Source: Sulfurimonas lithotrophica | Lineage (GTDB): Bacteria; Campylobacterota; Campylobacteria; Campylobacterales; Sulfurimonadaceae | Assembly (NCBI RefSeq): GCF_009258225.1 | Contig: NZ_CP043617.1 | Location: 2,046,001-2,110,000 of the forward strand | Reading direction: 5' to 3' | Length of the DNA stretch: 64,000 bases | Part shown: piece after piece, positions 1 to 64,000 of the stretch | Position numbering within the stretch: position 1 is the first letter of the stretch | Layout: each line of letters begins with the position of its first letter | Program-made: the position numbers and the translations under genes | The notes under the pieces: model-generated | The model's database searches: none | What the model saw: only the letters and a program-made list of their open reading frames with translations | What the model was told of the DNA's origin: nothing

Positions 1-507
1 CATTTTGGCAATCTTTTCTGCCCCGCCTTTAAACTCACCAAGTGGCTCGTCACTTTGGTTTCTTGTACCTTCGGGAAATATATATACGCTATCCCCGGAC
101 TTTACCACTTTTCTGATATCTTTAAAAAAACCGCTCATTTGCGAAGACTCGCGATCAAGTAAAATTGTCCCTGCATTTTTAACAAAAAGACCGAAAAAGA
201 AAGAATCATACAGCTCTTTTTTAGATATCCAATGACCAAAAATCTCTCTGTTTTGCGTAGCTACCTCAATAATAGTCGGGTCAATTATAGTACGATGATT
301 AGAGATTAAAAGATATTGTCCCTCTTTTGGAATTTTTTCTTCGTTGATAACTTTTATCTCAATATTTAGTTTTTTAAGTAGTCTTTTTGAGTACTCGGTT
401 CTAATCTTTTTCTTCTCTTTTGAACTTGAAGCCTGTTTTAGCTTATATCCATAAATATTTGTTAAATATGTAGCATATAGCGCAATTTTTAGTTGATTAA
501 ACGTCAC
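1..507 (-). CDS. PlsC-like 1-acylglycerol-3-phosphate acyltransferase (partial, 3' end outside window)
   Basis: This is the first 169 codons of an acyltransferase that would move an acyl group onto lysophosphatidic acid at the inner membrane. The translation shows the HX4D catalytic motif as NHRTIID and, further on, the glycerolipid-binding motif FPEGTRN, in the order and spacing of the PlsC family. The only sensible start is GTG at 507, four bases after the stop of the upstream gene, so the two are probably co-transcribed. The C-terminus lies beyond base 1. Other lyso-lipid acyltransferases share these motifs, so the exact acceptor is inferred. Confidence 0.85.
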   Translation of the reverse strand, partial: MTFNQLKIALYATYLTNIYGYKLKQASSSKEKKKIRTEYSKRLLKKLNIEIKVINEEKIPKEGQYLLISNHRTIIDPTIIEVATQNREIFGHWISKKELYDSFFFGLFVKNAGTILLDRESSQMSGFFKDIRKVVKSGDSVYIFPEGTRNQSDEPLGEFKGGAEKIAKM

Positions 508-510
508 AAA

Positions 511-1362
511 CTAACCTTTTATATATATACCTGTGTCTTTAACATCTATTAAATTGTCTTCTTGTAATTTAGTCAAAGTTCTTTTGTAAGCTTTTTTACT
601 CATAGAAAAAACATCTACAATCAAATCGGCATCACTTTTATAGTTATAAGGCATCATCCCCTTATTTTGTTTTAGAAGTTCTAAAACTTTATCTGCATCA
701 GAACTTTTCTTTTTTGAGCCTGTTGCTTGTAGCGAGATATCAAGATTTCCGTCTTTTCTTATAGTTTTTATATAAGCTTGTTTCTCTTGCCCTATCTCTA
801 TTTTTTCAAATACTTCATTTTTATAAATTAAACCTTCGTATTTATCTTCAACTATACATTTAAATCCAAGCGGTGTTTTTGAGATTATTACTATTTTTAC
901 CTCTTGATGCGCTTTTAAACCCTTTGGTTTTTGAGTAAAGAAGTCTTGAGTTTTTTCACTCCCCACAAGTCTATGTGTACGCTCATCATATACAACTTTT
1001 AAAAAACGTTTTTCACCTATTTTAAAAGGATTTTTTTGAAGTTTATTCGGCACAAGTAAATCTTTTGGCAATCCCCAATCGACAAATGCTCCAAACTTTG
1101 CTACATCTACAACTTCAAAAAAACCGAATTCATCTAACTTTGCCTTTGGTTGTAATGTAGTCGCTATCAATCTGTCTTCAGAATCCGTGTATAAAAACAC
1201 GTCTATAAGTGAGCCGATTTGCATCTCTTTTGTCACATATGCCTGTGGCAATAACACGTCTTTTTCATCTTCTGATACTAAAAAAAGTCCGTGGGGTGTT
1301 TCTCTATCGACTAAAAGTGTATTTATCACTCCTAGTTCTAGGTGTTTGTTTTGTTCTTGCAT
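511..1362 (-). CDS. CvfB-like S1-domain RNA-binding protein
   Basis: The 283-residue protein resembles the CvfB/YitL family, which carries successive S1-like OB folds followed by a winged helix and binds RNA. The N-terminal part has the family pattern GLFLVSEDEKDVLLP followed by a second S1-like segment around FGFFEVVDVAKFGAFVDWG. The last 55 residues, from about PYNYKSDAD, look like the winged helix. Length fits the family. A TATAAT box lies 29 bases upstream of the ATG. The partial acyltransferase follows after four bases. In Staphylococcus CvfB affects virulence gene expression; its role here is unknown. Confidence 0.8.
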   Translation of the reverse strand: MQEQNKHLELGVINTLLVDRETPHGLFLVSEDEKDVLLPQAYVTKEMQIGSLIDVFLYTDSEDRLIATTLQPKAKLDEFGFFEVVDVAKFGAFVDWGLPKDLLVPNKLQKNPFKIGEKRFLKVVYDERTHRLVGSEKTQDFFTQKPKGLKAHQEVKIVIISKTPLGFKCIVEDKYEGLIYKNEVFEKIEIGQEKQAYIKTIRKDGNLDISLQATGSKKKSSDADKVLELLKQNKGMMPYNYKSDADLIVDVFSMSKKAYKRTLTKLQEDNLIDVKDTGIYIKG

Positions 1363-1390
1363 TTGGTATTTCCGTCTATTTCTTTATGAC

Positions 1391-1396
1391 ATTATA
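1391..1396 (-). promoter_or_regulatory. -10 box for the CvfB-like gene
   Basis: A perfect TATAAT on the minus strand ends 28 bases before the ATG at 1362, giving a short leader of about 20 bases. I see no convincing -35 hexamer, which is usual for sigma70 promoters of Campylobacterota. Confidence 0.5.
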
Positions 1397-1480
1397 CCTA
1401 GTTTATATATAAAATAATGGGAAAGAGACATTTAAGCGACAAAATAATATTAAAATTGTAGAATAAAAAAAGGCGGAAAT

Positions 1481-4400
1481 ATGAAGTTAAAACTTTATCT
1501 TTTTATCATATTTGTTATATTTAATATACTTGTACTTTCATTAACCGAGATAAATAAAGATGAAAGAATCGACATAGCGTTAAAAACACATCTTAATACC
1601 CTAGATAAAAATTTCAAAAGTATCCAATATCAAGAAAAAATTTTAGTACAAAATACTTTAGAGTTTATTCAAAAAAACCTCATAGATCTTTTAGAAAAAC
1701 TTCCCGACTCAAGTGAAGAAGAAAAAAATAGTTTAAGAAAAAAAATATATGAAAAGTTACTGCTTAAATATACTCAGCTCAAAAAAAACGGTGTATATCA
1801 GTTTCAATTTACTTTAGAAGACAATAGAACTTTTTTACGTATGCATAAACCTGATAAGTACGGCGATGACCTTAGCCAAATCAGATATAGTTTAAGACAT
1901 GTAAATAAAACCAAACAACCCGTAGTAGGATTTGAAGGCGGTAAAACAACCAATGCTCTGCGATATGTTGAACCTTTATTTGACAAAAAAGGCAACTATA
2001 TATGTGCAGTTGAGATCTCTTTTTCAACTGCATATATACAAAACTATCTAACAAATATCAGCAATCTACATTCACACTTTTTGGTACATAAAGATACTTT
2101 TTCAAAAAAGGTATGGGATAAAAACAAATTTAAATCAAAATATATAGAAGCTGCAGAAGATGATGAATATATGATGACCTTAACACAACAGCACACACAA
2201 AAAACTTGTATATCAGACAATAAAAATAAACTAAAAAACTACACAGATATAATACATACCAAGATGCATAAAGAAAAACCGTTTGCCATATATGTAGAAC
2301 ACGATACAAAAGAACATTATAATTCTGGACGTGAAGATGAACATATAGACGTTGTTTCCTTTTATCCTATTTATAATACTCAAGGAAACACATCAGCATG
2401 GGTAGTTTCATATGCTATAGATGATTTTATTAAAGCTACGTTATATGGAGCTAGACTTACGCAAACAAGTTCATTTATTATTATGTTGGTTCTTTTTTAC
2501 TTTATTTATAGAGTTTTTAATCAAAAAAAAGAACTAGAGTTAAAAGTTGCAGATAGAACAAAAGAACTTCAACTAAAAACTCAAGAGTTAAAAACATATT
2601 TTGACTCTATGCCCGATGGATTGGCTGTTATAAATCTAAATACGCAACTAATTACTAATGTAAACAAATCATTTGAAAAATTGACCGGATATACAAAAGA
2701 TAAACTTATAAACTATACCAAAGACATAATAATTCCAGAGAAAGACATCGATTATGTAAACAAACACTTTAAACAACATATAAAGGGAAAAGACCATATT
2801 GCAAAAGAGATTCCTATATTAAATAAAGATGGACATATAACTTACTGTGACGTGGCAGCAAAGAGATATGACATAGAAGAAACACCGTTTATTATAGGTG
2901 TATTTAGAGATGCATCTCAAAGATTAAAACTCGAACAAGAACTAATCGAAGCAAAAGAAAAAGCAGAAGAATCTGCAAAAACAAAAAGTTACTTTTTGGC
3001 AAATATGTCACATGAGATAAGGACACCTATGAACGGTATTATAGGTATGGCTCATTTAGCTTTAAATACAGACTTAAACAAACAGCAAAAACACTACATA
3101 AACAGAATCGACACTTCTGCAAAATCACTTCTTGGTATTATAAACGATATATTGGATATAAGTAAGATTGAAGCGGGAAAACTCGAAATAGAAAAAACAA
3201 GCTTTAATCTTTTTGATATGATAGAACATGTAATAAATATGATTGAAGTCAAAGCATATAACCAAGGTCTGGACCTTATTGTAAACTATGACTTAAATTT
3301 AGGTAAAATATATTACGGGGATAGTTCTAGAATAAGTCAAATACTCATAAACCTTTTGTCTAATGCAGTTAAGTTCACTCAAAAGGGAGAGATAATACTT
3401 GAGGTAAAAGAAGACGGCAAAAATCGTGTAAGGTTTGAAGTAAGAGATACCGGTATAGGTCTTACTAAAGAACAAAAAGACAAATTATTTCATTCTTTTA
3501 CTCAGGCAGACAGCAGTACAAGTAAAAAATACGGCGGAACCGGCCTTGGTTTAGCTATATCTAAAGAGTTGGTTGAAATGATGAACGGTAATATATGGGT
3601 TGAGAGTAAAGTCGATGTTGGAAGTAGTTTCATATTTGACATCGAACTAAGCAAAGATCGCTTAGCAAAACCTTTTTCAACATTTAACGGTAAAAAAGTT
3701 CTTTTGATAGACGATAGTGAAAGTTGGTTGGACATATTAACATATCAATTAAACTCGTTTGGTCTGGATGTAGAATCTGCACTAAGTGCCAAAGAGGGTA
3801 TAGAACTTATAAAAAATAAAAAAGATGACTACGACTTAATCTTAATAGATTGGGATATGCCTGATTTTAACGGTATAGATGCATTTAAAATAATACATGA
3901 AAAATTTGGTGTAGAAGCTAGAAAAAATATCCTTATAAGTGCACACCATAGAGATATTTTAAGCGATGATATGGAGAGTGCGAATATAGAAAACTTTTTA
4001 CATAAACCTATAAACCCTTCATATTTAAATGATATGTTATCGGAAATATTTTTAGGTGAAGATAGTATAAAAAAATATGACACAAATTCTGATAAAGAGT
4101 TAGAAAACCAAATCAAAACGTTAAAAGGAAGCAAAGTATTACTGGTAGAAGACAATGAAGTAAATCAAGAACTTACATTAGAATTATTAAACGATAGCGG
4201 TATAAAGATAGATATAGCATCCAATGGGCTTGAAGCAATTAAAAAATTTGAACAAAACTCTTATGAACTTATATTGATGGATATTCAGATGCCTTTGCTT
4301 GACGGTTATGAAGCTACTAAAAAAATAAGAAAAACAGATAAAAATATCCCGATAATAGCCTTAACCGCAAATGCTATGACCGAAGATATAGAAAAAGCTC

Positions 4401-5056
4401 AAGAAGCAGGGATGAATAAGCATCTAAGCAAACCTATCGAAGTCGATAAACTTTTTAAGACCTTACTAAAATACATAAGTAAAAAAACAGATATAACAGA
4501 AGAAAAAAGTAATGACTCATATACTATGGATATTCCTAAGTTCAATACTTTAGATAAAGAGTACGGTTTAAATCTTGTTTCGGGTAAAAACAGTGCATAT
4601 ATTCAGGTACTAAAAGGCTTGATTAAGTATAAAGAAATAGACTTTGATATTATGGAAGATGAAGATCTTAAAAGAGCTATGCATACTCTAAAAGGCATTA
4701 GTGCGAGTGCGGGAGCTTTATACCTTAGAGATTCGGCAGAGGAGATAGAAAAAAATCTAAACAGGACACTTTTACCTCAACTTGTTATAAATCTAAATGA
4801 AATAATTAGGGAAATAGAAGAAAAAATCAATTTAAACAGTATCGAAAAAATAGAGATTAGCAAAGAAAAAAAAGATGAACTTTTTACTAAATTAAAAGAG
4901 GCTCTCTCCACAAAAAGGGCAAAAAATATTAAGCCTATAATAGAAGAGTTGGATAAATATATACTGGATGAAGATGAGAATAAAATTTTTAAAGAACTAA
5001 AACATCTGTGTTCAAAGTTTAAGTTCAAACAAGCACTAGGACTTTTAGATGGATAA
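1481..5056 (+). CDS. Hybrid sensor histidine kinase (sensor-PAS-HisKA-HATPase-REC-REC-HPt)
   Basis: This 1191-residue membrane kinase carries a complete phosphorelay in one chain. A transmembrane segment at about 5-22 and another at about 330-350 bracket a roughly 300-residue periplasmic region that looks like a CACHE-type sensor. A PAS domain follows (about 370-480), then HisKA with the phospho-acceptor H511 in [11 protein letters not shown], an HATPase domain with GTGLGLAIS near 686, two receiver domains (phospho-acceptors D790 in LIDWDMP and D934 in LMDIQMP) and a C-terminal HPt domain with H1068 in MHTLKG. The 3' end overlaps the next gene by eight bases, so the HPt probably passes phosphate to that response regulator. 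The ligand cannot be told from the sequence. Confidence 0.93.
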
Positions 5057-6431
5057 TTTAAAAACAATATTAATTATAGACGATGCAGAAATAAACATCA
5101 ATGTCTTAATGGAACTACTTGACGATAAATATGACATTTTAGCTTCTTTGGATGCCAAAGACGGACTCGAAATACTTAAAGAAGAAAAAGTAGATTTAAT
5201 ATTATTAGACATCATTATGCCAGAAATTGACGGTTTTGAAGTTTGTAAAAGATTAAAAAGCGATCCTGATACTAAAGATATTCCCGTAATATTTATCACG
5301 GCAAGTACGGATGAGGATTCAATAGAGAGAGCTTATGACGTAGGAGCTGTCGATTATATAACAAAACCTTTTAAAGCTAAAGAGGTATTATCCAGAATTA
5401 ATACGCATCTAGCTTTATCCGAGCAAAAAATAATTTTGGAAAAGGACCTTGAAGAAAATAAAATTCTTCTAAATCAATATAAAGAAGTTGTTGATATTAG
5501 TGCTATAGTCTCAAAAACAGACCTTAAAGGTAGGATAACCTATGTAAATAAAGCATTTACCGAAATATCGGGCTACTCAAAAGAGGAACTTATTGGCAAA
5601 AACCATAATATCATAAGGCACCCGGATGTTTCAAAAAATATATTTAAAGATATGTGGAAAACTATTCAAAGTAAACATGTATGGCAAGGAGAAGTAAAAA
5701 ATCTCAAAAAAGACGGTGGATACTATGTTGTCCAAAGTGTTGTCATGCCGATACTTGATACTAAAGGGGATATTGAAGAATACATCAGTGTCAGATATGA
5801 TATTACAGATACATATGATTTACAAAAAGAGATTGAACATACCCAAAAAGAAGTTGTATTTACCATGGGTGCTATAGGTGAAACAAGAAGTAAAGAAACC
5901 GGAAACCATGTAAAAAGAGTTGCCGAATACTCTAGAGCTTTAGCTAAACACTTAGGCTTAAGTAAAGAGATAGTTGACTTGATAGCAGATGCATCCCCTA
6001 TGCATGATATAGGAAAAGTAGCAATTCACGATAATATTTTACATAAACCCTCAAAACTTACCGATGATGAATTTGCAATAATGAGAACCCACGCCGAGCT
6101 TGGGCATAAAATGCTTGCCCATTCTGACAGACCTCTTTTAAGAGTAGCTGCAAGAATAGCACTTGAACATCACGAAAGATGGGACGGGAATGGTTATCCT
6201 AGGCATTTAAAAGGAGAAGACATCTCTTTGGAGGGCAGAATAACCGCTATAGCAGATGTATTTGATGCACTAGGATCAGACAGGGTTTACAAACAAGCTT
6301 GGGACGATAAAAAAATCTTTGAATACTTTAAAAAACAAAGATCAAAACAGTTTGATCCAAAGCTTGTCGATATATTTTTTGACAACTTAAACGAGTTCTT
6401 AGAGATACGCGAAACATTTAAAGATGTCTAA
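5049..6431 (+). CDS. REC-PAS-HD-GYP response regulator, probable cyclic di-GMP phosphodiesterase
   Basis: The 460-residue protein starts with a receiver domain (phospho-acceptor D54 in LLDIIMP), then a PAS domain at about 145-260, then an HD-GYP domain at about 275-440. The HD pair is H319-D320 in HDIGK and the GYP triad appears in [11 protein letters not shown], so catalytic residues are intact. Such proteins hydrolyse cyclic di-GMP. The PAS segment [17 protein letters not shown] resembles the redox- or oxygen-sensing PAS of Aer-type proteins. It overlaps the hybrid kinase by eight bases and is its likely partner. A cyclic di-GMP aptamer lies about 450 bases downstream on the other strand. 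Confidence 0.93.
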
Positions 6432-6435
6432 AAAT

Positions 6436-6822
6436 TTAAAACCTAATATTTAAACCCGCATAAACTCTTGAGGTTTCAATACCGTCATACTTAAGAGTTC
6501 TATATTTTTCATAATAATGTTTCAGCTCATCAAAAATCTGTTGAGATGAAGCATATTTGAAAAAGTAACTAAAAGAGTTACTAATATCTCCTGAAACTCC
6601 GATACCTACACCTAAATCCGAAAAATTTAAATCTTTGAAATCGATTTTCAGATCTCGAAGTTTATTGTTTAGATAAACAAACGGTTCAAAGTGTTCACTA
6701 ACCTTGATAGAATATCCGAATCCACTTTTAACTTTAAGAATCCCTGTTTCACCGGCTACGTCTATGGTATCGGCTTTAAGAGATATAAGAGCAAAGAGTA
6801 GAATAAACAAAATACTTTTCAT
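6436..6822 (-). CDS. Small exported protein, possible outer-membrane beta-barrel, under a c-di-GMP riboswitch
   Basis: I do not recognise this 128-residue protein. It begins with a clear Sec signal peptide (MKSILFILLFALISLKA), after which alternating hydrophobic and polar residues and a C-terminal phenylalanine (AGLNIRF) suggest a small beta-barrel or barrel fragment at the outer membrane. An AAAGGA ribosome site stands nine bases before the ATG. The gene is preceded by a 5' leader of about 160 bases containing a class I cyclic di-GMP aptamer, so expression probably follows the level of that second messenger. It ends five bases from the convergent HD-GYP gene. Family assignment would need a profile search. 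Confidence 0.7.
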   Translation of the reverse strand: MKSILFILLFALISLKADTIDVAGETGILKVKSGFGYSIKVSEHFEPFVYLNNKLRDLKIDFKDLNFSDLGVGIGVSGDISNSFSYFFKYASSQQIFDELKHYYEKYRTLKYDGIETSRVYAGLNIRF

Positions 6823-6883
6823 AACAAATCCTTTAAAGTAAAGTATATTGTTTGCATACTACTAAAAGCTAGGGGGAAAATAT

Positions 6884-6992
6884 AACAATGTGAAAACATT
6901 ATTAGCAACCTGGCGATCTCAACAATGCTTGAGACCCATGGCTTTCCGTCCTTACTTCACAGTAAGTTTGGCAATCAACAGTTTCCATTGTA
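6884..6992 (-). promoter_or_regulatory. Class I cyclic di-GMP (GEMM-I) riboswitch aptamer
   Basis: Read on the minus strand, the leader matches the Vibrio Vc2 aptamer in order and spacing. It contains a GCCAAA strand, a six-base-pair hairpin CUUACU/AGUAAG capped by the GNRA tetraloop GUGA, then GACGGAAAGCC, then a second hairpin (GGUCUCAA/UUGAGAUC), then AGGUUGC. The Vc2 pair G21-C46 is replaced by C-G here (CCAAA with ACGGAAA), a compensatory change. Positions equivalent to G20, A47 and C92, which contact the ligand, appear conserved; a G at position 20 favours cyclic di-GMP over cGAMP. Outer strands ACAAUG and CAUUGU can close the P1 stem. The 60 bases to the ATG contain no clear terminator, so control may be translational. 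Confidence 0.83.
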
Positions 6993-7015
6993 ACATAATT
7001 TTTTATAAATATCAA
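6987..7015 (-). promoter_or_regulatory. Candidate promoter of the riboswitch transcript
   Basis: TTGATA (7010-7015) and TACAAT (6987-6992) are separated by 17 bases on the minus strand. If used, transcription would begin near 6980, inside the 5' strand of the predicted P1 stem but upstream of the aptamer core. A start further upstream would give the full P1 stem, so the true start needs mapping. Confidence 0.35.
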
Positions 7016-7053
7016 ACTTTTATATTTGTTTTAATAATGATAAAAAATTAAAA

Positions 7054-7911
7054 CTAAACAACTTTACAAATAATATCACCAATCTCTTTGTTAAGTGAAG
7101 ATGCAACAACAGAGCATTTTACTTTGAGTAAAAAACATATATCGCCTCTGTGTGAAGGACTCATACATTCATAATTTCCCATCCCTTTTGAGATGATCAA
7201 GTCTGCATTGTCAAACAACTCTTTTGCCTCTTTTGTTGCTCTGTTATATGTAAATCCCGGTGTATTTACACCCGAATCAACAAGCTTGCATATATTATCA
7301 AAGCCCGCTTCTTTTGCTTCTTTTATAGTTACATCATTTATAATAGGGTTTCCACGTACCATATATGTAATCTCTACATTTGGATAAAGTTCATTCAAAG
7401 TCTCTATAAACATATAATCAAATATATGCTCACCTACGTTATCTCCGATAATAACTATATTTTGTGCTTTTTTTAAGTTCTCTTTTAAAAGTTCAAAGTC
7501 ATTGTGGGCAAACTGGGTATGAAATATTTTTTCAAGTTCATCTTCTAGGTCAAACTCAACTTCGGCAGCCAAGTCTATAACATTTCCCGCTACTGCTATT
7601 TTTGTAGCGGTTAATAGTTTATCTTTTGAGTTTGTTAATTTTTCTTGTAAAAGAGGTACAAAACTGAGTGCTTTTTGAGTAGAATGTTCTTTTACCTCAT
7701 CATAGAGGTCTTTCTTTTTAGCAATACGTGCCATCTCCTCATATACATATGAAGCAATTTCAGGCGGAGTATCATCAAATGAGAACTCTTTGCTCAGATT
7801 CTTAACGGTTGAAGTTAGTTTATTTGATAGTATATCATCCGCTTCAATAGCGTTGGCTACTTTAGCACTTTGATTTATGATACATTCAACACATTCGGGA
7901 GATATTGTCAT
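7054..7911 (-). CDS. DUF89 / ARMT1-like metal-dependent damage-control phosphatase
   Basis: The 285-residue protein matches the DUF89 family, metal-dependent phosphatases that remove damaged or surplus phosphorylated metabolites. Visible hallmarks are an N-terminal CVECI pair of cysteines, the central motif GDNVGEHIFDYMFIETL (family form GDNAGE-FD), and ISKGMGNYE near residue 240. The closest described subgroup is the archaeal-type DUF89. It is last in a five-gene minus-strand run (CheZ-like, U32, purE, coiled-coil protein, this gene), 15 bases after its neighbour. The physiological substrate cannot be deduced. Confidence 0.75.
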   Translation of the reverse strand: MTISPECVECIINQSAKVANAIEADDILSNKLTSTVKNLSKEFSFDDTPPEIASYVYEEMARIAKKKDLYDEVKEHSTQKALSFVPLLQEKLTNSKDKLLTATKIAVAGNVIDLAAEVEFDLEDELEKIFHTQFAHNDFELLKENLKKAQNIVIIGDNVGEHIFDYMFIETLNELYPNVEITYMVRGNPIINDVTIKEAKEAGFDNICKLVDSGVNTPGFTYNRATKEAKELFDNADLIISKGMGNYECMSPSHRGDICFLLKVKCSVVASSLNKEIGDIICKVV

Positions 7912-7926
7912 TAAAACAGATATGTC

Positions 7927-8400
7927 CTAGTTTGTATGTTCATCAATAGCTTTGTTCCACATTAGTTTATATTTACGACGCATAAATTCAACTTCTTGTT
8001 GTGAAAGTTTTAGTTGTTCTTGGAGGGTATGGATAGTTTTTCTATCCTCATCATAAAGCTCCTGCAAAGATGCAAGTGCCTCTCTTAAAAACTCATTTTC
8101 CGTTTTTACGGCTTGTAGTGTTTCATCTTTTGAATCGAGAACTTTTTCATGAAGGTTGATAATAGTGCCTATTGTTTTTTCAACAAATTCAGGTTGCACT
8201 ATCATCTCATGAGTGTTGTGCTTAGAGAGTTCCTGCAATTTTGCAGGGACTACTACTTCTTGAGCACCTTTGGATGGATCTATATATCTAACACCGTCTT
8301 CAACTTTCACACTTAGTTTTCCGCGATCACATAAATCGTCTATCGCATCCATCTCTAAGCCCGTTAGTTCCATATACTCCGTATCACTCATCCACTTCAT
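7927..8400 (-). CDS. Campylobacterota coiled-coil protein with N-terminal helix-turn-helix-like segment (DUF3972-like)
   Basis: The 157-residue protein has no signal peptide. The first 45 residues (YMELTGLEMDAIDDLCDRGKL) look like a MerR/excisionase-type helix-turn-helix that recognises a short peptide or DNA. Residues from about 75 to 150 form a long heptad-rich coiled coil (LREALASLQELYDEDRKTI). I associate this architecture with DUF3972, a family of unknown function in Campylobacterota, but did not confirm it. It sits 16 bases after purE and 15 before the DUF89 gene, so it is probably co-transcribed with both. Confidence 0.6.
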   Translation of the reverse strand: MKWMSDTEYMELTGLEMDAIDDLCDRGKLSVKVEDGVRYIDPSKGAQEVVVPAKLQELSKHNTHEMIVQPEFVEKTIGTIINLHEKVLDSKDETLQAVKTENEFLREALASLQELYDEDRKTIHTLQEQLKLSQQEVEFMRRKYKLMWNKAIDEHTN

Positions 8401-8416
8401 AAATATTCCCTTTTGT

Positions 8417-8917
8417 TTATGCTTCTATGATTGTTTCAATCTCCATAGAGTCTGTTTCAACTTTTTTAGCTTTTGCTATTCTATCTTCTTTTAACTTTAC
8501 TGCTAATTCTTCATTATCAAGTGCTAACATCTGCATTGCTAAAAAAGCCGAATTGATAGCACCTGCTTTTCCTATAGCTACTGTAGCAACTGGCATTCCA
8601 GCCGGCATCTGAACAGTTGAGAGTAGTGCATCTATACCGCTTAGTGCGGATGCACTCATAGGTACACCGATAATAGGTTTAACCGTTTTAGAAGACAAAA
8701 CACCTGCCAAATGTGCAGCCATACCCGCTGCTGCAATAAATACTTGTGCACCTTTTTCTTCTGCTTTTTTAATATACTCTGCAGTTCTCTCAGGTGAACG
8801 GTGTGCAGATGATATAACCATTTCATAGTTAACACCAAATGCTTCTAGTGTATCCGAACAAGACTTCATAACTTCATAATCACTTTTTGAACCCATTACT
8901 ATTGAGACAAATTTCAT
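8417..8917 (-). CDS. purE: N5-carboxyaminoimidazole ribonucleotide mutase PurE
   Basis: PurE rearranges N5-CAIR to CAIR in de novo purine synthesis. The 166-residue length is typical. The N-terminal MGSKSDYEVM, the SSAHRSPERT segment with the catalytic histidine, and the AAAGMAAHLAGV and GVPMSASALSGIDALLS loops are all present. The gene lies inside the minus-strand run between the U32-family gene and the coiled-coil gene; no purK is adjacent. Another purine gene, purF, occurs about 36 kb away in this window. Confidence 0.95.
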   Translation of the reverse strand: MKFVSIVMGSKSDYEVMKSCSDTLEAFGVNYEMVISSAHRSPERTAEYIKKAEEKGAQVFIAAAGMAAHLAGVLSSKTVKPIIGVPMSASALSGIDALLSTVQMPAGMPVATVAIGKAGAINSAFLAMQMLALDNEELAVKLKEDRIAKAKKVETDSMEIETIIEA

Positions 8918-8963
8918 TAATTTTTTCCTTTTAGAGTTTTTATTTTTGGAATTATATCAAATT

Positions 8964-10256
8964 TTATTGTTTAGGATAAGTTCCCATATCCGGATGAGAC
9001 GGAACTCTCAAAAATGTATATTGAGGCATTTTCACTGGAAGTTCTATAGGGTTCACGTTTCCACTGTGTACAGACTCCCAAATCTTTCCGTTTTGGGCTT
9101 TTAATTGCTTAAATTTCAAATAAACTCTACCATCACGCTCATATGTAGTTCCAATCTCGTTATCAACCATCTCTATCTTGCTTCCAAGAGGCATATGCAC
9201 TTCAAGCTCATCTCCAGGCAGGGTCTTATATTTACATAAAAAATGTGTCCCGTTTTCATCTACCTGACCACTCACCTGATGCGTACCAAGCTGCATAGTA
9301 AAATCCAAGCTTTGGGTATCGTGTTTCTCAAACGGACGAGATATTAGATACGCATCGGTATATCCGCGATTTTGAAGAGATTCAAGTTCATATTGATATT
9401 TATCGGTATCAAGCTTATCTTCATAATAATCGTCAATTGCCATACGATAAGCTTTTGCAGTTGTAGCCGCATAATAAGCTGTTTTTGTGCGCCCCTCGAT
9501 TTTTAACGAATCAACAACACCGCTATCTAAAATCTCTTTTATGTGTGATGCTAGATTTAAATCTTTTGAGTTCATTATGTATGTACCGACACCCTCATCC
9601 TCTTCAAGTTTAAAAAGAGTACCTGTCTCGGGATTTGCAGCATACATCTCATAAGGGAAACGACAATCATTTGCACAACTTCCGCGATTTGGAACACGCC
9701 CACTCTGAAGTGTAGATATAAGACAGCGACCACTGTATGCAAAACACATAGAACCGTGAACAAATACTTCTAGTTCAAGTTCAGGTAACTCTTTTTTTAT
9801 CTCTTTTAAATCTTTAAGGCTTATCTCACGAGCTGTAATGATACGGGTAGCACCCATAGCTGCATATACTTGTGCATCTAGGACATTCATTACGTTTGCC
9901 TGAGTCGATAAATGTAGAGGTATATCAGGGACTAAATCATGGCACAGTTTTAAAACACCCGGAGTTGCTACGATAAATGCATCAGGCTTCAGTTCAGCCA
10001 TTGCAAGTATATGTTTTTTTAAAAGTTTTAATTGGGAGTTAAAAGGGAAACCGTTTATTGTTGCATAAACTTTTTTACCTCTCTCATGGGCATATTTGAT
10101 ACCTTCGGCAAAATCTTCCATGGTAAACTCTTTTCCACTTCTAATACGTAGAGAAAAATGGCTTACTCCGCCATACACGGCATCTGCACCGTAATCAAGT
10201 GCAATTTTTAATTTTTCTAATGTCCCTGCCGGGGAAAGTAACTCAACTTTATTCAT
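8964..10256 (-). CDS. Peptidase U32 family protein, TrhP-like tRNA hydroxylation protein
   Basis: The 430-residue protein belongs to the U32 family: LLSPAGTLEKLKIALDYGADAVYGG at the N-terminus and the signature EVFVHGSMCFAYSGRC near residue 165. Further cysteines in GSCANDCRFPYEMY complete the set used for an iron-sulfur cluster in the RlhA/TrhP enzymes. E. coli TrhP hydroxylates U34 of certain tRNAs using prephenate; length and motif set fit TrhP better than the collagenase-like members. It starts six bases after the CheZ-like gene stops and is followed by purE after 46 bases. Confidence 0.83.
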   Translation of the reverse strand: MNKVELLSPAGTLEKLKIALDYGADAVYGGVSHFSLRIRSGKEFTMEDFAEGIKYAHERGKKVYATINGFPFNSQLKLLKKHILAMAELKPDAFIVATPGVLKLCHDLVPDIPLHLSTQANVMNVLDAQVYAAMGATRIITAREISLKDLKEIKKELPELELEVFVHGSMCFAYSGRCLISTLQSGRVPNRGSCANDCRFPYEMYAANPETGTLFKLEEDEGVGTYIMNSKDLNLASHIKEILDSGVVDSLKIEGRTKTAYYAATTAKAYRMAIDDYYEDKLDTDKYQYELESLQNRGYTDAYLISRPFEKHDTQSLDFTMQLGTHQVSGQVDENGTHFLCKYKTLPGDELEVHMPLGSKIEMVDNEIGTTYERDGRVYLKFKQLKAQNGKIWESVHSGNVNPIELPVKMPQYTFLRVPSHPDMGTYPKQ

Positions 10257-10262
10257 ATATTG

Positions 10263-10970
10263 TTATTTTCCAAACTGTTCAAGTAGTGCTTCAATATCAT
10301 CGGTAGATGCCAATTCATTATGCGTATCTCCGACAATATGCTGAGCCGAAGATACACGTTTCTCATCATCAACCTTACTCTCAAAAAGTGTGTTCATATA
10401 TTTTGAGAGTGCGCGCATTACGTTAATAACACGCTCAATCTTTTGACGGTGAATATCTTGATACTGCATAATGTCCATAACGTTCATAATATCATCACCG
10501 CTCATCTGAAGCATCTCTAATGCTATATTCGCATCTTCAAGGGCAGATTCGTTTTTTGAAAGTTGAGTTTTAAAAGCTTCAACTTCCGGAAATTTTGTAC
10601 TTAATGTAGTAAATAACTCAACATTTGAATTGATTACTTCAACAACATTATTAACATTTTCCTCTTTTTCCATCAGCTCATTTGATATATTTTCTATAAT
10701 ATCAAAAATTTCACTCGCTTTTTCTTCACTCTCTTTAGTTACGTCATCTAACTGATGTACCATTTTATTTTCATCAGTTGCAGGCAGAGGCCAATGATGT
10801 GCAGTTCTTTCACTGTATCCGGCAGGAATATCTTCCCCTTCTTTTGCTGCCTCAACTTCTTCTATTATCTCTTCGGCTAAATCTTCGCTTGATTCCTCTT
10901 TTACACTCTCATCTAAAGAGTCAAGATCGACATCACCATTCATCAGTGCATCTAATTCTTCCTGAGTCAT
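10263..10970 (-). CDS. cheZ: CheZ-like chemotaxis phosphatase
   Basis: The 235-residue acidic, helical protein resembles the remote CheZ of epsilon-group bacteria (Helicobacter HP0170 type), which dephosphorylates CheY-P. The catalytic helix motif appears as MQYQDIHRQKIERVINVMRA, with D and Q spaced as in CheZ. The last residues, DDIEALLEQFGK, match the CheY-tethering C-terminal peptide of CheZ. The very N-terminus, MTQEELDALMNG, resembles the CheY-binding peptide of FliM. It heads the minus-strand run and is transcribed divergently from the histidinol phosphatase gene. Confidence 0.78.
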   Translation of the reverse strand: MTQEELDALMNGDVDLDSLDESVKEESSEDLAEEIIEEVEAAKEGEDIPAGYSERTAHHWPLPATDENKMVHQLDDVTKESEEKASEIFDIIENISNELMEKEENVNNVVEVINSNVELFTTLSTKFPEVEAFKTQLSKNESALEDANIALEMLQMSGDDIMNVMDIMQYQDIHRQKIERVINVMRALSKYMNTLFESKVDDEKRVSSAQHIVGDTHNELASTDDIEALLEQFGK

Positions 10971-11001
10971 AAAGTTTTCCCTAAATTAATTTAATTAACA
11001 C

Positions 11002-11007
11002 TATAAT
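11002..11007 (+). promoter_or_regulatory. -10 box for the histidinol phosphatase gene
   Basis: A TATAAT stands 32 bases before the preferred ATG at 11040 in the 69-base region between two divergent genes. No -35 hexamer is obvious. Confidence 0.5.
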
Positions 11008-11039
11008 AGCATAAAATATATTAAATAAAGAGAATGCTG

Positions 11040-11819
11040 ATGATAGTAGATTTACATAACCATACTACTCTGTGCAACCACGCTGAAGGCAGTATTGAGG
11101 AGTATATTGAACAAGCGATAACCAATAAAACCAAGTACTATGGTTTTTCAGATCATGCACCTATGAAATTTGATCCAAAATACAGAATGGATTTCTCCGA
11201 CATGGAAAAGTATGAACATAATGTTCTTAATGCAAAAGAGAAATATAAAGACAAGATAGAGATTCTTTTGGGATATGAAGTCGATTATTTAGACGGTTAT
11301 ATGGATGAGAGAGTATTAAATAGTGATGTAGATTATCTTATTGGTTCTGTTCACTTTATTGACAAGTGGGGTTTTGATAATCCCGAATTTATCGGCAAAT
11401 ACGAAGAAAAAGACATAGATGAGATTTGGCAAAAATATTTCGATTCGATTGAAGATATGGCTAAATCAAAGCTTTTTGATATAGTCGGACATTTAGATTT
11501 AATAAAAGTTTTCAAATTTTTACCAAATAAACCAATTTTAGAGATAGCTAAAAAAGCCCTTTTAGCTATAAAAGAAGCAGATATGGTTATTGAACTAAAT
11601 GCTTCTGGATTTAGAAAACCGATAGCCGAAGCTTATCCGTCACTTGAATTACTTAAATATGCTTATGAGCTGAATATACCGATAACTTTTGCATCAGATG
11701 CTCACTCACCGGAGCAAGTCGGATTTAGTTCTCAAAAACTTGTTGAAATGGCAAAAAGTGTCGGATATAAAGAATGTGCCGTCTTTAAAAATAGAAAAAG
11801 ACAGCTTATTGAGTTTTGA
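11040..11819 (+). CDS. hisK: PHP-type histidinol phosphatase
   Basis: This PHP-domain phosphatase probably removes phosphate from L-histidinol phosphate in histidine synthesis. Metal-ligand motifs are visible: VDLHNHTTLCNHAEG at the N-terminus, YGFSDHAP, GYEVDYLDG, LIGSVHFID, IVGHLDLI and the C-terminal FASDAHSPEQVG. I chose the ATG at 11040 rather than 11034 because the AAGAGA ribosome site (11028-11033) abuts the upstream ATG but is six bases from the second. The protein is then 259 residues. Other PHP phosphoesterases look alike, so the substrate is inferred; hisIE elsewhere in the window agrees with it. Confidence 0.82.
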   Translation: MIVDLHNHTTLCNHAEGSIEEYIEQAITNKTKYYGFSDHAPMKFDPKYRMDFSDMEKYEHNVLNAKEKYKDKIEILLGYEVDYLDGYMDERVLNSDVDYLIGSVHFIDKWGFDNPEFIGKYEEKDIDEIWQKYFDSIEDMAKSKLFDIVGHLDLIKVFKFLPNKPILEIAKKALLAIKEADMVIELNASGFRKPIAEAYPSLELLKYAYELNIPITFASDAHSPEQVGFSSQKLVEMAKSVGYKECAVFKNRKRQLIEF

Positions 11820-11822
11820 TAA

Positions 11823-12266
11823 TTACGATTTAGTATTTACCAACCACATTGAGAATATATCTAAATAATCCCAAAAGGACTGGATATATTCTTCACTAAT
11901 TCCCTCATCAACCAAAGATTCTAAAAGTCCTGCATATAGTGTCAGCCAAACTTTTCTACCCTGCTCGTCTATACGAAACGGTGCGTGGCGTCCTACCATC
12001 CTCGGCTCGCCTCTAGTCTGTTCAAAGTATCTAGGACCACCGGAAATTTGAATTAAAAAATCAAAAGCATGTTTTTTTGCTTCTGCAAAATCTTCCTCGT
12101 CGTGTACGGGAAATAAAAAAGAAATATCACTTTTTTCTATTAAATCGTAATGATCATATACCAATTTTTTAAATCTTTCTTCTCCGACTTCGTGTAAAAA
12201 TCCTGGATGAGGCTTTGTCACCGGCGGTCTTACACCAAATTCACCGTCTGTAACCGTTAATTTCAT
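11823..12266 (-). CDS. Truncated hemoglobin (2-on-2 globin)
   Basis: The protein matches bacterial truncated globins, which bind O2 or NO through haem. The core segment DFLIQISGGPRYFEQTRGEP followed by MVGRHAPFRID and VWLTLYAGLLE gives the proximal histidine region typical of group II-like members. A longer frame opens at 12302, but its first ATG overlaps a TATAAT box. The ATG at 12266 has an AAGG site seven bases upstream and starts MKLTVTDGEFG, so I prefer it (147 residues). The gene converges on the histidinol phosphatase gene and diverges from a polytopic membrane protein. Confidence 0.85.
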   Translation of the reverse strand: MKLTVTDGEFGVRPPVTKPHPGFLHEVGEERFKKLVYDHYDLIEKSDISFLFPVHDEEDFAEAKKHAFDFLIQISGGPRYFEQTRGEPRMVGRHAPFRIDEQGRKVWLTLYAGLLESLVDEGISEEYIQSFWDYLDIFSMWLVNTKS

Positions 12267-12293
12267 TTTAAACCTTGTCATAAATTTGGTAAA

Positions 12294-12299
12294 ATTATA
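12294..12299 (-). promoter_or_regulatory. -10 box for the truncated globin gene
   Basis: TATAAT on the minus strand, 27 bases before the preferred globin ATG at 12266. It occupies codons of the longer alternative reading frame, which supports the shorter start. Confidence 0.5.
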
Positions 12300-12322
12300 C
12301 AAATTATTACTTAAGAGAAGAT

Positions 12323-13546
12323 ATGAACGTTAATCCTGATTTTTCACCGTCTATAAAACTTATGAAACCTTACTTTCTACTCAGTTCTTTTTTTTATTTT
12401 ATAAGTTTTATAGTACTTTTTTTTATTCCCTTTGATGCAGACTTAGATGATTTTAAACTTATAGGTTGGGTTCATATCTATATGCTGGGATTTATCATGC
12501 TATCAATCTTCTCTGCAATGTCCCAACTTGCTCCTGTCGTAGTTGAGACAAAACATTACAATGTTAATATTTTTAAATACCTGTATAAATTTTTACTCTC
12601 AGGCTTAATTCTTTTGATTTTTGGTTTTTTTTATAATGCAACATTTTTAATATACGGCGGTTTTTTGGTTTTGGTTGCTATGAGCATCTATGCGGTAGAG
12701 TTATTGCTGACATTAAAAAACACAAGAAGAAAAACCAGCATTACAAAAGCTATGTGGATGAGTAATATATTTTTGCTTATAGGGATAATTAGTGGAATCA
12801 TTATGTCATGCGGTTTTTCCGGATGCCTTGATATAAACCCTCACTCTGTACTAAAAGCACATACTTTCGGCTTGTTAGTAGGTTTTATACTACTTTTGAT
12901 AATGGGTATATCGATAATACTAATACCTATGTTTGGTTCATCAAAACGTATAAGCGACAACGAATTTACAAAGAGTTTTTATACTTTGGCTTTTGCCGTT
13001 GTACTTATGCTTCTCTCAAGTGTTTTTTCATCTGTTAGCTTGGAATACTTATCTTACTTTTTAACTATTGTTTCTATTCTTCTATATTTTTATCAACTAT
13101 TTTCTATGGTTAAAAGCAGAAAAATTATTGAGCATGATATATGGGCTAAGTATATGTATGTCGGATTTGTTTCTTTTTTTGTTTCCTTTTTGTTACTTTT
13201 CTCATACATTTTTAATAATAATGAAGATATTTTAAAACTTGGTATGTGGATATTGATAGTTGGTTTTTTTAGCTTTTTAATCATAGGAAACCTTTACAAG
13301 ATAATCCCTTTTTTAGTTTGGTTTCATATATATTCACCTCTAGTAGAAACTCAAAGTGTCCCTATGCTACAAGACTTAACACCCAAGAGACTGGCAAATT
13401 TACAATGGTTTTTAAATACGACGGCTTTGATATTATCTTCTATATCTTTAACTCTAAATAATCAACAGCTTTTTTTCGGTTCACTGCTTATATTTAGCAT
13501 CTCCGCTTTTATTTGGTTACTAATAATTAACAAATTTCTAAAGTAA
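12323..13546 (+). CDS. Polytopic membrane protein with intramembrane histidines, function unknown
   Basis: This 407-residue protein has about 11-12 hydrophobic segments and almost no soluble part. Histidines sit inside or at the edge of predicted helices (GWVHIYMLGF, NPHSVLKAHTFGLLVGF, PFLVWFHIYSP), reminiscent of haem-copper oxidase subunit I-like or NnrS-like proteins that bind haem or copper. I cannot place it firmly in either family. An AGAGAAG ribosome site precedes the ATG. It is divergent from the truncated globin gene with only 56 bases between the start codons, so a shared role in O2 or NO handling is possible but inferred. Confidence 0.6.
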   Translation: MNVNPDFSPSIKLMKPYFLLSSFFYFISFIVLFFIPFDADLDDFKLIGWVHIYMLGFIMLSIFSAMSQLAPVVVETKHYNVNIFKYLYKFLLSGLILLIFGFFYNATFLIYGGFLVLVAMSIYAVELLLTLKNTRRKTSITKAMWMSNIFLLIGIISGIIMSCGFSGCLDINPHSVLKAHTFGLLVGFILLLIMGISIILIPMFGSSKRISDNEFTKSFYTLAFAVVLMLLSSVFSSVSLEYLSYFLTIVSILLYFYQLFSMVKSRKIIEHDIWAKYMYVGFVSFFVSFLLLFSYIFNNNEDILKLGMWILIVGFFSFLIIGNLYKIIPFLVWFHIYSPLVETQSVPMLQDLTPKRLANLQWFLNTTALILSSISLTLNNQQLFFGSLLIFSISAFIWLLIINKFLK

Positions 13547-13578
13547 AAATACAAAAGTCTCATTTAAAGTTGTGATTG

Positions 13579-13584
13579 TATAAT
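13579..13584 (+). promoter_or_regulatory. -10 box of the trx operon
   Basis: TATAAT 38 bases before the trxA ATG; an AAGGAAA ribosome site follows. No clear -35. Confidence 0.5.
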
Positions 13585-13622
13585 ACTCTCATAATAATTA
13601 AAAAAAATACAAGGAAATTGTA

Positions 13623-13943
13623 ATGGGAAAATATTTAGAATTAACAGGTGCAGATTTTGAAGCAACATTGAGTGAAGGTGTATCTTTAGTAGATTTTTGG
13701 GCTCCTTGGTGTGGTCCATGTCGTATGATTGCTCCGGTTATTGAAGAGTTAGCCGAAGAGTATGAAGGTAAAGCTAAAATCTGTAAAGTAAATACAGACG
13801 AAGAACAAGATATAGCTGTAAAATTCGGTATCCGTTCTATCCCTACTATCATGTTCTTTAAAGACGGTGAAATGGTAGATCAAGTTGTAGGGGCACAATC
13901 TAAACAAGCTCTAGCAGAAAAAATCGACGCTCATTTAGCGTAA
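13623..13943 (+). CDS. trxA: Thioredoxin TrxA
   Basis: A standard 106-residue thioredoxin, the cytoplasmic disulfide reductant. The WCGPC active site is at residues 29-33 within [12 protein letters not shown]. The cis-proline loop is in [14 protein letters not shown], and the C-terminal helix is complete. It is first in a three-gene operon with a membrane-anchored thioredoxin-like protein and trxB, the reductase that recharges it. Confidence 0.97.
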
Positions 13944-13959
13944 GTTTTCAAGGGTAGTC

Positions 13960-14451
13960 GTGGCAAAAAGTAAAGGAGGTAAAAGCCTCTTTTCTCTTTC
14001 CACACTTCTTGCTTCTTTTTTTGGCTCGGCACTTATAGCCACAGCCTTTGCATACTTCAACTACAAATTTTCAGAATATAAATTTATAGATTTTAAAGAA
14101 TGGGTTTTTTACGAAAAAAGTAATATTTTTACACCCAAAGAAGAAAAATATGTCGTCGTGTTTTACTCATCTAGGGATGCAGATACTCAAAACAAACTTG
14201 CAAATACCAATTTGAATATACCTATAATTGCTATTGATTATTACAACACGGTTAGAGAAAATTCTGATTCGACAACTTTTTTACGCTCTGGCACAAAGAA
14301 CTCACTAAACTTTATTCAGAGATTTAATATATATGAATCCCCATCTATTTTTTTTATAAAAAAAACAAAAGATACTCTTTATAAACAAGATAGTATGATA
14401 CGAAAATTAGATAATTTGGATGCTTTATCAAAAGAAGTAGATAAACTATAA
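13960..14451 (+). CDS. Membrane-anchored, cysteine-free thioredoxin-like protein
   Basis: The 163-residue product starts at GTG (13960) behind an AAGGG site, 16 bases after trxA. One transmembrane segment near residues 12-32 anchors it. The rest can be aligned by eye to the thioredoxin fold: [18 protein letters not shown] lies where TrxA has [10 protein letters not shown], and [14 protein letters not shown] where TrxA has [14 protein letters not shown], keeping the cis-proline. There is no cysteine in the whole protein, so it cannot be a disulfide oxidoreductase; a scaffold or docking role with TrxA/TrxB is a guess. I know no name for it. Confidence 0.7.
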
Positions 14452-14473
14452 AATAGAATTAAGGAATATAAAA

Positions 14474-15418
14474 ATGGCTATTTTGGATTGTGCAATTATC
14501 GGCGGTGGACCTGCCGGACTTACAGCAGGATTATATACGACTCGCGGTGGATTAGAAAACGTAGTTATGTATGAAAAAGGGATGCCCGGAGGTCAGATTA
14601 CAAACTCTTCAGAAATTGAAAATTATCCCGGTGTTACAGGTGAAATTACGGGTATGGATCTGATGCAGCCTTGGCCTGAACAATGTCAAAGATTTGGACT
14701 TAAACATGAAATGGTTGAAGTAACACGTGTTAGTAAAGAGGGAGATATATTTAAAATATATCGTGGTGACGGAAAAGTTGATGAAGCACATTCTGTTATC
14801 ATAGGAACCGGTAGCCGCCCACGCCGTGCAGGATTTAAGGGTGAAAATGATTTTTTTGGAAAAGGTGTGAGTACTTGTGCTACGTGTGACGGTTTTTTCT
14901 ATAAAGGTAAAGACGTTGTAGTTATAGGCGGCGGTGATACTGCTTTGGAAGAGGCACTTTATTTAGCGAAAATATGTAATAAAGTTTACCTTGTGCACAG
15001 ACGCGATACTTTCCGTTCAGCTCCAAATACGGTTGAACGCGTAAAAAATACGGACAATATCGAACTTGTTCTAAACTCGTCTCCTGAAGAAGTATATGGT
15101 GATGCTATGGGTGTAACGGGACTAAAAGTAAAAAATAAAGACGGCGAGATTCGAGATATCGAAGTTCCCGGTATATTTACTTTTGTCGGCAATGATGTAA
15201 ACAACCAAACTCTTATGCAACAAGACGGCTCTTACCTTTGTGACATGAACGAGCAAGGTCAAGTTATAGTTGACATAAGTATGAAAACTTCATGTGAAGG
15301 TTTATGGGCTGCAGGAGATATGCGTATAGCAGCTCCAAAGCAGGTTGTATCTGCCGCAGGTGACGGTGCAGTTGCAGCTCTTCAAGCTATATCTTACGTA
15401 GATGAGAAGTTAAGCTAA
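14474..15418 (+). CDS. trxB: Thioredoxin reductase TrxB
   Basis: This 314-residue flavoprotein reduces TrxA with NAD(P)H. The FAD-binding GGGPAGL is at about 10-16, the redox-active pair is C135/C138 in CATCDGFFY, and the second dinucleotide motif is [15 protein letters not shown] near 150-164. The C-terminal FAD motif [20 protein letters not shown] is present. An AAGGAA site stands seven bases upstream of the ATG. The last four bases overlap the end of the convergent hypothetical gene. Confidence 0.96.
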
Positions 15419-15837
15419 ACTATCTCGTCCAAGATATCATCGTATTCTATTCTTGAAACCGAGTTTTTCTTGGTTTCTTTGATTATTAGAAGAAGTTTAT
15501 TTATCATCATATTTGTAGAATCATTTTTACAAGCGGAATCTATAGCTATACATGAAGTTGTATTTTGAAAATGACTATCTAGTTTAGAAAGTAGATTTTT
15601 TGCAGCTTCGTACGCTTCTGATTCGGATGTATAGCAAAACATTATAAAATGATGATGATTATCGAGCTTTATTATTTTGTCATTTTTTCTTAAAAAGCTT
15701 CCAAACAAAACTAAATCTATATCTTTTTCATGATATACTATGGCACTTGAAGTATTTGATTCATACCTTTTACATGCATCATGTACTCTGTTTACTTCTG
15801 ACTCTAATCTTATTTTTGTTTGTTCATCTAAATTCAT
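15415..15837 (-). CDS. Hypothetical protein, possible degenerate GGDEF-like fold
   Basis: I do not recognise a named family. The 140-residue soluble protein has a C-terminal half whose order of strands and helices resembles the second half of a GGDEF domain: [17 protein letters not shown], then [18 protein letters not shown], then [14 protein letters not shown], then [14 protein letters not shown]. The GGDEF signature itself is absent (LDNHHHF in its place), so it would not make cyclic di-GMP. The resemblance is by eye only. It converges on trxB with a four-base overlap and is divergent from dapB. Confidence 0.5.
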
Positions 15838-15931
15838 TTTATGCCTTTAAAAAAATTATACCACCTTTTTTTAACAAAAATAAAATAAAGATTTGATATC
15901 ATTTTAAAAACAATAAACAAGGTAAATTATT

Positions 15932-16699
15932 ATGACAAGAGTTGGTGTATTTGGTGCAAATGGTCGCGTTGGTAAACTAATACTAGAAGATTTAAAAACA
16001 ACTGACGATATCTCTTTAAGCAGTGTCTTTGTTAGAAATAATCTTGATTTTAATGTTGATCCTTCAGTTTTAGTATCATCGGATATAGATGCTTTTTTAA
16101 ATGCTTGTGATATAGTTATAGACTTTTCTCTCCCTGATGCATGTGAAGTTCTTTTAGAAGGTGCGCTTAAACACCCTAAACCACTTGTAATAGGAACAAC
16201 AGGTTTAAGCACTCATCAGGCAAATCTTTTAAAACAGGCAAGTGAAAAAATGCCCGTACTATATGCAACAAATATGTCACTGGGTGTAGCCTTACTGAAT
16301 AAACTTGTTTATCAAGCATCAGCGGCACTTGAAGATTTTGATATTGAGATAGTAGAGATGCATCATAAACATAAAAAAGACAGCCCAAGCGGAACTGCAC
16401 TTACACTGAGTGAATCGGCAGCACGCGGACGCGGACTTGATTTAAACAAAGTTAGAGTAAGTGGGCGTGACGGAGATATAGGTGAAAGAACTAAGGACGA
16501 AATCGGTGTTATGGCTCTTCGCGGTGGAGATATCGTCGGTCGTCATACCGTAGGTTTTTATAATGATGGCGAGTTCATAGAACTCAACCACACGGCAACT
16601 TCAAGAAATACATTCAGCAAAGGTGCTATTCGTGCAGCTTCTTGGCTTGTAGATAAAGAAGAGGGTCTTTATACTATAAGTGACTGTTTAGAACTATAA
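15932..16699 (+). CDS. dapB: 4-hydroxy-tetrahydrodipicolinate reductase DapB
   Basis: DapB carries out the NAD(P)H-dependent reduction in the diaminopimelate/lysine pathway. The N-terminal nucleotide loop GVFGANGRVG, the GTTGLS segment, and the catalytic EMHHKHKKDSPSGTAL with the paired histidines and lysine are all present, followed by GEFIELNHTATSRNTF. The 255-residue length is normal. The gene stands alone on the plus strand and ends two bases from the convergent pflA-like gene. Confidence 0.97.
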   Translation: MTRVGVFGANGRVGKLILEDLKTTDDISLSSVFVRNNLDFNVDPSVLVSSDIDAFLNACDIVIDFSLPDACEVLLEGALKHPKPLVIGTTGLSTHQANLLKQASEKMPVLYATNMSLGVALLNKLVYQASAALEDFDIEIVEMHHKHKKDSPSGTALTLSESAARGRGLDLNKVRVSGRDGDIGERTKDEIGVMALRGGDIVGRHTVGFYNDGEFIELNHTATSRNTFSKGAIRAASWLVDKEEGLYTISDCLEL

Positions 16700-16701
16700 A
16701 T

Positions 16702-19077
16702 CTATTTAGATATATCTTTTGCACTTTTTGCAAGCTCTGCCCATGCAGAGTTTGGATCAAGCTTTATAACCTCATCATAAGCTTTATTAGCTTCTTCATC
16801 ACGCCACAGTTTTGTATATACGCTTCCAAGCAAATACTTTTGTCTAACTCTGTCTTTTGGTTTTAATTCTATATTTTCCAAAGATTTTATAACCTCTAGT
16901 GCTTTATTGTATTCTTCAATATCTATATATGCTTCATAGATGCTAAACTCAACGTATGGTGACTGAGAGTATGACTTTGAACTGTTTTGCAAATTCATAA
17001 TATCTTTTGCATATTTTATAACGATAGTGTTATCTTTTTTATCTACACCTATTCCCATAACAGCTATATATCTTTCGATATCCTTATAGTTAAGCCCATA
17101 CAGCTTTTCTAAATCTGCTATAGCCTTTAACATATTATCATTCTGTTCAAGCCTTTGGTATGTATCAAAAATTATTCTATATATATCTAAATACTCAGAT
17201 TCTTTATTAAAATTAACCAAAGATATCAACTCTTTTGATGCCTGAAGTACATCACTATAATTCCCTGTGGCAAAATCAAGTTTTATATGTCTGTATAACC
17301 ATTTTTTTCTATGGTTTATATTTTTTGAATTTAGATTTTTAGTAGATGTTTTTCTGGCTAAGGTATAATCTGAACCTTGCATAGCACACTCATATATACC
17401 GTCATCCCATTCATCAGATAAGACAATTTTGTATTTATTTGACGTAACCAAGACTTCGTTACATTCTCTTTTTTCTAAAGATTGTTTCATAAAACCAACA
17501 GCTGCATCCTGAAGTATTTGATTTATATCTGTATATATAGTATTATCGAGTTTTAAAAGCTTATCCTCCATATCCAGGGCATCTTTATAGAGTTGATTTT
17601 TATTTAACTCTTTTGCTTTTTCGTATATAGCCCTGTCTCCAATGCTATCACCCTTGTAAAGTTCCATTAGTTCATCATATCTAGCAAGTTTTTTACTTAT
17701 ATTATCATCATTGATACTCTCATCAAAAAACAAACCGTCTTTTGCAACTTGCACTTCATCAAGATATAAACCGTACTCATACAGCTTCAAATATTTTTTA
17801 AGAGGTTCTAATGCTTCAATTTTATTTTCACTTTTACTCAGCCAAACACCTTGACTTCTTAGTAGCCATTCGGCATCATCATCATCTTTACCTTGCCCGT
17901 TTAACAATGCTCCTGCAATATCAGCCGCGCTTTTATATTCTTTCTCTTCTAAAAACTGCTCCATTAAATCTCTGGATGCATTATAATGTTCTTTGAAAAA
18001 AGACGGTTTTGCCTTTAAAATTTTAGATATATACTCATTGGCTTTTTCTTTTTTAAATAGATTTAAGTTATATTTTGCCAAATTAAAAGCAGCATTAACT
18101 GCTACATCTATATCATTTGTTTCATTTAGTGCTCTTTCGTAGTAAACTACTGCTTTAGAAACTGCACCTTCATCTTCAAGCATATCTCCTTTATACAACA
18201 AACCCCATTTTGAATATACACTGTTAGGATGCTCATCAAATAACCTGTCAAAAAAATAATCGGCATTTGTCCCCTGCCCTAGGTTTGCATATGCTTTTGC
18301 AGTTAAAGATAAAACCTCGGCTATATTGTCATTTGATGAATATTCTCTTAAAAATACTTTTGATAACTTTAATATACCCTCATTTCTATCCATTTTGTCA
18401 AAAACTTTTATTTTATAAAATAATATTTCGGGTTTAAAAAGTGTATTTGGATATTCTATTAAGATATCTTCTATTTTATCGAGTGCTCTCTCATAATCTT
18501 TTTTTGCATATAGATTTTTTATTTTTATAAACTCTTTTATATCTTCTACCTGCTTTACTTTAACAGGCTTACCTTCCACATCAAGACCACCTACATAAGG
18601 CAGTGTATCTGTATCCATTATAAAAGGAAAGTTTATTGCTTTTTCATTGTACTTTTCATCTTTTATAAAAGGGATTTGTTCATCATACCCTATTAGCATC
18701 CAATGTTTTGAGAGCTTTATTTCAGATGAATATACACTCTTATCCTTGGTTAAATCAAAAACTACAGGTACTAATTTCATTTTTTTAAACGGTTTTATTA
18801 TAAGAAAAAATGTTTTATTTTTTATTTTGGTATCTACAATAAAAAAATCGTTTTGAATTTTTTTTATATCTTGGCTTGGTTCTTTTGAAAATGCACAGAT
18901 AACTTTACTGGTAGCTTCAAAATCGTCTAATTCTTTTTGACAAAGAAACTTATCCGTATCTCTAATATGTAAAGTTGAATATTTTTGATGGTTTTCCTTA
19001 GCACCGTTTATAGAAATTTCCAGTGCCAAGGAGTTAGAAAATAGAGTCAAAAGGAGTAAAAGAAATACTTTTAACAA
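16702..19077 (-). CDS. pflA: PflA-like periplasmic TPR protein of the flagellar motor
   Basis: A 791-residue exported protein with a signal peptide (MLKVFLLLLLTLFSNSLA), a beta-rich N-terminal part of about 150 residues, and then many tetratricopeptide-like helix pairs to the C-terminus. Length, architecture and position directly after nuoN match Campylobacter jejuni PflA (paralysed flagella A), which forms part of the periplasmic scaffold of the flagellar motor. It starts 21 bases after nuoN and is probably transcribed with it. The assignment rests on synteny and overall similarity, not on a single motif. Confidence 0.78.
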   Translation of the reverse strand: MLKVFLLLLLTLFSNSLALEISINGAKENHQKYSTLHIRDTDKFLCQKELDDFEATSKVICAFSKEPSQDIKKIQNDFFIVDTKIKNKTFFLIIKPFKKMKLVPVVFDLTKDKSVYSSEIKLSKHWMLIGYDEQIPFIKDEKYNEKAINFPFIMDTDTLPYVGGLDVEGKPVKVKQVEDIKEFIKIKNLYAKKDYERALDKIEDILIEYPNTLFKPEILFYKIKVFDKMDRNEGILKLSKVFLREYSSNDNIAEVLSLTAKAYANLGQGTNADYFFDRLFDEHPNSVYSKWGLLYKGDMLEDEGAVSKAVVYYERALNETNDIDVAVNAAFNLAKYNLNLFKKEKANEYISKILKAKPSFFKEHYNASRDLMEQFLEEKEYKSAADIAGALLNGQGKDDDDAEWLLRSQGVWLSKSENKIEALEPLKKYLKLYEYGLYLDEVQVAKDGLFFDESINDDNISKKLARYDELMELYKGDSIGDRAIYEKAKELNKNQLYKDALDMEDKLLKLDNTIYTDINQILQDAAVGFMKQSLEKRECNEVLVTSNKYKIVLSDEWDDGIYECAMQGSDYTLARKTSTKNLNSKNINHRKKWLYRHIKLDFATGNYSDVLQASKELISLVNFNKESEYLDIYRIIFDTYQRLEQNDNMLKAIADLEKLYGLNYKDIERYIAVMGIGVDKKDNTIVIKYAKDIMNLQNSSKSYSQSPYVEFSIYEAYIDIEEYNKALEVIKSLENIELKPKDRVRQKYLLGSVYTKLWRDEEANKAYDEVIKLDPNSAWAELAKSAKDISK

Positions 19078-19098
19078 CTATACTCCTTTTATATAATA

Positions 19099-20613
19099 TT
19101 AATACCCGCTATTATATACAAAAGATGTAACGAATTCTAATATTGGGTTTATTGCGATAAAAGCAAATATAGTTCCTACAGCGGCAAAACCGATTATTGT
19201 TTTAAGCGATGTAGATGCATTTGCTACATAAATTTTACCGCTACTGCTTATACTTTGAGCTGAAGGCTCTTTCATAAACATATATACTATCAGTTTCAAG
19301 TAGTAATAACCCGCAATAGCAGAGTTAAGCGCCATTACTAAAGCTAAAACTTTATAGTCGGCATTTACGGCAGAACTTATCATATACATTTTACCCCAAA
19401 ACAGTGCAAAAGGAGGCAGACCTGCTAAACTTAACATAAACAGTGCCATAATCGAAGCTGCCACCGGTGAAGTTTTTATCATTCCCGAAAACTTTTCAAA
19501 CGTATGGTCTGAACTTTGGTATGAAGGTAGATTTTTCTGGCGCGAAATCCAAAGCATTGAGAATGAACCAAGGTTTGTAAAACTAAATAAAATCCAGTAA
19601 AGAAATAGTGCCGAATTTGCCTGCGTCGTTCCAATTAAGATAGCAGCCATTACAAAACCTGCATGTGATATCGATGAATATGCAAGCATACGTTTAACAT
19701 CGTCTTGAACAAGAGCCCAGATATTTGCAGCCGTCATAGTTACTACAACAACGATATAAAGAACAACTTCCAACCAAACTATTCCACTGTGAATTAAAAA
19801 TTCAAATATACGCATAGCTACAACGAATCCAGCTATTTTTGGAACTATTGACATATAACCCGCTAATGCCGCAGAACTTCCTTCATATACGTCAGGTGTC
19901 CAAGTATGAAAAGGAACCATTGAAAGTTTAAATCCAAACGATGCAAGGATAAATGCTACACCTACAAGCACATAACCTATATCGGCATAATTATTTGCAT
20001 TTAATACAGCAGCAATTTGATTTATTTCTACACTTCCCGTAAGTGCATAAAATACCATAGCACCAAAAGAGAAGAAACCTGCCGCTAATGCACCCATAGT
20101 AAAGTACTTAACCGCAGCTTCAAAGCTTTTATCACGGTTATGCATAGCTATCATAGTATATAATGCGAGTGAAGCTGTTTCAAGTCCAACAAAAACTAAG
20201 ATTAAGTTATCTGTTGCAACCATGAACTGGAATCCGCCAATCATAAATAAAAACAGTGCAAAAAATTCAGGGTATGAAAATTCATGGAAACGTTTTGGCG
20301 TTAACGCTAGAGCAATAAACAGAAGTGATGCTCCAACGATTATAAACTGAGAAATAATCGCTAAACCGTCTATCAACATAACGTCAAACACACCCATCAT
20401 AGTTCCCGCTTCTGAGAACACCGATGCACTATCGAGCAATAGTCCAAAGTCAATTATTAAAAATAAGAAACTAAGCATTACATATAAACTCTTATCAAGT
20501 CCGCCTTTAAAAAGATCTACTATTAAAATTAAAAGAGCACCAACAATTGGAGTTAGCATAGGTGCTAGTGTAACTAGATTCAATGATTCCATTGATACGT
20601 TTACCGGTGACAT
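19099..20613 (-). CDS. nuoN: Complex I membrane subunit N
   Basis: NuoN is one of three antiporter-like proton-pumping subunits of complex I. The 504-residue protein has about 14 hydrophobic segments, the conserved GLETASLALY glutamate in the fifth helix, and the discontinuous-helix region KLSMVPFHTWTPDVYEG. The lysine-bearing DDVKRMLAYSSISHAGF segment is also clear. Its ATG overlaps the nuoM stop by one base. Confidence 0.96.
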   Translation of the reverse strand: MSPVNVSMESLNLVTLAPMLTPIVGALLILIVDLFKGGLDKSLYVMLSFLFLIIDFGLLLDSASVFSEAGTMMGVFDVMLIDGLAIISQFIIVGASLLFIALALTPKRFHEFSYPEFFALFLFMIGGFQFMVATDNLILVFVGLETASLALYTMIAMHNRDKSFEAAVKYFTMGALAAGFFSFGAMVFYALTGSVEINQIAAVLNANNYADIGYVLVGVAFILASFGFKLSMVPFHTWTPDVYEGSSAALAGYMSIVPKIAGFVVAMRIFEFLIHSGIVWLEVVLYIVVVVTMTAANIWALVQDDVKRMLAYSSISHAGFVMAAILIGTTQANSALFLYWILFSFTNLGSFSMLWISRQKNLPSYQSSDHTFEKFSGMIKTSPVAASIMALFMLSLAGLPPFALFWGKMYMISSAVNADYKVLALVMALNSAIAGYYYLKLIVYMFMKEPSAQSISSSGKIYVANASTSLKTIIGFAAVGTIFAFIAINPILEFVTSFVYNSGY

Positions 20614-22166
20614 TAGTGTACCTCCTTAGCTGTAGTTTCTGTAATCTCAACACCTTTAACCAAATTAGGTATACGAGATTTTGCTTCCTCTGAAATAGCT
20701 TTATCGTGCATTAACTGAACAACAGACTCAACAGAGTTATTGATAGGTTCTAAAACAGGTTTAGGATATACACCTAACCAAACAGTTAGGATAGTTAATG
20801 GAATAAGAGCTACCAATTCTCTTTTGTTTACATCAGGAAGATTTTTATTTTCTTCTTTAGTAACTTCTCCAAAGAACATCTTCTTATAAGCTGCCAACAT
20901 ATAGATAGCACCAACGATAATTGCAGTACCTGCTAGTAAAGTTAAAATATGAGATTGTTTATAAAACCCTAATAAACTTAAGAATTCACCTACGAAGTTG
21001 ATAGTTAAAGGTAAACCGACTGAAGCCATTAACATGATTCCAAAAATTGTAGCGTATCTTGGCATAACAGATGCAAGTCCACCAAACTCACTCATTAGTT
21101 TTGTATGACGTCTGTCATAGATAACACCTACAAGTAAGAACAATGCACCAGATACGACACCGTGAGCAATCATTAAAAAGATTGAGCCCGAAATACCCTC
21201 TACATTTAACGCAAATGTACCAAGTATAATAACACCCATGTGCGAAATAGATGAGTATGCAACAACTTGTTTAACATCTTTTTGTGCATAAGCAACCATA
21301 GCAGTGTATATAATCATAATTATAGATATAACTGCTATCGGGAACATAAATGCTACAGAAGCATCCGGAAACAGTGGAAGTGAAAAACGGATAAACGCAT
21401 ATGTACCCATTTTAAGTAAAATCGCCGCCAGTATTACCGAACCGATAGTCGGTGCTTGACCGTGAGCGTACGGTAACCAAGTATGGAACGGAAACATTGG
21501 AACCTTGATAGCAAACCCAAGAAAAAATGCCACAAATAACCACATTTGGAATGACTCAGGTAAAATAAGTCTATACCATTCTAAGATTGCAAAACTCCAT
21601 GCACCGGTAGCCTGGTAGTAAAAATATGCCATGAAAAGAATACCGACTAGCATTACAAGTGAACCTGCAAACGTATATAAAAAGAACTTAACAGATGCAT
21701 ATATACGAAGAGGACCACCCCATGCACCGATTATATATAGCATCGGTACAAGTGAAAGTTCCCAGAAAATGTAAAACACTATAGCATCTAAAGCAGCAAA
21801 AACACCAACCATAGTCATTTGTAAAAATAGTAATGTAATTATTAGGTTTTTCTCATCTTTAGTGTCACTAAGAGAAGCTATACCTATCATAGTAAAAAAT
21901 GAAGCCAAAATGATAATGAAAAGTGAAATACCGTCAATACCTAATATATAGTTAATTCCAAATGCAGGCACTAATGCAACTTGTTCCATAAACTGCATAC
22001 CGGATACACTTGAATCAAATGAATACCATAATAATAATGAGAGTGCAAATTCTATAGCTGCAACCGCCGTACCGTATGCACGTACACTATCTTTTTGTAT
22101 TGCAAAACCAAAGATAGCAGCTACTGCCGGAAAGAAAATTAAAATCGATAAGATATGATCTAACAT
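20613..22166 (-). CDS. nuoM: Complex I membrane subunit M
   Basis: The 517-residue antiporter-like subunit shows the conserved FYIFWELSLVPMLYIIGAWGG glutamate helix, VPMFPFHTWLPYAHGQAP, and KDVKQVVAYSSISHMGV. These are the residues of the proton channel in the distal membrane arm. It begins three bases after nuoL and runs directly into nuoN. Confidence 0.96.
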   Translation of the reverse strand: MLDHILSILIFFPAVAAIFGFAIQKDSVRAYGTAVAAIEFALSLLLWYSFDSSVSGMQFMEQVALVPAFGINYILGIDGISLFIIILASFFTMIGIASLSDTKDEKNLIITLLFLQMTMVGVFAALDAIVFYIFWELSLVPMLYIIGAWGGPLRIYASVKFFLYTFAGSLVMLVGILFMAYFYYQATGAWSFAILEWYRLILPESFQMWLFVAFFLGFAIKVPMFPFHTWLPYAHGQAPTIGSVILAAILLKMGTYAFIRFSLPLFPDASVAFMFPIAVISIIMIIYTAMVAYAQKDVKQVVAYSSISHMGVIILGTFALNVEGISGSIFLMIAHGVVSGALFLLVGVIYDRRHTKLMSEFGGLASVMPRYATIFGIMLMASVGLPLTINFVGEFLSLLGFYKQSHILTLLAGTAIIVGAIYMLAAYKKMFFGEVTKEENKNLPDVNKRELVALIPLTILTVWLGVYPKPVLEPINNSVESVVQLMHDKAISEEAKSRIPNLVKGVEITETTAKEVH

Positions 22167-22169
22167 CTA

Positions 22170-24095
22170 TTAAACTCCTAAACCTGATAAGATATTGTTT
22201 ATCTCACCAGAATATCTTGCTGCTAGTCCAAAAACAACAGCTAATGACAGTAAACCTATAAGACCGGCTACCATCCATTTAAGCATAGTAGATAAGTTTC
22301 CACTTTGCATCCCTCTTGTATTCTCCCCTGTTGAGTAAAGTATTTTAGCAACACCGTCAACTGTAGCATCTACAACTTTCATATCAATTTTTTCCCAGAA
22401 AAGAGTTGATAATTCTCTATATGGTTTTACAAAATATTCTTGATAAAAATATGGAATATAGTATTGGTTTTTTAATAATTTATAGCAAAATCTATTTTCC
22501 ATTTTACTTGTACCGTCGGGTACTTTGATATCTTTTGACATATATTTTTTATATGCAAATGCGATTGAGAGGATTACAAACAGTTGAGTACCTATAGTCA
22601 TAATCCAATAAGTTGTAGCCGAGTGAACATGATACTCGGTATCCGGTAATATAGCCGTTACCATATCAAAATACGTACCTTTAAATAAGAAACCTGCAAT
22701 AATTGCTAAGATTAAAAGCGGGCTCATAGCAACTAACATAAACTTATAAGCTTCATGAGGATGGATACCAAACTCTAAGTGACGCTCTTCACCGTGGAAG
22801 ATAAGTGCAATAATTCTAAATGAATAAAATGCAGTTAAACCCGCAGTGATTAGTAGTACACTATAGATGATAAAGTGATGATCGACAAATGCAACCTCTA
22901 AGATTAAATCTTTTGAGAAGAAACCAGCTAACGGGAAGATACCTGCTAGTGCAACTGAAGCTAATGTCATCATAATCATAGTAGCTTTCATAGTCTTGCC
23001 AAGTCCACCCATTTTAAACGGATCTAACTCATCATGCATTGCGTGCATAACGTTACCTGCACCTAAGAATAATAAAGCTTTAAAAAATGCGTGAGCCATT
23101 AAGTGGAAAAGTGCAACCCAGTAAGCACCAAGACCTGCTGCTGCAAACATATAACCTAGTTGTGAAAGAGTTGAGTATGCGATAACACGCTTGATATCAC
23201 GATTAACAAGTGCCATTGTAGCTGCAAAGATAGCAACAAAAGCACCAAGACTTGCGATAAATAGACCAACGTTAGGGATAAGTGCATATAACTCGTTTGA
23301 GCGAACTACTAAGTAAACACCTGCCGTTACCATTGTCGCAGCGTGGATAAGAGCCGATACAGGGGTAGGACCTTCCATCGCATCTGCAAGCCAAGTATGT
23401 AGTGGAAACTGCGCAGATTTACCCATAGCACCTACAAATAAGAAAATACCAATCCAAGTAAGTGTCATAGTGTCAAGTCCAGGCATCGCAGCAAAAGCTT
23501 CTGCATACTGAAGAGTTCCCGTATTCCAATATACTAAGAAGATACCTATAAGCATACCAAGGTCAGCGATACGGTTCATAATAAACGCTTCGTTTGCCGC
23601 CCAAGTTGCACTCTCTTTTTTATACCAAAAACCTATAAGACCCCATGAACAAAGACCAACACCTTCCCAACCGATGAAAAGACCTGCGAAGTTATCACTC
23701 ATAACAAGTACCATCATAGAAAAAACGAATGCCGATAACCATGCAAAGAAACGGTTAAAACCTTTATCGTGATCCATATATCCGATAGCATATACGTGAA
23801 CTACAGTTGAAACAACAGTTACAACCATCATCATAGTAACAGATACTTGGTCAACTACAAATCCAAAAGGGATATATAAGTCACCCGTAGCCATCCACGT
23901 CATCATCTCTACATGAAGTGTATGCCCTGTTGTTAAAACCAATACTAAAAGTATAGTTGAACTAAGAAGTGATACACCAAGCAATATACTTGGAACTACA
24001 CCCGCTATCAGAGTCTTTGGACGTGAGCCGAAAAGTGCTGCAAATAAAGAACCGACTAGTGGTGAAAACAGTGCAGTATATAAAAATAATTCCAT
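22170..24095 (-). CDS. nuoL: Complex I membrane subunit L
   Basis: The 641-residue subunit is the largest antiporter-like protein of the membrane arm. Visible are GWEGVGLCSWGLIGFW, the channel lysine region QFPLHTWLADAMEGPTPVSALIHAATMV, and DIKRVIAYSTLSQLGYM. The long C-terminal region of about 150 residues fits the lateral helix and final anchor that NuoL carries beyond the NuoM/N fold. Four bases separate it from nuoK. Confidence 0.96.
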   Translation of the reverse strand: MELFLYTALFSPLVGSLFAALFGSRPKTLIAGVVPSILLGVSLLSSTILLVLVLTTGHTLHVEMMTWMATGDLYIPFGFVVDQVSVTMMMVVTVVSTVVHVYAIGYMDHDKGFNRFFAWLSAFVFSMMVLVMSDNFAGLFIGWEGVGLCSWGLIGFWYKKESATWAANEAFIMNRIADLGMLIGIFLVYWNTGTLQYAEAFAAMPGLDTMTLTWIGIFLFVGAMGKSAQFPLHTWLADAMEGPTPVSALIHAATMVTAGVYLVVRSNELYALIPNVGLFIASLGAFVAIFAATMALVNRDIKRVIAYSTLSQLGYMFAAAGLGAYWVALFHLMAHAFFKALLFLGAGNVMHAMHDELDPFKMGGLGKTMKATMIMMTLASVALAGIFPLAGFFSKDLILEVAFVDHHFIIYSVLLITAGLTAFYSFRIIALIFHGEERHLEFGIHPHEAYKFMLVAMSPLLILAIIAGFLFKGTYFDMVTAILPDTEYHVHSATTYWIMTIGTQLFVILSIAFAYKKYMSKDIKVPDGTSKMENRFCYKLLKNQYYIPYFYQEYFVKPYRELSTLFWEKIDMKVVDATVDGVAKILYSTGENTRGMQSGNLSTMLKWMVAGLIGLLSLAVVFGLAARYSGEINNILSGLGV

Positions 24096-24099
24096 TAGT

Positions 24100-24408
24100 T
24101 TATCCTTTCATTCTTGTCATAAAATCAAGGTCAATGTTGTTGTAGCGTTTATGCCAAACAATCAATAAACCAAGTCCAACAGCAACTTCACTAGCTGCAA
24201 TAGCAATTACGAAAAATGCAAACATTTGACCCGTAAGGTCACCGTAATAATGTGATATTGCCGCAAAAGAGATATTTACAGAATTTAGTAAAATCTCAGT
24301 AGCGAAAAACAGCATTAAAAGATTCTTTCTCTTCATTACGCCAACAAGTCCTATAGCAAAAAGGATTGTCGATAATACAAGATAGTGATTTAATCCAATT
24401 TCTATCAT
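24100..24408 (-). CDS. nuoK: Complex I membrane subunit K
   Basis: A 102-residue three-helix subunit of the proton pathway. The two buried glutamates of the family are visible in LLMLFFATEILLNSVNI and AIAASEVAVGLGLLIVW. The ATG overlaps the nuoJ stop by four bases, indicating coupled translation. Confidence 0.95.
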   Translation of the reverse strand: MIEIGLNHYLVLSTILFAIGLVGVMKRKNLLMLFFATEILLNSVNISFAAISHYYGDLTGQMFAFFVIAIAASEVAVGLGLLIVWHKRYNNIDLDFMTRMKG

Positions 24409-24986
24409 TTAAGGTCCTTTGGTTTCATTTTCTCGGCACGCATATCTTTGATCTCTTCTTCAGTCATAAGAGTTAATGATTCGTCCATTTTCTTACCTGC
24501 TAATACAATACCTGCAATCATAGCTACTAAAAGCATTACGGCAGCTACTTCAAAAGGTACTAGATATTTTGTAAATAAAACCATACCGACTTCTTGTGTA
24601 TTACCTTCTGTCCCTGCCGGATAAAGTGCCGTAATATTATCACTGATAATTGGAGCTGCAAATATTAAAACGGCTAAAACAGCACTGATAGTAGCTAAAC
24701 CTACTACAAGATACTGATTACCCTTTTTCTCTTTAACTTCTCTTGTCGTATCAAAAAACATCATCCCAAAAGCATATAGAGCCATAACAGCACCAGAGTA
24801 AACTACTATCTGAACTGCACCTAAAAAGTCAGCACCTAATATAAAGAAAAATGCCGAAATAAAAATCATCCCTGCCGCTAACGCCGTTAGAGCGTATAAC
24901 GCTTGTGATGTCGTTACAGTAATGTAGAACATCGCAATAGTTAAAAAAGCAAACAGATAAAAAGCAATAGCTTCAAACATACCCAT
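24405..24986 (-). CDS. nuoJ: Complex I membrane subunit J
   Basis: The 193-residue subunit has five hydrophobic segments with the conserved third-helix pattern VQIVVYSGAVMALYAFGMMF, the pi-bulge region of the proton path. The C-terminal tail (LTMTEEEIKD-like, highly charged) is cytoplasmic. It overlaps nuoK by four bases and follows nuoI by five. Confidence 0.94.
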   Translation of the reverse strand: MGMFEAIAFYLFAFLTIAMFYITVTTSQALYALTALAAGMIFISAFFFILGADFLGAVQIVVYSGAVMALYAFGMMFFDTTREVKEKKGNQYLVVGLATISAVLAVLIFAAPIISDNITALYPAGTEGNTQEVGMVLFTKYLVPFEVAAVMLLVAMIAGIVLAGKKMDESLTLMTEEEIKDMRAEKMKPKDLK

Positions 24987-24991
24987 ACTCC

Positions 24992-25615
24992 TTAATATGC
25001 TAGAGGTGTTTTTTTAACACGCTCATCTTCATGTGGTGTAATAGCACCAAAACCTTCAAACTCTTCTTGAGTTCCAGCCTTCATCTTATCAAGCGGTGTT
25101 AACATATCTTCATATAAAACAAAATGTTCACGTTGTTCAGATGCATTTTCATATTCACCACCGTGTGTAATCGCAAGTTCCGGACAAACTTCGGCACAAT
25201 ATCCACAGAAAATACAACGACCAAGGTTAATGCTGTATTCAGTTACCTCTTTACGAGAGTTTTCATCAATTTTAGTTTCCATTCTAATACAATTAGAGAT
25301 ACAGATTTTTTCACAAAGACCACAACCTATACATCTCTCAGTATCACTCTCCCATAATCTTTTCATCTTATGAACGGCACGGTATCTAGGACCTATCGGC
25401 ATCTTCTCTTCAGGATACTGTACGGTGTGAATGTTAAATCTTAACATCTCACGCATAACTACCCAGAGACCTACAAAAAGCTCACCTCTAAATGTTCTTT
25501 GCATAACACGCTTAAACTTACCCCAAGGTGTAGTAGGGTAATCAGCGATATCTACCATAAAGTAGCCGTTATCGCTTACGTTTCTATTATTAAATTGTTC
25601 TTCAATTTTCATCAA
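24992..25615 (-). CDS. nuoI: Complex I iron-sulfur subunit I
   Basis: NuoI carries clusters N6a and N6b that pass electrons toward N2. Two complete 4Fe-4S sets are seen: C95-C98-C101-C105 in [11 protein letters not shown] and C134-C137-C140-C144 in [11 protein letters not shown]. The 207-residue length is slightly longer than the E. coli protein because of extended ends. It lies between nuoH and nuoJ. Confidence 0.96.
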
Positions 25616-25623
25616 TTACCCCT

Positions 25624-26604
25624 TTACATCATTACTAAACCGGTGATAACTATGTTTACCACCGCTATAGGCATTAAGACTTTCCAACACAACCACATAA
25701 GTTGGTCTGGTCTGATATCCGGCCAAGCTGCTCTTGTCCATAGGAAAAAGAAGAAGAAAAATGCCATTTTTCCAAGTAATGCCAGTGCACCCATAACGCT
25801 TCCGTCTCCAAAACCACCTAAGAAAATAAGCGGGATAACAAAAGAGATAAAGAACATATTTGCATACTCACCGATAAAGAACAGACCCCATCTCATACCT
25901 GAATACTCAGTACCAAAACCATCAATAATTTCGTGATCGTTTGCAATTAAGTGAAATGGTGTACGACCTGTTTCAGCAAATGCCGCTATCCAGAAAAGAA
26001 TAAACGCAACAGGTTGTGACCAAATTATCCAACCGTGTTCAGCTTGATAGTTATTAAAGTCAATTAAAGATAAAGAACCAACCATCATAATAGGAGCTAA
26101 GATAGAAAGACCCGTAACAACCTCATATGAGATAAATACCGCAGCACCGCGGGCAGCCGAGATAAGTGAGAATTTATTTGCCGATGCCATACCACCAAGA
26201 AGCGGACCATATAAACCTACACCCATTACACCTAAGATATAAAGAATACCGATATTTATATCAGATACTATTGGATTTACTTTATATCCAAAAAGCTCAA
26301 ATGAAGGTAAAAACGGAATCGCAGCCGAAGCCATAAAAGCAGTAGCAGCCGTAATAACAGGTGCTAATTTAAAAATACGTCCAACTACGTTTGTAGGGAT
26401 AATATCTTCTTTTGTAAATAATTTCACACCATCCGCAGCAACCTGCAACAATCCAAACGGACCGACATACATTGGTCCTAAACGACGTTGCATAAATGCA
26501 AGTACTTTTCTTTCAAAGTATGTACCTAAACCTGCTAAAGCAGAAAATACAAGTAAAATCACAACTATTTTAATAATAGTTTCTATTAAATATGCTGTTT
26601 CCAT
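25624..26604 (-). CDS. nuoH: Complex I membrane subunit H
   Basis: The 326-residue subunit forms the quinone-binding chamber at the arm junction. Typical segments are FERKVLAFMQRRLGPMYVGP, the acidic loop FAETGRTPFHLI, and the EIIDGFGTEYSGMRWG loop that lines the quinone cavity. About eight transmembrane helices are predicted. It starts three bases after the second nuoG. Confidence 0.96.
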   Translation of the reverse strand: METAYLIETIIKIVVILLVFSALAGLGTYFERKVLAFMQRRLGPMYVGPFGLLQVAADGVKLFTKEDIIPTNVVGRIFKLAPVITAATAFMASAAIPFLPSFELFGYKVNPIVSDINIGILYILGVMGVGLYGPLLGGMASANKFSLISAARGAAVFISYEVVTGLSILAPIMMVGSLSLIDFNNYQAEHGWIIWSQPVAFILFWIAAFAETGRTPFHLIANDHEIIDGFGTEYSGMRWGLFFIGEYANMFFISFVIPLIFLGGFGDGSVMGALALLGKMAFFFFFFLWTRAAWPDIRPDQLMWLCWKVLMPIAVVNIVITGLVMM

Positions 26605-26607
26605 ATA

Positions 26608-29097
26608 CTACACCTTTTCTATCGAAGCTAAACTAAAGCGGTAACCGCTAAATAAAGCCTCTGAATTTAGATTTGAATCAAAAGTCGGTAACAACACTAT
26701 GTCACCACTTATTTTATTATCACTTACAACGTTTGCAATTAGCTCACCATTGTCAGTTTTAACTCTAACACTATCACCCTCATTAAAGTCAGACGAGTTT
26801 AGATAATCTTCACTCATGTATATTCCGCTTACTTCGTCAACGTTTGTACATTTATAAGTAAAGTCCGTAAATTGTCTAACAGGATTAGCTAGATAAATTA
26901 AACTACCTTCCAACTTATCATTAGAGAACTCTGAAACTTTTTGGTTTGTACTTTTCTTAACTTTTACATTTTCAAGCAGATATCCGCGATGCTCCGTTCC
27001 GTCATTATCATAATGATTTGGCAATTCATCAAAGTGTACAGCTTTAAATCCTGCTTCAACAGGAAGCATCTGTGTATAGTCGATTGTTAAATCCGCTTTT
27101 AAACCTAATTCGTTAGCTATATCGTTTAATACATATCCGTTATACGGTAGTGCGGCATTTGTCGGATTAACCCTTTTGTTAATTGAAGTTAAAGTACCCT
27201 CTTGCTGATTAATAGCCGGCATATCCAAGTCACCGTTACCAAGAGCAGATAAAGTAAAGTCTGCTTTTACGTTATATCCAACAGTGTAGCCCGTAGCTTC
27301 ATCATCAAGCTCACAAATTAAACTTACACCTAAAGTATTTGTCAGACTAGGAATCATAGTAATTTTAAAATCTGTACATTTTTCTATTAATGCAAGTAAA
27401 CGCGCACAATTTTTAGAATTTGGATGGTTGTATAAATCAGGTCCAGCAATTAAAGCAAAAGTATCTTTTTTATTAAGGTTTTTATTTAAGTCATCCATAA
27501 AGCCATCAGCTAGACCTAAAATATCTAAAAGAGCGTTATCATCGACAACCACCTCTTTCTCAATTTTTTTAGGTACCATTTTTGATTTTTCTACTTCAAC
27601 TTCTTCCTCTTCGCCCGTCTCTTCATTAACTTTTGTTTCCGTAACCATCTCAACTATTTTTTCTTTAATAACTTCAGATACCGTTACCGTTTTTTCAGAG
27701 TGAAAAGAACTTAAATATTCAACGATATCAGATGGTAATTTTTCTTTATCTGCAAACAAGTCAAGTATTAAATATAGTGCAACCTCTTCTTGAAGCGGAG
27801 CATGTTCTACAGTCATTATAGATTTTCCAAGTCCTTCAATTACAGGGTCTTTTACAGGATGAAAATAAAGTCCTGCACCTTTATTTACAGTCATAGAGTT
27901 GTTAAGTGCATATCTGGCATTTGGGTTATCACTCTTAATTGCAGTACCTATTGATACTACAAAGTTAGAATTATGAGTAGCTTTTAAATCATTTGAATAA
28001 AGCCTAGTTCCACTTACTTCACTATAATTGTTCAAGAATGTTTGGAAAGACTTTGCTTCTTTATTAACAAGCTTAGCTCCCGTTTTTTCTTTGATTTTTT
28101 GTAATATCAATGCTTCTTCGTTTGTAATAGTCGAAGTAAACTCTATAGATTCAGCCTTGTTGAAAGCTTCAACAGCAGCTTTAAATGCAGCTTCATCTTT
28201 ACCTTCAACTCTGTTTTCGTAGTCAAATGCATATCTACCTGCACCACAAAGTGATACATAGTTCCATTCATTCATAACACGATATATTTTTTTAGTATTA
28301 TCAGCTATATTTGTGTGTTTAACATCGTAAGATATTTGACAACCGGCAGAACAGTGACCACAAGTTGCCGGGATTTGCTCTAATTCCCATGCGTTTGATT
28401 TGTATATAAAGTGGGTATCTACAAGTGCTCCAACAGGACATACAGCGGCACACTCACCACAGCTAGTACAATCAAGCATCTCTTCACCGCTTGTTAAACC
28501 GATAAGAGATTTATTAAGCTTGTTCCACATAGCATATGCATCTTTTGGCATACTCTCTTTGTACTCAGCTTCAAGAGCATCACCACCACGAGGTACAGTC
28601 TTAAGCGAGTTGTCACCAATCATATCTTTACATACGGTCGTACATCTCTCACATACTATACATAAACCCGGGTTATAGTGTATATGTCCCCAGTCAATAT
28701 CGCTTCTATCTACATCTTTAACTGCATAGCTCTGAGAATCAACTCCCATCTCTAAAGTATAATTTTGAAGTTCACACTCACCGGATTGATCACACACACC
28801 ACATTGAAGCGGATGATTTACATCATACACCTCCATAATAGCACGGCGTTCTTTTTCTATGTTTTCAGTTGATGTCGTGATATTCATACCGTCTTTACTT
28901 TTGGCATTACAAGCATACACTTGCTTACCGTCAGCCTCAACTAAACATATCCTACATGCAAGAGTCGGACTACATCTTGTTAAATAACAAATTGCAGGTA
29001 TAAATATATCATTTGCGCGCGCTGCATTTAATATAAATTCACCCTCTGTAGTCTGTACCTCTTGGTTATTTATCGTTATTGTAATATTGCTACTCAT
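26608..29097 (-). CDS. nuoG: Complex I subunit G, second copy (829 residues, acidic insertion)
   Basis: A second NuoG follows the first in the same operon. It retains the N-terminal 2Fe-2S ferredoxin domain (CYLTRCSPTLACRICLVE), the His-Cys cluster region HPLQCGVCDQSGECELQN, the 4Fe-4S sets CIVCERCTTVC and CTSCGECAAVCP, and the N7-type set CGHCSAGC with a distal LCGAG. About residues 470-518 form a highly charged insertion (ETGEEEEVEVEKSK and flanks) missing from the first copy. Its ATG overlaps the end of the first copy by eight bases. Whether both copies enter one complex is not shown by the sequence. Confidence 0.93.
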   Translation of the reverse strand: MSSNITITINNQEVQTTEGEFILNAARANDIFIPAICYLTRCSPTLACRICLVEADGKQVYACNAKSKDGMNITTSTENIEKERRAIMEVYDVNHPLQCGVCDQSGECELQNYTLEMGVDSQSYAVKDVDRSDIDWGHIHYNPGLCIVCERCTTVCKDMIGDNSLKTVPRGGDALEAEYKESMPKDAYAMWNKLNKSLIGLTSGEEMLDCTSCGECAAVCPVGALVDTHFIYKSNAWELEQIPATCGHCSAGCQISYDVKHTNIADNTKKIYRVMNEWNYVSLCGAGRYAFDYENRVEGKDEAAFKAAVEAFNKAESIEFTSTITNEEALILQKIKEKTGAKLVNKEAKSFQTFLNNYSEVSGTRLYSNDLKATHNSNFVVSIGTAIKSDNPNARYALNNSMTVNKGAGLYFHPVKDPVIEGLGKSIMTVEHAPLQEEVALYLILDLFADKEKLPSDIVEYLSSFHSEKTVTVSEVIKEKIVEMVTETKVNEETGEEEEVEVEKSKMVPKKIEKEVVVDDNALLDILGLADGFMDDLNKNLNKKDTFALIAGPDLYNHPNSKNCARLLALIEKCTDFKITMIPSLTNTLGVSLICELDDEATGYTVGYNVKADFTLSALGNGDLDMPAINQQEGTLTSINKRVNPTNAALPYNGYVLNDIANELGLKADLTIDYTQMLPVEAGFKAVHFDELPNHYDNDGTEHRGYLLENVKVKKSTNQKVSEFSNDKLEGSLIYLANPVRQFTDFTYKCTNVDEVSGIYMSEDYLNSSDFNEGDSVRVKTDNGELIANVVSDNKISGDIVLLPTFDSNLNSEALFSGYRFSLASIEKV

Positions 29098-31279
29098 TTA
29101 TAACCTCTAATTTGACTTGTGTGTATCTGTAAGATGCTGATTTTGCATCGACATCAAAAGTTGGATTGTATGCTACTGTACCTTTCATACGTCTGTCCAC
29201 CTTAAAATGACGAGTAAACTCAACGCCATCTACACTAAACCTTACATTATCTCCCGATTTGATTTTAGCCGCAATCGCAAACTGCTCCGAACCTATTAAA
29301 TCCGGCTTGTCTTTTAACTGTTTACAGTCTTTTGTGAACACGTTAAAATGACTAAGCGGATTTCTAGAATAAACCACGCTTCCGTTATACTCCGCAAGGT
29401 CATCAACCTCTTGAAGTTTTGGTCTTTTTCTATTTTTAACAGGTTCAATTCTATAACCGCGGTGAGCATTACCGACATTGTCATAGTAGTTGTCTAAATC
29501 ATCAAAGTCAATCTCTTTAAATCCAAGTTTAGATGTATATTCAATAACATTCTCAGCTTTTAGACCTAAAGCATTTGCTATGTCGTTTAACTCGTAACCT
29601 TCATAATCAGCTGCTGCATTTAGTACAACCAAGTCTTTGTCTATATTTACAAAAGTACCCTCTTGTTGATTAAGTGCAGGCATATCTAAATCGCCTTCAC
29701 TCTTAGCACTTAGAGTATAATCGGCTTTTACGTTGTAACCGATGCTAAGCCCTTCTTGTGCTTTATCTAAATCACAAATCATACTTACGCCAAGAGTATT
29801 TGTAAGGGTCGGGATAATTAAAACTTTAAATATCTCATTTTTTTGTAAGTATCCTGCAATTGCCGCTATATTAGCCGAACGAGGATGATTTATAACATCT
29901 TCTCCTAATACAAGTACCGGTTTTTTTACTCTTGCATATTTTAGTTTTAGTACATCTAATTCTTCTTCAGATATGTTACTTTCACCGCTTAAATAACCTA
30001 AATCAAGTGAATCAAAAAATTCTTCTTGGCTAGACTTATCTTCTACTAACATATCTGCAAGCATAGCTAAAGCCGCTTCTTCACTACCGACTTCATTTTT
30101 AATGTACTGACTTATTACATTTGCAATCGGCGTCTCTTCAATCGGGTGAATCGTACTTACATATGCTTTATTGTATTTTACGGCTTGACTCATAGCAAAC
30201 TTAACCATAGGGTTGTCGCTTTGAATAGAACAACCTACACTTACAATAAAGTCACTACCGCTTACATCTTTTAGAGTTGCATTATATTGGGATATATTTG
30301 CAGTCGATGAAAAACTTTCCATAAACTCCTGGAATTTTTTTGCTTCGTCGTTAACAAGATTAAATCCAAATTTTTTCTTTAACTCGTTTAACAAATATGC
30401 TTCTTCATTTGTAATATTAGAAGTAAATATTACGTTTTTGGCAATTTTAAAATTTTCAACTGCATCTGCAAAAGAATCTTCATCTTTATTTAAAACTCTA
30501 TTTTCAAAATCAAATCCAAATCTACCGCCACCGCAAAGACTTGAAAATTCAAACTCGTTTGTAACTCTTCTAACCGTACCTTCTTTTACTTCATAGTTAA
30601 GTGAACATGCACTTGAACAATGTGAACATGAAGACGGAACTTGTTTTAACTCCCATGCATTTGATGAATACTTAAACTCCGTAGATGCCATCGCTCCAAC
30701 AGGACATACGGATATACACTCACCACACTGAATACAGTTAGCAAGATTAATATCTATATGAGATTTGTAACCGCCCGGCTTAATAAACAATGCTTCATTT
30801 CCAACAGTTTCGTTACATACGACCGTACACTTTTCGCAAAGAATACAAAGAGCAGGGTCATAAGTATGAACACCCCACTTTTTCTTTTTACGAGATTGAT
30901 CGCGAACGGCAAAGTTTTGTTCTGCTACACCAAACTCTAAAGTTTTATTTTGTAGTTCACATTCACCTGACTTGTCACAAACACCGCACTGAAGAGGATG
31001 ATTTACATTATACATCTTCATAATGTTTTGACGCTCTTTATAGAGTGCATCCGAGTCGGTTCTTACTTCAATACCTTCTACGGGAGGAGTATTACAAGAT
31101 AGTACAAAACCCTCTTGACCTTCCACTTCAACGCTACACATACGACAAGATGCACTAGGTGTAGCTTTTGGAAGATAACACATAGTCGGTATATATATAC
31201 CGTTTGCACGTGCAACTTCTAAAATAGTCTCACCCTTGTTAGCGCTAAATTCAGTTCCATTAATTTTAAACTTAATCAT
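29090..31279 (-). CDS. nuoG: Complex I subunit G, first copy (729 residues)
   Basis: This NuoG shows the 2Fe-2S domain (CYLPKATPSASCRMCSVE), HPLQCGVCDKSGECELQN for the His-Cys cluster N5 region, CILCEKCTVVC and CIQCGECISVCP for 4Fe-4S clusters, and CSHCSSAC plus LCGGG for an N7-type cluster. All usual ligands look present. The C-terminal half keeps the degenerate molybdopterin-oxidoreductase fold (QSDNPMVKFAMSQAVKYNKA, DYTLSAKSEGDLDMPALNQQEGT). It follows the GltD-like fusion gene by nine bases. Confidence 0.93.
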   Translation of the reverse strand: MIKFKINGTEFSANKGETILEVARANGIYIPTMCYLPKATPSASCRMCSVEVEGQEGFVLSCNTPPVEGIEVRTDSDALYKERQNIMKMYNVNHPLQCGVCDKSGECELQNKTLEFGVAEQNFAVRDQSRKKKKWGVHTYDPALCILCEKCTVVCNETVGNEALFIKPGGYKSHIDINLANCIQCGECISVCPVGAMASTEFKYSSNAWELKQVPSSCSHCSSACSLNYEVKEGTVRRVTNEFEFSSLCGGGRFGFDFENRVLNKDEDSFADAVENFKIAKNVIFTSNITNEEAYLLNELKKKFGFNLVNDEAKKFQEFMESFSSTANISQYNATLKDVSGSDFIVSVGCSIQSDNPMVKFAMSQAVKYNKAYVSTIHPIEETPIANVISQYIKNEVGSEEAALAMLADMLVEDKSSQEEFFDSLDLGYLSGESNISEEELDVLKLKYARVKKPVLVLGEDVINHPRSANIAAIAGYLQKNEIFKVLIIPTLTNTLGVSMICDLDKAQEGLSIGYNVKADYTLSAKSEGDLDMPALNQQEGTFVNIDKDLVVLNAAADYEGYELNDIANALGLKAENVIEYTSKLGFKEIDFDDLDNYYDNVGNAHRGYRIEPVKNRKRPKLQEVDDLAEYNGSVVYSRNPLSHFNVFTKDCKQLKDKPDLIGSEQFAIAAKIKSGDNVRFSVDGVEFTRHFKVDRRMKGTVAYNPTFDVDAKSASYRYTQVKLEVINE

Positions 31280-31288
31280 AACGCCTCC

Positions 31289-33331
31289 TTACTTTGCCAC
31301 CATAGCGATATAGTAACAACGCATACAACGCTCACTTTCGCTAATAGCCTGTTCTTGTGTAAAACCAAAATTAACTTCTTGGTTATTGTATTTACGGATA
31401 TTTACATCTAGTACTTCAGATTTTTGACGAGGAACTCCTGCTAACCAGCCGGTAATTTTCTCTTTTTTATCATAAACCTTCATTTTTCTTAGATGATCTT
31501 CCATAATCTCTTCATCAGTTAATGTGACTTCACCACCGTTTTGAACGTAACGACTTATTACAGATGCTGCACGTTTTGCCTGACCTACCGCATTAACAAT
31601 AGTCATAGGACCGTACTCACAGTCACCTGCCGCAAAAATACCTTTGCGAGAAGTCATATAATCTTTACCGTTTGTTTTTAGAGTAGCCCAAGATGTCATC
31701 TCTAAATCCCACTCTTCAGGTAAGTGAGAAAATTCTGCACTTTGTGATACCGCAGGAATTAGATAATCAACCTCTATAGTCTCCGTAGCACCCTCAATTT
31801 TAACAAGTTGAGGACGTCCACCGTCTGGATCTGGTACTAATTCAAACTTATCTACATCAAGTGATTTTAGAACATCGTTTTCATCATTCATTCTTGCAAC
31901 TGCAGAGTGGAAGATAAACTCAACACCCTCTTCAACTGCTTCGTGGTACTCTTCGTAGGTAGTGTTACGGATAATTGTTTTTTCATCACGACGATAAAGC
32001 ATGATAACACGCTTAGCACCCGCACGGATAGAACAACGAACAACGTCCATAGATGTAAATCCACCACCGACACAAGCGACCACTTTGCCGGTTAAATCAA
32101 CATGATCGCTCGGAAGCATCTGCTGTTCTTGTATCTCTTTTGGAGTAGTGATATCAAATTTTTCATACAGATTTATCCAATCAAGAAAATCTATCGCACC
32201 CCAGTAACCTTTTATCTCCGTACGTTCATTATCACAACGAACTTTTTTAGAAAGTCTTGTTCCTGAAGCAATCATAGTAGCATCGTAATCGCTCTCAAAC
32301 TGACGCATCTCATCAGCCGTAACTTTGTGGTTTAATATAAAATTAACACCTAAGTCTTTTACGGCTTCGATATCTTTTTCATATTTAGCCCACGGCATAC
32401 GATATTCAGGTACACCTACGGTAACTTCACCGCCAAGAACAGGTAATGCTTCATAAACATCTACATCTATACCGTCAAGTGCAAGATAATATGCAGCTGC
32501 CAGACCTGCAGGACCTGCGCCGATAATTGCTACTTTTTTACCAACAGGTGCTTTTTTCTTACCCTTACCAGGATGATAAAAACCTAAACCGTGATCAGTC
32601 TCATAGTCGGCACCGAGACGTTTTAGCTCCATAATAGAGATAGGAGAATCCAAGTTGGTTCTTCTACACTCATCTTCACACGGGTGTGGACATACACGAC
32701 CACAAGTATGTGCAAGAGGCATAGTTTGTCTTGTTGCACGTAGTGAATCGTCTAGTCTTAAATCTCTAACACCTTCTATATATGCAGGTATATCAACGTG
32801 TGCCGGACACGCGTCCATACAAGGTGCCGTAATTTTAGCTATATAATCCACATCCTCATTATAATGTTTTGATGGCTTTTGCTCATTTATGCACTCTAAG
32901 AAAGTATCTTCAAATTGTGTCATCAAATCAAGTAACGGATTTGGCACTGTTTTACCAATCTCACACTTAGATGTAAGTTGCATAGATTTACAAACCTCTT
33001 TTAGGTGATTCATATCATCTATGCTACCCTCACCGCGAGCAATTTTATCTAATAAGTCGTATAAAATACGTCCACCCCAACGTCCGGGTGCACATCTTCC
33101 ACACGCTTCAGAATACTCTTGATATTGGTGAGCGTATTCAGTTGCAAGTTTTACAACATCTACATCTTTGTCAAATAGAGCTACACCATCCCAACCTATA
33201 AACGCTTTAGAAGAAGAATGCTCATCATATTGTGCCGGTAAGTCATAAGCTGATTCTTTCCAATCCGCTTCATCTTTACCGACATTGTTGATTTGCTCTT
33301 CGCGCCATGTTGAGAAATAAACTTTACTCAA
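31289..33331 (-). CDS. NuoF-position fusion: NuoF-like cluster domain plus GltD-like NAD(P)/FAD oxidoreductase
   Basis: In the nuoF position stands a 680-residue chimera. The first 165 residues resemble the C-terminal iron-sulfur part of NuoF (ACGRCAPGRWGGRIL, then SKCEIG), but the third cluster cysteine is glycine (C77, C80, G83). From about 168 it is GltD-like: C171/C175 and C210/C214/C218/C222 for the two 4Fe-4S clusters, FAD-binding GAGPAG at 271-276, and a second dinucleotide motif GGGFTSMDVVR near 422 followed by YRRDE. The C-terminus has CMRC. The FMN/NADH domain of NuoF is missing. It could feed electrons from NAD(P)H or a small carrier into complex I; the donor is not shown. Confidence 0.85.
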   Translation of the reverse strand: MSKVYFSTWREEQINNVGKDEADWKESAYDLPAQYDEHSSSKAFIGWDGVALFDKDVDVVKLATEYAHQYQEYSEACGRCAPGRWGGRILYDLLDKIARGEGSIDDMNHLKEVCKSMQLTSKCEIGKTVPNPLLDLMTQFEDTFLECINEQKPSKHYNEDVDYIAKITAPCMDACPAHVDIPAYIEGVRDLRLDDSLRATRQTMPLAHTCGRVCPHPCEDECRRTNLDSPISIMELKRLGADYETDHGLGFYHPGKGKKKAPVGKKVAIIGAGPAGLAAAYYLALDGIDVDVYEALPVLGGEVTVGVPEYRMPWAKYEKDIEAVKDLGVNFILNHKVTADEMRQFESDYDATMIASGTRLSKKVRCDNERTEIKGYWGAIDFLDWINLYEKFDITTPKEIQEQQMLPSDHVDLTGKVVACVGGGFTSMDVVRCSIRAGAKRVIMLYRRDEKTIIRNTTYEEYHEAVEEGVEFIFHSAVARMNDENDVLKSLDVDKFELVPDPDGGRPQLVKIEGATETIEVDYLIPAVSQSAEFSHLPEEWDLEMTSWATLKTNGKDYMTSRKGIFAAGDCEYGPMTIVNAVGQAKRAASVISRYVQNGGEVTLTDEEIMEDHLRKMKVYDKKEKITGWLAGVPRQKSEVLDVNIRKYNNQEVNFGFTQEQAISESERCMRCYYIAMVAK

Positions 33332-33340
33332 AACTAACCC

Positions 33341-33565
33341 TTAACCTTTTTTAGCAACGATAGTCCAGTCAACTTCGTTGAATTTTAGTGAATTAAGAAG
33401 TTCATATCCACACTCTTTTACTAAGTCTGCTGAATTTTGGATAGGTGTAAAATCACCTATCTCAAATAAAAATATAGCGACTTCACCTTGCTTATGCTCA
33501 TCAAGAATTTCTCTCATACGAGGTTCATAATTATCTTTTAAATGTCTAAGGTCATATCTTTTCAT
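33341..33565 (-). CDS. Short NuoE-position subunit of Campylobacterota complex I
   Basis: The 74-residue protein occupies the nuoE position but has none of the cysteines that bind N1a in true NuoE; it has a single cysteine (ECGYELL). It resembles the approximately 75-residue product found at this position in Helicobacter (HP1264) and Campylobacter (Cj1575c). The segment HKQGEVAIFLFEIGDF and NEVDWTIVAKKG are its recognisable parts. It overlaps nuoD by one base and precedes the fusion gene by nine. It probably helps dock the alternative electron-input subunit. Confidence 0.8.
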   Translation of the reverse strand: MKRYDLRHLKDNYEPRMREILDEHKQGEVAIFLFEIGDFTPIQNSADLVKECGYELLNSLKFNEVDWTIVAKKG

Positions 33566-34806
33566 TATCTATCTACCTCACCAAATACGATATTTGTAGT
33601 ACCGATAATCGATACAACATCCGGAATATAGTGACCAGGTAACAGGTCAGTTAAAATTCCTGTATGCCAGAATGACGGCGCACGAAGTTTAAGTCTGTAC
33701 GGATATGCTCCACCTTGAGAGTTGATAAAGAAACCAAGCTCACCTTTAGGTGATTCAGTCGGAACATAAACTTCACCTACAGGCGGGCGCATACCTTGAG
33801 TAACAAGTACAAAGTGTTGCATTAACGAGTAGTTTTGAGTCATAATGTCTAACTTTGGAGCCGATACATACTGAGGTGCATGAGCCATTAACTCAGTTTG
33901 ATTGTTTTTCACACACTCTTGATACATATCTATTGTTTGGTAAAGTATCTTCGCAGATTGTCTCATCTCTTCCATATAGATGCGGTAACGTGCGAAGTTA
34001 TCACCTTTATCAGAATAAGGAACTTCAAACTCTACTTCATCATAAAGCTCATACGGCTCTTCTTTACGAATATCCCAAGCTACACCGCTAGCTCTTAGCA
34101 TCGGACCTGTACAACCCCATGATAAAGCCATATCGGTAGGTATCGTTCCAACTTCTTCCATTCTCATCAACCAGATACGGTTAGTATCAAGTAAATCTTC
34201 ATAATCTTTAATATTCTCAGGCAATTTATCTAAGAAAGTTTTTAGCTGAGCAATAAAAGTGTCTTGAATATCTAAAGGCACACCACCGATACGGATAGCT
34301 GCATGAGTTAAACGTGCACCACAGTAGCCTTCCATAATATCCATTAAGTATTCACGCTCACGGAAAGCAAATAAGAATACAGTCATAGCACCGATATCAA
34401 GCGCAGTCGTAGCTAACCAGAAAAGGTGGCTCATTAAACGGTTTATCTCTAAGATCATCATACGGATAACTTTAGCACGGCGAGGTACTTCAAGTCCTAC
34501 TAATTTTTCAACCGCTAATGCAAAACCGTAGTTGTTTGATGAAGAAGCGATATAGTCCATACGGTCCGTTGTCGGCATAAATTCATTATAAATCATGTTT
34601 TCAGCCATCTTCTCCATACCACGGTGAAGATATCCGACATCAGGATGCGCTTTTACGATTTGCTCTTGTTGAAGATGAAGCATTAAACGTAACTGTCCGT
34701 GAGCAGAAGGGTGTTGAGGACCGAAGTTTAATATAAGTTCATTATCTTCTCTGTCAAAAGTAATATTTTCAAAAAACGGCGTTAATCTATTTGTTTGTTG
34801 TGCCAT
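33565..34806 (-). CDS. nuoD: Complex I 49-kDa subunit D
   Basis: The 413-residue subunit forms the quinone site with NuoB. Family segments are [44 protein letters not shown] and the C-terminal [10 protein letters not shown]-like [19 protein letters not shown], ending in the usual GEVDR. It is separate from nuoC, with ten bases between them. Confidence 0.97.
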
Positions 34807-34816
34807 ATTTTACCAC

Positions 34817-35626
34817 CTATCTTTGCGGGTCATCAATAACTTTTGATGACTCTTTATCTAATTTTTTAATCATAAACACACCGCCTTCTTCTTGGTAGGA
34901 TTGTGCTTTATCTTTATTTTCTTCTTTATCAGGGTCCATACCTTTTGGCACTTCATGACCAAGACGAGCAAAACGCTCTGAATCGTATCTGTCAACTTGA
35001 GCAGTATCACGAAGTTCAGGTCCGATAATGTCGCGTGCTTCTTTTCCGTAGATTTTATCAACTTCATACCAAGCTGCAAACTCATCACCTTGAAGCGGAT
35101 AAGTTTTTAGAAGTGGATGTCCTTGCCAGTCGTACGGCATTAAGATACGTTTCATAAACTCATGTCCATTTGCTTCGATACCGAACATATCATACATTTC
35201 ACGTTCACTCCAATCGGCACAGCGGAAAAGTTTTGATATTGAATCAACTGCCTGACCTTTTTTAATGGAGTATTTTATACGGATGCGTTTACGCTTAGAC
35301 ATACTTAGCATCTGATAAAAGATCTCAAATTCATTACGCTGTGCTAAAAAGTCTATAGCACTCATTTCTGAAAGCTGAGTATATTCCAATTCATCTCTCA
35401 TAAATTCCAATAGGGCATAAATATCAGATGGATTAATCCACACAGTCATCTGCTCGACTTGAATAAACGCTTCTAAAACTTCAAATTTTGATTTGATTGC
35501 ACTTAAATCTTTTGCAAAAACTGCATCGCTCTCTACATCAAACTTTGCTACTTGAGGAGCTTTCCAGTATCTGTCTGTGTAGTACGGTTTTTTCTGTACG
35601 TTATCTTTTGGTTTATATGCTCTCAT
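34817..35626 (-). CDS. nuoC: Complex I 30-kDa subunit C
   Basis: The 269-residue protein contains the 30-kDa signature around DWSEREMYDMFGIEANGH followed by ILMPYDWQGHPLLKTYPLQGDE. An N-terminal extension and a charged C-terminal tail (MDPDKEENKDKA) make it longer than many NuoC proteins. Its ATG overlaps the nuoB stop by one base. Confidence 0.95.
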   Translation of the reverse strand: MRAYKPKDNVQKKPYYTDRYWKAPQVAKFDVESDAVFAKDLSAIKSKFEVLEAFIQVEQMTVWINPSDIYALLEFMRDELEYTQLSEMSAIDFLAQRNEFEIFYQMLSMSKRKRIRIKYSIKKGQAVDSISKLFRCADWSEREMYDMFGIEANGHEFMKRILMPYDWQGHPLLKTYPLQGDEFAAWYEVDKIYGKEARDIIGPELRDTAQVDRYDSERFARLGHEVPKGMDPDKEENKDKAQSYQEEGGVFMIKKLDKESSKVIDDPQR

Positions 35627-36135
35627 TACATTAACCTTTTAGCTTTTTGTGCGCGACCCGCTTTATTTGCACGAATTTTCTTTTGAAGTAACATTACACC
35701 GTATTGAAGTGTCTCCGGACGTGGAGCACAACCAGGAAGGTATAAATCAACAGGGATAATTCTATCCGCACCCTGAACCGTTGCATATGTGTTGAACATA
35801 CCGCCCGTATTTGCACATGAACCCATAGATATTACCCATCTTGGCTCAGTCATTTGGTCATAAAGTCTTTTAATAAATTCAGCGTGTTTTTTTGTAAGAG
35901 TTCCTGCGACTATCATAACATCAGCCTGACGTGGAGATGCTCTAAAAATAGTACCGAAACGGTCAAAGTCGTATCTTGAAGCACCGGATGCCATCATCTC
36001 GATACCACAACAAGCTAGACCATATGTAAGTGCCCACAATGAGTTTGAACGTCCCCAGTTTACGATCTTATCTATAGACGTAAGTGCTACGGGTAAACCG
36101 CCGTCTTGTGTATAATTTATTTTATGTTGTGCCAT
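35626..36135 (-). CDS. nuoB: Complex I subunit B (N2 cluster)
   Basis: NuoB binds cluster N2, the last iron-sulfur centre before quinone. The ligands are all visible: adjacent C42-C43 in [10 protein letters not shown]107 in MGSCANTGG and C136 in PGCAPRPE. The ATG lies within the end of nuoA (19-base overlap) and has an AAGGAG site seven bases upstream, which confirms this start. Confidence 0.97.
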
Positions 36136-36506
36136 TCAAGCGCTCCTTTTTTCCATGCATAAACGAAACCGATTGCCAATAGTCCGATAAACATTAACAT
36201 CTCGGCTAAACCAAACCAACCTAAAGCCTTATAGTCAACTGCCCACGGAAACATGAAGATAATCTCCACATCAAAAAGTAAAAACAGTAGTGCAAAAAGG
36301 TAAAACTGAGGTGATACTCTGTTTGGTTGCTTTGTTACTTCCGGTCCACATTCGTAAACTGAAAGTTTAATTTTTTCACTATCTTTTGCCGCCAACGCAC
36401 GAGATGCGAGTCTTGCAATTATCGTAGTCCCTATAAATGCACCAAATGTGATTACAAATAGTACAAATACACCAAAATACGGATTTGCAGTAGTAATATG
36501 CTCCAT
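36117..36506 (-). CDS. nuoA: Complex I membrane subunit A
   Basis: The first gene of the operon encodes a 129-residue three-helix subunit. [11 protein letters not shown] carries the conserved loop cysteine, and [24 protein letters not shown] is the acidic second-helix region (given here in part). An AAGGA ribosome site stands eight bases before the ATG. The 243-base region upstream separates it from the AAA+ gene. Confidence 0.95.
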
Positions 36507-36594
36507 CTAAGCTATCCTTATATTTGTCTTATGATTTTCTAATTTTTGCCCTTAAAATTCAAAAAGTACAACCATAGAAAAAACAGTTACTTGC

Positions 36595-36600
36595 ACTATA
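36595..36600 (-). promoter_or_regulatory. Candidate -10 box of the nuo operon
   Basis: TATAGT on the minus strand, about 88 bases upstream of nuoA, preceded by a T-rich stretch. Further upstream (about 36654-36682) an ACGATTT/AAATCGT inverted repeat with a 13-base loop is visible. No other strong box is seen in the 243-base intergenic region. Confidence 0.3.
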
Positions 36601-36749
36601 TCAAAAAGAGTATTAAATAAACTTGTGAAAATAAATAAGAATGAAGTTGTGTCACGATTTGCAACACTGAAAAAAATCGTTATTTACCAATATGTGTAGA
36701 AAAGTAATAGTTTCTTATCATAAATATAACAAATATGGAATTTTTGTAA

Positions 36750-38483
36750 CTATTCTAAAAATCCCATTACTTTTTCCGAATCAAAATTTCCGGCTTTCTC
36801 TTTTTGAATTTCATCTATAAAATCTTGCATTTTAAATATAGGTTCTTCTTCAACCGCAACTTTATAAGCCGTATTTTTAACTATTAAGTTAATTTGACCG
36901 CCTGATAGTGGAAATTTTGCCAGTTTATCAATTGAAAAACCTTTCTCATATGGTGCTTTTTTAGGAAGCATCTTTTCCCAAAGTTCTTTTCTTTGGGCTT
37001 CATTTGGTTTTTTAAACTCTATCTTGTAGTTAAAACGTCTTGAAAATGCTTTGTCTATGTTTTCCAAAAGGTTAGTCGTAGCTATAAGCATCCCTCTAAA
37101 GTTTTCAATCTGTTCTAAAAATATATTTTGCATCTGATTATGCATCTGGTCTGAGCCTGTTATATTTCCGCTTGAGCGTGAACCTAAAAACTGGTCAGCC
37201 TCGTTTAAAAGCAGTATAGGTTCGGTTTTTGTTTTTTCTGTTAAATCGTAAAAGGTATCGAATATTTTACGTACATTTTTTTCACTCTCGCCGACATACA
37301 TAGAAAGAATTTTTGAACAGTCAAACGCAAGTACCTGACGTTTTAGCGATTTTGCAAGTGAATATGCAGTCATAGTCTTACCTGTTCCCGCTGAACCGTA
37401 AAAAATAATACGCGCATCAATTCCGCGTTTTTTATCTTTTACACCCCATTCTATAAGACGAGAAACCACCTCTTTATCGACTTGGCGCATCAGATTATCA
37501 AGTGTAGATCTTGTATCTGTGCTAAGTACAACATCATCAAGTGTCGTTGTAGGCTCAACCAGTTCAAAAATATCCTGTTCATCTATAAGCGCATTTAGTT
37601 TTAAACGTGTAACTTTTTTGTTTTTATTTGGATGTATTATGCTTTGAAGCACCTCATCGGCTATATAAAAAGCACGGCTGATACCGCCAAAAGGGTTTAG
37701 CATCTCTTCATAGTCGATTATACCTTCACTTAAAAGGTGTGAACCTTCTTCTAAAAGTGAACGGTTTTTTATACGATCATACTCATCGATAGAGATTAAA
37801 TCAATTAAAGTATTCATCTCTCTTAAAGATGCATCCGTAGCAGAGTACTCTTCACGTAAAAGGGCTATGAATATAACCTGTTCAAGCCCTTCCATCTTCT
37901 TTTGTTTAAAAAATTTATCTAGGACAAGTTTCTCTTCGGTTTGTTCAACCCTTTGCTCAATTCTTGCTTCTAAAAGTTTTAGTTTGTTTTGAACACGTTC
38001 TATTCCAAGTGAATGCTCATGCACGTTTTGGCGAATAGAACTTATTTTTTGGTACAACTCTATTCTAAAAAATTGGTCTTGAAGATATTCAAGATGGTCT
38101 ATATACGGTTTGGCTTCAGGCAAATCCATCTCTGCCGTTACGTCTTGCATCAGTCTCAAAAACGAAGCAGCCAAGCCGACTGCCGTATTTAAAAGTTCAA
38201 GCGGAGTAACTTCGGCTATCTTTATGGGCGTAAAACTCTGCTGATTTAACCAACCGAGTTCAAGCAAATTTTTAATCTCTGCTAAATGAGCAAGATATTC
38301 ATACTTCTCTGAACCAAAAAGTTCTTGTAAAATATCTAAAACTAAAATATCATCATTACCCTGCACATATTTTTTAGCCAAATATTGTAATATTTTTGCT
38401 TCATTCTCACTACATTTTAACTGTGCATATATTTGTGATTTTACTACATTTTTTTCATTTAAAAAATCAACTAACGTGTTCAA
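36750..38483 (-). CDS. AAA+ ATPase of unknown role
   Basis: The 577-residue protein has a long helical N-terminal region (about 1-310) with a coiled coil near 160-195, then an AAA+ module. Walker A is GSAGTGKT at 363-370; Walker B reads PILLLNEAD with N427 where many AAA proteins have aspartate, and E428 retained. ATTNLLENIDKAFSRRF supplies sensor 1 and the arginine finger. The shape fits stand-alone AAA+ proteins resembling the 26S/FtsH-type module but lacking a protease domain. It is followed by the FadL-like gene on the same strand, eight bases away, in reverse order of transcription. Its clients are unknown. Confidence 0.8.
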   Translation of the reverse strand: MNTLVDFLNEKNVVKSQIYAQLKCSENEAKILQYLAKKYVQGNDDILVLDILQELFGSEKYEYLAHLAEIKNLLELGWLNQQSFTPIKIAEVTPLELLNTAVGLAASFLRLMQDVTAEMDLPEAKPYIDHLEYLQDQFFRIELYQKISSIRQNVHEHSLGIERVQNKLKLLEARIEQRVEQTEEKLVLDKFFKQKKMEGLEQVIFIALLREEYSATDASLREMNTLIDLISIDEYDRIKNRSLLEEGSHLLSEGIIDYEEMLNPFGGISRAFYIADEVLQSIIHPNKNKKVTRLKLNALIDEQDIFELVEPTTTLDDVVLSTDTRSTLDNLMRQVDKEVVSRLIEWGVKDKKRGIDARIIFYGSAGTGKTMTAYSLAKSLKRQVLAFDCSKILSMYVGESEKNVRKIFDTFYDLTEKTKTEPILLLNEADQFLGSRSSGNITGSDQMHNQMQNIFLEQIENFRGMLIATTNLLENIDKAFSRRFNYKIEFKKPNEAQRKELWEKMLPKKAPYEKGFSIDKLAKFPLSGGQINLIVKNTAYKVAVEEEPIFKMQDFIDEIQKEKAGNFDSEKVMGFLE

Positions 38484-38491
38484 AAAAATCC

Positions 38492-39733
38492 TTAAAATTT
38501 ATATCCTATACCCATAGAAACAAGAAGTACGTTGGAGTCTGCAAACTTACCGCTTAAAGTTGCATTGTTAACTGTTCTGTCTTCACGCATCGAGTATAAT
38601 CCCGAAAGTCCTATATCAAGTTTATTATTCACTTCATATCTTCCACCTAAAGAGACTGATATACTATCAGAATCAGGTAACTCAAAACCAATAGTTGCAT
38701 CAGGTACAGGCGTCTCATCGATAACAATACCTGCCATCAAAGTAGTTTTATCCATTTTATGTGTAACACCTAAGCGATATGCTATAGTATCTTTCCAGTT
38801 TTTACTTATTGGAGAACCAAAAATAGCACCTAAAGCGACACCTTCCGTGCCGTCATAATCAAAATCTAAACTTTTATATGCAGACCAATAGTTTTTCTCA
38901 TAAACAAATTCGACCGTTGTATTTGGAGTGAAGTTATAAGCGGCCGCTAAAGATAAAGCAGCCGGTAAAGGAATAGATACACTAGCCTTTGAGTTATAAA
39001 CCGAACCTCCAAGATAACTCGTTGTCAAGTTTGCATTTCCTTCAACACTCAAGTTTACTTTTGAACGGTATGTTAGACCAAGCTCCAAGTCTGTTCCCTG
39101 ATAAGCCAATGCCAAGTTGTATCCTGTATCTACCGTATCACCGGTCATATCACGAGAAGCAGTACCAAGTCCACCTAAAGTAGGTATGTTCATCACACCA
39201 TTACTCTTTACAACACCTTCGGCATCTACTATTCTAAAACCTGCTGCAAAACCTAAGTTTTCACTTAACTGAATTGCTATGGTTGGATTTATTTCTACAA
39301 CTTCAAGGGTAAACTCTTCTGCGAAAGTTTTAGCAGGTGCTGTTTTCCATCTTTTAGAAAGTCCTCCCGGAACTGTAACACTGATACCTACTCTTGCATT
39401 ATGTTCGCCGACTTTCGATGATACGTAATTAAGTGAAGGAACAAAAAAGTCTTCTTTTTCAGACTTTAAACTATAAGGTCCTGTTGAAGCTACCGTACCC
39501 GTATATTTGATTTTATCCAAGCCGATATACATTGCATCTACTTCAAGATAGTTTTGATCTTTCATAAATACCATTTTTGCAGGATTATAATATGCTGCAT
39601 CTGCATTTTCATGATTATGTGCAATATTTGCAGCCCCTAGTGCCACGGCATTTGTAGATGTTTCAGGTATTTTGTAACCACCCGCCATTAACACTGAACT
39701 AGCTATTAAAGATACTAAAGCAATTTTTTTCAT
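38492..39733 (-). CDS. FadL/OMPP1-type outer-membrane transport protein
   Basis: A beta-barrel of the FadL/TodX family, which lets hydrophobic molecules such as long-chain fatty acids cross the outer membrane. The ATG at 39733 has an AGGGAG site and opens a normal signal peptide (MKKIALVSLIASSVLMA). The mature protein starts GGYKIPETSTNAVALGAANIA, like mature FadL, and includes the hatch-like YYNPAKM segment; it ends in phenylalanine (GIGYKF). A 13-residue upstream extension in the same frame lacks a ribosome site and would bury the signal peptide. Length 413 residues. Confidence 0.9.
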   Translation of the reverse strand: MKKIALVSLIASSVLMAGGYKIPETSTNAVALGAANIAHNHENADAAYYNPAKMVFMKDQNYLEVDAMYIGLDKIKYTGTVASTGPYSLKSEKEDFFVPSLNYVSSKVGEHNARVGISVTVPGGLSKRWKTAPAKTFAEEFTLEVVEINPTIAIQLSENLGFAAGFRIVDAEGVVKSNGVMNIPTLGGLGTASRDMTGDTVDTGYNLALAYQGTDLELGLTYRSKVNLSVEGNANLTTSYLGGSVYNSKASVSIPLPAALSLAAAYNFTPNTTVEFVYEKNYWSAYKSLDFDYDGTEGVALGAIFGSPISKNWKDTIAYRLGVTHKMDKTTLMAGIVIDETPVPDATIGFELPDSDSISVSLGGRYEVNNKLDIGLSGLYSMREDRTVNNATLSGKFADSNVLLVSMGIGYKF

Positions 39734-39786
39734 TTTTATTCTCCCTTTTAACTGCAAGCCCCCATAATACAAAATAATACCTTAAC

Positions 39787-40677
39787 TTATTCCACGAAAG
39801 AATATAATAACTCAATCTCCTGTTTCCATATGTCACTATTTATTGTCTCAAGTACAAGAGGAATATCATCCATACGCTCATCATTCATTATAAACTTAAA
39901 TGCATCTAGCCCTATTTCACCCTCACCTATAGAGTGGTGTCTGTCTTTTTTACTTCCAAGAGGCGGTTTAGAGTCGTTTATATGCATCCCCATTAACTTA
40001 TCACTACCTACGATCCTATCAAAATCGCCCCATGTTTTATCGTATGCCGCGCGGGTTCTTATGTCGTAACCTGCAACGAACATATGACAGGTATCGATAC
40101 ATACACCCACACGGCTTTTATCTTCGACCTTATCTATAATGTAAGCCAGATGCTCAAATGTATAACCGAGGTTCGTACCCTGACCTGCCGTATTTTCAAT
40201 AACTGCTTTTACATTTGAAGTTTTATCTAAAGCTATATTTATTGATTCTGCTATTACATCTAAACATCTGTTTTCCACATCAGCTAAAAACACCTCGTCT
40301 TTTTTCTCTTTAGCCGATAACTTTACAAGATGGCTTCCCGGATGAAAGTTAAGTCTATCAAGTCCTAAAACCTCACAACGCTGAAGCTCATCTATAAAAG
40401 CATCACGGCTTTTTTGAAGTTTTTCCTCTTCTGGATGTCCTAAGTTTATAAGATAACTGTCGTGCGGAAGTATATGCTTTGGCTGGATGCCGGATTTTTC
40501 AAGTGCTTCAAACCACATATCAAGAGTTTTTGCATCAAAAGGTTTAGCATCCCACCTTTTTTGATTTTTTGTAAAAAGTGCAAATGCCTTTGCCCCGATA
40601 TCTACCGCATTATTAACCGCATTAAAAACTCCGCCGCTTGCACTTGTGTGTGCACCCACAAACTTATTATTACCCAT
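39787..40677 (-). CDS. nfo: Endonuclease IV (AP endonuclease)
   Basis: Nfo cuts DNA 5' to abasic sites in base excision repair using three zinc ions. The 296-residue protein shows [58 protein letters not shown] and [22 protein letters not shown], which together provide the metal ligands. It lies upstream of the FadL-like gene and downstream of a small lipoprotein gene. Confidence 0.96.
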
Positions 40678-40686
40678 TTAGTTCCT

Positions 40687-41154
40687 TTATTCTATCTCTT
40701 TAAGTTTTAGAATGATATTATTTTTTTTATCTTTAAAAAATATAGTTTTTGAACTAACTTTATATTTTATATCTACCTCTTCATTTTTTATTTTTTGAAC
40801 AAATTCCGAATCTGTTTTTTCTAAGTTTTTTGAATTGTATATAGGTTTTGCCAAAAGTATATTTTGAAGCAGTTCAGAGGGGTATGACGGATGCAAATAT
40901 GCTTGGTTAAATCCGCTTTTACTCATACAACCTTCATCTACGCATATAAGATGGTTAATAGCAATCTTCTTTATACTTTTGCCTGCCATAAAAAGTTCTA
41001 ATTCTATTGCATTGTCCAAATTACGTACGTAACCGACATCGGCAAACTTTATCTTTGGTGATTTTATGATAATAATCTTACTTTGCGTATGTTTATACTC
41101 TTTTATACTGCAAGCCGAAAAAAATAAAATTAGTGCTAGTAAAAAATATTTCAT
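40687..41154 (-). CDS. Small lipoprotein, function unknown
   Basis: A 155-residue lipoprotein with a signal peptide ending in FFSAC; C15 would be lipidated. The mature part is basic and contains one further cysteine pair in HLICVDEGCMSKSGFNQAYLHPSYP. I think related lipoproteins occur in other Campylobacterota but know no function. It starts 11 bases before the end of the 52-residue four-cysteine gene region and precedes nfo by nine bases, so all three may be co-transcribed. Confidence 0.75.
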   Translation of the reverse strand: MKYFLLALILFFSACSIKEYKHTQSKIIIIKSPKIKFADVGYVRNLDNAIELELFMAGKSIKKIAINHLICVDEGCMSKSGFNQAYLHPSYPSELLQNILLAKPIYNSKNLEKTDSEFVQKIKNEEVDIKYKVSSKTIFFKDKKNNIILKLKEIE

Positions 41155-41165
41155 AATTTAAATTT

Positions 41166-41324
41166 TTATTTTTGTAAAAACTTACCGCATTTTTTTGTCG
41201 GTGTTCCGCCAAATGTTTTTATTTCGCGAGCTGTTTTATCTTTATATATTTCATTTCTTTTACATTCGTCTTTTGCTATACATTCTTGATTGTCACAACC
41301 AATATCGTTAGGTACTTGTGCCAT
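41166..41324 (-). CDS. 52-residue four-cysteine protein
   Basis: A short gene reading MAQVPNDIGCDNQECIAKDE at the N-terminus, with cysteines at 10, 15, 21 and 46 and a lysine-rich C-terminus (TPTKKCGKFLQK). A GGAGA ribosome site is five bases upstream and a TATAAT box about 22 bases before the ATG, both strong evidence that it is expressed. Four cysteines in so short a chain suggest a metal site or disulfides. No signal peptide is present. I do not recognise the family. The gene points toward the lipoprotein and nfo and is divergent from the Y-family polymerase. Confidence 0.7.
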   Translation of the reverse strand: MAQVPNDIGCDNQECIAKDECKRNEIYKDKTAREIKTFGGTPTKKCGKFLQK

Positions 41325-41346
41325 ACTTATCTCCATATTTTTTGAA

Positions 41347-41374
41347 ATTATAGTAAATTTTTGTCAATTTGACA
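41347..41374 (-). promoter_or_regulatory. Divergent control region: TATAAT box and 13-base palindrome
   Basis: On the minus strand a TATAAT (41347-41352) serves the four-cysteine gene. Immediately upstream, 41362-41374 is a perfect inverted repeat TGTCAATTTGACA with a one-base centre, covering the -35 region of that promoter. It lies 42 bases before the polymerase ATG on the other strand. Placement fits an operator for a dimeric regulator acting on one or both genes. Confidence 0.45.
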
Positions 41375-41415
41375 TATTTTTAAATCAAGAAAAAAAATTA
41401 TACTACTATTATTAT

Positions 41416-42687
41416 ATGAAAATTCATATAGATATAGACTGCTTTTTTGTAAGTGCCATTCGTACTATAGATGTAAGCTTGGAACACAAAGCCGTAGCCA
41501 TAGGCGGTAGAAGCGATACAAAGATCTTTGATACAGATGCCAAAAACCAGAGTGTAAATTTACAAAATTCCGGAAGTTTCGTACCGACCTTTTTTAAAGC
41601 ATATGAGACAAAAGATGATGATTTGGATGCTTTTAGAGACAGTGACGGAAAAATACGCGGTATTTTAACTACATCAAGCTACGAGGCACGTGCATTTGGA
41701 GTGAAAACCGCTATGCGAATAGAAGATGCACTAAGACTTTGTCCGCATCTGATAATAAAAGCACCGAATATGTCTCTGTATCAAAAGCTCTCACACGAAT
41801 TGCATGAGTTTTTGCAAGAGCGCATACCTTTAATAGAACAAGCAAGTATAGATGAGTTTTACGGAGATTTAAAAGGTTGGATAGAAGATGAAGATGTAGA
41901 AGCTTTTATAGACAACTTAAGGCATGAGATAAAAAAAGAGTTAAAGCTACCTGTTTCAATAGGAGCTGCAAAAACAAGATATATTGCAAAAATGGCAACC
42001 AGTTATGCAAAACCTTTTGGATGCAAACTTATAAACGAATATAATTTTGATGAGTTTATTAACCCAATAAAGGTGCAAGATTTTGCAGGAATAGGAAGGA
42101 GTATGTCAAAACGCCTTGCATCTGCACAAATTTTTACACTCGGCGAGCTTCGCAAACGCCGTGGAACTTTGGAGAGTTGGGGTCCATATGCCAAAGAGCT
42201 TTACAAACGCGTAGATGGCATAAGTGATGCACAGATACAAACAAAACATGAGAGAAAAAGTATAGGCATATCACGTACAATTGAGCCTATTTACGATAGA
42301 GCCGAACTCAGACGCCGCATCCATATTTTGGCAAGGCATCTTAATTTTGCAATTGGAAAACTTGGTGTAATTCCTACTGTTTATCATCTTGGCATCCGCT
42401 ATGAGATGAATCAAAAATCGCATAAAAACATCTCTTTGTGTGAGCGTTTTACGGAAAAAAAGTTTGATTCACTTTGCATCTCTTTATTTAACGAGGCGGA
42501 TATACATAAACGACTTTGTGTAATACGTCTGAGTATAAACTGTTCGGGTTTTACACATCATTCAAAAAGAGAACTATCTCTTATAAACTTTGCAGAAGAT
42601 GAAAAAATGGAGAGTCTTACAAAACATAATCAAAAACTAAGAGAAAAATACGGTTTGGATATGTTAAAATGGGGTAGTGAATTATAA
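41416..42687 (+). CDS. Y-family DNA polymerase with an insertion in the N-terminal palm/fingers
   Basis: A translesion polymerase of the DinB/UmuC superfamily, 423 residues from the ATG at 41416. Catalytic carboxylates are visible: D6 and D8 in HIDIDCFF and D146-E147 in ASIDEFYGDL. Between AVAIGG (about residue 31) and GILTTSSYEARAFGVKTAM (about 82) there are some 50 residues, where DinB has only a few, making an unusual insertion. The helix-hairpin-helix (FAGIGRSMSKRLA) and little finger follow. No good ribosome site is seen before the ATG. A longer frame opening at 41290 adds a hydrophobic leader with no family match and is rejected. The DUF234-like gene follows after 17 bases. Confidence 0.88.
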   Translation: MKIHIDIDCFFVSAIRTIDVSLEHKAVAIGGRSDTKIFDTDAKNQSVNLQNSGSFVPTFFKAYETKDDDLDAFRDSDGKIRGILTTSSYEARAFGVKTAMRIEDALRLCPHLIIKAPNMSLYQKLSHELHEFLQERIPLIEQASIDEFYGDLKGWIEDEDVEAFIDNLRHEIKKELKLPVSIGAAKTRYIAKMATSYAKPFGCKLINEYNFDEFINPIKVQDFAGIGRSMSKRLASAQIFTLGELRKRRGTLESWGPYAKELYKRVDGISDAQIQTKHERKSIGISRTIEPIYDRAELRRRIHILARHLNFAIGKLGVIPTVYHLGIRYEMNQKSHKNISLCERFTEKKFDSLCISLFNEADIHKRLCVIRLSINCSGFTHHSKRELSLINFAEDEKMESLTKHNQKLREKYGLDMLKWGSEL

Positions 42688-42704
42688 GGATAAATAACTA
42701 TTAA

Positions 42705-43598
42705 ATGCTTTTAGACCAATTTAGAGATTTTTACTTTAAAAACTATCCTGATGATATGGAAGAGCTTATAGAATACTTTGCAGTCTTTGGAGGTCTCGAT
42801 ATAGAGATTGACTCATCGATGCATATAACTGAACTTATACGTATTCATATATTTGACAACTTTGATGAGATTTCAAGAAGTATTGAAAGACATACACACA
42901 GTAACCCTATAAACATCAGACTTCTAAATGCTTTAGCAGTCGGTGACAGGCGTATATTTTCTGCTTTTAAAAGAGCCGGTTTAAACAACTCTAACGGCGG
43001 TGCTGCACTTAAATACCTGCAAGAAAGAGGTGTAGTAGAGGTGGAGTACTCCCGTGAGGTACATCCTAAAGAGTTGCAAGAAACAAAAGTGAAAAGAGAA
43101 CTTGCACGGCATCGAATATCGGATAAGGTCTTATTTACATACCCGTATTTGCGTTTTTGGTTTTATTTTATAATCCCGCATATTAATGAAATAAAAGCCG
43201 GAGATTATGCAAACTTCTTTGAAAATTTTAATAAAAAACAAAATCAATATACATCTTTGGTTTTTGAAGAGTTATCTGAGCTTTTATTAAACTACAATCT
43301 AAGGGATTCTCAAATTCTCAGCAGCGGAAGTTACTGGGATATGAACTTGGAAATAGATATATTAACCCTCACGGATAACGGAAGCGTATATGTAGCCGAG
43401 TGCAAATGGACAAATCACAAAGTTAACAAAAAAGAGTTAAATAAACTCGAAGACAAATGTGAGAAACTGGGTATTGCCCCGACACAAATCTTACTCTTTA
43501 GTAAACGTGGTTTTTCAAAGGAGCTTGAATCTATGGCAGGAAAAGATATAGCACTCTATACCGCAAAAGATTTTAAAGCACTGCTAAAGAGCAGATAA
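42705..43598 (+). CDS. Stand-alone DUF234-like protein with PD-(D/E)XK-type nuclease motif
   Basis: The 297-residue protein resembles the C-terminal DUF234 region of archaeal-type AAA ATPases but has no ATPase domain. A winged-helix segment occupies about 70-115 (RIFSAFKRAGLNN to ERGVVEVE). The C-terminal part has a PD-(D/E)XK-like set: E189 in FEELSE, D218 in LEIDIL, and E232/K234 in VYVAECKW. Such residues fit a metal-dependent nuclease, or an inactive nuclease fold in some families. It follows the Y-family polymerase by 17 bases and is probably co-transcribed, suggesting a DNA-linked role. Confidence 0.75.
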   Translation: MLLDQFRDFYFKNYPDDMEELIEYFAVFGGLDIEIDSSMHITELIRIHIFDNFDEISRSIERHTHSNPINIRLLNALAVGDRRIFSAFKRAGLNNSNGGAALKYLQERGVVEVEYSREVHPKELQETKVKRELARHRISDKVLFTYPYLRFWFYFIIPHINEIKAGDYANFFENFNKKQNQYTSLVFEELSELLLNYNLRDSQILSSGSYWDMNLEIDILTLTDNGSVYVAECKWTNHKVNKKELNKLEDKCEKLGIAPTQILLFSKRGFSKELESMAGKDIALYTAKDFKALLKSR

Positions 43599-43603
43599 TT
43601 TTT

Positions 43604-44407
43604 TTACGAAACTATCCTTAAGGCTTCATATGCTTCTTGAAGAAGTTGAAATTTCTGAGTATAGTGTGTAATCATATGTGGCGATTCATGTATGATTTTA
43701 TCCGGATGATAAACTTTAGCCAGTTTTTTATAACTTTTCTTTAGTGCATCCTGAGAAGCACCTATAGGACATTCGAGTACCATGTAGAATTTTTTGTTTT
43801 CTTCTTCTTCTACATCTTTACATAAATCACCAAAACTATAGTTTGCAAAATCACTGTAGAGTTTACTCATAAATTTATTGTCGTATATATACTGAATTTG
43901 ATAGTGTAAAATATGTCTTTTGTTTAAAGTACGCTCTAGCCTCGCTTTTGCTTTGTAATCACTCACGTCAACTACCAAAGACATATCTGTTCCACGTTCT
44001 ACATATACTTCTAGTTGTGAGCGCATATAACTCAACACCCATGAGTTTGGATAATCTAAAGATATTAAAACAGTATGTTTGTCATATGCATAAAGATTAA
44101 CTTTTACGACTTCAGGATCTTCGAGTTTATCCAACTCGATCTTTATCGGTTGAGTACCGTATTTAAGCATCGAACGCAAAAAGAACTCATGTTCGTAGTC
44201 ATGAACTTCTGCATGATGGCGTGAAAGTTTTTTTATAAACTCTTCTCTAATCTCACTTAACGTCTCATTTCTAAATACTAAAACCGCTTTTTCCAAAAAA
44301 AGCATACCTCTTGAATGGTGGTTCAAAAATTCTTTCATCCAATGCGTATTTAGAGTGTCAAATTCTGTTCTAATAAGTATAAGGTTGTTGCGTAAAACTA
44401 TATCCAT
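43604..44407 (-). CDS. Protein with a C-terminal J domain
   Basis: The 267-residue protein ends in a J domain (about 206-267) with the HPD signature in AKVYHPDKI, which would stimulate an Hsp70-type ATPase. The first 200 residues match no domain I recognise; they are soluble and mixed alpha/beta, with an acidic stretch DVEEEENKKF before the J domain. J domains are more often N-terminal, so this arrangement recalls DjlA-like or TerB-linked co-chaperones. It converges on the DUF234-like gene with five bases between stops. Confidence 0.8.
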   Translation of the reverse strand: MDIVLRNNLILIRTEFDTLNTHWMKEFLNHHSRGMLFLEKAVLVFRNETLSEIREEFIKKLSRHHAEVHDYEHEFFLRSMLKYGTQPIKIELDKLEDPEVVKVNLYAYDKHTVLISLDYPNSWVLSYMRSQLEVYVERGTDMSLVVDVSDYKAKARLERTLNKRHILHYQIQYIYDNKFMSKLYSDFANYSFGDLCKDVEEEENKKFYMVLECPIGASQDALKKSYKKLAKVYHPDKIIHESPHMITHYTQKFQLLQEAYEALRIVS

Positions 44408-44532
44408 ATTTCTACCTTTTACAAATTACTTTCTTAATTATTAAAGATTTTAAAGCATTTTTTATTCCATGTCAAAAATATCATATTAAAAAAATAATAT
44501 TAAAATTTAAACTTCTCTTGGAGTAAATTTAG

Positions 44533-44538
44533 TATAAT
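44533..44538 (+). promoter_or_regulatory. -10 box for purF
   Basis: TATAAT 28 bases before the purF TTG start, in a 159-base intergenic region that shows no other signal. Confidence 0.5.
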
Positions 44539-44566
44539 TCGATTAATTCTATTTGAGGACTTTATA

Positions 44567-45928
44567 TTGCTTGAAAATGTAAACGAAAAGTGTGCTGTTG
44601 TAGGTGTTTTTGGACATAAGGAAGCTTCTAAACTTGCCTACTTCTCACTTCATTCACTTCAACATCGTGGTCAGGAAGCTGCCGGAATATCTTCAGCCGA
44701 TGATAAAAAACTTCATACGATTAAAAAAAGGGGTTTGGTTACCCGTGTTTTTGATGAGCAAAAATTAAAGACACTAAGCGGGTCTTCTGCAATCGGTCAT
44801 ACGCGTTATTCAACTGCAGGTGACGATTCTATCTTGGATGCTCAACCCGTATTTGCAAGATACGACTTGGGAGAGATGGCTATTGTTCACAACGGTAATC
44901 TGACAAATGCAAAAGAGGTACGTGATGATTTAATCAAAAAAGGTGCTATTTTTCAATCTTATATGGATACTGAAAATCTTATCCACCTTATTGCAAAAAG
45001 TGAAAAAGAAAAACTTATTGACCGTATTATAGATGCCGTTCAAAGAATCGAAGGTGCTTTTTCGTTAGTCTTTTTAAGCCGTACTAAAATGTTTGCTATG
45101 CGTGACCGTTTTGGATTTCGTCCTCTAAGCCTTGGTCGTTTGCAAAACGGCGGTTATATAGTTGCAAGTGAAACTTGTGCTTTTGATTTGGTCGGAGCCG
45201 AATTTATCCGTGACGTAGAGCCCGGTGAGCTACTTGTGTTTTCTGAAGGCAGGGAACCAAAAAGTATCAAAATCTATGAACCGACTCCAAAGCACTGTAT
45301 ATTCGAGTATGTGTATTTTGCTCGTCCCGATTCGCACGTTTTTGGTCAGAGTGTTTATAAAGCCAGAAAAGAGATGGGTAAAGAGTTAGCCCGAGTTAAA
45401 CCCGTAGAGGCTGATTTGGTTATACCGGTACCCGATGGTGGTGTCCCTGCTGCTATCGGATACTCTCAAGAGAGTGGAATTCCATATGAGATGGGTATTA
45501 TGCGTAACCACTATATAGGTCGTACTTTTATCGAACCTACTCAAGAGATGCGTGATTTGAAAGTTAAAATGAAACTCTCACCTATGGTTGATTTAATCAA
45601 AGGAAAACGTGTAATCGTTATAGATGACTCGATTGTTCGCGGAACTACATCACTAAGAATTATTAAGATGCTAAAAGAAGCAGGTGCAAGCGAAGTTCAT
45701 ATGCGTATATCTTCACCACCGACTACGGATCCATGTTTTTACGGAGTTGACACACCTGATAAAGAAAACCTTATAGCTGCAAATATGAGCGAAGACGCGA
45801 TTTGCGAATTTATTCAAGCAGACTCACTTGCATATATAGACGAAGCTGCACTTTTAAGAAGCGTAGGTGCAAAAGACGGTGATGAGAAATACTGTACAGC
45901 TTGTTTTACGGGTAAATATATAGTATAA
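44567..45928 (+). CDS. purF: Amidophosphoribosyltransferase PurF
   Basis: PurF makes phosphoribosylamine, the first step of purine synthesis. Translation starts at TTG (44567), with a GAGGAC site six bases before it. The nucleophile is C9 in NEKCAVVGVFG, so eight residues would be cleaved, as in the Bacillus enzyme. HRGQEAAGIS, GHTRYSTAG and the PRPP loop VIVIDDSIVRGTT are present. Cysteines in KHCIFEYVYFARPDS, DPCFYG and KYCTACF match the 4Fe-4S ligands of the Bacillus-type protein, absent in the E. coli type. It heads a run of four plus-strand genes. Confidence 0.96.
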   Translation: MLENVNEKCAVVGVFGHKEASKLAYFSLHSLQHRGQEAAGISSADDKKLHTIKKRGLVTRVFDEQKLKTLSGSSAIGHTRYSTAGDDSILDAQPVFARYDLGEMAIVHNGNLTNAKEVRDDLIKKGAIFQSYMDTENLIHLIAKSEKEKLIDRIIDAVQRIEGAFSLVFLSRTKMFAMRDRFGFRPLSLGRLQNGGYIVASETCAFDLVGAEFIRDVEPGELLVFSEGREPKSIKIYEPTPKHCIFEYVYFARPDSHVFGQSVYKARKEMGKELARVKPVEADLVIPVPDGGVPAAIGYSQESGIPYEMGIMRNHYIGRTFIEPTQEMRDLKVKMKLSPMVDLIKGKRVIVIDDSIVRGTTSLRIIKMLKEAGASEVHMRISSPPTTDPCFYGVDTPDKENLIAANMSEDAICEFIQADSLAYIDEAALLRSVGAKDGDEKYCTACFTGKYIV

Positions 45929-45934
45929 ATAAGT

Positions 45935-46894
45935 ATGGAACAAATTTTTACCTACGGTAGATACCTAAAAGACAAGTTTGGTTGCAAAGTTTATAAGGTC
46001 GGCATCAATATATCAGGATTTACCTGCCCAAATATTGACGGCACCGTAGCAAAAGGCGGATGTACCTTTTGTGAAAACGATTCTTTTAGTGCTTCTACGG
46101 GTGAAACAAAAGAACTAAAGGGTTTTCACTTAAATTTAGACTCCAAAGAAAACCCGTTTTTAGATAAACAATTAGCACAACTCGAATCTCAGTTTAACGC
46201 AATAAGCAAACGTCAATATGAAGATTACGGTGCTAAAAAATTTATTGTATATTTTCAATCTTTTACAAATACTTACGCACCGTTTCCTACCCTAAAAGCA
46301 CTTTACGACAAAGCTTTGACCTTTGAGAATGTCGTAGGTCTTAGCATCGGAACAAGAAGTGATTCTATAACAGATGAAACACTTGAATATTTAGCTAAGC
46401 TAAGTAAAGATAAAGAGATCTGGATTGAGTTTGGAATTCAATCAGTTTATGATGAAACTCTTAAACGAATAAATCGAGGACACGATAGTGCAAACGTAAA
46501 AGAGTGGATTCTAAAGTCTAAAAAAGCAGGATTAAACGTTTGCGGACATCTAATCTTCGGACTTCCCGGCGAAGATAAAAAGATGATGATTGAAACTGCT
46601 AAAGAGGCATATGAGTGGGGAATTGATTCTGTAAAATATCATCCTCTTTACGTAGTGAAAAAAACTGCCCTTGCAAACGAATATAACCGTGGGGAATTTA
46701 CACCGATTGGGGAAATGGACTATCTTGATGTACTTATACAATCCCTTATATTAAAACCTCCTCACGTAAATGTTCAAAGAATAACCGCAGGACTTGACGA
46801 TGTTTCACTTTTAGCACCGGAGTGGTGCAGAGACAGAAACCAACAAGTAAGAAATATAAATAAAGCACTAAAAATGGTAGGTTTAAAATATTAA
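45935..46894 (+). CDS. Radical SAM protein of the YhcC/TIGR01212 type
   Basis: The 319-residue protein carries cysteines in GFTCPNIDGTVAKGGCTFCEND, the elongated radical-SAM motif typical of the TIGR01212 group, and AdoMet-binding segments such as WIEFGIQSVYDETLKRINRGHD and GLNVCGHLIFGLPGE. The substrate is unknown to me; related proteins act on RNA or coproporphyrin-like substrates. It lies six bases after purF and 13 before the response regulator. Confidence 0.88.
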   Translation: MEQIFTYGRYLKDKFGCKVYKVGINISGFTCPNIDGTVAKGGCTFCENDSFSASTGETKELKGFHLNLDSKENPFLDKQLAQLESQFNAISKRQYEDYGAKKFIVYFQSFTNTYAPFPTLKALYDKALTFENVVGLSIGTRSDSITDETLEYLAKLSKDKEIWIEFGIQSVYDETLKRINRGHDSANVKEWILKSKKAGLNVCGHLIFGLPGEDKKMMIETAKEAYEWGIDSVKYHPLYVVKKTALANEYNRGEFTPIGEMDYLDVLIQSLILKPPHVNVQRITAGLDDVSLLAPEWCRDRNQQVRNINKALKMVGLKY

Positions 46895-46907
46895 CTAAGG
46901 TTTAGAT

Positions 46908-47564
46908 ATGGCTAAAATTTTACTCTTAGAAGATGATAAAATTCTTGCAGATACTCTCAAAGAACTGCTTGAGGGTGAAGAGTATGAAGTTTTTTTAGCC
47001 CAAAACTCACAAACTGCTTTGGATTTAAGTTATAACAATAGTTTTGATATATTTTTGTTTGACGTAAATCTGGCTGACTTTAGCGGTTTTGAATTACTAA
47101 AGTTGCTAAGAGAAAACAGTTGTCACACCCCTGCTATCTTTTTAACCTCCTTAGATGACGTAGCATCACTCTCAAAAGGTTTTGAAGTCGGAGCGGACGA
47201 CTATATAAAAAAACCATTTGATTTTGATGAACTGCTTATCCGCATCCAAGCTCAACTTAGAAAAGTTTTTAAAACATACGAAGATACCCTTAGCTACAAA
47301 AACTTGACATATAAAATATCTGCAAATGAACTTTACGATGAGAACAATAAACTTGTAAGCTTAACTCCGCAAGAGAAAAAGTTATGTACCATTCTGTTTC
47401 AAAATATAGACAAGACACTTCAAAAAGAAGATATTTTATATGAACTTGATATTGAAGGTGAATCAAGTGAAGGTGCACTTAGGGTATATATATCAAAGCT
47501 CAGAAAAGTCGGTCTTGAGATTCAAACTCTAAAAGGTATAGGGTACAGACTTGTTAAGGCATGA
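46908..47564 (+). CDS. OmpR-family response regulator
   Basis: A 218-residue two-domain regulator. The receiver has the acidic pair at E8/D9/D10 and phospho-acceptor D52 in FLFDVNL, with lysine in DDYIKKPF. The C-terminal winged helix contains LVSLTPQEKKLCTILFQN and RVYISKLRKVGLEIQTLKGIGYRL, the DNA-binding and wing parts. It overlaps the histidine kinase gene by 14 bases, so the two form a pair. Confidence 0.95.
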   Translation: MAKILLLEDDKILADTLKELLEGEEYEVFLAQNSQTALDLSYNNSFDIFLFDVNLADFSGFELLKLLRENSCHTPAIFLTSLDDVASLSKGFEVGADDYIKKPFDFDELLIRIQAQLRKVFKTYEDTLSYKNLTYKISANELYDENNKLVSLTPQEKKLCTILFQNIDKTLQKEDILYELDIEGESSEGALRVYISKLRKVGLEIQTLKGIGYRLVKA

Positions 47565-48618
47565 TAAAAAAGCGTTTATAAAATTTTTCAGCATCTACTT
47601 CGGAAGTGTGGCATTACTTATTTTAATATCGGGACATTTTTACTATTTAGAGCAAAAAAAAGAGTTTTTAAAAGATGAAAACTTTGAGATGCTGGACTAT
47701 GCAAGAATGTTTAAAACAAAAACACCAAAACAAAATACGGATATCACGCATAAAATAAAAAAGATGGATTTTTCTAATTTTAATATAGGTAATTTTGAAA
47801 TAAAAAAAGATTATTTTGTAAAATATATTCCGCATAACTGGAAAGATGAATATATGATTATAAAAAAGCCTAAAAAGTTGTTTGATGAAAAAATATTTAA
47901 CTTAAAGTCTAAGATAATCATATCCCAAATTCTTCTGCTTGGTATATTTGCATCTATAAGTTACTTTTTATCAAAAATGGCTTTAAGACCAATGCATGAA
48001 GCTGTTGTTAGGTTAGATAATTTTTCAAAAGATTTAATACACGATATAAACACGCCTATAACATCGATACTATTAAATATGAAACTTTTAAAAAAAGACA
48101 AAAATTTTGCTTCAAACAAGTACTTAGATAGAATCTCCCAAAACGTCAAAGACATACACTCGCTTAACTCAAACCTTACAATACTTCTAAAAGAAAACTC
48201 TCTAAATATGCAAAATGTAGATATATTCAAAGTTATAAACGACACTATAGAACTTTACAAAAAAGAGTATCCTAAAATTAGATTTGAGATATTAGAAGTT
48301 GAATATTTTGCCAACGTAAACGAGGATGCTTTTAGACAGATTATCTCTAATCTAATCTCAAATGCATCTAAATACTCTTCAAGGGATAAAGAAGCTTTTG
48401 TAAAAATATATATGAACAAAGATATTTTATATATAGAGGACAACGGCATCGGTATAAAAAATCCATCCTCCGTATTTTTGAGAGATTACAAAGAACATGA
48501 ATCGGGTCACGGCATCGGTCTTGATATAACAAAAAGACTTTGCGATGCCATGAATATAAAAATAGACGTAGTTTCAAAAGAGAATGAAGGAAGTTGTTTT
48601 AAAATCACTTTCAACTAA
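47551..48618 (+). CDS. Sensor histidine kinase paired with the upstream regulator
   Basis: The 355-residue kinase starts at TTG (47551), behind an AGGG sequence, inside the 3' end of the regulator gene. Transmembrane segments near 10-30 and 122-142 bracket a small periplasmic loop. The phospho-acceptor is H164 in DLIHDINTPIT, a variant of the usual HELRTP box. The ATP-binding domain shows NLISNASKYSS, DNGIGI and GHGIGLDI. The short sensor loop gives no hint of the signal. Confidence 0.92.
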   Translation: MLRHDKKAFIKFFSIYFGSVALLILISGHFYYLEQKKEFLKDENFEMLDYARMFKTKTPKQNTDITHKIKKMDFSNFNIGNFEIKKDYFVKYIPHNWKDEYMIIKKPKKLFDEKIFNLKSKIIISQILLLGIFASISYFLSKMALRPMHEAVVRLDNFSKDLIHDINTPITSILLNMKLLKKDKNFASNKYLDRISQNVKDIHSLNSNLTILLKENSLNMQNVDIFKVINDTIELYKKEYPKIRFEILEVEYFANVNEDAFRQIISNLISNASKYSSRDKEAFVKIYMNKDILYIEDNGIGIKNPSSVFLRDYKEHESGHGIGLDITKRLCDAMNIKIDVVSKENEGSCFKITFN

Positions 48619-48669
48619 ATCGTAAATAGCTTTATGCCGATATCTAAGTATGATACTAAAGGATTAGAT

Positions 48670-49701
48670 ATGAAGGTTATAAACACGGATGTTGACCTTT
48701 ATAGTTCACATTCCAAACATCATGAGTTTAGTCAAAAAGAGGAACTAAAGGTATGGAATAGAGCAGAAGATGCCCCTCAAAGACTACTACAGATGGACGA
48801 GATGGTACTATCAAAGGATTTTTTACAACTGCAACAAAACGAAACTAAGTTAAAAGAGTTAAACGATAAGCTTGATGAGATTATAACAGACCCGAAACTT
48901 CTGCAAATAATTCTTGCCATTGAAGCATTGACGGGTGAGAAAATAGACATATCGTTTTTAAAAAGATTTTCTTACAATAACACGGATAAAACCTCGATAA
49001 ACACACATAAGCAAAAGGAAGAAAATAATCTTCTTGGTTGGGGAATTGATTATCGTTATGAGAGACATGAACTATTTAAAGAATCTACAAATTTTTCCGC
49101 ACAAGGCAAAGTAGAGCTACAAAACGGAGAATCTTTAGAGTTTTCATTTGCCCTAAGTATTAATAAAGAGATACATATAGATGAAAATATCAGCTTTAAA
49201 GCCGGTGATGCTTTGATTGATCCTCTTGTAATCAACTTCGGAAAAAGCCCGCTAGAACTGAGTAATATTACGCATAGTTTTGATTTGGATTTAGATGATA
49301 AAAGCGATACTTTTTCGTTTGTAGCGAACGGTAGCGGTTTTTTGGCACTAGATAAAAATAACGACGGACAAATAAATGACGGCTCGGAACTTTTTGGACC
49401 AAAAAGCGGTAACGGTTTTAAAGAATTGTCTGCTTATGATACTGACAACAATCACTGGATAGATGAAAATGACGAGATTTACGATAAGCTTCTAATTTGG
49501 ACAAAAGATGAAAACGGCAAGGAAAACTTGTACACGCTCAGAGATAAAAATATAGGAGCTATATATCTTAAAAGCGTTATGACACCTTTTGAGTATATGG
49601 ACAACAACGCCAATACTCTTGCCAAAATGAAACAAAGTTCCATATATCTCAAAGAAAACGGCGAAGTTAATTCAGTCCATGAAATTGACTTAGCCATTTA
49701 A
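48670..49701 (+). CDS. Protein with calcium-binding EF-hand/dockerin-like loops
   Basis: Translation probably starts at the ATG at 48670 (MKVINTDVDLYS), which has AAAGGA upstream; an in-frame ATG at 48634 has none. The 343-residue protein has a helical N-terminal part, a beta-rich middle, and DKNNDGQINDGSELFGPKSG followed by DTDNNHWIDENDEIYDKL, which are calcium-loop motifs found in many large adhesins and secreted proteins. No signal peptide is evident, so export, if any, would be by a type I or flagellar-type route. The closest families are uncharacterised bacterial proteins with the same GSELFGP segment. Confidence 0.65.
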   Translation: MKVINTDVDLYSSHSKHHEFSQKEELKVWNRAEDAPQRLLQMDEMVLSKDFLQLQQNETKLKELNDKLDEIITDPKLLQIILAIEALTGEKIDISFLKRFSYNNTDKTSINTHKQKEENNLLGWGIDYRYERHELFKESTNFSAQGKVELQNGESLEFSFALSINKEIHIDENISFKAGDALIDPLVINFGKSPLELSNITHSFDLDLDDKSDTFSFVANGSGFLALDKNNDGQINDGSELFGPKSGNGFKELSAYDTDNNHWIDENDEIYDKLLIWTKDENGKENLYTLRDKNIGAIYLKSVMTPFEYMDNNANTLAKMKQSSIYLKENGEVNSVHEIDLAI

Positions 49702-49712
49702 TAATTTAGGTG

Positions 49713-49718
49713 TATAAT
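49713..49718 (+). promoter_or_regulatory. -10 box for the EF-hand protein gene
   Basis: TATAAT 64 bases before the preferred ATG at 49783. Confidence 0.45.
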
Positions 49719-49782
49719 TGTATGCTAATAGTTAAAGTTGATTTATAAAAATCTTTCCATTCTATATAGTAAAGGAACTATT

Positions 49783-50154
49783 ATGAAAACTTTAATCAAA
49801 AAAGTCTTTTCTCTTGCACTTCTAAGTTCTATGTTAAGTATCCCTGTTTTAGCTGTTGAAGCTATGAACCCTTCGATGCGTGGACCTGTTCCTTTTTCAT
49901 CGTATGATACAAACGGTGATGGACTTGTTACAAAAAAAGAGTTCAATGAACTACGTGAAAAACGTATGAAGATGCGTGAAGAATCGGGTCGCCCTATGCG
50001 TAATGCGGCAAATGCACCGGACTTTAGTTTTTTTGATGCAAACGGTGACGGAAAGCTTACGCAAAAAGAGCTTACAGATGGTCAAAATGCGAGGATGCAA
50101 GAGAGACGAAGCAATAAAATGGGCGGCGGAATGATGGGTAAAGGTCCGCGTTAA
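49783..50154 (+). CDS. Exported EF-hand calcium-binding protein
   Basis: A 123-residue protein whose ATG at 49783 has AAAGGA six bases upstream and opens a signal peptide (MKTLIKKVFSLALLSSMLSI to VLAVEA). Two EF-hand loops are complete: D42-N44-D46 to E53 (DTNGDGLVTKKE) and D85-N87-D89 to E96 (DANGDGKLTQKE). The C-terminus is arginine-, methionine- and glycine-rich. An in-frame ATG 45 bases upstream lacks a ribosome site. The stop overlaps that of the convergent beta-barrel gene. Confidence 0.85.
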   Translation: MKTLIKKVFSLALLSSMLSIPVLAVEAMNPSMRGPVPFSSYDTNGDGLVTKKEFNELREKRMKMREESGRPMRNAANAPDFSFFDANGDGKLTQKELTDGQNARMQERRSNKMGGGMMGKGPR

Positions 50155-51578
50155 AAACTGTATTTTAACTCGGCAAATATCCTATCGTTGTCTTTATTTG
50201 AATCCATAAGCGGTTTATCTCCGCTTATGTAATCCACATAACCAAACTCTGCACCCACTGCATCCACGATATCATACTCAAACCAAACTCTTCCAAACCC
50301 ACCGTTTTGAAACGATGAGCCAAATATGTTTAAAAGAAAAGATATATCTAGTGTATCGTTTAAATAACTCTTCGTATAACGAAACGCACTTTGTAACTCA
50401 TTTTTTTCTACAAAGTCTGAAAGGTACTGCATCTGAGCTTCATAATCATATATATGCCTGTTTACAACTTCAAATGTAATCGTCGTATCTCTAAAGCCCA
50501 TATAATCAAAACCGACCAATATATCTAAACGATTTTTTGCATCTGTAGTCGTATTGTATTTTACGCCCTTAAGATATGCAAGTTCTGTTTTTAAAAGCCA
50601 GCTCCCATATGCAACATTTAAAGCAGAGCCTGCCATTTTTACCTTTGAGACTATCCGTTTGTTATTTTTTATATGCCATTTTTGATCAAACACGTCAGCT
50701 GCATAAAACGATAAATCCCAGCCCGTAAAGATTCCGTTTGCGGCAAATGCATACTGCATATTATCCACCGAAGTGCTTGGCTCATCCAAATCCAAAAACG
50801 GTCTCGGTGCACTTGGAAAAACTGCATCCACATTAAAAAACTCACTTCTTGCAGGTGCTTCTATCATTACCCTGCTCTCGGCTATAGCCATAGCGGAGAG
50901 TTCCCAGTCACCCACGTAATAATCAAGCTTTAGCATAGTAGTCGGAAGTCTTAAATCCTCTATATCCGTAAGTCCGGGTTCACGATTATCAAGAGGGTTG
51001 ATAACATCCGTTACACGCAATGAATCACTTTTTCCCCAGATAACAATTTGACGACCGAATTTTATATCCAGATTATCCAATAGTGAGCCTTGAATATATA
51101 CATCATCAAACCTAATCTGGGTTTTGTATGCATCGAGTATATCGTCACTGTAGTTTGTATTTGGATGCAGGTCATATATGGCATCGTAGAAAGCATCCCC
51201 GCTAATGCGAAGTTTAAAATTATCGTTTAGCTTTGCATCAAGTTGAAGATATAAAGCAGTTTGTACCTTGTTAAAACCTCTATATTGCAGTGAATCTACT
51301 TTATGATTTTTAACACCGTAAGCAGTTTTAAACGCTATGTCTCCACTTAATTTTACTAAACTTTGTTTCCCCTGATTCTTTTTTTCTTTACTTGTTATCA
51401 CATCATCGCTAAAAGCATCATCACTAAACCCGTCTAAGGCATCAAACTCCTCGCTTATCTCAGCAGATACATCCCCATCGCTAAATCCTGCCAAGTCATC
51501 TTCTATGTTTGTATCTGCATATATAAAAGATGCAGATAATAAAAAAACTATAAAAACATTTAGGAGTTTGTTTTGCAT
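50151..51578 (-). CDS. DUF1302-type outer-membrane beta-barrel of the RND export cluster
   Basis: A 475-residue exported protein with a signal peptide (MQNKLLNVFIVFLLSASFIYA), an acidic linker with repeated GFSDD segments (about 30-60), and then a long beta-barrel with alternating hydrophobic residues ending in ELKYSF. KFGRQIVIWGKSDSLRVTDVINPLDNREPG is characteristic of DUF1302-type proteins (quoted in two parts: KFGRQIVIWGKSD, VTDVINPLDNRE). It is last in a four-gene run after two RND transporters and a LolA-like protein, and is likely their outer-membrane partner. Confidence 0.8.
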   Translation of the reverse strand: MQNKLLNVFIVFLLSASFIYADTNIEDDLAGFSDGDVSAEISEEFDALDGFSDDAFSDDVITSKEKKNQGKQSLVKLSGDIAFKTAYGVKNHKVDSLQYRGFNKVQTALYLQLDAKLNDNFKLRISGDAFYDAIYDLHPNTNYSDDILDAYKTQIRFDDVYIQGSLLDNLDIKFGRQIVIWGKSDSLRVTDVINPLDNREPGLTDIEDLRLPTTMLKLDYYVGDWELSAMAIAESRVMIEAPARSEFFNVDAVFPSAPRPFLDLDEPSTSVDNMQYAFAANGIFTGWDLSFYAADVFDQKWHIKNNKRIVSKVKMAGSALNVAYGSWLLKTELAYLKGVKYNTTTDAKNRLDILVGFDYMGFRDTTITFEVVNRHIYDYEAQMQYLSDFVEKNELQSAFRYTKSYLNDTLDISFLLNIFGSSFQNGGFGRVWFEYDIVDAVGAEFGYVDYISGDKPLMDSNKDNDRIFAELKYSF

Positions 51579-51581
51579 CTT

Positions 51582-52364
51582 TTAGAGACCTTTTTTAAGT
51601 GTGCGTGTTTCAAAAAACGATTCCTCTAAGTCTTGGTTGTACTTAATATCACGGAATTCAAAAAGTGTCTTATGCAAAGTTTTTCTCCCTTTTTTTGTTA
51701 CCATCTGCATCTTTGTGACAGTCCAAACACCTTCAATTTTTTCAAGTTCCAATACCTTCATATACTTTAATTTTTTCCCGATTTTTACATAATGAAGTGC
51801 CTGAACAATCACAAAATTATCTTGACGCACAAAGATAATACTCTTAGTATAACCTGTCTCATCTATGGTCTTTTTAGTTTTTGGAACAACTAGCATCTGC
51901 CAAACTTTATGTCCATCGACTTGTGTTTCTTTCATAATCTTATATGTATAATCTTCGACGTTTCTGCTTGTCATATCCGAGTATGTAAAATCACTCCCCA
52001 TAAAAGAGGAACTTTTATCGCTTGAAGCTATTCTTTTTACTTTTTTTAACTCAGGCAGATATAGCCACTGATCGTCATCTTTATCCGAATCATCATAATC
52101 ATAAGTCAAAAACGCAGTATTTTCAACATCTGCCGGTGAGAGAAAAAACATTAGTTTTAATTCATCATCTCCTTTATCTTTGGTAAAAGTTTTTAACTCC
52201 CTTACTCTTTTTTGTCCGCTTTTATCAATAAGCGTCATAGTCATATTTGAAGTGGAGTTATCACCATCTTCACGGTCATGAACTTTTTGTGCCACTTCAA
52301 GACCCGTAATGGCAAAAGCCGAACTTAGCAGCAAACTTGTACTTAAAAGTATTTTTAATATCAT
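51582..52364 (-). CDS. LolA-like outer-membrane lipoprotein-sorting protein
   Basis: The 260-residue protein has a signal peptide (MILKILLSTSLLLSSAFA) and the LolA/LolB-like open-barrel pattern: SNMTMTLIDKSGQKRVRELKTFTKD, DQWLYLPELKKVKRIASSDKSSSFMGSDFTYSDM and ARY-type C-terminal strands. Proteins of this type regularly accompany MMPL/RND exporters and probably carry a lipid or hydrophobic cargo across the periplasm. It lies three bases before the beta-barrel gene and 36 after the second RND gene. Confidence 0.82.
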   Translation of the reverse strand: MILKILLSTSLLLSSAFAITGLEVAQKVHDREDGDNSTSNMTMTLIDKSGQKRVRELKTFTKDKGDDELKLMFFLSPADVENTAFLTYDYDDSDKDDDQWLYLPELKKVKRIASSDKSSSFMGSDFTYSDMTSRNVEDYTYKIMKETQVDGHKVWQMLVVPKTKKTIDETGYTKSIIFVRQDNFVIVQALHYVKIGKKLKYMKVLELEKIEGVWTVTKMQMVTKKGRKTLHKTLFEFRDIKYNQDLEESFFETRTLKKGL

Positions 52365-52400
52365 TTTTTATCCTTTGTGAAATATTATATCATTGGCGTA

Positions 52401-54791
52401 TTAGCGATTTGTTAAGAACATCTTAATAAGAGAACCGCTTAAAACCAAGTTGGTAAACATAGCTACTAAAACCGTAATACCGGTTATTAGACCAAAATTA
52501 AACAGGTTGTTCATACTTGCAAACATAAAAACCAAAAAGCCTGAACTTAGAACAACAGAAGTGATTAATATTGCCCTTCCCGTTGAATGAAGCGTAAGTC
52601 TAATAGCCTCGTCTATATTTTTGTGCACTATATAATAACGCTTAAAATTATGCATATAATGGATTGTATCATCAACAACCATACCTATGGCTATAGCTCC
52701 TATTAAAATCGTAAACATATCCAAAGGAAGATTATAAAAAACCATAAAAGCAAGTGCAAACATTATGGGAGTCAGATTTGGAATCATACTTAAAAAACCA
52801 AGTTTAAAACTACCGATTAATACTACTAAAAGCAAAGCTATTACGCCAAAAGCGATTATGTAACTCTCGATTGAACTCTCTATAGATTTTGTAATCGTGG
52901 TTGAGAGTATAGGCAGAGTTCCGGTAATCGATATTTCAGCCAAATCTTTAAACTCAGTATTTAAAAGAGTCTCCAACTTCTTTATTAGTTCCACATATTC
53001 CACGGAATCTACCCACGGTGCTTTGATGGAAATTCTTGTTTTTGAAAATCTGTTATCTACTATATCTTCTAAATCATCGCTTCCGCTATTTTCAAAAAGT
53101 AAAAACTCCTGTGCAATCAACTTTTGATTTTGTGGAATTTTGTAAAACTCTTGCTTGTTTTCATTAAGAGCCATATTTATCTCTTTTAAAACATCGTTAA
53201 TTGTTACAATCTTACCTATAAAATAATTCTCTCCTTTATAGGTATATATCTCTTTTGTAACTTTTTGAATTTTATTTAAAAATTCAGGGTTGTAAACACC
53301 GTTTTCTTTTTTTGTATCGAGTACCACCTCTATACTTATAGAACCCCTGAGTTCTTTATCTATAGTTTGGGTATTTACCCTGACGTTATTATCTTTTTTA
53401 AACCAATGCAAAGGGTTGTGTGAAAAATGCATCTGAGAAGCCAAAACAAGGGAGACGACTATAACAATCAAAGATGATGCAACTATACTTTTATAATAGT
53501 TTATTGAAAAGTTTGCAACTTTTATCATAAAAGCGTCAAGAAAACTATCCTCGTCTTTTACTCTATGTTTAATAGGAAACAATGAAAGCATAATAGGTAT
53601 AAATACTATGGTAAAAATCAGAGCTATCGTTACACCTATTGCAGAAAATATACCAAGAGCGGCAACGGGTGCAATATCCGATATGGCAAAAGATGCAAGT
53701 GACGCCGCAGTAGTGACAGAGGTCATAAATACCGCCAGTCCCGAATGGGATATAGCATAGCTAATAGCAAGATTTTTATCACCGCTTTCATCATATTTAT
53801 GGTAAAAAATTGAGAGAATATGGATACTGTCGCCTATTGATACGGCTAAAAGAAGAGAGGGTAAAATTTGTGTCATTGAAGTTATTGGATAACCAAACAA
53901 AGCCATAAGCCCAATCGTACTTAGCAGAGTTAAAATAACGACAAACAGCGGTATAATAATTCCGCTTATTTTTTTAAAAGTTAAAAAAAGCAATATTGCT
54001 ATAGTTAAAACAACATATAAAATAAAAGTGGACATATCCTTCATTAAACTGGTCTGCAAATTTTTTGTAACTATAGGTGAGCCTGCATCGTATATTTTAA
54101 AGTTATCGGCTTCATATTTTTTTAGCATATGTTCTAACTTGCTAATTAGCTCGTTTGTCTCCTCAACCGTAATAAAGTCTAACTTTTTATTTGAACTTTG
54201 CTCATCAAAACCTTCAAGTAAAGGATCAAAGTTATTTGAGCCCAAAGATGTATAAGTATTTGTACTAATCATTATTGTAGTAAAGGTGGCATCTTTATTT
54301 ATATACAAATCTTGATAAATTTGATTGTTTTTTACAAACTTTTTAATTTTTTCCAACTCTTTTGCATCTTCGGGTATAGAGTTTTGAAATAAATCTTCAA
54401 CTATAAGTTCATTTTTGTTTCCAATAGTTTTTCTGGCATTTTTTAGTGAAGTAACCTCTTTAATGTAGGGCAGATTTTCTTCTATATCTTTATGCAAAGT
54501 AAAAAGCTTTTTTAAAAACTCTTTGTTAAATACATCTTTAGTTTTTATGGCTATTACTATTTTTTCATCCCGTCCAAACTGGTTACGAAACGCATCATAC
54601 ATAACAATTTGCGGATCATCCTTGTACAAAAAACCTTCCGTGGACGTATCAAAAGTTATTTTTGGAAGATTGGATGCTATATATACAACTATCAGCAATA
54701 AAAAAACAAGTGTTTTAAGCCTGTGTTTAATCACAAGCTTAGAAAAATTTTCAAACTTTTCTTCTACCGATAATCGCCAATTTTTTTTCAT
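52401..54791 (-). CDS. RND/MMPL-type exporter, second of a tandem pair
   Basis: A 796-residue RND-superfamily transporter with about 12 transmembrane helices and two periplasmic loops of roughly 200 residues. DTSTEGFLYKDDPQIVMYD after the first helix and GMVVDDTIHYMHNF in a C-terminal helix are family features; the aspartates in GMVVDD are those of proton coupling. It is the same length as its neighbour and clearly related (shared EFLLFENSGSDDLED). It starts six bases after that gene ends. Cargo is unknown; lipid or other hydrophobic molecule is likely from the neighbours. Confidence 0.88.
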   Translation of the reverse strand: MKKNWRLSVEEKFENFSKLVIKHRLKTLVFLLLIVVYIASNLPKITFDTSTEGFLYKDDPQIVMYDAFRNQFGRDEKIVIAIKTKDVFNKEFLKKLFTLHKDIEENLPYIKEVTSLKNARKTIGNKNELIVEDLFQNSIPEDAKELEKIKKFVKNNQIYQDLYINKDATFTTIMISTNTYTSLGSNNFDPLLEGFDEQSSNKKLDFITVEETNELISKLEHMLKKYEADNFKIYDAGSPIVTKNLQTSLMKDMSTFILYVVLTIAILLFLTFKKISGIIIPLFVVILTLLSTIGLMALFGYPITSMTQILPSLLLAVSIGDSIHILSIFYHKYDESGDKNLAISYAISHSGLAVFMTSVTTAASLASFAISDIAPVAALGIFSAIGVTIALIFTIVFIPIMLSLFPIKHRVKDEDSFLDAFMIKVANFSINYYKSIVASSLIVIVVSLVLASQMHFSHNPLHWFKKDNNVRVNTQTIDKELRGSISIEVVLDTKKENGVYNPEFLNKIQKVTKEIYTYKGENYFIGKIVTINDVLKEINMALNENKQEFYKIPQNQKLIAQEFLLFENSGSDDLEDIVDNRFSKTRISIKAPWVDSVEYVELIKKLETLLNTEFKDLAEISITGTLPILSTTITKSIESSIESYIIAFGVIALLLVVLIGSFKLGFLSMIPNLTPIMFALAFMVFYNLPLDMFTILIGAIAIGMVVDDTIHYMHNFKRYYIVHKNIDEAIRLTLHSTGRAILITSVVLSSGFLVFMFASMNNLFNFGLITGITVLVAMFTNLVLSGSLIKMFLTNR

Positions 54792-54797
54792 AATATA

Positions 54798-57188
54798 CTA
54801 CTTCAAATTTTTATCTTTGGTTATCAAAGTAAGCAATGCAGGTCCAAGCAATATGTTTGAAAAAAGAGCTATCGTTATAGCTCCGCCTGCTAAGATACCG
54901 AAATTTATCAAATTATTAAGAGTTGCAAACATATATACGTAAAAACCGAGTGAAAGCACTATTGTAGTTGCTACAAGTGCACGTCCCGTTCCTACCATCG
55001 TATATTCTACGGATTCTTTGACGTTATGTCCCATATGATGATATCTTGCAAAGTTATGAAAGAAATGCACCGTATCATCTACACTAAGCCCTATCACAAT
55101 CGCACCCACAAGCATAGTAAACATATCAAGAGGCATATTTACCATACTCATAAATCCTAATGACATAATCACAGGAAGTATATTTGGAATCATAGACGTT
55201 AGACCTATTTTTACGCTTCCTAAAAGTATAGTCATCATAATAGCAATTAATATAAAAGCTATTATGTAACTAACAGCCATTGAATCCATAGCTGCACTAA
55301 GTGTTCTTTGAAAGAGCGGAACCATACCGGTTACACTAACTTCGACACTACTCCCAAGCTCATCTTCAACCATGGAGGTTATTTCATCGCTAAGTTTTGT
55401 GTACTGACCCGCTTCCATCCAAGGTAATTTAAATGTGATTCTTGCTTTGGAAAACATACTATCAACTACATCTTCCAAATCATCACTTCCGCTGTTTTCA
55501 AAGAGTAAAAATTCTTGAGGAATCAAAGCATCGTTGTCTGTAATAGCATAATATTTGTCATCATTATTATGAAGTGCTTTATGTATCTCTTTTAAAACTT
55601 CGGCTACACTCCAAGCTTTTCCTACAAAGTATTCGTCGTTTTGTATCTCTTGTGCTTTTTGAGCTAGAGCATCTATCTTATGTAAAAGTTCCGAGTTGTA
55701 AAGACCGTTTTCTTTTTTTGTATCTATTATAACTTCCATGGTCACGGAACCTCTTAGCTCATGATCAACCATGTCAGTCGAGAGTTTTATAGGAGAATTG
55801 TCGGGTTGCCAAGAAAGTGGATCATGTTTAAATTCTACAAAAGTAGCTGCATATATAAAACCTATAAATATAAAAATACTCACAATAACTATTTTTTTTG
55901 CATGTGCAAATGAAAAAACGGCAATTGAATCTAAAAAAGCATCTATTTTTTTAGACTTTGCTTTTTCGGCTTTTTTTGGAGCTTTAATCGGAAGCAGTGC
56001 TAATATGGCAGGTAAAAATACTATGGTGTTTAAAAGGGCTATCATAACTCCAAGTGCAGCAAAAACTCCCAAGTCCGCAATAGGTGCTATCTCTGCACTT
56101 GAAAAAGACAAAAGTCCCGCCGCCGTTGTAAGAGAGGTCATAATAATAGCAAGCCCTGAGTGCCCAAGCGAATAAGATATAGCTTCTAGTCTGTTATCGT
56201 TTTCATTAAGATGTTTATAAAACATAGCAAGCAGATGCACGACTGCTCCGATGCCCACTGCAAGTAAAAAAGATGGAAGTATTTGAGTAGGAATCGTAAT
56301 AGGCGTACCCACGTAAGCCATAACGCCTATTGTACTAAGTAGGGATATAGCTACAATAAAAATCGGTAAAAATATTGCCGATACTCTGCGAAAGACTATA
56401 AATAAAAATATCATCATCATAAGTAAAACAAGTTTTACAAACTTTTGCATATCTTTTTGAACTGACTTTTTATTGTAGTCATTTACTGCTAGTGAGCCCG
56501 CTATTACTACTTCAAAGTTTTCACTTGAGTATTTATCTTTGATTTTATTTACGGCATCTACCATCTCGCTTTTTGAAGTATCACTCAAAAACTCTAATTT
56601 TTCTTCATTCCCCTTATCCGTAAATCCTGCAAGTGCATCTATATTATTGTTTCCCTCATAAGCACTAGGTTCAAGTATAATCGTAGTTAGAGTATTCTCC
56701 GGATTTAAAAGAAGGTTTCTATACATAATATTGTTGTTTGCCAATGAACGGATTTTTTCTACATCATCTTTTGTATCGGGAATAACTTCTATTAAATCTT
56801 CTACTATAAGTGTTTCATTTTCCCCTCTTGTATTTCTGGCATTTAAAAGTGAAGTTATATCATTGAGATGCGGTACACTGTTTTCTAATTCATTATGTAT
56901 CTTTCGTAGTTTTTTTAAAAAACTTATATCAAAAATATCTTTTGTTTTTATAACCACCATAATTTTTTCATCTTGACCAAATTGTTCTTTAAACTCTTCG
57001 TAAAGTATAAGTGCGGGGTCTTGTTTATGTAAAAAGCCTTCAGTTGAAGTATCAATAGTTATTTTTGGCAGATTTGAGATTAAAAGGATGCTAAAGCTTA
57101 GCATTATAAAGATGATTTTTTTAGGGTTTTGACCTATAAAATCACCCATTTTTTTAAGTTTGTTTTCACTTTTGGTTCGCCAGTTCAT
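54798..57188 (-). CDS. RND/MMPL-type exporter, first of a tandem pair
   Basis: A 796-residue paralog of the downstream transporter. It has the N-terminal DTSTEGFLHKQDPALILYEE loop, EFLLFENSGSDDLED in the second periplasmic loop, and GLSVDDTVHFFHNFARYHH in the C-terminal half with the coupling aspartates. The two proteins may form a heteromer or handle different cargo. It is first in the four-gene run and lies 51 bases downstream of a pair of small membrane protein genes. Confidence 0.88.
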   Translation of the reverse strand: MNWRTKSENKLKKMGDFIGQNPKKIIFIMLSFSILLISNLPKITIDTSTEGFLHKQDPALILYEEFKEQFGQDEKIMVVIKTKDIFDISFLKKLRKIHNELENSVPHLNDITSLLNARNTRGENETLIVEDLIEVIPDTKDDVEKIRSLANNNIMYRNLLLNPENTLTTIILEPSAYEGNNNIDALAGFTDKGNEEKLEFLSDTSKSEMVDAVNKIKDKYSSENFEVVIAGSLAVNDYNKKSVQKDMQKFVKLVLLMMMIFLFIVFRRVSAIFLPIFIVAISLLSTIGVMAYVGTPITIPTQILPSFLLAVGIGAVVHLLAMFYKHLNENDNRLEAISYSLGHSGLAIIMTSLTTAAGLLSFSSAEIAPIADLGVFAALGVMIALLNTIVFLPAILALLPIKAPKKAEKAKSKKIDAFLDSIAVFSFAHAKKIVIVSIFIFIGFIYAATFVEFKHDPLSWQPDNSPIKLSTDMVDHELRGSVTMEVIIDTKKENGLYNSELLHKIDALAQKAQEIQNDEYFVGKAWSVAEVLKEIHKALHNNDDKYYAITDNDALIPQEFLLFENSGSDDLEDVVDSMFSKARITFKLPWMEAGQYTKLSDEITSMVEDELGSSVEVSVTGMVPLFQRTLSAAMDSMAVSYIIAFILIAIMMTILLGSVKIGLTSMIPNILPVIMSLGFMSMVNMPLDMFTMLVGAIVIGLSVDDTVHFFHNFARYHHMGHNVKESVEYTMVGTGRALVATTIVLSLGFYVYMFATLNNLINFGILAGGAITIALFSNILLGPALLTLITKDKNLK

Positions 57189-57239
57189 AAATTCTCCGAT
57201 TAATTTATGAAACTTTACAAGAGCGGCATTAAAGCATCG

Positions 57240-57782
57240 TTAATGCCCGTAAACCTTTGCAAACTGAGATACATTTTTAAAATATGGAGGATAATCAAAA
57301 TAAATTCTAAAGGACTTTGCCTCTCCCGGTTTAAGATTTTTTGCAACAACAAAAGTTTTAACGATATTTTGAGGCCTGTATAATATGTTAGCACCTCCGC
57401 TAAAAAAATCAGCAAAACCGCTAGGTGTAAAGAAACTTGCTCTTTTTCCCATCTCTCTGGCTTTATTTACTATTTTTATCTCAAGTGTTACTTCACCTAT
57501 TTCATAATTGCCTTCATTTTTTACAATACCGGTATAGACAATTTTTTCTATACTAAGCAATCTTTTGTTATCAAATTTATAAAGTTCGACTTTTTTTGTA
57601 TATTTATCTACCGTTACCAATGCAAAACCTGCAACAAGAAGCATGATTAAACTAAAAGAAATAATCATAGGTACTCTTAATTTTTTAACTGGTTGTTTTA
57701 AAGCACCGATTACACCGCCTGCATATAAAAGCGTTACGACTAAAATTACAATATAGTGCCACATATTAAACAAGGTAATCAT
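57240..57782 (-). CDS. DUF2393-like membrane protein, second of a pair
   Basis: A 180-residue protein with two N-terminal transmembrane helices and a periplasmic beta-rich domain (LLSIEKIVYTGIVKNEGNYEIGEVTLEIKIVN). It resembles its upstream neighbour in layout. I associate both with DUF2393, a family of unknown function in Campylobacterota, on the basis of layout and genomic place beside hisIE. The two genes overlap by four bases. Confidence 0.6.
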   Translation of the reverse strand: MITLFNMWHYIVILVVTLLYAGGVIGALKQPVKKLRVPMIISFSLIMLLVAGFALVTVDKYTKKVELYKFDNKRLLSIEKIVYTGIVKNEGNYEIGEVTLEIKIVNKAREMGKRASFFTPSGFADFFSGGANILYRPQNIVKTFVVAKNLKPGEAKSFRIYFDYPPYFKNVSQFAKVYGH

Positions 57783-58297
57783 TTACAACTCGCTTCTAAG
57801 CCGATATCATACTCTTTGTTATACACAAAAGGTTCTACAAACATTTTAAATTCTTTACTTTGATCTTTTTTAATATCTTCTTCAACTATCGACGATTTTT
57901 GTATAGGTTTTAATCTTAAAATATAATTTTTGTATTCGTTTGAAGTTTTTATGTAGGCTGTAGCCGTAATTTTACATGCACTAAAGTCTCTGTCTGAAAG
58001 GTTTTTCAAACTACCTTTAATCACTATTGCTTTTGTGAACTCAAGTTTTTTCTCACTGATAAGCTTTACTTCGTTTTTAAATAAAAACTTGTGCATCTGC
58101 ATATAACCGAGTGTCGGACCGAGAAAAAATATAAGCAAAGCAGATGTGACAAGAAAAAAAGATATTTTTTTTCTTTTTCTAAATACTATGGCAAGTATCA
58201 TAAAAAGTAAAAAGAGAACAAATACGGAGCCAAACAATATATAGTCTTGAACAATCAAGTTATCTATAACCGTATTTATTCTCCTTTGAATATTCAC
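57779..58297 (-). CDS. DUF2393-like membrane protein, first of a pair
   Basis: A 172-residue protein with two transmembrane helices at about 18-37 and 45-64 followed by a soluble beta-rich domain containing FTKAIVIKGSLKNLSDRDFSACKI. Two cysteines (ACKI and the C-terminal EASCK) could form a disulfide. It starts two bases after hisIE stops and overlaps the next gene by four, so it is part of the hflK-like - hisIE - pair transcript. Function unknown. Confidence 0.6.
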   Translation of the reverse strand: MNIQRRINTVIDNLIVQDYILFGSVFVLFLLFMILAIVFRKRKKISFFLVTSALLIFFLGPTLGYMQMHKFLFKNEVKLISEKKLEFTKAIVIKGSLKNLSDRDFSACKITATAYIKTSNEYKNYILRLKPIQKSSIVEEDIKKDQSKEFKMFVEPFVYNKEYDIGLEASCK

Positions 58298-58299
58298 TT

Positions 58300-58992
58300 T
58301 TAATCTTTCCTGGAGTTTTTCTCTGCAATTCCGCTCATGTCAAACCTTCGGGAGAGTTCTTGTTTGATTCTATCGGGCGATATATTTTTAGCTGCGAGTG
58401 CCACTAACATATGATACGTCAAATCAGCCGCTTCGTAAATCATCTCATGCTCGTCGTTATCTTTGTAAGCAAAAGAGAACTCACCTGCTTCTTCAACTAC
58501 TTTTTTAAGTATAGTGTTATCGCCCTTACTTAAAAGTTTAGCTGTCCAAGACTCGCTCGGATCTGCATTTTTACGTTCTTGTATCGTGTGATACAGAGTA
58601 TCAATCACTCCGTAAAGTTCCTCACTTTGAACTTCAACTTCTGAGTTTATATTACCTGATTCAAGTTCTGTGAAAAAGCACGAAGGTCTGCCCGTATGAC
58701 AAGCTACGCCTTTTTGCGTAATTTTTATAAGAAGGGTATCGTTATCGCAGTCTATATTAAATGAGTGTATTGTTTGAGTATGTCCGCTACTCTCGCCTTT
58801 TTTCCATATACGCTGTTTTGAGCGTGAAAAATAGTGTGCTGTTTTTGTTTTTAGGGATAGCTCCAGTGCCTCTTTATTCATATAGCCAAGCATCAAAACT
58901 TCATTTGAATCGACATCTTGAACAATAACGGGAAGAAGCTCCTGCTTCTCCCAATCTACTCTGTTTAATATCTCTTGCATTATTTTTGCCAT
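58300..58992 (-). CDS. hisI: Bifunctional phosphoribosyl-AMP cyclohydrolase / phosphoribosyl-ATP pyrophosphatase HisIE
   Basis: The 230-residue fusion performs steps two and three of histidine synthesis. The HisI part (about 1-115) shows FNIDCDNDTLLIKITQKG and ACHTGRPSCFF, with the zinc and catalytic cysteines. The HisE part (about 130-225) shows AKLLSKGDNTILKKVVEEAGEF and YEAADLTYHMLVAL. The ATG overlaps the end of the SPFH gene by one base. Confidence 0.96.
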   Translation of the reverse strand: MAKIMQEILNRVDWEKQELLPVIVQDVDSNEVLMLGYMNKEALELSLKTKTAHYFSRSKQRIWKKGESSGHTQTIHSFNIDCDNDTLLIKITQKGVACHTGRPSCFFTELESGNINSEVEVQSEELYGVIDTLYHTIQERKNADPSESWTAKLLSKGDNTILKKVVEEAGEFSFAYKDNDEHEMIYEAADLTYHMLVALAAKNISPDRIKQELSRRFDMSGIAEKNSRKD

Positions 58993-60104
58993 TATTTAGC
59001 AGTTGTTCTTTGTTGCTTATCTTTCATATCAACCCAGATGTTTGGAGTTGAACCGCCAGGAGTTAAAAAGATTTTTGCGTCTTTGTTTGTTTGAAGCGCT
59101 TCGTTGAATTTACCTTGAACTTGAATCTGCTCTAATTGTAAAAGTTTAGGTGTTAAAGATTGTGCAATTATTTTATTTGCCTGAGCTTGTGCTTTAGCTT
59201 CAATAGTTACGGCATCCGCTTTACCTTGAGCTTCAATACGTTTTTTCTGAGCAATACCCTCAGCTTCAGCTGCACGTTTTAATGCCTCTTGTTTAGCACG
59301 TTGTACTTCTTGTTCGGCACGTTGAACCTCTTGTTTTGCAACTTGTACGCGTTCTATTTGTTCTTTTACTTTAGGTGGTAAGATAATTTCACGAAGTTGA
59401 ATTGACTGTAAATCTGCAGGTGAATTTTTTAAACTCTCAATATTATCACGAATACCTTTATCAATCTCGGCAGCTATTTGATTACGAAGTTGTGGAAGAG
59501 ATTCCGCGTCATATTTACCTACAACGGTTCTAACGATATCACGAACAACAGGGTTGATTATTTTATCTTCCCAGCTAAATCCCCAATTTGAAATAGTCTG
59601 AGCAGCAAACTGTGAATTAAGTCTGTACTGAACAGTAAGTTCAATTGATACGGGAAGACCACGTTTATCAAGTACAGTTACGGCAGGTTTAGAATTAATA
59701 CCTGAATTACTACCGCCGCTAGCTTCAATACGTGATGCATAGTTAATAATACGCACACGTGTATCTACTATATATACTTTTTGAATCACGGGAATAACAA
59801 AATGTAGCCCCGGAAGTAGTGCATTGTCCGAATACTTACCGTTGGTGCTTAAAATTCCGCGTTCACCCTCTTCGATGATTGCAAAAGGTTTCGCTAAAAC
59901 TAAAAGTAGAACTACGGCAATTAAAAAATAAATCATACCCGCTTTTCCGCCGCCGAAGTTAAAATCCAGTTTTGGCATCTCGGGACCTTTTCCGCCGCCG
60001 TTTCCGCCGCCTGAGTTTCCTCCACCGCCAAAGCCGCCGCCTTGCGATTTCTTTTTATTAAAATAGTCGTTCATATCCGAAGCCATTGTTATATTCTCTT
60101 TCAT
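58992..60104 (-). CDS. HflK-like SPFH/band 7 membrane protein
   Basis: The 370-residue protein has a glycine-rich N-terminal cytoplasmic segment (about 18-40), a transmembrane helix near 57-75, an SPFH domain (PFAIIEEGERGILSTNGKY to QSIQLREIILPP), and a long coiled coil rich in A, E, Q and R (about 260-320). This is HflK/prohibitin layout; HflK/HflC control FtsH. No hflC lies next to it. Starts at 60104 (AAAGGA nine bases upstream) or at the seventh residue (AAAGAGA upstream) are both possible. A structured intergenic element lies just upstream. Confidence 0.82.
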   Translation of the reverse strand: MKENITMASDMNDYFNKKKSQGGGFGGGGNSGGGNGGGKGPEMPKLDFNFGGGKAGMIYFLIAVVLLLVLAKPFAIIEEGERGILSTNGKYSDNALLPGLHFVIPVIQKVYIVDTRVRIINYASRIEASGGSNSGINSKPAVTVLDKRGLPVSIELTVQYRLNSQFAAQTISNWGFSWEDKIINPVVRDIVRTVVGKYDAESLPQLRNQIAAEIDKGIRDNIESLKNSPADLQSIQLREIILPPKVKEQIERVQVAKQEVQRAEQEVQRAKQEALKRAAEAEGIAQKKRIEAQGKADAVTIEAKAQAQANKIIAQSLTPKLLQLEQIQVQGKFNEALQTNKDAKIFLTPGGSTPNIWVDMKDKQQRTTAK

Positions 60105-60138
60105 AATATTTTTTCCTTTAATTTATTTCATAAATTTA

Positions 60139-60260
60139 AGGGAACCTTCCCTATCTATGTTGAACGAAAATGGAAGTAATTCCATTTCCTACGTTAACAC
60201 TAGGTTTTCTCACAGAGAGTCTTGCGACAGCTTCGGCAGAAAGCCCAATGCACTAGTGCA
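60139..60260 (+). other. Structured intergenic element of unknown function
   Basis: The 164 bases between ilvE and the SPFH gene contain ordered inverted repeats. There is AGGGAA/TTCCCT (60139-60152), a long hairpin (60159-60198) with AAATGGAA/TTCCATTT, AACG/CGTT and GTT/AAC, then an outer stem CACTA/TAGTG (60198-60202 with 60254-60258) around GGTTTTCT/AGAAAGCC (60203-60210 with 60238-60245). The last stem has one U-G pair on the plus strand but a C-A mismatch on the minus strand, hinting that the functional RNA is read on the plus strand. TGCACTAGTGCA (60249-60260) is a perfect palindrome. I match it to no known RNA. Confidence 0.4.
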
Positions 60261-60268
60261 ATTTATAC

Positions 60269-61189
60269 TTAGTCGATATAAGTCAGATAGTGCTCATACT
60301 TTGAATTGCGACCAAATACTATATCAAAATAAGTACTTTGGATTTTTTCTGTTATCTCACCACGGCTTCCAATACCTACTTTTCTTGCATCTACGGATGC
60401 TACAGGTGTAATCTCCGCAGCAGTCCCGGTTAAAAATGCTTCATCAGCTACATATATCTCTTCGCGAGAGATTCTTCTACGAGTTACTTTATAACCCATA
60501 TCTTGTGCAACTTCTATAACTGTTTTTTGAGTAATAGATGCTAGTGAGTTATCATTTGGAGGTGAAATAATTTCGCCGTCTTTAACCATAAAAAAACAAG
60601 CTCCGCTTGCTTCTGCAACATAACCTTGATCGTCTAATAAAAGTGCCTCGTCATATCCGCAGTCAATAGCTTCGTATTTTGCCATCTGAGAATTTAAATA
60701 GTTTGCCACAGCTTTTGCTTTACCCATGTTTGAAGTATTTGCAGGTCTGGTCATAGATGCGATTTTGAGTTTAATACCTTTTTGAAGACCCTCTTCACCA
60801 AGGTATGCTCCCCATTCCCAAGCGGCAATAGCGGTCTCAACAGGTGCATCTTTATGGTAAACACCCATAACGCCGTAACCCAAAAATGCAAAAGGACGGA
60901 TATATACATTATCCCCTTCAAATTCATTTTTCTTAATCAAATCAATCTGTGCCTGATTCATCTCTTCTACAGAATAAGGTATATCCATCAAAGTCATTTT
61001 AGCAGATTCTTTAAGTCTTTTTGTGTGTTCATTCAAACGAAAAATTGCATAACCTTTTTTAGTTTTATATGCCTTTGTTCCTTCAATAACACCGTTGCCG
61101 TAATGTAAAGTATGCGAGAGAACGTGAGTTTTTGCATCATCCCATGCTATAAATTTACCGTTCATCCAAATATATTTGGCTGCGTCCAT
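60269..61189 (-). CDS. ilvE: Branched-chain amino acid aminotransferase IlvE
   Basis: A fold-type IV PLP enzyme, 306 residues, that makes or consumes leucine, isoleucine and valine. LHYGNGVIEGTKAYKTKKGY and FRLNEHTKRL mark the N-terminal domain. The PLP lysine lies in GKAKAVANYLNSQMAKYEA, and EASGACFFMVKDG and LTGTAAEITPV form the cofactor-phosphate and substrate loops. The length and the LNSQMAK segment favour IlvE over D-amino acid transaminase. A GGAG site stands seven bases before the ATG. An ATTCCC/GGGAAT inverted repeat occurs at about 61208-61228 upstream. Confidence 0.94.
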   Translation of the reverse strand: MDAAKYIWMNGKFIAWDDAKTHVLSHTLHYGNGVIEGTKAYKTKKGYAIFRLNEHTKRLKESAKMTLMDIPYSVEEMNQAQIDLIKKNEFEGDNVYIRPFAFLGYGVMGVYHKDAPVETAIAAWEWGAYLGEEGLQKGIKLKIASMTRPANTSNMGKAKAVANYLNSQMAKYEAIDCGYDEALLLDDQGYVAEASGACFFMVKDGEIISPPNDNSLASITQKTVIEVAQDMGYKVTRRRISREEIYVADEAFLTGTAAEITPVASVDARKVGIGSRGEITEKIQSTYFDIVFGRNSKYEHYLTYID

Positions 61190-61377
61190 TTAGTCTCCAT
61201 AATTGTTATTCCCAAACCTATCGGGAATATAAAAAAATAATAAACGATATTTTATCTAAATTACTATTTATTAAGTATTAGAGTGTTTTTATTTTGTATC
61301 CATATTGTTTCCAAAGTGAGATTTTGATGTAATAAAACAGTTTTAGAATTCGACAATTCAAATATGGAGAGTTCAAA

Positions 61378-63477
61378 ATGAATATCAAAAAGAAAATTCT
61401 ACTTAGTTCGGTTGCCGCTTTAGCTGCATTGTCTTTTACGGCTTGTGGAGGTAGCGATAGTTCCACACCTATAATAGCTACACCTTCTACACCTGTTGTA
61501 ACATCTACATTATCAGGTGATATCACTAGCGATATGACACTTACAAGTGATAAAGTATGGGTATTGGACGGGCTTGTTGTAGTTAAAAACGGCGCTACTT
61601 TAACAGTTGAACCGGGAACAACCGTAGCAGGACTTGACGGTACCGGTAGTGCAACTTCTTATTTAGTAATCGATAAAGGTTCTAAAATTATGGCTGAGGG
61701 TACTCAGGCTGAACCTATTATTTTCACTTCTACTAAAGTAGCAGTTGATGGTGAAGCCGCTGCAGTAGGTCAATGGGGTGGTGTTACAATTATCGGTAAT
61801 GCAGGTAATGCTCAAGTTGAACCTTATGAAGTTGACCCTACTTTTGTTGCAGGCGATACTGACTTAGCCGATAACTCAGGTGTTTTAAAATATGTTGAGA
61901 TTCTTAATTCGGGTATTACAATGGCTCAGGATAAAGAGATTAACGGTCTTTCATTAGTAGGTGTCGGTAGCGGTACTACAATTGAAAATATCACGGTTGA
62001 TAATTCAGATGATGACGGTATAGAGTTATGGGGTGGTACTGTTAATTTGACAAATATCACTATTACAAGATGTACAGACGATCACTTCGATATCGATGAC
62101 GGTTATGCAGGTACTGTAACTAACTTAAATATTACACAAACATCTGGTAATGCAGCTATCGAGATGTCTGGTACTACTCATGCAACATTTGACGGATTTA
62201 CTATTGTTCAAAATACATCTGCTAAAGAGGGTGGAATCTACTTCAAAAAAGACGGTATCGGAGGACACTTTAAAAACGGTGTTATTATAGATAACGTGGC
62301 TGATAGTTTTGGTGCTATCCATTCATTAAGTGCAGATGAAGCTTCAGATACTGCCGATATCGCAAATACTTCATTTGAGAACGTAACAGTCGGCGGTACT
62401 TCAACCGGTGCTAGATTTACAGGTACTTCAGATGCAGCGTTGGAGACAAAGTTTAAAGCAGGAAATACAAATACTATTGCTCAAGCTCCAACGGTAAGTT
62501 CTACTTTATCAGGGGATATAACAAGTAACAAGACTTTAACTGCAGATACTTTATGGATAATCGACGGTTTAGTAACTGTTAACAATAATGCTACTTTAAC
62601 TATTGAGCCGGGAACTACAATAGCAGGACTTGACGGTAACGGTGCAGCTACATCTTATCTTGTTATAGATAAAGGTTCTAAAATTGAAGCTCCGGGTACT
62701 GCGGCAAACCCAATTACTTTTACGTCAACTAAAGTAGCTGTTGAAGGTGAAGCACCTGCAGTCGGTCAATGGGGTGGTGTTACAATTATCGGTAATGCAG
62801 GTAATGCTCAAGTTGAACCTTATGAGGTAAATCCTATTTTTGTTGCAGGCGATACTGACTTAACTGATAACTCAGGTACATTAACATACATAAGAATCCT
62901 AAACTCGGGTATTACAATGGAGCAAGATAAAGAGATTAACGGTCTTTCTTTTGTTGGTGTCGGTTCAGGAACTACGGTTGACAACATCACTATCGATAAT
63001 TCCGATGATGACGGTATTGAACTATGGGGTGGTACTGTTGATTTATCAAATATCTACATCACAAGATGTACAGACGATCACTTCGATATCGATGACGGTT
63101 ATGCAGGTACTGTAACTAACTTAAATATTACACAAACATCAGGTAATGCAGCTATCGAGATGTCAGGTACGACTCACGCAACATTTGATGGATTTACTAT
63201 TGTTCAAAATGCATCTGCTAAAGAGGGTGGAATCTACTTCAAAAAAGACAATATCGGTGGATTCTTCTCTAACGGTACAATTACCGATAACGTTGACGAT
63301 GCTTACGGTGCTATCCACTCATTAAGTGCTGATGAAGCTTCAGATACTGTTGATGGCGGAAACATAACATTTACGAATGTAACAATTAACGGTACATCTA
63401 CGGATGACGGTATCACAGGTACTTCCGATGCAACTCTTTCAGGTATATTTGACGGTGGTGCAGGTAACGCTAGATAG
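61378..63477 (+). CDS. Lipoprotein made of two tandem right-handed beta-helix repeats
   Basis: The 699-residue protein has a signal peptide with lipobox FTAC (C23), a short serine/threonine/proline linker, and then two copies of a 332-residue unit. Each copy begins STLSGDIT and runs through TLWIIDGLVTVNNNATLTIEPGTT (copy two), QWGGVTIIGNAGNAQVEPYE, DNSDDDGIELWGGTV, CTDDHFDIDDGYAGTVTNLN and EMSGTTHATFDGFTIVQN. The turns and acidic clusters fit a parallel beta-helix with calcium sites, usual in surface adhesins or polysaccharide-binding proteins. An AAGTGACATT inverted repeat follows the stop. No enzyme motif is seen. Confidence 0.8.
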   Translation: MNIKKKILLSSVAALAALSFTACGGSDSSTPIIATPSTPVVTSTLSGDITSDMTLTSDKVWVLDGLVVVKNGATLTVEPGTTVAGLDGTGSATSYLVIDKGSKIMAEGTQAEPIIFTSTKVAVDGEAAAVGQWGGVTIIGNAGNAQVEPYEVDPTFVAGDTDLADNSGVLKYVEILNSGITMAQDKEINGLSLVGVGSGTTIENITVDNSDDDGIELWGGTVNLTNITITRCTDDHFDIDDGYAGTVTNLNITQTSGNAAIEMSGTTHATFDGFTIVQNTSAKEGGIYFKKDGIGGHFKNGVIIDNVADSFGAIHSLSADEASDTADIANTSFENVTVGGTSTGARFTGTSDAALETKFKAGNTNTIAQAPTVSSTLSGDITSNKTLTADTLWIIDGLVTVNNNATLTIEPGTTIAGLDGNGAATSYLVIDKGSKIEAPGTAANPITFTSTKVAVEGEAPAVGQWGGVTIIGNAGNAQVEPYEVNPIFVAGDTDLTDNSGTLTYIRILNSGITMEQDKEINGLSFVGVGSGTTVDNITIDNSDDDGIELWGGTVDLSNIYITRCTDDHFDIDDGYAGTVTNLNITQTSGNAAIEMSGTTHATFDGFTIVQNASAKEGGIYFKKDNIGGFFSNGTITDNVDDAYGAIHSLSADEASDTVDGGNITFTNVTINGTSTDDGITGTSDATLSGIFDGGAGNAR
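61503..62460 (+). repeat. Intragenic repeat, copy 1 (period 996 bases)
   Basis: Copy one of a duplicated unit in the lipoprotein gene. Landmarks recur exactly 996 bases later (61769 and 62765, 62065 and 63061, 62419 and 63415), so the copies align with no net insertion. Some blocks of 60-80 bases are virtually identical in DNA, others have drifted at synonymous and replacement sites. Confidence 0.9.
62499..63456 (+). repeat. Intragenic repeat, copy 2
   Basis: Second copy of the 996-base unit in the lipoprotein gene, with the same start (STLSGDIT) and end (TGTSDA) as the first. The near-identical blocks include the coding region for CTDDHFDIDDGYAGTV at about 63065-63140. Confidence 0.9.
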
Positions 63478-63548
63478 TTATAAAAACTAACTACCTCTTC
63501 CATATCTGTTCTCTAGCTTTTGGCTAGGGAATAACTTCTCTCTATTAT

Positions 63549-63578
63549 TAAGTGACATTGTAATCAAAATGTCACTTA
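63549..63578. terminator. Inverted repeat after the beta-helix lipoprotein gene
   Basis: TAAGTGACATT and AATGTCACTTA form a perfect 11-base stem with an eight-base loop, 72 bases after the stop codon. A second, weaker CTAGC/GCTAG hairpin sits at about 63512-63526. There is no long T run after the large stem, so termination is likely but not certain; an operator for the next gene is an alternative. Confidence 0.45.
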
Positions 63579-63640
63579 TTAGTATCATAACTGTAATCCA
63601 ACAAATATAAAATTCGCTAAATTATAACTATGGAGCGAAT

Positions 63641-64000
63641 ATGTTTACAAAACATACAAAGGGTTTAATCTCTTTAACACTAGCTACCTTTTTATCTACA
63701 TCTTTATATGCTACTAATGATGAAGATATGGTAAAGTCAATCATGAAACTTCGCGGTGATGTTGAATCATTATATACTCAAATAGATGAGAATAAAGAGT
63801 CTTACAAAGCTCAAATGAAATCATTGGCACTTCAAAATGCAGATACGGATGCACAGATAAATCGTAAATCTACATCTATAAAGCTTGCTGAATTGGAATT
63901 ACAAAAAGTAAAACTAAAAATTGCCAATACCTCAACCCAAAGTTTTGAATTAAAACCACTTATAAACGAAGTTTACAACAAACTTGAACATTCTATTAAA
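63641..64000 (+). CDS. Exported coiled-coil protein (partial, 5' part only), DUF3450-like
   Basis: The first 120 codons of a gene that runs beyond the window. A GGAG site precedes the ATG; the start codes for a signal peptide (MFTKHTKGLISLTLATFLST then SLYA). The rest is a coiled coil (MKLRGDVESLYTQIDENKES, ADTDAQINRKSTSIKLAELE) rich in Lys, Glu, Gln. This pattern resembles DUF3450, periplasmic coiled-coil proteins often found with ExbB/ExbD/TonB-type genes, but the downstream genes are not visible. Confidence 0.6.
   Translation, partial: MFTKHTKGLISLTLATFLSTSLYATNDEDMVKSIMKLRGDVESLYTQIDENKESYKAQMKSLALQNADTDAQINRKSTSIKLAELELQKVKLKIANTSTQSFELKPLINEVYNKLEHSIK

Follow-up and report, generated by a model that had tools for sequence, protein, structure and literature searches.

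Does the RNA in front of a small gene of Sulfurimonas lithotrophica sense cyclic di-GMP (c-di-GMP), and if so, how might it act on that gene and how exceptional is it for the Campylobacterota? The question is raised by a 64,000-nucleotide stretch of DNA from this bacterium (hereafter the window), in which an earlier note, written from the letters alone, had recognized a class I c-di-GMP (GEMM-I) aptamer. The source genome (2.42 Mb, completeness 99.99%, contamination 3.13%) consists of two contigs, and the window belongs to the one of 2.38 Mb. Excerpts of two publications describe riboswitches as absent from C. jejuni and H. pylori except for the TPP riboswitch (PMC3847290, PMC8322730), and a passage of a third states that Campylobacterota are without GGDEF domains and make no c-di-GMP (PMC12943098). 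Among the papers listed by our searches of the open-licence PMC literature, we found no report on a class I c-di-GMP aptamer in this phylum; Rfam may record it.

The covariance-model search that the earlier note had suggested, run with cmscan on the whole window, yields a match to RF01051 (c-di-GMP-I) at positions 6982-6901 of the minus strand, which scores 62.2 bits where the gathering score is 35 (E = 9.2e-10). The match is full length, covering model positions 1-87 of 87, and is the sole Rfam match above the gathering score in the window. All parts named in support of the aptamer are found, in the sequence GCCAAAC, a 6-bp hairpin (CUUACU-GUGA-AGUAAG), GACGGAAAGCC, a second hairpin and AGGUUGC. 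The span originally assigned to the element, 6884-6992, does contain the aptamer but is somewhat wide: it includes the predicted -10 box (6992-6987) and touches the first base of a conserved block (6884-6850), both of which are described below.

In the numbering of Vc2, the RF01051 aptamer of Vibrio cholerae, transferred here through our own alignment of Vc2 with the covariance model, the window aptamer carries G20, the pairs C21-G46 and C22-G45, A23-A25, GUGA at 32-35, G42, C44, A47-A49, C59 and C92. Excerpts of a study on this class name G20, A47, A48 and C92 as its ligand-pocket residues (PMC3764141), and all four are present, including the three whose conservation had been noted from the letters (G20, A47 and the 3' contact C, which is C92). 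The same excerpts list highly conserved positions (PMC3764141), of which those mapped here (G20, C22, A23, A25, G32, A35, G42, C44, G45, A47-A49, C59 and C92) are all kept in the window; the list further includes G79, G83 and G90. The GNRA loop of P2 (GUGA, 32-35) and C44, the residues for a predicted contact with P3, are present as well. Thus, Vc2 and the window share the fold, G20, A47 and C92, the GNRA loop, C44 and both hairpins, but differ at two pairs: Vc2 has G21-C46 and G14-C93, whereas the window has C21-G46 and, in the standard register, U-U at 14-93. The latter position is the apex pair of P1, and the identity at 14 is described as variable in the excerpts (PMC3764141). Across the Campylobacterota, it is G-C in 35 and U-U in 2 of 105 parsed copies, which are the 106 sites found in the phylum minus one sub-threshold match.

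The phylum's aptamers also bear on the reality of the structure. In 53 of them, mostly higher-scoring matches (L001-L030 and L107-L130 without L021, which duplicates the L020 aptamer), pairing is preserved in 98.6% of 954 cells, and both sides have changed in 12 of 18 pairs. None of 500 shuffles matches the true alignment in any of five measures, and six slid controls of the pairing test each score far lower than the true register. Score and covariation together place the aptamer beyond chance, and with the mapped pocket residues they identify the element at 6982-6901 as a genuine class I c-di-GMP riboswitch, ordinary of its kind.

The C21-G46 pair illustrates this ordinariness. The earlier note had read it as a swap of the G21-C46 pair of Vc2 that preserves pairing, and both the residue mapping and the 53-copy covariation bear this out: the pair is C-G in 50 copies of that set, G-C in 2 and U-G in 1. 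What does not stand is the idea that the swap is peculiar to the window copy, as C21-G46 is present in 103 of the 105 parsed copies and also occurs in other phyla. A pattern search of GTDB genomes, biased toward a stem of the window's type, returned 62 stretches with C21-G46. By record title, 51 of them are from Campylobacterota (Sulfurovum, Sulfurimonas, Arcobacter, Thiovulum, Nitratifractor and relatives with vaguer names) and 11 from other groups, including Thiomicrorhabdus, Hydrogenovibrio, Alteromonas, Marinobacter and Desulfospira; none of the 62 bears the name Campylobacter or Helicobacter. As a side observation, two Sulfurimonas loci, L014 (G200) and L027 (G186), have G21-C46 as in Vc2. 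The proteins encoded behind them resemble each other in being rich in Thr and Asp and probably account for the two DUF4214 matches among the downstream genes discussed below; their aptamers were possibly acquired separately.

The gene behind the aptamer, which very probably stands under the control of c-di-GMP through it, spans 6436-6822 on the minus strand and encodes a protein of 128 residues. With a signal-peptide-like hydrophobic N-terminus and a C-terminal phenylalanine, this protein is probably exported; at E ≤ 0.001 it matches no family of Pfam or NCBIfam, and its AlphaFold2 model, computed with three sequences, has a mean pLDDT of 38. Relatives occur in 4 of 135 Sulfurimonas genomes, three close and one weak. 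The close orthologues, in genomes G439 (72% identity) and G379 (63%), both lie behind an RF01051 aptamer, so that the aptamer is present in all three close-orthologue genomes, including the window's own, whereas none was found in G289, the genome of the weak relative (E = 1.3e-4). Beside the riboswitch gene, at 1481-6431 on the plus strand, the window holds a hybrid histidine kinase and a PAS/HD-GYP response regulator. We considered a link between the riboswitch and the HD-GYP gene (5049-6431, plus strand) and rejected it: the kinase/HD-GYP pair, which sits between the riboswitch gene and the next gene shared by the three loci, does so in the window only and is absent there in G379 and G439.

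Upstream of the aptamer lies a predicted sigma-70-type promoter (6987-7015, minus strand), composed of TTGATA (7015-7010), a spacer of 17 bases and TACAAT (6992-6987). It has a TG before the -10 box and 10 of 12 consensus matches, and it ranks first among the 8 promoter-like sites of 6400-7200, a region whose shuffles average 3.7. In the alignment of the three orthologous loci, TACAATG is identical, and G439, unlike G379, retains TTGATA at matching spacing. Given that the promoter match ends at 6987, transcription is expected to start near 6980, within the first bases of the aptamer. This would give a leader of about 158 nt, in which the coding sequence begins 78 bases past the aptamer end, behind a predicted ribosome binding site, AAAGGA (6829-6834, minus strand). 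Overall, the leader folds only mildly better than its shuffles (z = -1.86, 12/200).

The most conspicuous part of this leader is not the aptamer itself, but a block of 35 bases downstream of it (6850-6884, minus strand). It is identical at 35 of 35 positions in the three orthologues, compared with 73 of 82 in the aptamer, 26 of 64 in the upstream 60 bases, and 70 of 123 and 169 of 260 columns in the gene; this unusual conservation of the RNA adjoining the sensor is part of the locus's interest. Of the bases in the block, 22 are pyrimidines. In free folds of all three leaders, the block pairs at high probability with leader bases about 13-44, corresponding to 6973-6942, at the expense of the aptamer fold. 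Forcing the aptamer yields a secondary structure that is less stable than the free fold by about 10-13 kcal/mol, and it would fall to ligand, tertiary contacts or kinetics to make up this difference. When the transcript is grown in steps of 10 bases, the six native P2 pairs are intact up to 115 bases and none is left at 125, a loss that coincides with the emergence of the block in all three orthologues.

Shuffling tests give a less uniform picture. The number of bases paired between block and aptamer is equalled in 5, 3 and 14 of 300 block-only shuffles in the three orthologues; for the energy of the fold, the corresponding counts are 45, 46 and 36 of 300. A duplex test of the aptamer core against the next 70 bases is not significant for the window (z = -0.85, 37/200 shuffles) or for G379 (z = -0.14, 86/200), G439 being outside this test. 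The evidence for an invasion of the aptamer by the block is mixed, and suggestive at most. Anti-aptamer pairing as a general rule we rejected: the z values of 106 sites average -0.22, with 5 sites below -2 and 1 below -3. At a separate locus, L004 (G074), the complementarity between the aptamer core and the next 70 bases is striking (duplex z = -4.83, 0/200 shuffles), so that strand invasion is more plausible there than in the window.

How, then, might ligand binding be passed on to the gene? We tentatively propose that transcription would start at the aptamer, which would fold first and could bind c-di-GMP. As the polymerase advances, the 35-base block would emerge and, by pairing with the aptamer, disrupt its fold, except where the ligand holds the aptamer in place. 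With ligand, the block would thus stay single-stranded ahead of the ribosome site, and without ligand, it would be locked in a long helix over the 5' end of the mRNA. The ligand-bound state would be the ON state, with translation or mRNA stability as the most likely output step. Such a block invasion is a possibility that we would not bet on, and the ON direction, argued by analogy with Vc1-gbpA, is mildly favoured.

The terminator scan and the modelled accessibilities of ribosome site and start codon reveal no output step in the leader. Masking of the ribosome site was considered and rejected, as the two states differ in the modelled accessibility of AAAGGA by about 0.2 per base at most. The accessibility of the start codon shifts noticeably only in G379, where its first base falls from 0.91 in the free fold to 0.56 with the aptamer forced; being less open in the aptamer state, it speaks against an ON switch. 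A further idea, which we regard as unlikely, is that the leader could be a strand-invasion platform that needs neither a terminator nor a masked ribosome site, the free block serving as a landing or stability site; we know of no such output mode among class I c-di-GMP switches. If true, it might be relevant to how Vc1 works, as the output step of both Vc1 and Vc2 is stated to be unclear in passages of a paper from 2016 (PMC4744006); excerpts of a paper from 2022 call Vc2 translational (PMC9262584).

The Vc1-gbpA leader is a close parallel: in the passages that describe it, it likewise has a class I aptamer at the start of the transcript of an exported protein, shows no apparent terminator or anti-SD, and lower c-di-GMP leads to reduced expression (PMC4744006). 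It differs in having been tested in vivo, in its 225-nt leader, against about 158 nt from a predicted start in the window, and in the protein encoded (PMC4744006). The GEMM-I switches Cd1 and pilM, one OFF and one ON, resemble our proposal in that the aptamer competes with a conformation transcribed later, but according to excerpts on them, they act through terminators (PMC9262584), of which the scan of 6400-7200 found none.

Against the proposed invasion stands the reading that the block is a separate signal, for example a second promoter, a site for a protein or a small RNA, or a leader peptide. In favour of this is its invariance at 35 of 35 positions, set against the mixed evidence for pairing with the aptamer; yet 22 bases of the block, searched with up to two mismatches, occur in just 3 of 135 Sulfurimonas genomes, which are the three orthologue genomes, and there only behind this aptamer. 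We consider a separate signal doubtful. Its leader-peptide variant was rejected, as a frame starting in the block runs for 12 codons in the window, whereas its counterparts in the two orthologues are just 5 and 7 codons long.

The switch could also act through termination. Directly 3' of C92, predicted folds show an A+U-rich 9-bp hairpin (6883-6904, minus strand), followed by UAUUUU, which might be a weak terminator that the formation of P1 would weaken, giving an ON switch; alternatively, a Rho site might be exposed in the block. The hairpin draws on bases 3' of the pocket and persists in the aligned orthologues, where its changes are one-sided, and the block's excess of C over G (8 versus 4) would suit Rho. 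However, the scan found no terminator-like site in 6400-7200 (shuffles average 0.3), and the hairpin forms in the minimum-energy fold whether or not the aptamer is imposed on the model. Termination thus appears improbable as the mode of this switch.

As for the ligand, aptamers of the cGAMP-type GEMM-Ib carry A at position 20, and those of Geobacter have the same architecture as the window, which has G20 instead. The rival reading, that the aptamer prefers 3',3'-cGAMP over c-di-GMP, draws on this identical architecture and on excerpts describing the G20-equivalent position as a factor in selectivity, not a hard filter (PMC9262584); a G20A form of GEMM-I was studied with cGAMP, according to a passage of PMC6274999. 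In the window as in all 105 parsed phylum copies, however, the residue is G20, not A20, which points to c-di-GMP as the probable ligand and leaves a cGAMP preference very unlikely. The rest of the pocket is similarly constant in these copies, with AAA at 47-49 in 105 and C92 in 102 of 105. Lastly, a degenerate aptamer without function, which the single copy in the genome and the noncanonical 14-93 position might suggest, is most improbable in view of the retained pocket residues and the invariance of the aptamer relative to the sequence upstream across the three genomes.

Returning to the class I c-di-GMP aptamer at large, we found RF01051 above the cut-off in 42 of 397 sampled Campylobacterota genomes, representing 12 genera and four families. 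At E ≤ 0.001, the matching genomes number 43 and come from 13 of 68 genera, one genus being included only via a sub-threshold match; G329 is the one of these 43 genomes that lies below the gathering cut-off. The phylum sample comprises 106 sites, 104 of them above the cut-off, with up to ten per genome, whereas the window's genome has one. Within Sulfurimonas, 49 of 135 genomes have a match. Both searches were run with stricter filters, which lose weak matches. The earlier note did not know the aptamer as a usual feature of the phylum, but by these numbers it is not exceptional there; together with the pattern counts, they show that both the aptamer and its C-G pair are widespread, and the aptamer seems neglected rather than rare in Campylobacterota.

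Tandem arrangements occur as well. In G225, locus L057 (G225:C1:356375-356583) has two class I aptamers 12 bases apart, and 7 of the 62 GTDB pattern stretches (L145, L146, L147, L151, L171, L172 and L190; three Sulfurovum, one Thiomicrorhabdus) contain paired matches whose starts are 146-197 bases apart.

The genomic context is consistent with c-di-GMP signalling. The window's genome has 53 GGDEF matches, one with an internal stop, and no match at E ≤ 0.001 to PilZ, the receptor family that was searched. A common protein receptor of c-di-GMP thus seems to be missing, which makes the riboswitch a candidate receptor in this genome. Strong GGDEF matches (E ≤ 1e-35) are present in 252 of the 397 phylum genomes, at odds with the passage that denies the phylum these domains (PMC12943098). 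All 43 genomes with RF01051 at E ≤ 0.001 are among these 252 (hypergeometric p = 7.7e-10, uncorrected for kinship), which fits c-di-GMP as the ligand and points to c-di-GMP regulation at the RNA level in part of the Campylobacterota.

A crude gene call (same strand, at least 60 residues, within 450 bases) assigns a downstream gene to 92 of the 106 sites, and 86 of the products were scanned for families after six repeats or near-duplicates had been dropped. Among the matches listed (25 of 67 families), surface and sensory families prevail: PAS and PilJ have 5 each, OMP beta-barrel and DUF11 4 each, CAP, SdrD-B and the proprotein P-domain 3 each, and MCP signalling, DUF4214 and HU-type DNA-binding proteins 2 each. 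This is in line with excerpts that place GEMM elsewhere before motility, virulence and biofilm genes (PMC3766115), and the probably exported protein of the window fits the same classes. Variant aptamers (L098, L099, L100, L101 and L057) deviate in sequence where P2 begins, with GCCACCC, GCCACAC or GCTACAC rather than GCCAAAC, are also altered on the opposite side of P2 and have a longer P3; several of them precede long proteins with signal-like starts. At two further loci, L069 (G238) and L085 (G347), the aptamer precedes a gene resembling that of an HU-type DNA-binding protein, to our knowledge an unusual target for a class I c-di-GMP riboswitch.
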